Assembly: GCA_001304015.1 (NCBI GenBank)
Contig: LJUY01000023.1
Coordinates: 1 to 33,633, forward strand
DNA length: 33,633 nt
DNA from: a candidate division Zixibacteria bacterium SM23_81
GTDB taxonomy: Bacteria; SM23-81
Direction: 5' to 3'
Shown: positions 1 through 33,633 of the stretch, piece after piece
Position numbering within the stretch: the first letter of the stretch is position 1
How the letters are laid out: every line of letters begins with the position of its first letter
Translations under genes and position numbers: made by a program
The notes under the pieces: generated by a model
Database searches by the model: none
The model's input: the letters and a program-made list of their open reading frames with translations, nothing else
What the model was told of the DNA's origin: nothing

Positions 1-823
1 TCTCTCGTCCCCGGCGAAGGCTCTCCACGGGCGTGAAGGGCAGATGAGTCATCTGGTAAGTGGGGTGAAATTGGCTGATGTGCCAGGGAGTTTCTGGACC
101 CAGGCTAAAAATGAATTCGGCAATTTGGCGCAGCTCCTTTTCCGAGTCGTTCAATGTAGGGATGATCAGAGTGGTTACCTCTAGCCAGATCCCCAGATTC
201 TTCATCAGCTGAAGGCTATCTAAAACGGGCTGCAAACGAGCCCCACAGACCTGACGATAGTGATCGTCGGAGAATGATTTCAAATCCACATTGGCGGCGT
301 CCAAATGGGGCTGTATGGTCCGCAAAGCCTCTTCGGTCATGAAGCCGTTGGTAACGAAAACATTCCCGATGCCTTTCTCCGACGCTAGGCGGGCACTGTC
401 ATATGCATATTCGAAGAAGATGGTGGGCTCAGTGTATGTGTAGGCGATGCTCTGACAGCCGCTTTTCTCTGCGGCGGCGACTATTTCCTCAGGCATCACA
501 TCCTGGCCCACAATATCCCCGTGATGTGTGGGAAGAATGGAGATGTCGGCATTCTGACAATGGGCGCAGCGAAAATTGCAGCCTACGGTGGCCAGAGAAA
601 AGGTGATTGAACCCGGCTGGAAGTGAAATAAAGGTTTCTTCTCGATGGGATCGACATGTGTGGCGACGGCTTTGCCGTAAACCAGAGTATAGAGCGTGCC
701 CCCTTTGTTGGCGCGCACCTTGCAGATACCCGCTTGGCCGTCCTCGATGACACAGTGGTGGGCGCATAGATCACACCTGATCTCTTGACCCTTCAGACGA
801 CGAAAGAACATGGCTTCCTTCAT
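1..823 (-). CDS. amrS: AmmeMemoRadiSam system radical SAM enzyme AmrS (3' end outside window)
   Basis: Radical SAM protein of the pyruvate-formate-lyase-activating-enzyme-like group that travels with the Memo and AMMECR1 families; the reaction is not established. Translated from the minus strand, it starts MKEAMFFRRL, a typical opening for this family. It has an N-terminal cysteine cluster (C17, C20, C24, C34), then the radical SAM motif C82-x3-C86-x2-C89 in the context GCNFRCAHCQ, followed by YTYTEPT and NVDLKSF as in the family. About 274 codons are open to the window edge, so the C-terminus is missing. The ATG at 823 is chosen because it gives the family N-terminus; the ATG at 811 has a better spaced AAGGA and is an alternative. 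It lies 39 bases after rtcB and is probably the last or a late gene of this run. Memo and AMMECR1 partners are not visible and may follow outside the window. Confidence 0.88.
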   Translation of the reverse strand, partial: MKEAMFFRRLKGQEIRCDLCAHHCVIEDGQAGICKVRANKGGTLYTLVYGKAVATHVDPIEKKPLFHFQPGSITFSLATVGCNFRCAHCQNADISILPTHHGDIVGQDVMPEEIVAAAEKSGCQSIAYTYTEPTIFFEYAYDSARLASEKGIGNVFVTNGFMTEEALRTIQPHLDAANVDLKSFSDDHYRQVCGARLQPVLDSLQLMKNLGIWLEVTTLIIPTLNDSEKELRQIAEFIFSLGPETPWHISQFHPTYQMTHLPFTPVESLRRGRE

Positions 824-862
824 GCTCCCACAGCTCCCATCACCAGAATCAGGACGATATCG

Positions 863-2293
863 TTAGCCCTTGATGCAGCCCATGGGCTGCAAGCGGGCCA
901 CCTTGCTGGCCAATCCAGCATTGTGAATGGCCTCGATGACCTCCGACACATCCTTGTAGGCGCCTGGGGCCTCCTCGGCCAGACCGGCAAATGAATGTCC
1001 CCGCACGTAAATTCCTTTGGCCTCCAATTCTCGAACCAGACGATCCCCACGCCAGGTCTTTTTGGCTTTTTTCCGGCTCATTCGGCGACCGGCGCCATGA
1101 CAGACCGAGGCGAAGGCCACCTGTTCACCGTACTCAGTGCCCACCAGTATGTAAGAGGCTGTGCCCATGGTCCCTCCCACGATGACAGGTTGGCCAACGC
1201 CGCGATAGGCCGAGGGTATATTCTCCCGGGAGGCCCCGAAAGCCCGGGTGGCTCCTTTCCGGTGGACATAAACCTCCTTGGACTGGCCATCAATTTGGTG
1301 GCGCTCAACCTTGCAGGTATTGTGCCCAATATCATAGAGCATGTGAATTTCGACCTTGGGGAGCACCTTCTCGAAACCAAGCCTGACCAGATGTGTGATC
1401 ACCTGGCGGTTGGCAAAAGCATAGTTGATAGCACAATTGACCGCCGAGAAGTATTGTCTTCCTTCCGGCGAATTGATGGGAGCACAGACCAGTTCTCGCT
1501 CCCGGATGGGTATTCCGTACTTCCGTGATGCGGCAGCCAGAGACTTGAGATAATCGGTGCCGACCTGATGACCCAGGGCCCGGGATCCGCAGTGGATGGT
1601 CACCACCACATCGTCCACAGCCAACCCGAATTTCTGGGCTACTTCCGGATTGTAGATCTCATCTACCCGCTGGATCTCTAGATAATGGTTGCCAGACCCT
1701 AATGTTCCCACCTGCCGTCGCTCCCTCCTCAGGGCCACCTCGCTCACAGCTGAGGGGTCCGCCCCGGACACCATTCCCCTATCCTCTGTGAAATCGAGGT
1801 CCTCGTGGGTCCCGTATCCTCGGGAAACCACCCATTGGGCTCCCTTGGTGAGGACTTCCTGAATCTGTGAACTAGACAGGGAAATCTCCCCTCTGGATCC
1901 CACCCCGGCGGGGACTATGGAGAAAAGTGTATCGATGATTGATCTCAAGTGGGGCTTGATATCTTCCCAGACCATGCCCGTCTTGAGGGTCCTCACTCCG
2001 CAGTTGACGTCGAAACCCACACCGCCCACGGAGACGACCCCTCCCTCCTGCGGGTCAAAGGCGGCCACCCCCCCGATGGGAAATCCATATCCCCAATGCG
2101 CATCGGGCATGGCTATAGAGAATCGCTGCAAGCCTGGCAAGCAGGCGACGTTGGTCACCTGTTCGTAGACCTTCTCGTCCATCTCCTCGATCAACTGCTG
2201 GCTGGCGAAGATCTGACCCGGCACAATCATGTCCCCTGTCTGGGGAATGATCCACTGGTATTCTTTCTGCCTTTTCAACTTTCTTAGTTCCAA
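863..2293 (-). CDS. rtcB: RtcB-family RNA-splicing ligase
   Basis: RtcB joins RNA 2',3'-cyclic phosphate or 3'-phosphate ends to 5'-OH ends using GTP and Mn2+, in tRNA splicing or RNA repair. The protein is 476 residues, the usual length. Residues matching the known metal and guanylylation sites are visible: D95 and C98 in FDVNCGVR, H203 in GSGNHYLE, H234 in HCGSRALGHQV, H324 in DIGHNTCKVE and the nucleophile H399 in CHGAGRRMSR. The PDAHWGYGFPIGG segment is also typical. The start is a TTG at 2293, with AGGAG about 9 bases upstream; no good ATG is near. The gene directly before it encodes archease, the known activator of RtcB turnover, so the pair probably works as one module. Whether the target is a spliced tRNA or broken RNA cannot be told here. 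Confidence 0.95.
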   Translation of the reverse strand: MELRKLKRQKEYQWIIPQTGDMIVPGQIFASQQLIEEMDEKVYEQVTNVACLPGLQRFSIAMPDAHWGYGFPIGGVAAFDPQEGGVVSVGGVGFDVNCGVRTLKTGMVWEDIKPHLRSIIDTLFSIVPAGVGSRGEISLSSSQIQEVLTKGAQWVVSRGYGTHEDLDFTEDRGMVSGADPSAVSEVALRRERRQVGTLGSGNHYLEIQRVDEIYNPEVAQKFGLAVDDVVVTIHCGSRALGHQVGTDYLKSLAAASRKYGIPIRERELVCAPINSPEGRQYFSAVNCAINYAFANRQVITHLVRLGFEKVLPKVEIHMLYDIGHNTCKVERHQIDGQSKEVYVHRKGATRAFGASRENIPSAYRGVGQPVIVGGTMGTASYILVGTEYGEQVAFASVCHGAGRRMSRKKAKKTWRGDRLVRELEAKGIYVRGHSFAGLAEEAPGAYKDVSEVIEAIHNAGLASKVARLQPMGCIKG

Positions 2294-2332
2294 CTCATCC
2301 TGCTCCTATCTGACACATCCCAAAGTTCGAAC

Positions 2333-2761
2333 TCACAGGTCCACCACACAGCGAGCCACATACTGGCCTTTTTCGGGACCGACGAACAGCATGGCGTAGG
2401 TGGCTGCTTTTACCTCTATTTTAGGGTGATGACGTTGAGTGTCCAATGGCTCCCCCCAGGCACAGCCAACCAGATGATAATCTGATAGCGAATCCACCCG
2501 GAAACGGGCCAAGGCCATCCGGTGAATGTCTGCCTCGGCGAGCAGGGCATTGAGCCACTCCACAAAGAGCTCCGCCACATCATTTGCCTGACATTCCACG
2601 GATACCTGTTTTTGAGGCCGGACCTGATCCACCTCCACCATGATACCGAACATGGCCCGGGCTGCCTGAGAGAAGGCCTCCTCCAGAGTGGGTCCTGTAC
2701 CAGCGATGCCCATATCCGCCTTGTGCTCGAAATAGGAATATGACCCGCTGGATGCCCCCAC
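2333..2761 (-). CDS. Archease (RtcB-activating protein)
   Basis: Archease is a small metal-binding protein that helps RtcB become guanylylated and allows multiple turnovers. The sequence shows the family signature YFEHKADMGIAGTGPTLEEAF near the N-terminus, ELFVEWLNALL in the middle and the closing pattern around HHPKIEVKAATYAML, in about 142 residues. I place the start at GTG 2761 because AGGGAGG lies 5 bases upstream. A longer form from GTG 2788 would overlap the end of def by four bases but has no clear ribosome site. It is followed 39 bases later by rtcB, a common arrangement that supports both calls. Confidence 0.93.
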   Translation of the reverse strand: MGASSGSYSYFEHKADMGIAGTGPTLEEAFSQAARAMFGIMVEVDQVRPQKQVSVECQANDVAELFVEWLNALLAEADIHRMALARFRVDSLSDYHLVGCAWGEPLDTQRHHPKIEVKAATYAMLFVGPEKGQYVARCVVDL

Positions 2762-2784
2762 CAAAACCTCCCTCAGGACAGAAT

Positions 2785-3264
2785 TCACTGGCCGCGAAGT
2801 TTACGCTTGGCCATCAGTTTCTCCATCCAGGTCAGCTTGTCCAATATGAGAACACCATCCAGATGATCGATCTCGTGCTGCAGGACACGGGCTTTAAGCC
2901 CTTCCGCTTCGATGGTGACCTCTTTTCCATCTAAGTTCAGGCCGCGTACAAGAACCTTCTCACTCCTGTTAACGTCCACGGCGATCCCTGGACAGCTCAG
3001 ACAACCTTCCTCCATCCGAGTCCGTCCATGACGCTCGACGATCACCGGATTCACTAGGGGCATAAGGCCATCTCCGACGTCGAAGATGATGACGCGACGG
3101 GGAACACCCACTTGAGGTGCGGCCAGGCCAATGCCTTGCGCAGAGACCATGAGTTTGAACATATCTTGGACGAGCTTGGCCACCTGAGCGTCAACCTTAT
3201 CCACCGGGGTGGACTTTTTGAGCAATACAGAATTGGGATAGGTAACGATGGACAGTTTGGACAT
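2785..3264 (-). CDS. def: Peptide deformylase
   Basis: Removes the formyl group from the N-terminal methionine of new proteins. All three deformylase motifs are present in this 159-residue protein: GIGLAAPQ (residues 44-51), EGCLS (86-90, metal ligand C88) and HEIDH (130-134, ligands H130 and H134 with catalytic E131). The C-terminal end is short and basic (KLMAKRKLRGQ). The start is ATG 3264. It sits between panD (63-base gap) and archease, in a run of same-strand genes. Nothing is unusual in the active site. Confidence 0.96.
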   Translation of the reverse strand: MSKLSIVTYPNSVLLKKSTPVDKVDAQVAKLVQDMFKLMVSAQGIGLAAPQVGVPRRVIIFDVGDGLMPLVNPVIVERHGRTRMEEGCLSCPGIAVDVNRSEKVLVRGLNLDGKEVTIEAEGLKARVLQHEIDHLDGVLILDKLTWMEKLMAKRKLRGQ

Positions 3265-3327
3265 AACTTTGACTCTCGCCCTCTGTCTGGATCGGCTCCC
3301 AGAAAGAAGCCACCTCCAGAACCTGTT

Positions 3328-3675
3328 CTATTCCAATTTATTTTTAGCCTTTAAGCGAACCACCTTGGGCTGCAGCTTGTGAGCTTCTTCTTCACACACG
3401 GCCACATAGGAGATGATGATGACCTCATCCCCCACCTGGCCCAGACGGGCCGCTGGACCTTTTAAGCTGATGATGCCTGATCCGGCTTTTTCCTCGATTA
3501 CATAAGTTTCCAGGCGGGCTCCATTGCTGAGGTTTACCACCTGAACCCGCTCCCATGGCAACATGTCGGCGGCAGCCATGATCTTTCGATCGATGCCAAT
3601 GCTGCCCTCATAGTGCAGCATGGTAGCGGTTATCACGGCCCCACGTATTTTGGATTTGCACATAGTCCTCAACAT
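3328..3675 (-). CDS. panD: Aspartate 1-decarboxylase proenzyme
   Basis: PanD decarboxylates L-aspartate to beta-alanine for pantothenate and coenzyme A. The 115-residue proenzyme contains the self-cleavage site Gly24-Ser25 within LHYEGSIGID, at the same position as in E. coli PanD, where Ser25 becomes the pyruvoyl group. The segments NGARLETYVI, GSGIISLKGPAA and VGDEVIIISY fit the family beta-barrel. The start at ATG 3675 has GGAGGAGG about 5 bases upstream. It lies 21 bases after thiC, so two cofactor genes are neighbours. The PanZ/PanM maturation factor is not seen here; many bacteria outside the enterobacteria do without it. Confidence 0.96.
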   Translation of the reverse strand: MLRTMCKSKIRGAVITATMLHYEGSIGIDRKIMAAADMLPWERVQVVNLSNGARLETYVIEEKAGSGIISLKGPAARLGQVGDEVIIISYVAVCEEEAHKLQPKVVRLKAKNKLE

Positions 3676-3696
3676 GATGCCTCCTCCAAACCCCTA

Positions 3697-5016
3697 TCAG
3701 GCTCCATTCCCAGCCTTCTCTCTTTTTCGACCAGGAGTCTTAAGGGCTTTCTCAACCAGCTTTACCGCACAATAGTCGCCACACATGGTGCACACATCCC
3801 CGGCGTGCGGTCGACTTTCCTCCCGTGCTCTCCGAGCATGTTCAGGATCTATGGACAACTTAATCTGACCTTCCCAGTCCAGATTTTTTCTCGCTGTGGA
3901 CATCTGCTGATCCCATTCCAGGGCGCCCACAACCCCCTTGGCGATATCTCCAGCGTGCGCGGCGATCCGAGCAGCTATCACTCCCTCTCTCACCTCTTGA
4001 GATGTGGGCAAACGCAGGTGCTCTCCCGGCGTGACATAGCAGAGGAAATCAGCTCCAACACTAGCAGCCAGAGCTCCACCGATGGCACAGGCAATGTGAT
4101 CATAACCCGAGGCCACATCCGTCACCAAGGGACCCAGCACATAAAAAGGTGCTCCATGACAGAGTTTCTTCTCCAACAGCACGTTGGCTTCGATCTGATC
4201 GATGGGCACATGCCCGGGTCCCTCGATCATCACCTGAACATCTCGGTCCCATGCCCTCTCGGTCAACTCACCCAATAGAATAGTTTCCTGGACTTGAGCT
4301 CGATCGGTGGCATCGGCCAAAGATCCGGGCCGCAAACCGTCCCCCAGGCTTAAGGTGAGATCATACTCAGCGGCTAAATCCAACAACCGGTCAAAGTGCT
4401 CATAGAGTGGGTTTTCTCTATCGTTGGCCACCATCCAGGTGGTTAGAAAAGCCCCTCCGCGGCTGACGATATCCGTCAGGCGCCCCTGTGCTTTCAGCCT
4501 AGACAGTGTTTCCTGAGTCACTCCACAATGAACGGTCATAAAGTCCACCCCATCACGGGCTTGTTTCTCGATCACCTGAAAGACTCTCTCAACGGCCATT
4601 TTGACCAGCGCACCCTTTTCGGCTATGGTCTCAATGACCGCCTGATAGATGGGTACCGTTCCCAGGGGCACCGGGCAGATGCGCAAGATTTGCGAGCGAA
4701 TTTGGTCTAAATCGCCTCCGGTGCTCAGATCCATCACCGTATCTGCCCCTGCCTCCAAGGCTACCCGGACCTTTTCCAGCTCCGGCTCCAACTGAACGCT
4801 GTCAGTGGAGGTTCCTAGGTTGGCATTCACCTTAGTCCGTAGGCCCTTGCCAATGCCCATGGGGCGGGGCAGTTTACGCCCCATGTTGTGGGGGATCACG
4901 ATCTGGCCACGAGCCACTGCCTGTGCAATGATTTCGGAGCTCAGCCCCTCGTCGCGCGCTACCTTGCGCATTTGTGGCGTGATCTTCCCCGATCTAGCAG
5001 CATGTAACTGAGTCAT
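3697..5016 (-). CDS. thiC: Phosphomethylpyrimidine synthase ThiC
   Basis: ThiC converts aminoimidazole ribotide into hydroxymethylpyrimidine phosphate, the pyrimidine half of thiamine, using SAM and a 4Fe-4S cluster. The protein is 439 residues, the short form. Family segments are clear: [49 protein letters not shown] and CYVTPGEHL. The C-terminal cluster motif reads CTMCGDYC, so C409-x2-C412-x3-C416, one residue shorter than the CX2CX4C usually quoted. It starts at ATG 5016 with AGGAGGTG just upstream and overlaps the HAD gene by four bases. No TPP riboswitch is visible directly upstream because thiC is inside an operon. The related BzaF (hydroxybenzimidazole synthase) is an alternative, but the thiamine-binding neighbour favours ThiC. 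Confidence 0.92.
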
Positions 5017-5777
5017 CGAGCACCTCCTGACCAGGAAGGGCCAACGTCTTCCTCGAAAAACCCCTCTGTCCGGGCTGAAGAGCTCGTTGTCATTAAAAGT
5101 TGGGCCAGCTCCTGCAAAGAGTCCACCTCGTAATCAGGATCGATCCCATTAAGGGCTGAGCTGGTAGCGCCGAAATTGTGCTCCAGCTTCACGTGTGCCG
5201 TCATCAGCCCAAGGCTTTGCGCCGGTAGGATGTCGTTGTCCAATCGATCGCCCACCATCATGGCTTCCTCCGGCCGACAATCCGCTTGCCGAAGGACATG
5301 TTGGAACAAGCGTAAATCCGGTTTTGAGTACCCCACTTCCTCAGAGATACCGGAAGCGCTAAAAAAACCGGCAATGCCATAATCCTCCAGCAGCCCCTTC
5401 ACTCTGACGATATTGTTGGACAGGGTGGCCAACTCAAATCGAGAGGAAAGCTCACGCAAGGCTTGTGGCACCCCGGGCCTGAGGATCTGCAAAGAGCGAT
5501 ACTCCTCATTAGAAAGATCCCGATAGACCTGCCAATAAGCTTCTTTGGCCCCTCGAAATTCCTCCTCCGACAGGGTAAAATGTCGCACGATAAAATCGAG
5601 GGTAGAAGGAGCTCCCTGGCGCCAACCCAAACGCATGGCCTTATGAAAGCTTTCTTCCGTTACCCGGTGCCCCTGCTCACGCAAGATACGTTGCAGTGCC
5701 TCGGCCAAATAACGAAAAAGAGGTCCATCGTCCAATATGGGACCGCCGATGTCGATGAAAATCCATCGCAAAATCAT
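5013..5777 (-). CDS. HAD-superfamily hydrolase
   Basis: A 254-residue haloacid dehalogenase-type hydrolase, probably a small-molecule phosphatase. Motif I is [11 protein letters not shown] with the nucleophile D9; the usual second Asp is replaced by G11, as also happens in active YihX-like phosphatases. Motif II is LATLSNN, motif III has the lysine in [10 protein letters not shown], and motif IV is [10 protein letters not shown]. An alpha-helical cap lies between motifs I and II. The start ATG 5777 is chosen because GGGGAG precedes it and [11 protein letters not shown] starts directly at motif I; a longer reading frame upstream overlaps the previous gene. It overlaps thiC by four bases, so it might act on a thiamine-pathway phosphate, but that is inference. 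Confidence 0.88.
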
Positions 5778-5826
5778 CAATGGCTCCCCAGATGGCGACG
5801 GGACATAACCAGAGTCAGGACCGTGT

Positions 5827-6138
5827 TCATTCCTTGCCAGCCAACTTCTCCTCAACGGAGTCTACCTTACCCTGCATGGTCAATGGTTTATCCCGCCGAT
5901 CATCGATGACCAAGGTGGTGCTGACCCTATGGACACCCCTCCGAAAGGGTACCTCGTGCATCTCCTTGACAACCTCCAAAATGCGGTTGAGATCTCCCTC
6001 TATGACGGTGGCCATGGGGGTTAGCTGAAAGCTAAGATCCGCATATCGGGCCAGGACCCTTTGGCAATCGGCCACATAAGCGCTGAGGCTGGGCGTTCCA
6101 GTTCCCAGGGGAACGACGGTCACCTGACAGACAGGCAT
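5827..6138 (-). CDS. MTH1187/YkoF-family thiamine-binding protein
   Basis: Small protein of 103 residues in the MTH1187 family (former DUF77, Thiamine_BP), ferredoxin-like folds, some of which bind thiamine or its pyrimidine. The opening CQVTVVPLGTGTPSLSAYV, the LTPMATVIEGDL segment (about residues 37-48) and HRVSTTLVIDDRRDK are typical. The start ATG 6138 has GAGGAGG six bases upstream. It begins 11 bases after the DUF362 gene and precedes the HAD gene and thiC by a short gap, so a role in thiamine or HMP handling is well supported by context. The exact ligand cannot be read from the sequence. Confidence 0.87.
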   Translation of the reverse strand: MPVCQVTVVPLGTGTPSLSAYVADCQRVLARYADLSFQLTPMATVIEGDLNRILEVVKEMHEVPFRRGVHRVSTTLVIDDRRDKPLTMQGKVDSVEEKLAGKE

Positions 6139-6149
6139 GGCGAACCTCC

Positions 6150-7262
6150 TCATGGACTGGTTTCGCGGATTCCCGAAGACCGAACATAGCTGGAGAGGAG
6201 ATGGCCCCATTCGGTTTCCAGAACCTTTTTCACACGCCGCTTGCCAACGACATTGTACCAGTAGAGATCATGGTAGAGGCGAGAGGCGATATAAGACCAA
6301 CCGACGATGGGACTTCGTAACAGAAACTTCTCCAAGGGATGGAGAAAACCATGATAAATGAGTTTCTGTCCGCGGCTGGCCAGGGTATTCCGATTTCCCT
6401 GGAAATTAAAATTAATCCGCGAGAGGTCTTCTCCCACCACCTCAACCTGGCTCAGGTCTCCCACTCCCAGACCCCTCTCATGGGCCAGCCGGATAAAGGA
6501 CAGGGAGAGCGGATCGAAGCCCATCATTTTGGCGGCCACGGCATCCAGGGCCACCCAATCGCCACTGGCCAAAATATAATTTTTAATGTGTGGAACCATG
6601 GCTCTTGGACCCGGCCCATCTCCAGCGATGCTTCCGTCCATCACGGCAAACAGCCCCGGATGAATTTCCCGGGAGATAAGCAGCAGATCCACCAGGGTCT
6701 CGTGAATCACGCTGTGTGTCCAATGCCGATGAGTGTGCAGCAATCCCCCGAAAGCGTTTTTCATAGCACCGGTGATGGTGGTGAAGACATGGGTTTTCAT
6801 GGTGGGCAACTGAATCACATCCTTGCCTACCAGAAACTTGGGTATGTAAATGCCCTGGGGATAAACCTGATCCAGCACCAACATTTTACCCTTCGGCTCA
6901 TAGCGCACCCATTCGGTGTCCGCATCGTTGAGATGCATCGTTGGCAGGTGGTACTTCTCTTCCACGGCCCAGTGGCCGTTGTTCTTTTCCCCCACTCGAT
7001 CGTCCACCACGACCGTTTTATTATGGGTGGCAAAGAGGTTTTGGGGCACATGACCCGCGGCTATGAGCGCCTTGACGACCCCTTCCAGTTGCCATGGGGT
7101 CGTGGAACAGGCTGGGTAGTAGTGGTGCCAGGAGATGTTGATCTTCAGACAAGTTTGCCGTTTGGGAGACAGAAAATCCTTAGCCCGGGCCAACTCCAAA
7201 AGCCGATCGTAATCTTCCACCACAGTAGCGGGTGAGGTCTTCAGCACTGCCACTCTGGCCAT
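6150..7262 (-). CDS. DUF362 domain protein
   Basis: A 370-residue member of the DUF362 family, whose function is not known in general. Matching features are LKINISWHHYYPACSTTPWQ in the first quarter, VIQLPTMKTHVFTTITGAMK and NAFGGLL in the middle, and the ASGDWVALDAVAAKMMGFD block. No ferredoxin-type CxxCxxC is present, unlike some longer members, and there is no signal peptide. The ATG at 7262 has GGAGAG six bases upstream. An in-frame TTG at 7283 lies in the T-run of a likely terminator and is less likely. It is the first gene of the run that includes the thiamine-binding protein, HAD hydrolase and thiC. Confidence 0.85.
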   Translation of the reverse strand: MARVAVLKTSPATVVEDYDRLLELARAKDFLSPKRQTCLKINISWHHYYPACSTTPWQLEGVVKALIAAGHVPQNLFATHNKTVVVDDRVGEKNNGHWAVEEKYHLPTMHLNDADTEWVRYEPKGKMLVLDQVYPQGIYIPKFLVGKDVIQLPTMKTHVFTTITGAMKNAFGGLLHTHRHWTHSVIHETLVDLLLISREIHPGLFAVMDGSIAGDGPGPRAMVPHIKNYILASGDWVALDAVAAKMMGFDPLSLSFIRLAHERGLGVGDLSQVEVVGEDLSRINFNFQGNRNTLASRGQKLIYHGFLHPLEKFLLRSPIVGWSYIASRLYHDLYWYNVVGKRRVKKVLETEWGHLLSSYVRSSGIRETSP

Positions 7263-7281
7263 ATCTCTCTCCAGACTTCTC

Positions 7282-7336
7282 AAAAAATGGCCATGGCCCC
7301 TACCTCAACTGCCGAGGACAAGAGAGGACCATGGCC
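7282..7336 (-). terminator. Possible Rho-independent terminator upstream of the DUF362 gene
   Basis: On the minus strand GGCCATGG (7336-7329) pairs perfectly with CCATGGCC (7296-7289), with a 32-base loop that itself contains short inverted pieces. The second arm is followed by A and six T (7287-7282). This would end transcripts from the PLD-type gene and its neighbours and separate them from the thiC run. The long loop lowers confidence. Confidence 0.45.
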
Positions 7337-7404
7337 CCAAGCCCGTCGGGGTGATACGCCCCATTCCGCCACACCCCTTGTGATAGAGCCTGGCTACGGT
7401 GATC

Positions 7405-8052
7405 TTATTCTCCCTCGGTCAACTGTAGAGGTGCACTGTCGGCCAGGACATCAGCATAGAATTCTCCATACATCCGGTTGATTTCTGGGGACTGAATCAG
7501 GACCGACGTCTCGTTGTTCGTGTCCAGGGCGTAGTAGCTCCAGTTCGTGGAGCCCACTACCGTCAGGTCATCGTCCACCAGGATTAATTTGGTATGAGTG
7601 GTCACCTCGGGGTCGTCTAGGTACACCATGACACCTTTTTCGGCCAACAGTTTGCCAAACTTCGTATTGAGCTCTGTGTTGCTTTCGTTCCAAGTGGAGT
7701 TATCCAAGATGACGGTTACCTCGACTCCGCGCTTTTTAGCAGCCACCAGATCGTCCAATAGGACATTGGTGTTGCTCCAATGCGTACCTGGTATATGTTC
7801 CAGATCCTCAGAAGCAAATCGGGGTTTCTCGTCATAGTATCGCGCCGAAAACATCATCACCCGAATAGAGCTCTCCGCATCTTGAAATATCTGATGAACT
7901 GCCGGAAAGTAATCTCGGTTGCTCAGGATAGCCACTCCCGTGACGGGCAGTGACGCAATTTCCTCGGCTGTGACGGTGGGGAGAAAATCGCCAGGCGTAA
8001 AGACCGCCACCAACATCGCCAGCAAAAAAATGAATAGCCAGACACGCCTCAT
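7405..8052 (-). CDS. Secreted single-HKD phospholipase D-like protein
   Basis: 215 residues with an N-terminal hydrophobic signal or anchor (about residues 4-19), then a PLD-superfamily domain. The HKD motif is H153-x-K155-x4-D160 in THTKLILVDD, followed by VVGSTNWS. Only one HKD copy is present, so it would act as a dimer, like the small Nuc-type endonucleases and some cardiolipin or phospholipase D relatives. VEVTVILDN before the motif also fits. ATG 8052 is preceded by AAGGAAGGG. The substrate could be nucleic acid or phospholipid; the envelope location does not decide this. The M42 peptidase gene ends about 49 bases upstream. Confidence 0.85.
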   Translation of the reverse strand: MRRVWLFIFLLAMLVAVFTPGDFLPTVTAEEIASLPVTGVAILSNRDYFPAVHQIFQDAESSIRVMMFSARYYDEKPRFASEDLEHIPGTHWSNTNVLLDDLVAAKKRGVEVTVILDNSTWNESNTELNTKFGKLLAEKGVMVYLDDPEVTTHTKLILVDDDLTVVGSTNWSYYALDTNNETSVLIQSPEINRMYGEFYADVLADSAPLQLTEGE

Positions 8053-8101
8053 TCGAGTACCCTTCCTTCTCGTGTGGGAAGACCAATTTCCTGAATAACG
8101 C

Positions 8102-9160
8102 CTAAGGGGTGAAGTCAGTTTTGACGGTGAGGGTCATGATATAAGCAGCTAGGAGCTTGGAGGCATTATCCAGATCGTCCAGGGAGATCATCTCCACAGG
8201 GGTGTGCATATAACGGTTCGGGACGCTGACCAAACCGGCGGCTACCCCGCTGCGGGTCACCTGCATGACGTTGGCGTCGGTGCCCGTGGCTCGTGGGGAA
8301 CCCAGCATCTGAAAAGGAATCTTGTTCTTCCGGGCAGAGGCTACCAGGCCCGCTCCCACGATGGGATTGATATTCGCTCCCCTGACGATAACTGGGCCCT
8401 TTCCCAAGCTCATCTCGCCAGCCTTTTGTTTGTCCGCATCGGGGTGATCAGAGGCATTGCCTACATCGACAGCAATACCCACATCCGGCTCGATACCGAA
8501 GGCGCTGGTTTTCGCGCCCCGCAAGCCAATTTCCTCTTGGACCGTGGAGACGGCGAACACAGCAGCCTTCGGCTTTTTGCTGGACAAGATGCGCAGGGTC
8601 TCGGCCACGGCAAAGCTGCCGATACGGTCGTCGAAGCCTCGGCCCACAGCCAGGCCATTTCGCAATGCCTGAAATCCATAATCAAAAACAATGGGATCTC
8701 CAATGGAAACCAACTTCGCGGCCTCTTTCTTATCTTTAGCCCCGATATCGATCCATAGCTTGTGCATCTCCGGGACCTTTTTTCTCTCTTCTTGGTCCAT
8801 CATATGGATGGCCTTTCGTCCAACGACGCCGTACACGATCCCCTTGTCTGTGAAAATCTGAACCCGCCGTGCAGAGACAATGGCCGAGTCCACACCGCCG
8901 ATGGCCGTAAAATAGATGAAGCCATCATCATTGATGTAGTTCACCATGAAACCCACCTCGTCACAATGCCCAGCCAGCATCACCCTGGGCTTTCCCTGAG
9001 AATTTAGGATAGCGATGGCATTGCCATGGACATCGGTGTAGACCTCGTCAGCATATCGTTTTATATGGCGTCGCCAAACCCCTTGAACCGGTTGTTCAAA
9101 ACCGGACGGGCTGGGAGCCTCAAGAAGAGCCTTTAAAAAATCCACAGAGGCCTTTTTCAC
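8102..9160 (-). CDS. M42-family metalloaminopeptidase
   Basis: A 352-residue peptidase of the M42 family (glutamyl aminopeptidase, TET or FrvX-like), a cytosolic dizinc enzyme that trims peptides and often forms dodecamers. Visible active-site positions are H65 and D67 in LAGHCDEVGF, D177/D178 in GRGFDDRIGS, E209-E210 in TVQEEIGLRG, D232 in IAVDVGNASD and H319 in NRYMHTPVEM. The start is GTG 9160 with GGAGGGAGGA directly upstream. No signal peptide is present. Substrate preference cannot be read from the sequence. Confidence 0.94.
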   Translation of the reverse strand: MKKASVDFLKALLEAPSPSGFEQPVQGVWRRHIKRYADEVYTDVHGNAIAILNSQGKPRVMLAGHCDEVGFMVNYINDDGFIYFTAIGGVDSAIVSARRVQIFTDKGIVYGVVGRKAIHMMDQEERKKVPEMHKLWIDIGAKDKKEAAKLVSIGDPIVFDYGFQALRNGLAVGRGFDDRIGSFAVAETLRILSSKKPKAAVFAVSTVQEEIGLRGAKTSAFGIEPDVGIAVDVGNASDHPDADKQKAGEMSLGKGPVIVRGANINPIVGAGLVASARKNKIPFQMLGSPRATGTDANVMQVTRSGVAAGLVSVPNRYMHTPVEMISLDDLDNASKLLAAYIMTLTVKTDFTP

Positions 9161-9219
9161 TCCTCCCTCCTTTCTCGGCTAACGAAACCTTGTACACTAC
9201 TCCGTCTCCGAAATATAAA

Positions 9220-9678
9220 CTAATACGAATTCCGACCATAAGTCAACGTTTTTTTCACAGAATGAGTTAGGATTTCCGGCTTCACCCCACAGGCACGAAA
9301 GGCAGCCCTAGTTGCTGTCACCAAATCTTCCTGGTCGGGGCTCCAAAAGAGATGACTACAGCATTGACAGTCGCTGGCGCCGAAACGAGGGATAAAGGAA
9401 AAGCGCTCTGAGAAGAAGCGAGCCAACTGACATTCGATGTGTTCGCAAGTCCTGGCAAAAATAGCCTTTTCGCTGGAGGCTTCGCGCAGCAAATAGTCGA
9501 TATGCCAGTGGAGGCGCTTCTCTTTTCGCCAATGTCGACACAAGCGGGCCTCCAACCCACCAAGGGCAGAACCCACATAGGCATACTCCCCGGCGGCGAA
9601 CTCCGCGGCGCTTCTTCGGCCCACAGAGATCGTCTTCGGGTCGCTCAGTGTTATGAAGAGAACATAGCAGCCTCTCAC
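9220..9678 (-). CDS. DUF123 / GIY-YIG Uri-type nuclease-like protein
   Basis: 152 residues of the DUF123 family, a GIY-YIG superfamily branch (COG1833). Recognisable parts are RGCYVLFI at the start, GEYAYVGSALGGLEARLCRH with the YVG and Arg of the GIY-YIG core, then RLHWHIDYLL, and FGASDCQCCSHLF with its cysteine cluster. Members are predicted endonucleases but I know of no settled role. The start is GTG 9678. It lies 31 bases after the TonB-dependent receptor gene on the same strand, which seems to be chance packing rather than a functional link. Confidence 0.88.
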   Translation of the reverse strand: MRGCYVLFITLSDPKTISVGRRSAAEFAAGEYAYVGSALGGLEARLCRHWRKEKRLHWHIDYLLREASSEKAIFARTCEHIECQLARFFSERFSFIPRFGASDCQCCSHLFWSPDQEDLVTATRAAFRACGVKPEILTHSVKKTLTYGRNSY

Positions 9679-9709
9679 CGCAAATCCCCAGTTTTATTTT
9701 CAGATCCAG

Positions 9710-12019
9710 CTAAAAATTTACCTTCAATCCCAGAGAGGGCAACAAGGGAAATTGATAGGTGCTAATCCTGCGCGAATAATCTTTTGTGTAGCTGTAATCA
9801 TACACGTTCTTGTGATTATAGAGATTGAGCACCTCTAAGTACATCTCCAAGTTCCAACCATTAAAATGGAAAATCCGATCACAACGCACATCCAGGCGTT
9901 GATAGGTCGGGAAACGCCGTGAGTTTTTGGGACCCTCAATGGGGCGATACCCCTCAACCTCACCGCTGACGCTGTCCACTACGGCCTCCGATGCCAACAA
10001 AGGAGTGTAAGGCCTCCCAGAATGGACCATCCATCTGACGGAAAAGCGCCACTTCCTGTTAGGTCGATGGTTCAATACCAAAGAGGCGGTGTGCCTCTGA
10101 TCCTGTAGAGGATGGTACTCGGGTGTTCCCAGAAAATCCTTTCTTCTGGCCACGCTATAGGAGTAACTGGCCCAGCCATTCAGACGCCCTGAGGTCCGAC
10201 GTTCGAGAAAAAACTCCAGGCCCTGCACTCTGCCCTGACCATAGTTGCCGAAGCGCAGCGCCGGACCGAAGACGAATAACTTCGACAGCTCTTTGATATA
10301 GCCTTCCACTCGAACCTTAGTATTCGTGGTGATCTGATGGTCTAGACCCAGGATATAGTGAATAGCCCTTTTGGGCTTCAAGTCATTGTTACCCAAAGGG
10401 GGCTCCGTCTCCACTGGATCTTTGGAGAACTGGTAGTAGTGCCCCCAGGAAAACTTCAATAGGGTGTTCTCGGTCACCCTGTAGGTGAGATTAAATCTGG
10501 GGCTCAAGGGTCTGGCGGGGCTGGTGTTTAGAGTTTCGTATCGAAACCCGAAACCCACATTTAGTGTCGGAGGAACCACGGACCACTCATCCTGAAGATA
10601 CAGCCCCGTATATCGAAAGATTTTATCCACAGAGGATCGTAGCAATGTAGTGTCCAGAGCGACGTTGCTGTTTTCCGCGGTGAACAGAAAATAGTCCTGT
10701 TTGAAGTTGACGTCCAACCTCGCATCAGTTGCACGGACATAACAACCTGCTTCCAGCTCATGGCCTGCCAGGGACAACACGGCCAGATCGGCATTCACGT
10801 CGAAATTTCGCACCTTGCCTGCAAACCACTGGGGACTTAATCCCGAGATCTCCGAGTTAAAAGGCTGCTGTGAATATGAGATGGTCATATGTGAATATGA
10901 CTTGGGTGAGATGAGCCATTTCCAGTCCAGGCTGGCCAGGGTGAGCTGGTTGTCCCAGGCCAAGTCCCCACTATCGGCCAAGGCGTCGGCCCGCCCATCT
11001 TCATTCTCCAGCTCGATCTTCAGGGCATCACCAGAACTGAGGGCATCGAAGGTAACGACGTGCTTCTTGTTCAAGGGATAGGTGACCTTGAGCTGCAGAT
11101 CGTGGAAATGGGGGAATACGTAGTTCTTGAACGCACCCACTGCCTGCATCAGCTTGTCGTGATAAGATCTCCGGGTGGAAAGAATCCAAGCCCCCCCATT
11201 GCCCGGCAATCTACCCTGCAGCACAGCATTAGCACTGATCACGCTCAGGCTCACTTCGCCCTGAAAGGATTGAGCCAGTCCCGTTTTGTTGAACACCTGC
11301 AGAATGGCCGCTGTGGCTTGCCCGTATTTTGCTGGGTACCCTCCGGAATAGAATTCCACGTAGTCGATGAGCTCGGGATTGAAGATGCTCAGCGCGCCAC
11401 CTAAGTGATACGGTTCGTATATGAACACCCGGTCCAAAACCACCACATTTTCGCTGGCCCTCCCGCCACGCACGTAGACCCTGCCGAAAAAATCGGCAGG
11501 GGAGGCAACACCTGGCAGCGTTTGGATGGAACGCATCACATCCTCGGTCGTGCCAGAGAGACTCTCCCACCGTCGCCGCTCCAGAAAATGGGAGCTGACC
11601 TGCTTATCCTCCACCGATGCGCTCCTCTCCCCCAACACCAGAACCTCATCCATGGGGATGACTTTTTCCACCAATTCCGCGCTTACGGTCACCTGGCTTC
11701 CAGAATCCAGCCGGATGGGGCCCAAAACCAGGCTTTGGTATCCCATCATCTCGAATCGGAGTTTGTAGAGATCCGGGGGCAGCCAGACTCGAAAATGGCC
11801 CTCCGGGCTGGTTGTCGTTCCCCATGAGGTGCCCAAGACGACCACGTTGACGCCCATCAGGGGGCGTTCCGTCGCCTGATCTCGCACGATTCCCTCGATG
11901 AGTCCGACAGGCTGAGCCTGGCACAAAGGCGTGAAGGCTCCCAAAAGCAAGCCCGTGAGCATAGTAAAGGCCAAGGCGAAAACAAGCCTGAGCCAGTTTT
12001 GTCGAGGTGAAGTTTTCAT
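9710..12019 (-). CDS. TonB-dependent outer-membrane receptor with carboxypeptidase-regulatory-like domain
   Basis: A 769-residue receptor for TonB-driven uptake across the outer membrane. Residues 1 to about 35 are a signal peptide with a hydrophobic core and a CQA end. A CarboxypepD_reg-like domain follows (GIVRDQATERPLMGVNVVV through ELVEKVIPMDEVLV), then a plug domain (DVMRSIQTLPGVASPADFF, VYVRGGRASENVVVLDRV) and a long beta-barrel with alternating aromatic residues. The C-terminus is LGLKVNF, ending in Phe as usual for barrel insertion. This layout is typical of Bacteroidota and relatives. There is no SusD-like neighbour, so the substrate is unknown. The ATG at 12019 has only a weak GGGG upstream. 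Confidence 0.95.
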   Translation of the reverse strand: MKTSPRQNWLRLVFALAFTMLTGLLLGAFTPLCQAQPVGLIEGIVRDQATERPLMGVNVVVLGTSWGTTTSPEGHFRVWLPPDLYKLRFEMMGYQSLVLGPIRLDSGSQVTVSAELVEKVIPMDEVLVLGERSASVEDKQVSSHFLERRRWESLSGTTEDVMRSIQTLPGVASPADFFGRVYVRGGRASENVVVLDRVFIYEPYHLGGALSIFNPELIDYVEFYSGGYPAKYGQATAAILQVFNKTGLAQSFQGEVSLSVISANAVLQGRLPGNGGAWILSTRRSYHDKLMQAVGAFKNYVFPHFHDLQLKVTYPLNKKHVVTFDALSSGDALKIELENEDGRADALADSGDLAWDNQLTLASLDWKWLISPKSYSHMTISYSQQPFNSEISGLSPQWFAGKVRNFDVNADLAVLSLAGHELEAGCYVRATDARLDVNFKQDYFLFTAENSNVALDTTLLRSSVDKIFRYTGLYLQDEWSVVPPTLNVGFGFRYETLNTSPARPLSPRFNLTYRVTENTLLKFSWGHYYQFSKDPVETEPPLGNNDLKPKRAIHYILGLDHQITTNTKVRVEGYIKELSKLFVFGPALRFGNYGQGRVQGLEFFLERRTSGRLNGWASYSYSVARRKDFLGTPEYHPLQDQRHTASLVLNHRPNRKWRFSVRWMVHSGRPYTPLLASEAVVDSVSGEVEGYRPIEGPKNSRRFPTYQRLDVRCDRIFHFNGWNLEMYLEVLNLYNHKNVYDYSYTKDYSRRISTYQFPLLPSLGLKVNF

Positions 12020-12330
12020 AGCCCCTATATAGAAAATTGGCCCGGCATCTCTGGTGTCTTTCGCTGGGGCCTGTCGATGAGTTCAGGGCTCAAAAATGGC
12101 GTTCTTTCCGCTAACGATGTAGTCTCAGTCCCGGCAATCGCTTTTGGAATCTTATTAACCACAAACTGCTGATTCCCTGGGCAAATACCCTAACATGTGG
12201 TAAAAAGGCCGTCACATTCTCGAAGGGCGTCTCTGCAAAGAGGAACACATTCTTCCCGATTCGCTGGCCTCTCCGATACTGCCCCTATGCGGCTTGGCCA
12301 GCATAGAAGTCCGGTCTTACACGACGGGTT
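12020..12330. other. 311-base gap, no confident gene
   Basis: Between the TtcA-like gene and the TonB receptor start. On the minus strand 12284-12111 is open for about 58 codons and reads protein-like (for example KNVFLFAETPFENVTAFLPH), but it lacks a good start with ribosome site and I recognise no family. It could be a gene remnant, as in the nearby gat region, or chance. Promoters for the receptor probably lie here, but I could not pick a convincing -35/-10 pair. Confidence 0.4.
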
Positions 12331-13077
12331 TCACGTTGTCAAAGATGGGGTCAACATGTATTCAGCCTTGACATTGCCCAAAGCCCTGAAGATATTATCC
12401 CGTATGCCCTTGTGCTGCCTCTCCAACTGCGCCAGCAGTTTCTTGACAAGCGCCCGGCGAGAGGTAATTTGGGTAGGACAGCTATTGGGCAGCACAGGCA
12501 GTTGATATTCCTCTGCAAATCTCTTGAGCAAGAACTCATCAATATAGGCTAAGGGACGAATGATCCGATATTTTCCTGCGAAAACCTCTTGGTTGGGTAC
12601 CATGGTGCTGACCTCAGCGCTGAAGAGCACGTTGAGAAAGAAAGTTTCCACGATATCATCCTTATGGTGTCCCAGAGCAAGTTTATTGCATTCAGTTCGT
12701 TCGGCAAGCTCAAAGAGTCGCTTTCTCCTCAATCGTGCGCACAGAAAGCAGGGGTTTTTTTGATTCTCCTGGCTATGTGCTCGGATCCCAATCTGGCTTC
12801 GCTCCATGACATATTCGCATTCCATATTTTGAAAATGCTCCTCCAGCCTACCCCAGCCTTTTCCAGCAGATTTATCAAAACCCAAGTCGAGGCAGACAGA
12901 CACCAAAGAGATGTCCTCTGTCACCGCGATCTTTGGACCACTGAGTAGAGTGAGCATCGTCAGAGAGTCTGCCCCGCCCGAGACGGCCACCAACACACGA
13001 TCTCCCTTCTGAAGCATTTGATAATCCAAGACGGCTTGTTCGAATAAATTCCGCAACCGGCGATGGAGGGAGGTCAT
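12331..13077 (-). CDS. TtcA-like PP-loop ATPase (tRNA thiolation type)
   Basis: A 248-residue N-type PP-loop protein close to TtcA, which makes 2-thiocytidine 32 in some tRNAs using ATP and an iron-sulfur cluster. The PP-loop is S33GGADS38 and the second ATP-site block is LALGHHKDDIVETFFLN. Three cysteines correspond to the TtcA cluster ligands: C110 and C113 in NPCFLCARLRR and C200 in LPNSCPTQ. It overlaps the upstream radical SAM gene by four bases (ATGA), so the two are translated together. TtcA is normally a stand-alone gene, so this coupling suggests a related but perhaps different sulfur-transfer job. A paralogue function cannot be excluded. Confidence 0.85.
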   Translation of the reverse strand: MTSLHRRLRNLFEQAVLDYQMLQKGDRVLVAVSGGADSLTMLTLLSGPKIAVTEDISLVSVCLDLGFDKSAGKGWGRLEEHFQNMECEYVMERSQIGIRAHSQENQKNPCFLCARLRRKRLFELAERTECNKLALGHHKDDIVETFFLNVLFSAEVSTMVPNQEVFAGKYRIIRPLAYIDEFLLKRFAEEYQLPVLPNSCPTQITSRRALVKKLLAQLERQHKGIRDNIFRALGNVKAEYMLTPSLTT

Positions 13078-14063
13078 CTCACTCTCTGTCGTTTCCGGCT
13101 AATCTCATTATAGCAACCAGCCGGGGCCAGATACTCTGGGTAATAAGGCTGCAAGAACTTCCTGACCTCATAGCAAAGATGACAGTCACTTGCGTATAGA
13201 GCGCGTTGATGATACCCCTTTTCCTGGGCAAGATTGAGCAAACCGGCCGGCCCGTGGCTGCAAAATATACTCCAAAGCGTGTTGCCGGAATTTCCATATT
13301 GTTCAACCAGCTTGGCTAAAGGTTGCTTTTGCGCATTGCCCAAACTGAATCCCGGGCAGATCATTACCCAACCATAAGGATCGATCTCCAGGCCCTGGGG
13401 CTCGTCGAAACTGCCGCCGATATAGCTGGGCGGCTTGCACTTCTGTGCAGCCTTGAGTTTCTTAGGCTGACAGTAATCGGAGAGCTCCTGGGCCGCCCTT
13501 CCAATGAAAACCACTGGGTTTTCTTCCAGCAAAAGGTGGGGGTTTCCTTTTAGTTTCGCCCAGATCTCCTCGGAACGATCATTTATGGGATTGGACAGCT
13601 TTCTGGGCGGTATAAAAGCCACCGAGGCAATGACCTTCTTAAAGCCCATTTTCAAGGCGGCCCGTATGGCATTTATGGCCAAATCGGGGGACACTGCCTC
13701 GGCATGCAATCCATCGGTACTGATAATGATGGCGTTAAGGCCGGCTTGCTTCAGCGGAGACAGTTTCCTCAAGCCGGCTGAAGGACTGGTGGCCCAATAG
13801 CCATTGGTTAAAACTCCGATCTGGGCAATGCCCTTCCGTTTGGAAATCTTGATCACTTCGGCAAGCACGCCAGGATACAGAAAAGGCTCGCCACCGTATA
13901 TCCAAACAGATTCTAACGGGTGACCGCGCAACTCTGCCAGATACCTTTTCACATCTTGGGCGGTCATCATCCCGCCTCTCTCCAGCCTGCAAAAATAGCA
14001 GCAGTGTCTGCATTGAGAGGGACACTTGTAGGTGAGCAAGAAATTGAGATTTTTAACCTTCAT
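13074..14063 (-). CDS. Radical SAM protein of unknown function
   Basis: About 329 residues. The radical SAM cluster motif is C14-x3-C18-x2-C21 in TYKCPSQCRHCCYFC, with extra C22 and C25 right after. VWIYGGEPFLYP is the GGE SAM-binding motif, and IGVLTNGYWA follows. The C-terminal part has more cysteines, in IDPYGWVMICPG and SDCHLCYEVRKF and a final AGCY, which may bind a further cluster as in SPASM-like domains, although the spacing is not standard. The ATG at 14063 gives MKVKNLNFLL directly before the motif; an in-frame ATG at 14093 is possible. Its stop overlaps the TtcA-like start. Upstream lie decayed gatB and gatA. No peptide substrate gene is seen. Confidence 0.82.
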   Translation of the reverse strand: MKVKNLNFLLTYKCPSQCRHCCYFCRLERGGMMTAQDVKRYLAELRGHPLESVWIYGGEPFLYPGVLAEVIKISKRKGIAQIGVLTNGYWATSPSAGLRKLSPLKQAGLNAIIISTDGLHAEAVSPDLAINAIRAALKMGFKKVIASVAFIPPRKLSNPINDRSEEIWAKLKGNPHLLLEENPVVFIGRAAQELSDYCQPKKLKAAQKCKPPSYIGGSFDEPQGLEIDPYGWVMICPGFSLGNAQKQPLAKLVEQYGNSGNTLWSIFCSHGPAGLLNLAQEKGYHQRALYASDCHLCYEVRKFLQPYYPEYLAPAGCYNEISRKRQRVR

Positions 14064-14116
14064 GCTTTTCTCAGCAAAGAAGCGAATGAGCATGTGCTCA
14101 GCATCAAACCCACTTC

Positions 14117-14556
14117 CTACACCATCTCCTGAGCACCTTTGCCCGTCTCCACCATTTTGGAGAGGATACTTTTAATCTGCCTCGCGCTAACTATCTTACC
14201 TCACAAAAGAACCAATAATCCAGCAAGACCAAAGGCGGACATGTAATTGATAGACCTCCCTCCCGCTTCCTTTGGGCTAAGACAAAATCTCTCCCCTCAA
14301 TCAACCGGTCACGTTCTTGGATATGCAGCGTACTCCACTCACCTCATAGTAATCGGTCAATTTTTTGGTGCAGGTGAGAATCTCTGCGTCGCATTCATGG
14401 ATACGATATTCGTGAATCAGATGAGCCTCATGCTCATCAGGGCGCAAGGCAGGACAGGGAACTCAGCGGCCGAACGAACTCTCACGGCAGGAGCATAACA
14501 ACTTGGATTGTATTAGAGGCAGGGCGTGCGCGTCGAGACCAATGGTTATCGGACAA
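14117..14556 (-). pseudogene. gatB: Decayed gatB (Asp/Glu-tRNA amidotransferase subunit B), internally deleted
   Basis: Minus-strand translation gives GatB pieces in the right order. First TIGLDAHALPLIQSKLLCSC (from 14546), matching the GatB N-terminal VIGLEVHAQL...SKxFCxC block. In the same frame but after a TGA at 14465 comes EYRIHECDAEILT and KKLTDYYEVSG, matching the later EYGLPEYDAxVLT...LADYFE block. After another stop (14303) come frameshifted pieces like GLSIT-CPP and AGLLVLL, then GKIVSARQIKSILSKMVETG (within 14200-14120), the YqeY-like tail. About 300 codons of the middle are missing and the final tail is cut by TAG 14119. This reading is from family memory, not an alignment. Confidence 0.8.
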
Positions 14557-14587
14557 CTCCCTTGGCTTCTCCCAGACGAACCTTCCT

Positions 14588-14959
14588 TCAGCCAAGGGCT
14601 CCTTGAAAGAGAATGGTTTTATTATAGGATTTACTCATAATCTGGATCGCGACTGAAAACTGATTTGGCAATCTGGAAAGGGAAAAGGAGATGGCCGGGA
14701 TGCCCGCCAGGTTGGCGGAGACTGTAGAAATATCCAGTAAATATGGGGCTGGGTAGTCATCGAGTTTCTCTCCCAATCGAAAAGCCAAAGTGAACGAGGT
14801 CGGCGGGATGATTATATCACATCCCTGGGTTGGATGCTTTCGCTACCCCCTCCATCTCCTCGATCCGATTCAGGGTATTCAAATGAATCTACTCCAGGTC
14901 ACCTTACCCTCAGCCAGCAAGTCCGAGAGCGGATGAATTGTCAGCTCATGCAGAGGCAC
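14588..14959 (-). pseudogene. gatA: Decayed gatA (Asp/Glu-tRNA amidotransferase subunit A), internally deleted
   Basis: A GTG at 14959 with GGGGAG upstream opens PLHELTIHPLSDLLAEGKVT, the GatA N-terminus (compare LYELTAHELxDLLxKGE). After a frameshift near 14890 the reading continues as LNTLNRIEEMEGVAKA, the next N-terminal helix. A jump then leads straight to the C-terminal part from about 14810: DIIIPPTSFTLAFRLGEKLD, YLLDISTVSANLAGIPAIS and SVAIQIMSKSYN, ending at the stop at 14588. Roughly 350 codons are missing, including the amidase signature with its Ser-Ser-Lys triad. It is therefore not functional. The start and ribosome site are still recognisable, so decay looks fairly recent. Located 53 bases after tatA. 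Confidence 0.83.
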
Positions 14960-15012
14960 GAATCTCCCCTTTTGTCCATCTTAGAAACCTAGTCAAAGGG
15001 GCAATTCAAACC

Positions 15013-15213
15013 TCACTGTTCTGGTTTTTTATCCTCATCAGCCGCTTGATCGATGTCCTTCTGAATATCTTTAGCCGCCTTTTTGAACTCCCGAAGCCCC
15101 TTCCCCAACCCCTGAGCCACCTCGGGAATACGCTTGGCACCGAAAAGAAGCAGCACGATCAGCAAGATGACCAGTATCTCCGTGGGCCCTAATCCGCCGA
15201 ATAATCCGAACAT
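15013..15213 (-). CDS. tatA: Sec-independent translocase protein TatA
   Basis: 66 residues with the TatA/E layout: a short N-terminal hydrophobic helix (about residues 9-24, [19 protein letters not shown]), a hinge at [11 protein letters not shown], an amphipathic helix ([12 protein letters not shown]) and an acidic, lysine-rich tail. The phenylalanine-glycine before the hinge and the K/R-x-P-E are conserved in the family. It forms the pore-like part of the Tat pathway for folded proteins. TatC is not in the window. ATG 15213 has a purine-rich AAAGGAAAGGGGG a little far upstream. It precedes the gat fossil and follows the DUF4321 gene by about 170 bases. Confidence 0.94.
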
Positions 15214-15383
15214 AGCAGTACGCCCCCTTTCCTTTGCGGGATCACAGGCAGTTATCTCAAAGTTCTTTAAAAAAGTAACTTCTCTGCAGGTTTTCCGAAA
15301 TCGCTAGATGTCAATAGATCGCTGGATAACCATACCATCAACATATGAACAAAAGACGTTACAAACTGCCTCTTAGGACTACC

Positions 15384-15662
15384 TCAATATATGAGCCAAT
15401 ACCACCTTAAGATATAGGCCGCCAAAGCGATGCCCAGAACGCTGGCTATGTTCAAGGTAATTCTCAGTCCTAGTGTGATTCTAAAGACAAACAGATCCAC
15501 GTCTTCCAACAAAAAACCTTTATTATGGACGCCCTCTAGGAAAAACCTTTTCACTACCCCTTCAGGAAGGACCCAGCCGATTCCCTCGCCGAGAACGCTT
15601 CCGATGAGACCTCCAATAATGAGGACAACCAGAATAGCTCCTGCAGACTTCTTTGGTTTCAT
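15384..15662 (-). CDS. DUF4321 family membrane protein
   Basis: 92 residues, starting MKPKKSAGA at ATG 15662, four bases after GGAGGG. Two hydrophobic segments are visible: about residues 8-31 (AILVVLIIGGLIGSVLGEGI) and about 60-90 (a segment ending AAYILRWYWLIY). The GGLIGSVLG motif, the LPEGVVKRFF stretch and ITLGLRITLNIASVLGIALA match the DUF4321 family, small inner-membrane proteins of unknown function. It lies between pssA (about 47 bases) and tatA. A longer in-frame start at 15674 exists but has no ribosome site. Confidence 0.82.
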   Translation of the reverse strand: MKPKKSAGAILVVLIIGGLIGSVLGEGIGWVLPEGVVKRFFLEGVHNKGFLLEDVDLFVFRITLGLRITLNIASVLGIALAAYILRWYWLIY

Positions 15663-15709
15663 TCTTCCCTCCAACGTTTCGCCAATAAAAAAGTTGCTTC
15701 ATACCAATC

Positions 15710-16441
15710 TCAATGGTCCTTAGGTGAAAACTGACCCACAACGACACCCTTGGCGAACTGGTAGAGGCCACCTACTCCCCCCACCATGACGTAGATGAGG
15801 GCCAGGGGGAAAAAGACCACCGGAGGATCAATGGCGATGGACACCGCACATAAAGCAAAGAGCACAAGCCTAAGTCTATTTCTACGACCTTTCCAAGTGA
15901 GTTTGGGATAAGTCTCATAATGGAACGTGCTGAGCATTAAAACCGACAGGAGAATAAGGAGCAAGAGCAGAAACTCCGGGAATCGAACCCTGCCCCACAT
16001 ATGGTCACAGAATACCACATAAGCGGCCAGGGTTCCTCCAGCCATGGTGATGGGCAGACCTCGATAACCCGTCTTCTCACCTCCGCTAAAGTAGATGTTA
16101 AATCTAGCCAGTCGTATGGCACCGCAAAGAAGAAAGAGGAAGCCCAAAATTGGCGCCCAAGGGGCCAAAGACCCCATCAAAAAGGGTCCCACCAAAACCA
16201 CCGGCGCCAGGCCAAAGGAGACCAGGTCAGCCAGGGAATCGAACTCAACTCCGAACTTCAACAGGGACTTGGCAAATTTGGCCAGCTTTCCATCCAGAGC
16301 GTCGAAGAAACTGGCCAAAATGATCAGCCAGGCAGCATGCACCGGCTCTCCTGAAAGGCTGTATCTCACTGAAAGAAATCCACAGAGTAAGTTCCCCACG
16401 GTGAAAACGCCAGGCAAAATGTCCAGAATTCTGATAGTCAC
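15710..16441 (-). CDS. pssA: CDP-diacylglycerol-serine O-phosphatidyltransferase
   Basis: Makes phosphatidylserine from CDP-diacylglycerol and serine in the inner membrane. The 243-residue protein has several membrane segments and the CDP-alcohol phosphotransferase motif D50-G51-x2-A54-K55-x8-G64-x3-D68-x3-D72, followed by LVSFG as in PssA. K55 takes the place of the usual Arg (DGxxAR). NLLCGFLSV near the N-terminus is also typical. The start is GTG 16441 and overlaps the psd stop by four bases (GTGA), so substrate and product enzymes of one pathway are translationally coupled. The next step, decarboxylation to phosphatidylethanolamine, is encoded by psd just upstream. Confidence 0.93.
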   Translation of the reverse strand: MTIRILDILPGVFTVGNLLCGFLSVRYSLSGEPVHAAWLIILASFFDALDGKLAKFAKSLLKFGVEFDSLADLVSFGLAPVVLVGPFLMGSLAPWAPILGFLFLLCGAIRLARFNIYFSGGEKTGYRGLPITMAGGTLAAYVVFCDHMWGRVRFPEFLLLLLILLSVLMLSTFHYETYPKLTWKGRRNRLRLVLFALCAVSIAIDPPVVFFPLALIYVMVGGVGGLYQFAKGVVVGQFSPKDH

Positions 16442-17082
16442 CGGAACACCCCTAAAATAGTCTCGCCAGCCAGCAACCGATCTCCCCGCTTCACTTTGAG
16501 CTCTACAGTTTCAGGTAAGAATACTTCTACTCGAGATCCCAACCGAATGAGTCCAAACTTCTGCCCTCTCGTTACGGCATCGCCCATGCGAACTCGGCAA
16601 ACGATCCGCCGAGCCAATAATCCTGCTACCTGTTTGACCAGCACCTTGCCTTCAGACCCCTGAATGCCCAGCAGATTGTGCTCATTCTCCCTCCGCGCGC
16701 GCCGAGTGAAGGCGGGCCAAAATCCCCCTGGAACATACTTAAGTAGCTCCACCAATCCCGATACTGGAGCTCGATTTATGTGCACATCCCAAAGAGATAG
16801 AATCAGACCAACGCGAACCGCTTTAGATTGAAGATAAATCTCTTCTCGAACTCCTCGTTCGATCTCTGCAACTCTACCATCTGCCGCCGAGACTACCAAA
16901 CCCTCTCCCTCTGGAGGTTTCCTCCTCGGATCCCGGAAGAAGTAAGCTACCAGAAGAGCCACCAGCCCACATATCCATCCCAGATATCGCAGAGGCTCCA
17001 GGGAGAGCCTGCGAGAGAGCATCATAAAAAGGAGAGCAGCCGCAAAAAAGCCCACGGTCCAGGGGACTCCCTCTTTGGCCAT
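16438..17082 (-). CDS. psd: Phosphatidylserine decarboxylase proenzyme (short type)
   Basis: Converts phosphatidylserine to phosphatidylethanolamine. At 214 residues it is the short PSD type found in many bacteria and archaea, with two N-terminal hydrophobic helices (about residues 8-22 and 33-48) in place of a longer domain. FFRDPRR, VVSAADGRV, LSLWDVHINRAPV and ENEHN are family segments. The self-cleavage site is G182-S183 in RLGSRVEVFLP, where Ser becomes the pyruvoyl group. ATG 17082 is preceded by GAGGGA. It overlaps pssA by four bases and follows the protease gene by 59 bases. Confidence 0.94.
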   Translation of the reverse strand: MAKEGVPWTVGFFAAALLFMMLSRRLSLEPLRYLGWICGLVALLVAYFFRDPRRKPPEGEGLVVSAADGRVAEIERGVREEIYLQSKAVRVGLILSLWDVHINRAPVSGLVELLKYVPGGFWPAFTRRARRENEHNLLGIQGSEGKVLVKQVAGLLARRIVCRVRMGDAVTRGQKFGLIRLGSRVEVFLPETVELKVKRGDRLLAGETILGVFR

Positions 17083-17141
17083 AACGACATCCCTCGCACA
17101 TGAGCTCTGGGGTTGCTTGGGGGAAGCGAAAAGTCGACAAA

Positions 17142-18380
17142 TCAGCCCTGCTCATGAGATTCTCTGAGAGTGAAAGCCACTGTCTGGGTCTGTCCATCCC
17201 TCCAGATAGTAAACCGGATCCGATCTCCCACATGTGCTATATAAAACTCCGCCTTCAGGTCTCTTTCGTTGCGAATTTTTTTTCCGTTGACGGCGGTGAT
17301 GATATCTCCTACCCGAAGACCGCTTGACAGAGCAGGGCTAGCAGGATCCAGATGTGTCACGATGACGCCGTCTGTGGATGGATAGCCCAGGCTCTGGGCG
17401 ATAAGTGAACTCAGGTTCTGGATGTGAATGCCGATCCAAAAAGAACGCACTTCCCCATACTGGACGATCTCCTCCACCATCCGCTTGGCCGTATTGATGG
17501 GAATAGCGAAGCCAACGCCCAGAGATCCACCGCTTTCGGTAAAGATAAAAGTGTTAATGCCTATGACTTCTCCAGCGCTGTTCACCAACGGTCCACCGCT
17601 GTTACCCTGGTTGATGGCGGCGTCTGTCTGAATCATGCTTCGATAGACTCGGCCGCGCTGGGGATCAAAATCCCGCCCCATGGCACTAATCACTCCCACA
17701 GTGACGCTGGGTCGGGAATCTTTTAGAATATACCCGAATGGATTGCCGATGGCGATGGCCCATTCTCCAATGATAAGATCGTCGGAGTCTCCCAGAGGAG
17801 CCGAAGGCAAATTCTGGCCCTCAACCTTCACCAGGGCTAGATCCAAGGCTGGATCAGAGCCTAGAAGTTGGCCCTCGAACTGCCGGCCAGCGGCCAAATT
17901 TACGATGATCTGGGATGCATTCTCGACGACGTGTTCGTTGGTCAATATGTATCCATCGCCGTTGATCAAAAAACCGGAGCCCATGCTCTTGATCTCCTGA
18001 CGATATCTCCGGGACAGCTCCGGGAAGAAGTACTCGAACAGCGGATCCCTGAACATCGATCCAAAAGGGCTCCTGGTGACGATGCGCACCTGAGTCACGC
18101 TTATGCTCACCACAGCTGGGCTCACCACCTCGGCCGCCCGGACGATGGCATTCTTCCTAGAATTTGAGACTTCATCTGCCGCAGTTGCTGCCAAATGTTC
18201 CGCTGAAACAGCGGCCAGAACGGGCTGACTCTCATGCGGGGGGGCTAAAGGCGGCGGCCCAGTGAACCTGCCAAGAAGGATGATGCCAGCCACCAATCCC
18301 AGGAAGATGACCAGCAGCGCTCCCGCAATTCGCCCTGTCAAGAGAGCAGAGCCTTCTCTGTGAGATTTCACCTTGTTCAT
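17142..18380 (-). CDS. HtrA/DegP-family serine protease with one PDZ domain
   Basis: A 412-residue envelope protease and stress factor. An N-terminal membrane segment (about residues 17-38) anchors it or acts as a signal. The trypsin-like domain has the triad H150 (TNEHVV), D180 ([11 protein letters not shown]) and S261 (GNSGGPLVN). A single C-terminal PDZ domain spans about residues 310-405 ([33 protein letters not shown]). One PDZ and an uncleaved-looking anchor resemble DegS/HhoA more than the two-PDZ DegP. ATG 18380 overlaps the transaldolase stop by four bases. Several envelope genes are close by, which fits a quality-control role. Confidence 0.94.
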
Positions 18381-19063
18381 GACCTCGTTTTTTCAGGAGA
18401 GGAAGAGGACTCCTTGGCCTTTTCCCAGTCAGCTCTAAACCTCTCAATGCCTATATCGGTCAGTGGATGCCGCATGAGCTTCTCGATGACGCCAAAAGGT
18501 ATAGTGGCGATATCGGCTCCCGCCAAAGCCGCATCGACCACATGCAGGGGATGTCGGATGCTGGCTACGATAACTTCAGTGTCAAAATCATAATTTTCAA
18601 ATACGGTTACGATCTCTTGTACCAAGTCCATGCCCACATGGCTGACGTCGTCCAGCCGACCGATAAAAGGACTCACAAATGTTGCACCAGCCTTTGCCGA
18701 TAGTAGAGCTTGGTTGCAGGAGAAGACCAAAGTGACGTTGGTTCGTATTCCCTCCTGCTGCAACCGTTTGACAGCTAAAATTCCCTCTTTTATCATAGGA
18801 ATTTTGACGACGATGTTCTGGTCAATACCAACCAGTTGCTTGGCTTCCGCCACCATCTGATCAGTCTCCAGACTCAACACCTCAGCACTTACCGGCCCGT
18901 TGACCATTTGGCATATCTCACGAAGAATTTCTCTGTAATCTTTGCCGGTCCTCTTGATCTCCTTTCCCAGCAAGGTGGGATTGGTGGTCACGCCGTCCAA
19001 GATGCCCAGTCCAGAGGCCTGGCGTATCTCCTCCACGTTGGCAGTGTCGATGAAAAACTTCAT
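18377..19063 (-). CDS. tal: Transaldolase (TalC/MipB subfamily)
   Basis: A 228-residue short transaldolase moving a dihydroxyacetone unit between sugar phosphates in the pentose phosphate pathway. [19 protein letters not shown], and the Schiff-base lysine K87 in NIVVKIPM are clear. In the related fructose-6-phosphate aldolase, Gln and Tyr occupy two key active-site positions. Here they are E61 (SAEVLS) and F133 (VSPFIGR), which points to true transaldolase activity. ATG 19063 has AAAGGAGAG upstream; the reading frame continues 100 codons further up, but that part overlaps truA and is not coding. The ATG overlaps the truA stop, and the stop overlaps htrA. Confidence 0.94.
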
Positions 19064-19824
19064 CTGCTCTCTCCTTTCGCGAGTCTCGCGCTGTGTAGGT
19101 ATTGAACCTCCATCAGGCACAAACCTTGCGGAGGGGCCGCCATGGCGGACGGTTGATTCCCTCCCTTTTGCAGAAATTCCAAGAACTCCCCCAGGGTCAG
19201 GCGACCACGGCCGACCTCCACAAGTTGCCCCACGATGATCCTCACCATGGCCCGCAGAAATCGATCTGCCGCGATCTGGAAATGAGCTTCGTCTTCTATA
19301 CTCTTCAAGGAGATCTGCTGTACGGTACAGCGATAATTGGGCCTCTCCTCCGATCCTAGACAAAAGCTGGCAAAATCGTGAGTGCCCATCAGCGCCTGAG
19401 CGGCCTTCCGCATCAATCCCAGATCCAAGGCGGAGAGGATGGTCCAGACAAAATTCCGACGCAGAGCCGTTGGCTGAGACGATATGCGATAGAGATATCT
19501 CCGACTGGTCGCATCGTACCGGGCGTGAAACTTCACCGAAACCTCCTCAGCACACCGAACCACCACATCGGAGGGCAATAACGCATTCAATCCCCGGTAG
19601 ATCTCATTAAGGAGTAATTCGCTTTCGGTGGCGAAATTGGCCACTTGGCCTTTTGCGTGCACTCCGGCATCGGTCCGTCCCGCACCGATAATTCTGACCG
19701 ACTCCTGGAGAAGATCCCCCAGGCTTTTTTCTAAAACTCCCTGAACGGTCCTCCCCTCAGGCTGCACCTGCCAACCATAAAAATCTGTGCCATCGTATTC
19801 CAAAGTGAGCTTGATGTTTCTCAT
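19060..19824 (-). CDS. truA: tRNA pseudouridine(38-40) synthase TruA
   Basis: Converts uridines 38-40 of tRNA anticodon arms to pseudouridine. The 254-residue protein has the N-terminal [15 protein letters not shown] block and the catalytic Asp D52 in [14 protein letters not shown]. Other family pieces are [44 protein letters not shown] and [16 protein letters not shown] 19824 is taken; a TTG one codon upstream is possible, and no clear Shine-Dalgarno is visible. It lies 45 bases after ecfT, an order (ecfT-truA) also known from Firmicutes. Confidence 0.95.
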
Positions 19825-19869
19825 CAAAGTCGATATAGCGGTTTTAGGGTCTCAGAAGCGAGTTGTTCT

Positions 19870-20685
19870 TTAACTTCCGGAGGGGTTAGGCAACCACCTA
19901 CCCGCTAGAAGACACATACATCCAAACAGAACCACCAGAGCAAGGGATCGGTAGTCGGCTGCGGAAAAACTCAGCTCTCGGTAGTGAGTTCGTGGCGCGT
20001 CTGTTTGATAGTTCCTGGCCTCCATGGCCACAGCCAACTCATCGGCTCGCCGAAAAGCAGACAGAAAAAGAGGCACCAATAAGGGAATGAGGCTCCTGGC
20101 TCGCCTAGCCAAATTTCCACCGAAATTCGCCCCCCTGGCCAGCTGTGCTTTCTGGATATTATTGGCCTCCTCGATGAAGGTGGGAATGAACCTCAGGGCG
20201 ATGACTAACATCAAGGCCAGCGCATGGGAGGACAAGCCGAACCATCTCAATGGAGACAGAATCTTCTCCAAGGCATCGGTCAACTCCAGGGGAGAAGTTG
20301 TCAAGGTCAACAGTGCGGCGGAGACTATTAAAATGGCCACTCGCATACAGAAGAACAAACCACGCCAAAAACCCTCTATAGTCCCAATTCCTATATGGGG
20401 TAAGGGTTGCCCCGTGGTGAACAAAAGGTGAATGCCAAAGGTAAGGATAAACAACCAAAGAAAAGAGCGCAAATTGCGAAAGACACAGCCCACGGGCAGT
20501 TTGGCCAGCAGAATGATCCCCCAAAGCCATGCCAGTAAAAAAACATAGGTCCAGATATTGGATACAGCCAGGGTGAGGATCATAATGGCCGCGATGGCTA
20601 AAAACTTGGTCCTGGGGTCTAACCGATGAATGGCTGAGCCAGTTGGCATATACTGACCCAGAACGAGATTTTTAAATAGAACCAT
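19870..20685 (-). CDS. ecfT: Energy-coupling factor transporter transmembrane protein EcfT
   Basis: The 271-residue scaffold of ECF vitamin/metal importers, which couples ATPase subunits to substrate-binding S components. It starts with GSAIHRLDPRTKFLA, typical of the family, has about five membrane segments, and carries the two cytoplasmic coupling helices with A-R-G and A-R motifs: AQLARGANF and AVAMEARNYQ. ATG 20685 is preceded by GGAGAGG. A strong promoter lies upstream. Neither EcfA ATPases nor an S component are in the window, so they must be encoded elsewhere. A thiamine or other vitamin substrate cannot be assigned. Confidence 0.92.
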   Translation of the reverse strand: MVLFKNLVLGQYMPTGSAIHRLDPRTKFLAIAAIMILTLAVSNIWTYVFLLAWLWGIILLAKLPVGCVFRNLRSFLWLFILTFGIHLLFTTGQPLPHIGIGTIEGFWRGLFFCMRVAILIVSAALLTLTTSPLELTDALEKILSPLRWFGLSSHALALMLVIALRFIPTFIEEANNIQKAQLARGANFGGNLARRARSLIPLLVPLFLSAFRRADELAVAMEARNYQTDAPRTHYRELSFSAADYRSLALVVLFGCMCLLAGRWLPNPSGS

Positions 20686-20730
20686 TTTGTGCCTCTCCGC
20701 ATCTCGGGATCACAATTCATAGTCATTTCC

Positions 20731-20759
20731 AATATATGGCCTTCAGCCAGTCAAGTCAA
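20731..20759 (-). promoter_or_regulatory. Sigma-70-type promoter for ecfT
   Basis: On the minus strand TTGACT (20759-20754) and TATATT (20736-20731) are separated by 17 bases. Five of six bases match at each box. It lies about 45 bases before the ecfT start and faces away from the promoter of the small plus-strand gene. Confidence 0.7.
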
Positions 20760-20765
20760 ATAAAA

Positions 20766-20780
20766 ATCGAATGCTTCGAT
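20766..20780. promoter_or_regulatory. Inverted repeat between divergent promoters
   Basis: ATCGAA-TGC-TTCGAT is a perfect 6-bp inverted repeat with a 3-base centre. It sits between the ecfT promoter and the plus-strand promoter (-35 boxes at 20754-20759 and 20805-20810). It could be an operator for both genes. On the minus strand a T-rich stretch follows it, so a weak terminator or attenuator is an alternative. Confidence 0.4.
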
Positions 20781-20804
20781 AAGGCCCTGACGTTCAGTTT
20801 TTAT

Positions 20805-20833
20805 TTGACAAGAGCTGCTTTTATGTGTACATT
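20805..20833 (+). promoter_or_regulatory. Sigma-70-type promoter for the 62-residue membrane protein
   Basis: TTGACA (20805-20810, perfect) and TACATT (20828-20833) with a 17-base spacer. The start codon follows about 40 bases after the -10 box, with AAAGGAGGTGAT in between. Confidence 0.72.
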
Positions 20834-20873
20834 GGGGAAGCTTCATAGTCTCCAAAGGAGGTGATGGGATAAG

Positions 20874-21062
20874 GTGAAGAAAAGCAACACTATTATGCTA
20901 TGGATTATCGCCATCATTATCGGCATCATTCCCGGCATTTTAGCCTGGACCCAGGGGGGTAGCAAAAACACGGTGGGCCGATACTATCTGTACACCGTCA
21001 TCATTGTCACGATCCTCTGGTTGGTTATCAAACGTATCACAAAAGACAAAAAGGCCATCTGA
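20874..21062 (+). CDS. Small two-helix membrane protein, unknown
   Basis: A 62-residue protein starting at GTG 20874 with a strong AGGAGGTGAT site upstream. Two hydrophobic helices are visible (about residues 7-25, IMLWIIAIIIGIIPGILAW, and 39-52, YTVIIVTILWLVIK), with a short glycine-rich, polar loop between and a lysine-rich C-terminus. I do not recognise a family. It has its own consensus promoter and a good terminator, so it is very likely a real single-gene unit. It could be a small regulator of a membrane complex, but nothing in the sequence shows that. It is one of only three plus-strand genes in this window. Confidence 0.8.
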   Translation: MKKSNTIMLWIIAIIIGIIPGILAWTQGGSKNTVGRYYLYTVIIVTILWLVIKRITKDKKAI

Positions 21063-21080
21063 CTATCAGATGACCTCTTT
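21051..21080 (+). promoter_or_regulatory. Hairpin overlapping the stop codon of the small membrane protein gene
   Basis: CATCTGA (21056-21062) pairs with TCAGATG (21066-21072) around a CTA loop, with AAAG and CTTT flanks. The TGA stop is inside the stem. The tail is only moderately T-rich, so it may be a weak first terminator or a 3'-end protecting hairpin before the stronger one downstream. Confidence 0.4.
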
Positions 21081-21095
21081 GTTACCACCTTTTAT

Positions 21096-21125
21096 ACGCT
21101 GAAGGAGTCCCTTCAGCGTTTTTTT
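21096..21125 (+). terminator. Rho-independent terminator
   Basis: ACGCTGAAGG (21096-21105), loop AGTC, CCTTCAGCGT (21110-21119), then a run of seven T from 21119 to 21125. A textbook terminator ending the 62-residue protein transcript. The convergent FadL-like gene ends at 21156. Confidence 0.9.
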
Positions 21126-21155
21126 CATCCCCTGGAAACGGGGGAACTATAAATT

Positions 21156-22472
21156 TTAGAAGCGGTAGGACGTGGACAAGAATATTCGGTCCACAACGTC
21201 CTTCTGCGATAAAAACGGCTGAGAAGTTTTCCAGGTCCCATGTACCCAGGCCAGATCCAGTGTCATCACCTGACCGACCAGAAAGCCAGCACCCAGGGTG
21301 TAATATTTCCGATCCTCTATGATCTTGCGTGCCACGAAAGCCAGCGGTTCTGAAGAAAAGCCAGCCCGAACCTTGACACCTGCTGTCGGCAGTATGTACT
21401 CACCTCCGATGCTCAGAGATAGAGTTTCGTCATAATCGTTCAAGGGCTGGTCGTTGAACTTCATCTGGCTCCAGTCCGCGTAGCGAAGGTCCGCGGCCAA
21501 TAAAAGGGTTGGCACGGACCAAGCCATCCCAAAGCCGAACTCCCAGGGCGTGGAGATCTCGTTCTCATAATAGAAGGAATCTGTGTACTGGTCCACAGAC
21601 CCGTCGTCGTAGACATCCACTGTCCTCTCCACCACTTCCCCTGAGATGTCGTAGGACACTGGAGAGGCGATTGTCAGTCCCGCTTTGACGAAGCGACTAA
21701 GCCTCAATAGTCCACCCAGCTTGAGATTCAAACCATCGAAGTCAGCCTCTTGGGTGTCGTGAATATAGGTGGTGTCAAAGTCAGAAGGCGGGTTTACATA
21801 CATATCTCGTGTATCAGCGAAAAAGGCGTCCCAGTCGTAGTTGTAATCGCCATCCCAGAGATTGACCGAAGCTCCCAAGGACAGCGTCGGGGAGACGTCG
21901 ATGGCACCCCCCAATGACCACGAAAACAGGCCTCCCGATTGCGTCTCTTGGCCCTCTTCCCACCACTCATCCTGAGAAGAATATCCACGCTGGATAAAAA
22001 ACGCATCGAAGTTCTTGACTCGTCCCGCTCCCAAAGCAAAGACCAGGCTGCCGCGGTAAGTAGGAACAGGGAAGACCATCCCGATGGCGTTGAGTCGCGT
22101 GTTGCTCTCCCTATCTTTGGAGGCGTTTTGGAAATACGTCGTCTTCGATGTATACCTCTGATGGGAGAGGCTTCCAGAGAACTCGATTCTCCTCACCTGA
22201 GCTAGCCCAGCGGGATTCCAATAGAGGGCTGAGATGTCCTCGGATACTGCGATGGCAGAACCACCCATGCCCATGGCTCGAGCGCCCAGGCCGAAATTAT
22301 CCGTGAGCTGTATGGCCTCATCTGCAGATGCTGGTCGACTGACTAGGCCTAAACATACGACATGGAGGACGATGATAACGCTCAAAGAGCCTGTCCAACG
22401 GAATATCTGTGCAAGGCCTCCGGTCATATTTTTGGGGCCAGATTCTCTCATGCGGTATTGATTGCTTCTCAT
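21156..22472 (-). CDS. FadL/OmpP1- or PorV-like outer-membrane barrel protein
   Basis: About 438 residues. After a signal peptide (hydrophobic core SVIIVLHVVCLGLV, ending near PASADE) comes NFGLGARAMGMGGSAIAVSE followed by SALYWNPAGLA. This GARAxGMGGA...A..WNPAGLA pattern is the hallmark of the OmpP1/FadL and PorV/UPF0164 group. The rest alternates hydrophobic and polar residues as in beta-strands and ends STSYRF with a C-terminal Phe. Such proteins are hydrophobic-compound channels or, in FCB bacteria, gliding/secretion shuttle proteins; which one is not clear. ATG 22472 has AGAGG upstream. It is the last gene of a run of four envelope proteins. Confidence 0.85.
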   Translation of the reverse strand: MRSNQYRMRESGPKNMTGGLAQIFRWTGSLSVIIVLHVVCLGLVSRPASADEAIQLTDNFGLGARAMGMGGSAIAVSEDISALYWNPAGLAQVRRIEFSGSLSHQRYTSKTTYFQNASKDRESNTRLNAIGMVFPVPTYRGSLVFALGAGRVKNFDAFFIQRGYSSQDEWWEEGQETQSGGLFSWSLGGAIDVSPTLSLGASVNLWDGDYNYDWDAFFADTRDMYVNPPSDFDTTYIHDTQEADFDGLNLKLGGLLRLSRFVKAGLTIASPVSYDISGEVVERTVDVYDDGSVDQYTDSFYYENEISTPWEFGFGMAWSVPTLLLAADLRYADWSQMKFNDQPLNDYDETLSLSIGGEYILPTAGVKVRAGFSSEPLAFVARKIIEDRKYYTLGAGFLVGQVMTLDLAWVHGTWKTSQPFLSQKDVVDRIFLSTSYRF

Positions 22473-22511
22473 CAAATTTTTCCTCTTTCAAGTTAGTAAG
22501 AAGGACAAGGT

Positions 22512-22886
22512 TCACAATCCATATTTAATGGCCAGAGCTTCAACTTGTCTTCTCTCCGAGACATCGCTGTTTACACATCCTCTTGGGTCGAGGTCGTGAG
22601 TTACAGCCAGTACATGATCAAATCCAAGGATAATCACCCCATCAGCGCCCTTTTCCCGAGCCTTCTTCATAATCTTCTCCTGAAATTCCTGGTCGCTAAA
22701 TAGTTCACTGGTCACTCTGGCAGTAGCGACGATTCGACCAATCACCTTATAGTCTGTGCTGACGTCATACTCCGAGAGATAGAGATCGACCTGTTGCGTA
22801 GGCGGATAAGATACCCCGATATAGTTGACCTTCGCACACCCCAGAGAGATCATCAAAAGAGCCAAGAGTATCAGCGCGCGTTTCAT
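22512..22886 (-). CDS. Small lipoprotein, unknown
   Basis: 124 residues beginning MKRALILLALLMISLGC, a lipoprotein-type signal with C17 as the probable acylated residue (Ser rather than Leu at -3 is slightly atypical). The mature part has YPPTQQVDLYLSEYDVSTDY and VIGRIVATARV, then KKAREKGADGVIILGF. Together these resemble a family of small FCB and proteobacterial lipoproteins with a YbjQ-like alpha/beta pattern, but I cannot name it with certainty. ATG 22886 has GGAGGC upstream; a longer reading frame above is noncoding. It lies 39 bases before the FadL-like gene. Confidence 0.75.
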   Translation of the reverse strand: MKRALILLALLMISLGCAKVNYIGVSYPPTQQVDLYLSEYDVSTDYKVIGRIVATARVTSELFSDQEFQEKIMKKAREKGADGVIILGFDHVLAVTHDLDPRGCVNSDVSERRQVEALAIKYGL

Positions 22887-22961
22887 GATAACGCCTCCTT
22901 CCCAGCTTTTTGACATAGCGGAATGCGCCGGCCAGTTCATTCTTATCTTTCGCCCGCCGGT

Positions 22962-23525
22962 TCACTCCTCATCGCCCTTTTCTTCTCCCTCTTCCCGTTG
23001 TTCTCTATCCTCAGGCCTCTGCTCAGGAATCTGAGGGCGACTCGACTTTTGCTGCCAATCGGGCGCTCTACGCCTCTGAGGCGTTGGGGAGTCGGACGGC
23101 TGCTGCTTCTCCTCGGGCTGCTGCTTTTGGCGAGGCTGACTGGCGCCTGTTGGTGGGCTGGGGGTTGCGGGCGGCTGAGACCAATCTGGCCCCCTCTGGC
23201 GATCCCATATGTATCTGTCTGTATCGATGGGCAGCCCCTCATCTCCATCGCTGGGATGCCAATACCAGTAATCGTTCCACCACCAAGGATAGGTGTAATA
23301 GTAACGCCATCTGGCGTATGCCTCCGGATAGTACCAGTAATAGTAGGGGTCATGCCAAAAATGCCTTGGATAAACCCACTCTTCGGAGTAGTCCGTTTCC
23401 AGATAGACATCCTCCTCGGGCATAACCCTCCCAGGCCGCTTTAGCACCGTATAACAGCTCAGACAGGAAAGGCACATGAACAGCAGGAGGAATCCAAGGA
23501 CGATGTGGCTTGCCATTTTTCTCAT
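22962..23525 (-). CDS. Lipoprotein with Tyr/Trp-rich region and Pro/Gln/Glu-rich tail
   Basis: 187 residues, starting MRKMASHIVLGFLLLF at ATG 23525 (GGAGAG upstream). Three cysteines (C18, C21, C24) end the hydrophobic signal; any could be the lipidated one. Residues 61-89 contain 12 Tyr and 7 Trp in 29 positions (for example PYYYWYYPEAYARW and TYPWWWNDYWYW). The second half, from about residue 105, is low-complexity, rich in Pro, Gln, Arg, Glu, ending EEGEEKGDEE, and probably disordered. I recognise no domain. The aromatic block could bind carbohydrate or peptidoglycan or pack against the membrane, but this is a guess. It lies in a run of envelope genes. Confidence 0.78.
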   Translation of the reverse strand: MRKMASHIVLGFLLLFMCLSCLSCYTVLKRPGRVMPEEDVYLETDYSEEWVYPRHFWHDPYYYWYYPEAYARWRYYYTYPWWWNDYWYWHPSDGDEGLPIDTDRYIWDRQRGPDWSQPPATPSPPTGASQPRQKQQPEEKQQPSDSPTPQRRRAPDWQQKSSRPQIPEQRPEDREQREEGEEKGDEE

Positions 23526-23608
23526 TTTCAATCTCTCCATAGGATTAGAAACTGGATATCAGATAACTTCGCGCCTTCATCTATTCGACGAGAATAACTC
23601 GTAGACGT

Positions 23609-24373
23609 TTAAAAATATTCTAGGTAGAGAATTCTCACCTGCCTGGCGGGAGAATTGATGCCCCGACGATTTTTGACCAGGTTCATGAAATCGAGCTCCA
23701 GGGTGAGCTGCTCTCCAAATGACCAGCGCACGCCAAGGCCCAGGTAGCCATTGCCTTTACCGAAATTGGACAACTTCCGATCGTCATTGAAAGCAAAATC
23801 GTACTCCCCGACGAGGCTCAACTCCTGATTGAACTCTTTGTCGACACCTAAGAAAACGTTGGGGTCATTGTCGCCGTCTTCATCTTCCAGGCTGTAATTC
23901 GCTCCCAGATGCAAACCCATGGCAGCACCCAGAACTTTGTAGTTCTTGCTGGCCACCCAGTAGAAACCCTTGGATTTTATGGCAAACCGATCTATGTCAT
24001 CGCCCTCTACATAAGCTCCATATCCCTGAGTATCGAATCCCGCTGCGAGGGCCGGAAGGGCGAGGCTCTCGTCTATCAACCGATACTTGACTGAGACGCC
24101 AGCTTGCGGAAACCATTGGATGTTCTCCTCGCTGATGACATTTTCCCCTCCATAGGAAACCCCCAGGAGCAATCGTTCCGTGAGGCCAACGGAGATGCCT
24201 CCCAGAACCCCTCCCCCGGGAAATATCCGTAGCTCCACGTCGAAGCTTCCCCGCGGCAACAAACCAGCTGTGGGACAATCCAACAGCTTCCTGGGCTGCG
24301 CCGGCTGCGCGGTTAATACTGGGGCCAACAGGAAGACCAATATGGAAAAAAGCAAGATTGTTCTTTCCATCAT
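23609..24373 (-). CDS. Predicted outer-membrane beta-barrel protein
   Basis: 254 residues. The signal peptide is MMERTILLFSILVFLLAPVLTAQ, followed by LDCPTAGLLPRGSFDVELRI, FPGGGVLGGISVGLTERLLL and GVSYGGENVI. Repeated beta-strand patterns with aromatic ends follow, and it closes with RILYLEYF. The PTAGLLPRGSF...GGxxGGISVGLTxRLxLGxSYGG pattern is shared with uncharacterised FCB barrel proteins and is reminiscent of YjbH-like domains; I would not assign a function. ATG 24373 is preceded by GGAGGT. It appears to be the first gene of the envelope run that includes the two lipoproteins and the FadL-like barrel. Confidence 0.75.
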   Translation of the reverse strand: MMERTILLFSILVFLLAPVLTAQPAQPRKLLDCPTAGLLPRGSFDVELRIFPGGGVLGGISVGLTERLLLGVSYGGENVISEENIQWFPQAGVSVKYRLIDESLALPALAAGFDTQGYGAYVEGDDIDRFAIKSKGFYWVASKNYKVLGAAMGLHLGANYSLEDEDGDNDPNVFLGVDKEFNQELSLVGEYDFAFNDDRKLSNFGKGNGYLGLGVRWSFGEQLTLELDFMNLVKNRRGINSPARQVRILYLEYF

Positions 24374-24442
24374 GGGACACCTCCATGTCGGATATTGCCT
24401 CTTGACCTCTGTGGACTCTTGACAAGGTGGGACCGTCATGGA

Positions 24443-24472
24443 ATAATAATCCTTTATCATTAGACATCACAA
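24443..24472 (-). promoter_or_regulatory. Possible promoter of the envelope-protein run
   Basis: On the minus strand TTGTGA (24472-24467) and TATTAT (24448-24443) with an 18-base spacer, about 70 bases before the barrel gene start at 24373. The -10 box is good, the -35 box only partial. Confidence 0.4.
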
Positions 24473-24561
24473 GATATATGAAACATTCCGCTCAGCCCAA
24501 GAATTCCGCGAAAAGCAGATTGGCTCTCTTGCGCATGCAAGCGGGAAGCAAGGCAACCTCC

Positions 24562-26211
24562 TCAACGGCCGGCTCCTTTGGATCGAATGACCGTGTCCTT
24601 GAGCCAATTTTGATCATCCCGTTGGGGATAATCGATCGTATAATGAAGCCCCCGGCTCTCTTTTCGCATCAGGGCTGATCTGATAACCAGTTCGGCCACG
24701 GTGGCCAAATTACGTAGTTCTATGAGATCACTGGTGACCAGCGTCCGGCGATAGAACTCGTCTATTTCCTGAAGGATAATGTGAATTCTCTGCTTGGCCC
24801 TCTGTAATCTCTTATTGGAGCGTACGATGCCGACATAATCCGTCATCAACAGCTGGATCTCGGCCCTATCGTGAGAGATCACCACCCATTCTTCGCTGTC
24901 GAAAGTCCCCTCCTCACTCCAGGGTGGAATATCTGGAAAACTGAACTGGCCTGTAGGACCGACCTCCTGAATGGCCTTCTGGACAGCCCGATGTGCGAAA
25001 ACCACTGCTTCCAGAAGCGAATTGCTGGCCAATCTGTTGGCACCATGAACGCCTGCGTGGGCCACTTCTCCGCAGGCATACAAACTCTGGATGTCCGCCT
25101 GTCCCTCTAGGTTCACCACCACACCCCCGCACATGTAATGGGCCGCAGGCACCACAGGGATCCAGGATTTCGCGATGTCGATCCCCAGGGAAAGGCATTG
25201 ACCGTATATATGGGGAAATCTTTTCCTCGTAAAGTCAGCATCCAGGTGGGTCACGTCCAAAAATACGCACTCTTCACCGCTCCTCTTCAGCTCCTGGTCG
25301 ATGGCCCTGGCGACCACATCTCGAGGCGCTAAGTCCCCCTTGGGATGGTAGTTCTTCATGAAATCCCGACCATCGGCCAGCCTTAATATCCCGCCTTCCC
25401 CTCGCACGGCCTCTGAGATGAGGAAAGCCATCGTACCTGGATGGTAAAGGCTGGTGGGATGAAACTGCATGAACTCCAAATTAGCCACCTCGGCCCCGGC
25501 TCTATAGGCCATGGCCAAGCCGTCTCCGGTGGCAATTTTAGGGTTGGTGGTGTGTGAATAGAGCTGGCCAACTCCGCCAGACGCAAGGAGGGTGACTTTA
25601 GCGAGAAACCTTTTGACCTTTTGGCTCTCGATGTCCAACACGTATGCGCCCCAGCAATGTAGTTTACCCCGCGGAGTTCTCGCCTCGCCCCTGAGATGAT
25701 GTTCGGTAATCAAGTCAACGGCGATATGGTTCTCATAGATGCGAACATTTTCACTTTCTTTCGCTCGCTCTAACAAAACTCGCTCTATCTCTCTGCCCGT
25801 CATGTCAGCGGCATGAACGATGCGGTTGCGAGAGTGCCCACCCTCCCTTCCTAAATCCAAAACCTCCTCGCCAGACTCGGCCTTGCGTCTGCTGAACTGC
25901 ACCCCCCAGCTCATCAACTCCCTGATTCTTTCTGGGCCCTCCCGCACCACCAACTCCACCGCCTCCCGACGGCTCAGTCCGGCCCCCCCCTTCATGGTGT
26001 CCTCTATGTGCAGCTCAAAAGTATCCTGGGTTGATACCACCGAGGCGATGCCGCCCTGAGCATAGTTGGTATTTGACTCGGCCTCCTCCTTCTTGGTGAT
26101 CACCGCCACCGTCCCATGTTGACTGACCTTCAGTGCAAAGGAGAGGCCAGCAATCCCGCTGCCGATGACCAGAAAATCGGCCTGAACGATATCCAATTCA
26201 CTGGGCTGCAA
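24562..26211 (-). CDS. nadB: L-aspartate oxidase
   Basis: FAD enzyme oxidising L-aspartate to iminoaspartate for quinolinate and NAD synthesis. The 549-residue protein has the N-terminal FAD loop LVIGSGIAGLSFALK, the ESNTNYAQGGIASV block, ASGGVGQLYSHTTNP, and the substrate-site FMQFHPTSLYHPG and ISEAVRGEGGIL segments. HYMCGGVVVN and ACGEVAHAGVHGANRLASNS complete the flavin domain; a helical C-terminal domain follows. The start is TTG 26211 with GGAGG 5 bases upstream. NadA and NadC are not in the window. It follows uppP by 44 bases; the two are probably co-transcribed but functionally unrelated. Confidence 0.96.
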   Translation of the reverse strand: MQPSELDIVQADFLVIGSGIAGLSFALKVSQHGTVAVITKKEEAESNTNYAQGGIASVVSTQDTFELHIEDTMKGGAGLSRREAVELVVREGPERIRELMSWGVQFSRRKAESGEEVLDLGREGGHSRNRIVHAADMTGREIERVLLERAKESENVRIYENHIAVDLITEHHLRGEARTPRGKLHCWGAYVLDIESQKVKRFLAKVTLLASGGVGQLYSHTTNPKIATGDGLAMAYRAGAEVANLEFMQFHPTSLYHPGTMAFLISEAVRGEGGILRLADGRDFMKNYHPKGDLAPRDVVARAIDQELKRSGEECVFLDVTHLDADFTRKRFPHIYGQCLSLGIDIAKSWIPVVPAAHYMCGGVVVNLEGQADIQSLYACGEVAHAGVHGANRLASNSLLEAVVFAHRAVQKAIQEVGPTGQFSFPDIPPWSEEGTFDSEEWVVISHDRAEIQLLMTDYVGIVRSNKRLQRAKQRIHIILQEIDEFYRRTLVTSDLIELRNLATVAELVIRSALMRKESRGLHYTIDYPQRDDQNWLKDTVIRSKGAGR

Positions 26212-26255
26212 TTAAACCTCCCGCATTAGCGATAGGTCTAAGAAACGAACCGAAG

Positions 26256-27053
26256 CTAGAGGCCGAATACCAGAGCCAATAAGCCCACGGTCCAGCAGTA
26301 GAAAGCGAAATAGCTAAGCTTGCCCCTGCGCACCACTCGGAGAAGAAACTTGATGGCCGCATAGCCAGAGAGATAGGCAGCTAGCGTGCCCAGGCATAAA
26401 GAAACTAGAGCTGCGGTGGAGGGAGGCGACTTCAACAAATCGACGGTCTTGAGAGCGGTGGCACCCAAAATGGCCGGCAAGGCCAGTAAAAAGGAGAACT
26501 CCACGGCCTTGCCTCTTTCCACCTTCTGAAATAACGCGGCGCCGATAGTGGCACCCGACCGAGAGATGCCCGGCAGGATGGCCAGTGCCTGGGCGCAGCC
26601 AACCAGGAGGGACTCCCGGATGCTCACGAACCTTTTCCCCGATGCAACGTAACGGGTTAGCCAGAGGATCAGGCCGGTGAGCAGAAGCATGATAGAGACG
26701 AAGATTGTGCTGGAAAAAACCTCCTCCACTCCCTCCTGAAAGAGGAGACCCATGATGGCCGCCGGGATAGATCCTATCAAGATAAGGACCACTAGCCTCA
26801 AATGAGGGTCTCCTGGAACACCGCGCCTCAGCATAAAGAACCCGCATGAGATAGCCATTCGCCGAATATGCGTCCAGAAGGCGGTCACTGTGGCCATAAG
26901 AGTTCCAAAATGGACGAAGATCACGAAGGTCAGGTCATCTCCACGGAGACCCAGAAGGCGTTCGGCCAAAACCAAGTGACCCGAGCTGCTGATGGGCAAA
27001 AACTCGGTAAGACCCTGCAATAGACCCAGAAGAAGAGAGTGGAAAGCCGACAC
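26256..27053 (-). CDS. uppP: Undecaprenyl-diphosphatase
   Basis: Integral membrane phosphatase (UppP/BacA) recycling undecaprenyl diphosphate, the lipid carrier for cell-wall and O-antigen synthesis; it also confers bacitracin tolerance. The 265-residue protein has the first signature LLGLLQGLTEFLPISSSGHL with the catalytic Glu, and the second, LPGISRSGATIGAAL, with the SRS residues. About eight membrane segments are visible. The start is GTG 27053 with AGGGAGG four bases upstream. It begins divergently from the plus-strand CsgG-like gene. Confidence 0.95.
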   Translation of the reverse strand: MSAFHSLLLGLLQGLTEFLPISSSGHLVLAERLLGLRGDDLTFVIFVHFGTLMATVTAFWTHIRRMAISCGFFMLRRGVPGDPHLRLVVLILIGSIPAAIMGLLFQEGVEEVFSSTIFVSIMLLLTGLILWLTRYVASGKRFVSIRESLLVGCAQALAILPGISRSGATIGAALFQKVERGKAVEFSFLLALPAILGATALKTVDLLKSPPSTAALVSLCLGTLAAYLSGYAAIKFLLRVVRRGKLSYFAFYCWTVGLLALVFGL

Positions 27054-27140
27054 GCCACCTCCCTACGCATTTTTAAAAACCAAGATGGCTTTAAATTACG
27101 GAGAGGGAGGTGAAAAGGCAAGGAAAAGTTAAAAAAAGGC

Positions 27141-27169
27141 TTGACAACGGTCTTTTGATGAGTTAATCT
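27141..27169 (+). promoter_or_regulatory. Sigma-70-type promoter for the CsgG-like/barrel gene
   Basis: TTGACA (27141-27146, perfect) and TAATCT (27164-27169) with a 17-base spacer. The -10 keeps the three most conserved positions. The GTG start at 27226 follows about 56 bases later after AGGAGG. Confidence 0.6.
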
Positions 27170-27225
27170 GTAGCTCACATTTATCACGCGGGGACGAAGT
27201 GTAATCACTTGCTTAGGAGGCACTC

Positions 27226-28293
27226 GTGAAATCTTCAAACAGAATAATCCATGCAGCCGTGATATTCTTTTCCCTCCTCTGTGTTCTTATCGCTGTCCCT
27301 CAGGTCTCTCAAGGTCAGCAGAAATTGAAGGTGGTCGTATTCGCTGCCCAATCCATCGGCGTCGACGAGGCCACCGTTTTAACCACCTCTCAGCTTCTAC
27401 GCAATGACCTTGCTGCTACCGGGAAATTCTCAGTCATGGAGGAAGGCCGGGTGGAAAACTTGCTGGGAGAGACACCCAACTGTTACGATTCCCAATGTGC
27501 CATGGAGATAGGCCAACGGCTGGGTGTGGATAAAGCAGTGGTTGGGAGCCTGAGCCGGTTGGGCGAGAAAATTATCGTCGAGCTCCGGTTGGTGGACGTG
27601 GTTTCCGGAAATGTGGAATTTAGCGATCGCATGGCCTCAAGCACCGTGGAGGACCTGGACACCGTCACCAAGCGTCTCGCCACAGGGATTGCCACCGGGA
27701 AGCCTTCGGAGAAAACGGTAGAAATAGGGGCCATCACAGAGGTGGAGACTCGAGAACCCCGCAGGCGCAAAAATTTCTTCACCGTGGGAGGCAAGGTCGG
27801 CTACCTGTTCCCTAGTGGCGATTCGTGGGGTGAGGCGAATAAGTTGTTGTGTCTGGACTGGGTTACCTGGTACGAAACGCCCACCTTCATGGTGGAGTCC
27901 ATAGTGGGATGGCGCTATCAGGTCGATGAGGACAATGGCGCCTACGATGTCCCCATCGATTTCTCCATCTTTTACATTCCCGGTAAGTCAGACTTCACCC
28001 CGTATCTGGGCGGGGGTTTTGGAATTCACTGGGTGGCAGCTTTACCATGGGGTGAGGATCAGGTACAAGACGAAGATGAGCGCATCACAAACAACGGTCT
28101 CGCCCTGAACGTTGGCGGCGGGTTGATGGGTTTCCGGACCTACGACTTTCGCTTCGTCGTCGATTTAAGATACACCGTAGTCTTCGCCGAACTGGGTGAC
28201 CAGGATACCCATTCGGGCATCAGCCTCACCTTCGGCATCACCAGCCCCCGCAGAGAGGGAGAGTCTCGCGGCTGCTGCATCTTCAATTTCTAA
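27226..28293 (+). CDS. CsgG/TolB-N-like domain fused to a C-terminal beta-barrel
   Basis: 355 residues. A signal peptide (about 1-30, core AAVIFFSLLCVLIAV) is followed by a domain of about 125 residues: KVVVFAAQSIGVDEATVLTT, LRNDLAATGKFSVMEEGRV, a disulfide-ready C...C in NCYDSQCAMEIGQRLGVDKA, VVGSLSRLGEKIIVELRLVD. This resembles the CsgG/FlgO/TolB-N nucleic-acid-lyase-like fold used in outer-membrane assemblies. A basic linker (REPRRRKN) leads to a predicted barrel with TPYLGGGFGIHWV, ending CCIFNF. GTG 27226 has AGGAGG five bases upstream. The barrel motif recurs in the two small barrel proteins of this locus, so they are probably related. Confidence 0.75.
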   Translation: MKSSNRIIHAAVIFFSLLCVLIAVPQVSQGQQKLKVVVFAAQSIGVDEATVLTTSQLLRNDLAATGKFSVMEEGRVENLLGETPNCYDSQCAMEIGQRLGVDKAVVGSLSRLGEKIIVELRLVDVVSGNVEFSDRMASSTVEDLDTVTKRLATGIATGKPSEKTVEIGAITEVETREPRRRKNFFTVGGKVGYLFPSGDSWGEANKLLCLDWVTWYETPTFMVESIVGWRYQVDEDNGAYDVPIDFSIFYIPGKSDFTPYLGGGFGIHWVAALPWGEDQVQDEDERITNNGLALNVGGGLMGFRTYDFRFVVDLRYTVVFAELGDQDTHSGISLTFGITSPRREGESRGCCIFNF

Positions 28294-28310
28294 CTACATT
28301 CGCTAACATC

Positions 28311-28350
28311 TGGCACCTCGGCTGCACCGAGGCGGCGCCACTTCTTTTTT
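28311..28350 (+). terminator. Probable Rho-independent terminator
   Basis: CCTCGG (28316-28321) and CCGAGG (28327-28332) form a GC-rich stem with loop CTGCA, extended by TGGC/GCCA outside. CTTC and six T (28345-28350) follow. It separates the CsgG-like gene from the YidD-fusion gene, whose ATG is only 11 bases further on. Confidence 0.65.
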
Positions 28351-28361
28351 CCCGGACATTC

Positions 28362-30509
28362 ATGTCATCCGCAATCAAACAGGAGAGGCCCCGGAGAATC
28401 CTTTGGGGCCTCTTCTCAATGCTGGTTCTCCTTCTTGTCCTTTCTCAAACAGGGCTCTCAGAGGGGAGCAGCGCCCCAGAATCTGACAGCCTCTCCCAAA
28501 TTGTCTCCCCCAACTCCGCGGAGGAACTTCCGACACCCTCACCACTCATCTGGCCTGCGGTGATAGGTCTTTCCCTCTACCAGAAGATTCTCTCCCCCCA
28601 ACAGGGTCAAGTCTGCGCCTTTCAGCCCACCTGTTCCCACTTCGCCCAAAAGGCTCTCCGAAAATACGGGTTGCTCCAGGGCGCCCTGATGACCTCGGAT
28701 CGGCTCCAACGGTGTCACCAGTGCGCCGCGGGACATTATCCCCAAACGAAAACGGGACTATGCCATGATCCCATAGAAAACCACCATCTCTGGGGAGCCA
28801 TCCAGCCTGCTCCCTTCCCTCTCCCGGAATTGTCAACCCCCGCTTCTTCGAGCGCAGGAGGGGAAAAAGCCACTCATCTGGCTTTTGCTGACCATCTTTG
28901 CACGACGGGAGATAACCGACGAGCTTATGTCCAATATCTCGGTTTTGCACGAAGCTCTCCTCAGGATCCACGGTCCGGCTCGGCTCGACTGCGAGCCGGC
29001 ATCTGCCTCCAGAAAATGGATCAGTGGCAAATGGCCACAGACCTTTTCGCAAACCTGGCCTCTCAGGAAGCTGGCTCTTCTCTTGGGGAGGAGGCAACTT
29101 TTCAGATGGCCCTGAGCCAACTTCAGGCCGGCGATCAGACCGGGTCCTTAAAGACCCTCAAATCTCTGCAGGGCACATCGCAGGGTGATCGAGCGAGCCT
29201 GCTGGCCGGTTGGATTCGACTACAGCATGGAGAGTGGGCTGGTGCCAGATCTTCCGGGCAGAGGGCGATGACCTCATCCCGCAAGGTGATCTCTCAAGCT
29301 GGCCGGCAGGTGTTGGAAACAGCGACCCGAGGAACACAGTTGCCCCATCGAATCCCTCTGCTGGCGGCCTTGTTCTCTGCCATCGTTCCGGGTTCTGGGA
29401 AATGGTACGCTGGCAAGCCCATGGACGGACTTTACTCGCTCCTTCTAGTAGGCTCTGCGGCCACCATCGCCTACGCTTACGAGGACGACCATCAGAGAGC
29501 GAAAAGCGCTGTTTTTGGTTCATTGGGTCTGTTCTTTTACCTGGGTAACATCTTTGGCTCGGCATCGGAGGCCAAAAGGTTCAACCTCCGCGTTCACGAA
29601 AATCTTCTCCAACACCAGTGGGTGTCTGCTTATCCCGAAAGATGGCTGTGGGAATTTCGGAATATAGCTGGTTCAGGAAGGTCCTGCACAGCAGGAAAAG
29701 GAAGCCTGGACGTGGCCGAAAATTTATTCCAAAAGGGCCAATACGATGAGGCTATCACCGAGTATAAGCGGCACCTGTTCCATTTTCCAGAGGATCCCCA
29801 GCGAGGCGTTGTCCTCTATAAAACCGGAATATCTTTTTTGAACAATGCGCAGTGGGACCATGCCAGAGCTCATCTGAGCGCGGCGGAAAAACAGGCTGGC
29901 CCAGACGAGAGACTTCGATATCAATCCCAACTCCGGATTGGGCAGAGCTTTCTCAGCCAGAACCGTCCGGAGCAGGCTAAAGAGGTTCTACGGGACCTTC
30001 TCAGGGATCCCATAGTGGCGAGGGAAAAGGATCGAGTAGCAGAGGTGCAATACTGGTTAGGTACCTGTGCTCTGAAAAGCGGAGACTGGGTGGAAGCCCT
30101 GGGCACCTTTCACTGGTTAGAAAGAGAGGTCTCCGAAGGCGCTTTTGCCTCCCAGGGGCAGCAGCTATCCAGAGCCGCTCAGGAGGGCTATCAGCTATCC
30201 CACAGATCCCCCACCCTGGCGGCAGTTTTCTCCACCGTCATTCCGGGAAGCGGGCAGATTTACTGTGGCCACCTTTGGGATGGCTTATTTTCCCTGGCCC
30301 TCAATGCCTCGGTGGGTTATCTAACGGTAGATGCCTTTGGGGACGGCCGCCGGTTGGACGGGGTGCTCTTGGCCTCTTTGCTATGGTCCCGGTTCTATTT
30401 CGGTGGGCAGAAGAACGCAGCCAGATATGCCCGGGAATATAATCGCAGAGTGTTGGAAGAGCATCTGAGAAGATATCAGTCTCTGATAATTCCCCACTAC
30501 CTTGATTAA
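28362..30509 (+). CDS. YidD-domain, TPR-like and double DUF5683-like membrane protein (fusion)
   Basis: 715 residues. Residues 13-32 are a hydrophobic signal or anchor. Residues 66-122 match YidD (DUF37): LYQKILSPQQGQVCAFQPTC then SHFAQKALRKYGLLQGAL and RLQRCH, with C85, C91, C118 and extra C121 and C134. TPR/Sel1-like helical repeats run over about 170-325. Residues 328-412 form a membrane module with PGSGKWYAGKPMDGLYSLLL and FYLGNIFGSASEAKRFN. More TPR-like helices span 447-610 (AENLFQKGQYDEAITEYKRH). A second copy of the module covers 612-700 (HRSPTLAAVFSTVIPGSGQI, DGLFSLALNAS, ARYAREYN). YidD normally stands alone next to yidC and aids membrane-protein insertion, so a chaperone role is possible. 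No clear ribosome site precedes ATG 28362. Confidence 0.82.
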   Translation: MSSAIKQERPRRILWGLFSMLVLLLVLSQTGLSEGSSAPESDSLSQIVSPNSAEELPTPSPLIWPAVIGLSLYQKILSPQQGQVCAFQPTCSHFAQKALRKYGLLQGALMTSDRLQRCHQCAAGHYPQTKTGLCHDPIENHHLWGAIQPAPFPLPELSTPASSSAGGEKATHLAFADHLCTTGDNRRAYVQYLGFARSSPQDPRSGSARLRAGICLQKMDQWQMATDLFANLASQEAGSSLGEEATFQMALSQLQAGDQTGSLKTLKSLQGTSQGDRASLLAGWIRLQHGEWAGARSSGQRAMTSSRKVISQAGRQVLETATRGTQLPHRIPLLAALFSAIVPGSGKWYAGKPMDGLYSLLLVGSAATIAYAYEDDHQRAKSAVFGSLGLFFYLGNIFGSASEAKRFNLRVHENLLQHQWVSAYPERWLWEFRNIAGSGRSCTAGKGSLDVAENLFQKGQYDEAITEYKRHLFHFPEDPQRGVVLYKTGISFLNNAQWDHARAHLSAAEKQAGPDERLRYQSQLRIGQSFLSQNRPEQAKEVLRDLLRDPIVAREKDRVAEVQYWLGTCALKSGDWVEALGTFHWLEREVSEGAFASQGQQLSRAAQEGYQLSHRSPTLAAVFSTVIPGSGQIYCGHLWDGLFSLALNASVGYLTVDAFGDGRRLDGVLLASLLWSRFYFGGQKNAARYAREYNRRVLEEHLRRYQSLIIPHYLD

Positions 30510-30585
30510 AAAACCTGGAGCCACATGGATCATACGCTCCTCCGAAAAACTAGTGATCTTTCTATTCCACAAATCTATAGAGAAA

Positions 30586-30611
30586 GGCTCTGATCGCTCA
30601 GAGCCCTTTTT
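30586..30611 (+). terminator. Rho-independent terminator after the YidD-fusion gene
   Basis: GGCTCTGA (30586-30593), loop TCGC, TCAGAGCC (30598-30605), C, then five T (30607-30611). It lies about 77 bases after the stop codon and just before the convergent barrel gene end at 30633. Confidence 0.85.
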
Positions 30612-30632
30612 GAGTAGTCTTTATAATTTTTG

Positions 30633-31268
30633 TCAACGCTTTAACGAATACATCACCCCGAAGAAGATGCCGAAATTGCTGGGATCATTGATAGTGTACC
30701 TTATCTCCACATCCCCCCTCATCTGCGGAGAAAACCTACCTTCAACACCTCCGATCCCATGAAGGCCTGGGTGGACGCCGCTTTTTTCCCAATCATCGTA
30801 TGGGGCATCGCGGCTGAATTCTCTTTCCTCCCTCACCAGGTGAAAGCCAAAACCACCACCGGCATATGGAATTATAGAACCTTCGGCTGCCAAAGCATGC
30901 TTGACAGTCAATCCAAAAGAAAGATCGCGGTTGTATCTCTCACAAGGAAAATTCCGATGTCTACTATCCTGGCTCTTTGACCAATAGTCTAAGTTCCCCT
31001 CAAGTCTGAGAGTCGGTGTGATGGTGCCCAGGTCAACGTGCAAACCGAAGCCTACCGTAGATTTAATATTTTCATCGGGGTCTACCAATCCTATCTTCCC
31101 GCCAATCCCTGAAAAATCAACGTTCATGCTACCCTGGCTAGATTCAGATTTTTCTGTTTCTCGCAATTGAATTTCCTGGCCACCAGAACTGTCTCCGGCC
31201 AGAGCCGGATTCACGGACATGAAACAGATGAGAGCCAGAATCAAAAAGGAGAAGGACGTTTTCCTCAA
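30633..31268 (-). CDS. Small outer-membrane beta-barrel protein (paralogue A)
   Basis: 211 residues with the signal peptide MRKTSFSFLILALICFMSV to NPALAG. The mature part starts with a polar, low-complexity stretch (about 25-45) and then barrel-like strands. It contains IGGKIGLVDPDENIKSTVGF, LRLEGNLDYW, IIPYAGGGFGFHLV and a C-terminal GIFFGVMYSLKR. The PY-x-GGG-x-G-x-H motif and the VDP(D/N)-near-start pattern are shared with the next gene, and the motif also with the barrel of the 355-residue protein at 27226. The start is TTG 31268 with GGAGGTGA five bases upstream. Function unknown. Confidence 0.78.
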   Translation of the reverse strand: MRKTSFSFLILALICFMSVNPALAGDSSGGQEIQLRETEKSESSQGSMNVDFSGIGGKIGLVDPDENIKSTVGFGLHVDLGTITPTLRLEGNLDYWSKSQDSRHRNFPCERYNRDLSFGLTVKHALAAEGSIIPYAGGGFGFHLVREEREFSRDAPYDDWEKSGVHPGLHGIGGVEGRFSPQMRGDVEIRYTINDPSNFGIFFGVMYSLKR

Positions 31269-31376
31269 CTTTCACCTCCAGAGCGGAACTTCAAAATGTA
31301 CACTCATCAGGAAATCCGCTGTGGCTTCAGCGCACGATTCATCTCCCTTCCAATAAGAGCCAGCGGAGGGAGACGC

Positions 31377-31988
31377 TCATGGCATCTTGAGGGTCAGGCC
31401 CGCATAAAAGGCATTTTCTGATGTCGTTTCATCTTCGGTGAAGATGAGGGTGCGACGGCCCTCGGCGAATATCTCCAAGGGAAATAGTGGAAAGCTCAGG
31501 GCCAGGCCGGCGAGACCATGAATCCCCGCTTTGGACTCGTCGAAATCGGAGTCGATGGGAACTGTAGTCTGCAGCTCCGGCAAATCCACCGTCGAGGCCA
31601 TAAAGTGTATTCCCAGACCACCCCCGAGATAGGGTTTGATGGGAACTGCAACTATAGAGAAGTTGTATTTAGCTGTACCATTCAAGGAAACAAGATGATA
31701 AGTCGCCTCGGCACTTTGCTCCCCCACTCCTGGGACGGGAAAGCTGAAGTCATACTTTTTTCTGGCATACTCGGCGCTTGCCTCCAAGTCGAGGATCGGC
31801 AGGGTGCCGACTCTCAGGTGAGCACCCAACATGGTGACTCCAGTTAAGGATTTTTCCGTGTTGGGGTCATCAACGCTGACCGTGCCCCCCCGTAGGCCGA
31901 AGCCCAATCCCACCAAGGCTTGTGAGGGTGCGACGCTCAGAAACAAGAAGATCGACAGAATTACGATACACCACAGAGACCGCTTCAT
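31377..31988 (-). CDS. Small outer-membrane beta-barrel protein (paralogue B)
   Basis: 203 residues with signal peptide MKRSLWCIVILSIFLFLSVA to PSQA. The barrel has GFGLRGGTVSVDDPNTEKSL, LDLEASAEYARKKYDF, IKPYLGGGLGIHFM, GIHGLAGLALSF and a C-terminal AFYAGLTLKMP. It is about the same size as the neighbouring gene at 30633 and shares its strand order and PYLGGG motif, so the two look like a diverged tandem duplication. ATG 31988 has GGGGG nine bases upstream; the reading frame above is open much further but overlaps the kinase gene. A strong promoter lies just before it. Confidence 0.8.
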   Translation of the reverse strand: MKRSLWCIVILSIFLFLSVAPSQALVGLGFGLRGGTVSVDDPNTEKSLTGVTMLGAHLRVGTLPILDLEASAEYARKKYDFSFPVPGVGEQSAEATYHLVSLNGTAKYNFSIVAVPIKPYLGGGLGIHFMASTVDLPELQTTVPIDSDFDESKAGIHGLAGLALSFPLFPLEIFAEGRRTLIFTEDETTSENAFYAGLTLKMP

Positions 31989-32037
31989 ATTCAAGCCCCC
32001 TTTACCGTGAACTTCTGAATTCTTATAGTCAGATGCC

Positions 32038-32066
32038 ATAATAATACCAGAGTCCCATCTTGTCAA
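32038..32066 (-). promoter_or_regulatory. Strong sigma-70-type promoter for barrel paralogue B
   Basis: On the minus strand TTGACA (32066-32061, perfect) and TATTAT (32043-32038, five of six) with a 17-base spacer. The TGA stop codon of the upstream kinase gene lies inside the -35 box. Confidence 0.82.
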
Positions 32067-32995
32067 TAACTTTTTAGCAACCCCTCTGCCCCAATGTTCT
32101 GCAAAGCCTCCAAACTCTCGATGCCGCTGAGGCCGCACTTCATTCCCGCAGCCTGATTGGCAAATCGGCTGGCTCTCTGGGCATCGCCCGATTTGACGTG
32201 CTCTGACACAAACGCGGCCAGAAACACGTCCCCGCAACCGGTGGTGTCGATGACTGCTGAGGGAGGGTACGAGCTGAAACGCTGTATGCGAATGTCCTCG
32301 CCCGAACCGGTGACCACCAGAGATCCTTCCGAGCCTAAGGTGAGCAGTAAGATAGACGGCCCAGCCGCCATGACCGTGCGGCCGAAGGATAGAAGCTCCT
32401 CTTCCGACCAAACCTGGCTTCCCGAGATCAGCTTGGCCTCCCCACGATTCACTTGGACCACGTCAGCCTGGGCTACCCAATCTTGCCAATGGGGAATCTG
32501 ACGCCAGAATCGTCGTCCCTCTCCGTCAATTCCCAGACACAGACTGTGGATGTCCATGTAGATGGTGGCCTTGGTGTGGGCTCGTATGAGCTTCATGGTC
32601 TCTAGAGAAAGATCTCTTCCGGAGATGAAATTCACCAAGAAAAAGTCGACGGCCAAAAAAGGACTGATCTGCTTAAAGCTCAGGGGCGGTACACCCCCAC
32701 GAAGCACCTCCTCCCTATCGCTCTCTGAGTAATATGTCAAAAAGGCGTGATTGTTTTTCTCCCGGACAAGAGAGATTCCCTCCCTGGAGATCCTGGGATG
32801 GCGTGACAGTATGGCCATAACTGGCCCCGATACATCTCGGCCAAGGTTGACTACCGGGAAAACCGTTGTCCCCGCCTCGGCCAGCAGAGCCAAGGGAACG
32901 ATGCTGTATAACAAACCCCCATAACTCTCCCTTTTCTGACCGTTCGGAAAAAGGATGGTATCCCGGTTGACGGTGCCGACGACGGCAATCTTCAT
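32063..32995 (-). CDS. PfkB-family carbohydrate kinase
   Basis: 310 residues of the ribokinase/PfkB fold. It starts MKIAVVGTVNRDTI with a glycine pair in the sugar-binding region (ESYGGLLYSI), has VVQVNRGEAKL, LLTLGSEGSLVV, and the family signature IDTTGCGDVFLAAF with the catalytic D256. The substrate is not clear. It overlaps the GT9 glycosyltransferase by four bases (ATGA). Heptose 7-phosphate kinase (HldE N-terminal domain) belongs to the same superfamily, so a link to heptose or LPS is possible, but the sequence is not obviously HldE. Ribose, adenosine or fructose derivatives are equally open. Confidence 0.88.
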   Translation of the reverse strand: MKIAVVGTVNRDTILFPNGQKRESYGGLLYSIVPLALLAEAGTTVFPVVNLGRDVSGPVMAILSRHPRISREGISLVREKNNHAFLTYYSESDREEVLRGGVPPLSFKQISPFLAVDFFLVNFISGRDLSLETMKLIRAHTKATIYMDIHSLCLGIDGEGRRFWRQIPHWQDWVAQADVVQVNRGEAKLISGSQVWSEEELLSFGRTVMAAGPSILLLTLGSEGSLVVTGSGEDIRIQRFSSYPPSAVIDTTGCGDVFLAAFVSEHVKSGDAQRASRFANQAAGMKCGLSGIESLEALQNIGAEGLLKSY

Positions 32996-33633
32996 CTGTC
33001 AACTTCCTCCCCTCTGTCCAAGATGGTGAATACCGCGTCCAAGACCTGTTGGGGCATGATCTCCTTCATGCAGGCGAAGGTATTTCGACGGCATCTGCGC
33101 CCGCCGTGAATGCCACAGGGACGACAATCCAGCTGCTTTTGTACGACGATGTGCTTCGGACCGAAGGGAGCAAAACCGAAATCAGGTACTGTGGGACCAA
33201 AGATGACTACTACTGGTCGATCCACCGCCGCTGCGAGGTGGGCCGCTGCGCTGTCATTGGACAGCACCAAGTGACACCTTTGCATGAGGGCAGCCGCTGG
33301 CATTGGCGACAGTTCTCCAGTCGCTACGGGAACATTTCCTCCAGCCTCTCGCGCTATTTTTCGGCACAGCTCTCTTTCCGCTGAGCTGCCCAGAAGAACC
33401 GCCTGAGCATTTCTCTTCTCCCGCAGCTCCCGAATCACCTGGGCGAATCCCTCAGGCAGCCACCTTTTGGTGGCCCACATAGACCCTGGAGCAATCCCCA
33501 CTAACGCTTGATCTCCAGGGATACCCTGACGGGACAAAAAGTCCTGGGCTTGACGACGATCCTCAGCTCTAGGGTATACTCGGGGCGCCTGAGTGGGGCA
33601 CTGGAAGCCTAAAGCTCGCCATAGGTCGATGTT
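32992..33633 (-). CDS. Glycosyltransferase family 9 (heptosyltransferase type), 5' end outside window
   Basis: The C-terminal 213 residues of a GT-B glycosyltransferase of family 9, which adds heptose or related sugars to lipopolysaccharide core. Visible pieces are GIAPGSMWATKRWLPEGFAQ, AVLLGSSAERELC, CHLVLSNDSAAAHLAAAVDR with the ADP-sugar site, VVIFGPTVPDFGFAPFGP and the cysteine-rich tail DCRPCGIHGG...CM. Translation stays open to the window edge, so the start codon is further upstream; a TTG at 33537 is internal. Translationally coupled to the PfkB-type kinase. It is one of the best signs of a lipopolysaccharide-bearing outer membrane. Confidence 0.92.
   Translation of the reverse strand, partial: NIDLWRALGFQCPTQAPRVYPRAEDRRQAQDFLSRQGIPGDQALVGIAPGSMWATKRWLPEGFAQVIRELREKRNAQAVLLGSSAERELCRKIAREAGGNVPVATGELSPMPAAALMQRCHLVLSNDSAAAHLAAAVDRPVVVIFGPTVPDFGFAPFGPKHIVVQKQLDCRPCGIHGGRRCRRNTFACMKEIMPQQVLDAVFTILDRGEEVDR

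Follow-up and report, generated by a model that had tools for sequence, protein, structure and literature searches.

A YidD paralogue fused to two TPR-membrane modules and a recurrent gene set that points to a cell-envelope assembly system

Introduction

YidD is, to our knowledge, nearly universal, and we know of no mechanism for it. The family (PF01809/TIGR00278) is described as a membrane protein insertion efficiency factor, and its canonical members are 70–100 residues long and encoded next to rnpA or yidC. For the canonical protein of Escherichia coli, a putative role as a membrane protein insertion factor is listed in PMC8082313, after Yu et al. 2011. Three further described groups bear on the protein reported here: DUF5683 (PF18935), which carries a PG-x-G-x2-Y membrane motif; the periplasmic TPR proteins YbgF/CpoB, YfgM and BamD; and LolA and LolA_like (PF03548, PF17131), with their half-barrel fold.

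The locus described here lies in a 33,633-nucleotide stretch of DNA from candidate division Zixibacteria bacterium SM23_81 (contig LJUY01000023.1), referred to below as the window. It encodes a protein that has a YidD domain but neither the length nor the gene neighbours of a canonical YidD. In the open-access literature, which lacks most subscription papers, nothing was found on a second YidD family or on the gene set described below, on YidD together with LolA or TPR proteins, or on the function of DUF5683.

Results and Discussion

Domain organization of the fusion protein

The 715-residue protein joins a YidD domain, two TPR blocks and two membrane modules in one chain, and the fusion is real (Table 1). 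A domain search identified the YidD domain with PF01809 (64.4 bits, cut-off 27, residues 69–126) and TIGR00278 (66.8 bits, cut-off 40), the two matches together spanning residues 66–126, in agreement with the original prediction, made from the sequence alone, of a YidD domain at the front of a long, signal-bearing protein. The N-terminus is indeed signal-like, with a hydrophobic segment at residues 9–29 (hydropathy of 2.81 over 15 residues, 13–27), and the helical repeats that had been noticed are TPRs, since several Pfam TPR families exceed their cut-offs in the ORF and the repeats are modelled as a solenoid. The two membrane modules are related to each other as predicted, but their proposed likeness to DUF5683 is narrow. 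Half B passes the PF18935 cut-off by a small margin (28.5 versus 26.7 bits), and its best stretch covers only 25 residues (615–639), corresponding to profile positions 3–27 of 151; relatives of the half modules mostly score below the cut-off and, in contrast to DUF5683, a periplasmic-type TPR block stands in front of the module. The downstream hairpin listed in Table 1 is one of three terminator-like hairpins in the region, where the consensus scan expects 4.3.

Table 1. Features of the fusion gene and its downstream flank (positions in the window).
Feature	Positions	Strand	Basis
Whole gene, YidD2-A-B triple fusion, 715 aa	28362..30509	+	ORF, profile matches; same fusion at L163
N-terminal hydrophobic segment, signal peptide or anchor, residues 9–29	28386..28448	+	Hydropathy, model helix
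YidD2 domain, residues 61–126 (C85, C91, D113, R114, C118)	28542..28739	+	PF01809, tree, column counts
YidD2-specific C-terminal extension (GHYP...DP...N..W), residues 127–145	28740..28796	+	Alignment columns
Half A TPR block, residues 168–325	28863..29336	+	Model solenoid, fold search
Half A membrane module, residues 332–423	29355..29630	+	Model; clade A in tree
Half B TPR block, about residues 449–600	29706..30161	+	Pfam TPR_16/TPR_6 at residues 450–581; HMM envelope 449–704
Half B membrane module, about residues 613–704	30198..30473	+	Partial PF18935 match; outside clade A
Terminator-like hairpin, 8-bp stem, T tail	30586..30605	+	Consensus scan only

An AlphaFold2 model was obtained for residues 1–425 from an alignment of 19 sequences (mean pLDDT 79.9). 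A full-length alignment was rejected because in it MAFFT assigned the single TPR-module proteins without exception to half A and spread TPR helices across the YidD domain. The model contains an N-terminal helix (residues 9–29), three YidD helices (61–76, 91–102 and 104–117, pLDDT about 60–88) and a TPR solenoid (168–325, pLDDT mostly above 90, about 92–97). The half A module is predicted, in this one model of moderate confidence, to consist of a short helix interrupted by the PGSG motif and two long helices. A fold search with the model returned TPR proteins, a result that bears on the TPR block and not on the YidD domain or the module; the Z-scores for residues 168–325 were 16.6 for YbgF, 16.3 for YfgM and 15.3 for BamD. 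This likeness is generic, and such folds are uninformative on clients; unlike these proteins, the fusion has its TPRs in front of a membrane module and joined to a YidD domain. A search by sequence for a solved YidD structure found none.

YidD2, a paralogue of canonical YidD

The original prediction implied that the fused domain takes the place of an ordinary YidD. A check of the same genome for a separate yidD beside yidC found a canonical gene of 71 codons adjoining yidC (G000:C55), with the fusion on another contig, and the idea of displacement is contradicted. Judged from the tree and alignment columns, the fused domain represents a distinct paralogous family, termed YidD2 below, which is always additional to the normal yidD in the genomes that were checked in detail. 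A 99/98 branch in the tree, which holds 45 YidD domains, parts 25 YidD2 domains, including that of the fusion, from 20 canonical ones.

The two families share the fold helices, the C-x-[FM]-x-P-[ST]-C-S core (C-x-F-x-P-T-C-S in the comparison with the fusion) and a terminal DP. Neither family varies at C85 or C91, and a third common cysteine, C118 in the fusion, is retained in 33 of the 46 YidD2 sequences in an alignment that also contained 20 canonical sequences. In the same alignment, D113 is present in all 46 YidD2 sequences and in none of the 20 canonical ones, which have lysine or arginine there, whereas R86 (the arginine of the canonical CRF) and P120 occur in 20/20 canonical sequences and are confined to them. 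A nine-residue insertion ahead of the final DP is found only in YidD2 (absent from 20/20 canonical sequences), and the C-terminal extension is also kept at L052, L056 and L072. The fusion lacks the canonical combination of R86, K/R113, P120 and GG, and YidD2 is tied to TPR-module proteins rather than to yidC. Two further cysteines of the fusion, C121 and C134, had been taken to extend the YidD core; they are private to this protein, since other members have F/S/L/W and L/Y/F at these positions.

All YidD2 proteins also carry a strongly hydrophobic N-terminal segment, which places the first core cysteine at residue 57 or later, compared with about residue 24 in a typical canonical YidD. Many of these N-termini resemble cleavable signal peptides by eye, as at L073, where the apparent site falls between VSA and GE. 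On hydropathy and a crude search for cleavage motifs, YidD2 is thus probably an exported cousin of YidD.

The TPR-module proteins A and B and their association with YidD2

YidD2 (E-value of 1e-20 or better) was found in 30 of 290 sampled genomes. In other genomes, YidD2 and two TPR-module proteins, A and B, are encoded by separate neighbouring genes, in arrangements that differ among lineages. In G002 (contig JAOZPP010000011.1), the closest relative that carries the gene, a 426-residue YidD2-A protein and a 308-residue B protein are encoded in overlapping frames, and the same order, YidD2-A then B, is seen in WOR-3 (L072). Poribacteria and Myxococcales encode YidD2 on its own, with A as the next gene. 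Within the G006 phylum, YidD2 lies apart from the canonical yidD in 15 of 17 genomes and the usual order is B, YidD2, A; in one family of this phylum, B is fused ahead of YidD2 and A is located on another contig (three genomes checked). YidD2-A fusions occur in the window and at L052 and L072, and B-YidD2 fusions at L126 and L128–L133. The survey for the same triple fusion elsewhere yielded one further example, of 730 residues (L163, genome G160). Also in the phylum of G006, a CTP-transferase/dolichol-kinase-like gene follows A at L053, L120–L125 and L127 (PF01148, 34 bits in L053).

A full-length TPR-module protein is fused or adjacent to YidD2 at 44 of 50 loci. When cases on other contigs are included, such a protein is present in 29 of 30 YidD2 genomes (the exception being G206, which has YidD2 and no full-length match) and in none of 30 genomes without YidD2, where the matches span the TPR part only. 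The comparison genomes lacking YidD2 were sampler-chosen members of other phyla, and YidD2 genomes supplied the query. The Fisher test (p = 5e-16) ignores both shared ancestry and query bias, and the finding is therefore the contrast itself and not the p-value. POTRA domains, used as a test for diderm organization, were detected in 29 of 30 YidD2 genomes but also in YidD2-negative genomes, and do not discriminate.

A tree built from 50 TPR-module domains was used to examine how the two halves of the fusion are related. A starred 99/92 branch sets apart the A proteins together with the first half, and the second half lies beyond this clade, among the B proteins. The single-copy gene at L161, located upstream of YidD2, is a member of clade A, and this explains the second of the label changes counted in the test. 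By this phylogeny, the two halves are ancient paralogues.

The original prediction had explained the halves by duplication of one TPR-module unit within this protein. Their shared HR-x-P, PGSG-x2-Y and DGL-x-SL motifs would be expected from such an origin, as would the fact that both halves match the A and B profiles, but each half belongs to a different old clade, and members of the two clades are separate genes in the split relatives. The tree refutes an internal duplication unless gene conversion is invoked, and we regard this origin as extremely unlikely. It might also be asked whether the fusion has functional meaning at all, since an overlap of a few bases makes adjacent genes prone to fusion (at L052, a start at 9080 lies inside a frame ending at 9087) and the parts could be merely co-transcribed neighbours joined by accident. 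Fusions recur in different gene orders, however, and unlinked partners still occur together in the same genomes, which makes an accident improbable.

LolA-like and small membrane protein neighbours

A LolA-like gene is located directly upstream at 17 YidD2 loci, in Poribacteria, Myxococcota, several other families and G002 of the window's own phylum. Its product has a signal-like N-terminus and is predicted to adopt the LolA half-barrel fold: the AlphaFold2 model of the Poribacteria protein (pLDDT 81.5) matches LolA in Foldseek with an E-value of 4.7e-11, and LolA is recovered from the PDB with the family profile (E-value 1.6e-6). The protein at L052 is the only cassette member above the Pfam LolA cut-off (28.3 versus 23.6 bits). 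Two rounds of training on these loci produced the partner family profiles, and their E-values therefore express kinship within the set rather than an independent detection; the LolA fold result and the L052 Pfam match are independent of them.

A gene for a small membrane protein precedes the LolA-like gene at 11 loci. Proteins with a GKSPEYV-type motif are encoded in this position at L162 (6004–6405), L165 (3593–4117), L168 (3297–3680), L170 (3289–3738), L079 (5744–6193) and L080 (5597–6028), and a different small protein, with SCCLGPRVG twice, takes their place at L052 and L163. Similar exported proteins of about 180 residues with no match lie beside YidD2 in three genomes of different families (L058, 6345–6884; L161, 5549–6106; L178, 2624–3202).

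At the sensitivity used, neither single-sequence nor profile searches found a close LolA-like or small membrane gene in the genome of the window (assembly 92.6% complete). Both genes are also missing from many YidD2 loci, and are therefore not obligatory.

Genomic surroundings in the window

The fusion gene is flanked upstream by a gene with a TolB_N domain and a weak barrel match (27226–28293) and downstream by one with an OMP_b-brl match (32.3 bits, 30633–31268). The wider region (21156–33537) is rich in barrels, including a FadL/OmpP1-type protein (21156–22475; PF03349, 45 bits), a possible barrel (23609–24460) and a barrel-like ORF (31377–32411). The ORF at 26256–27053, divergent from the fusion region, looks by eye like an undecaprenyl-diphosphatase of the UppP/BacA type. 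A hairpin (CCTCGG-CTGCA-CCGAGG) in the stretch that separates the TolB_N gene from the fusion (28293–28362) is followed 9–10 bases later by a T run; the two genes may therefore not share a transcript.

Proposed function

The separate A and B proteins begin with a signal-like sequence followed by TPRs, and the TPRs are therefore probably periplasmic. Given fusions in both orders, a periplasmic location would require each module to cross the membrane an even number of times, in keeping with the two long helices predicted for the half A module. On this arrangement, YidD2 would be placed at the outer surface of the inner membrane. We tentatively propose, as a plausible reading, that this conserved envelope gene set of diderms encodes a complex of YidD2, A and B at the periplasmic side of the inner membrane, which would deal with hydrophobic or lipidated clients and often pass them to a LolA-like carrier. 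The A and B modules would anchor the complex in the inner membrane, the paired TPR arms would bind clients or partners, and YidD2 at the membrane surface would aid a client in leaving, entering or maturing at the outer leaflet. In many species, the client would be handed to the LolA-like carrier encoded alongside; in the window's genome, where no LolA-like partner of the cassette type was found, the carrier would be the ordinary LolA or none. It is possible, if doubtful, that the system constitutes a second route of lipoprotein or lipid trafficking that runs parallel to Lol and uses a YidD-type domain relocated from the cytoplasmic face to the periplasmic one.

Two other roles can be weighed against this proposal. 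YidD2 might instead act from the cytoplasmic side or inside the membrane and help YidC or Sec to insert particular inner-membrane proteins; A and B would then be its dedicated clients or adaptors and not parts of a periplasmic transfer complex. The YidD domain is genuine and its core intact, the E. coli homologue has the putative insertion role cited above, and YfgM, a component of the PpiD-YfgM complex, is among the nearest TPR folds. The extra hydrophobic segment before the YidD helix in all YidD2 proteins, the signal-like starts of A and B, the normal yidD retained in the genomes and the loss of R86, K/R113, P120 and GG all argue against it, and an insertion role appears rather unlikely. 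The original prediction suggested a membrane-insertion or envelope-assembly scaffold for the surrounding barrels. The envelope-assembly idea in general gains support from the recurrent neighbour with a LolA fold and from the obligate TPR-membrane partners; barrel genes do stand on both sides of the fusion, but the link to them is one of proximity in the window, and the neighbours differ elsewhere. A system serving the assembly of outer-membrane β-barrels or surface structures, with BamD/YfgM-like TPRs and the nearby barrels as clients, would be in keeping with these flanking genes, with the closeness of the TPR fold to BamD and with the exported, barrel-looking protein that precedes the set in part of the G006 phylum. 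The latter proteins have no Pfam match above cut-off, however, and the neighbour that recurs across phyla is LolA and not a barrel, and barrel assembly appears unlikely.

Conclusions

The recurrence of this gene set across many phyla points to an undescribed cell-envelope assembly system. Because its partners co-occur with it almost one to one and fuse with it repeatedly, YidD2 comes with named candidate partners, and the fusion in the window offers a natural single-chain construct. The role of a YidD domain thereby becomes testable outside the Sec/YidC pathway, and an envelope system that has gone unnoticed is suggested in many poorly studied phyla.
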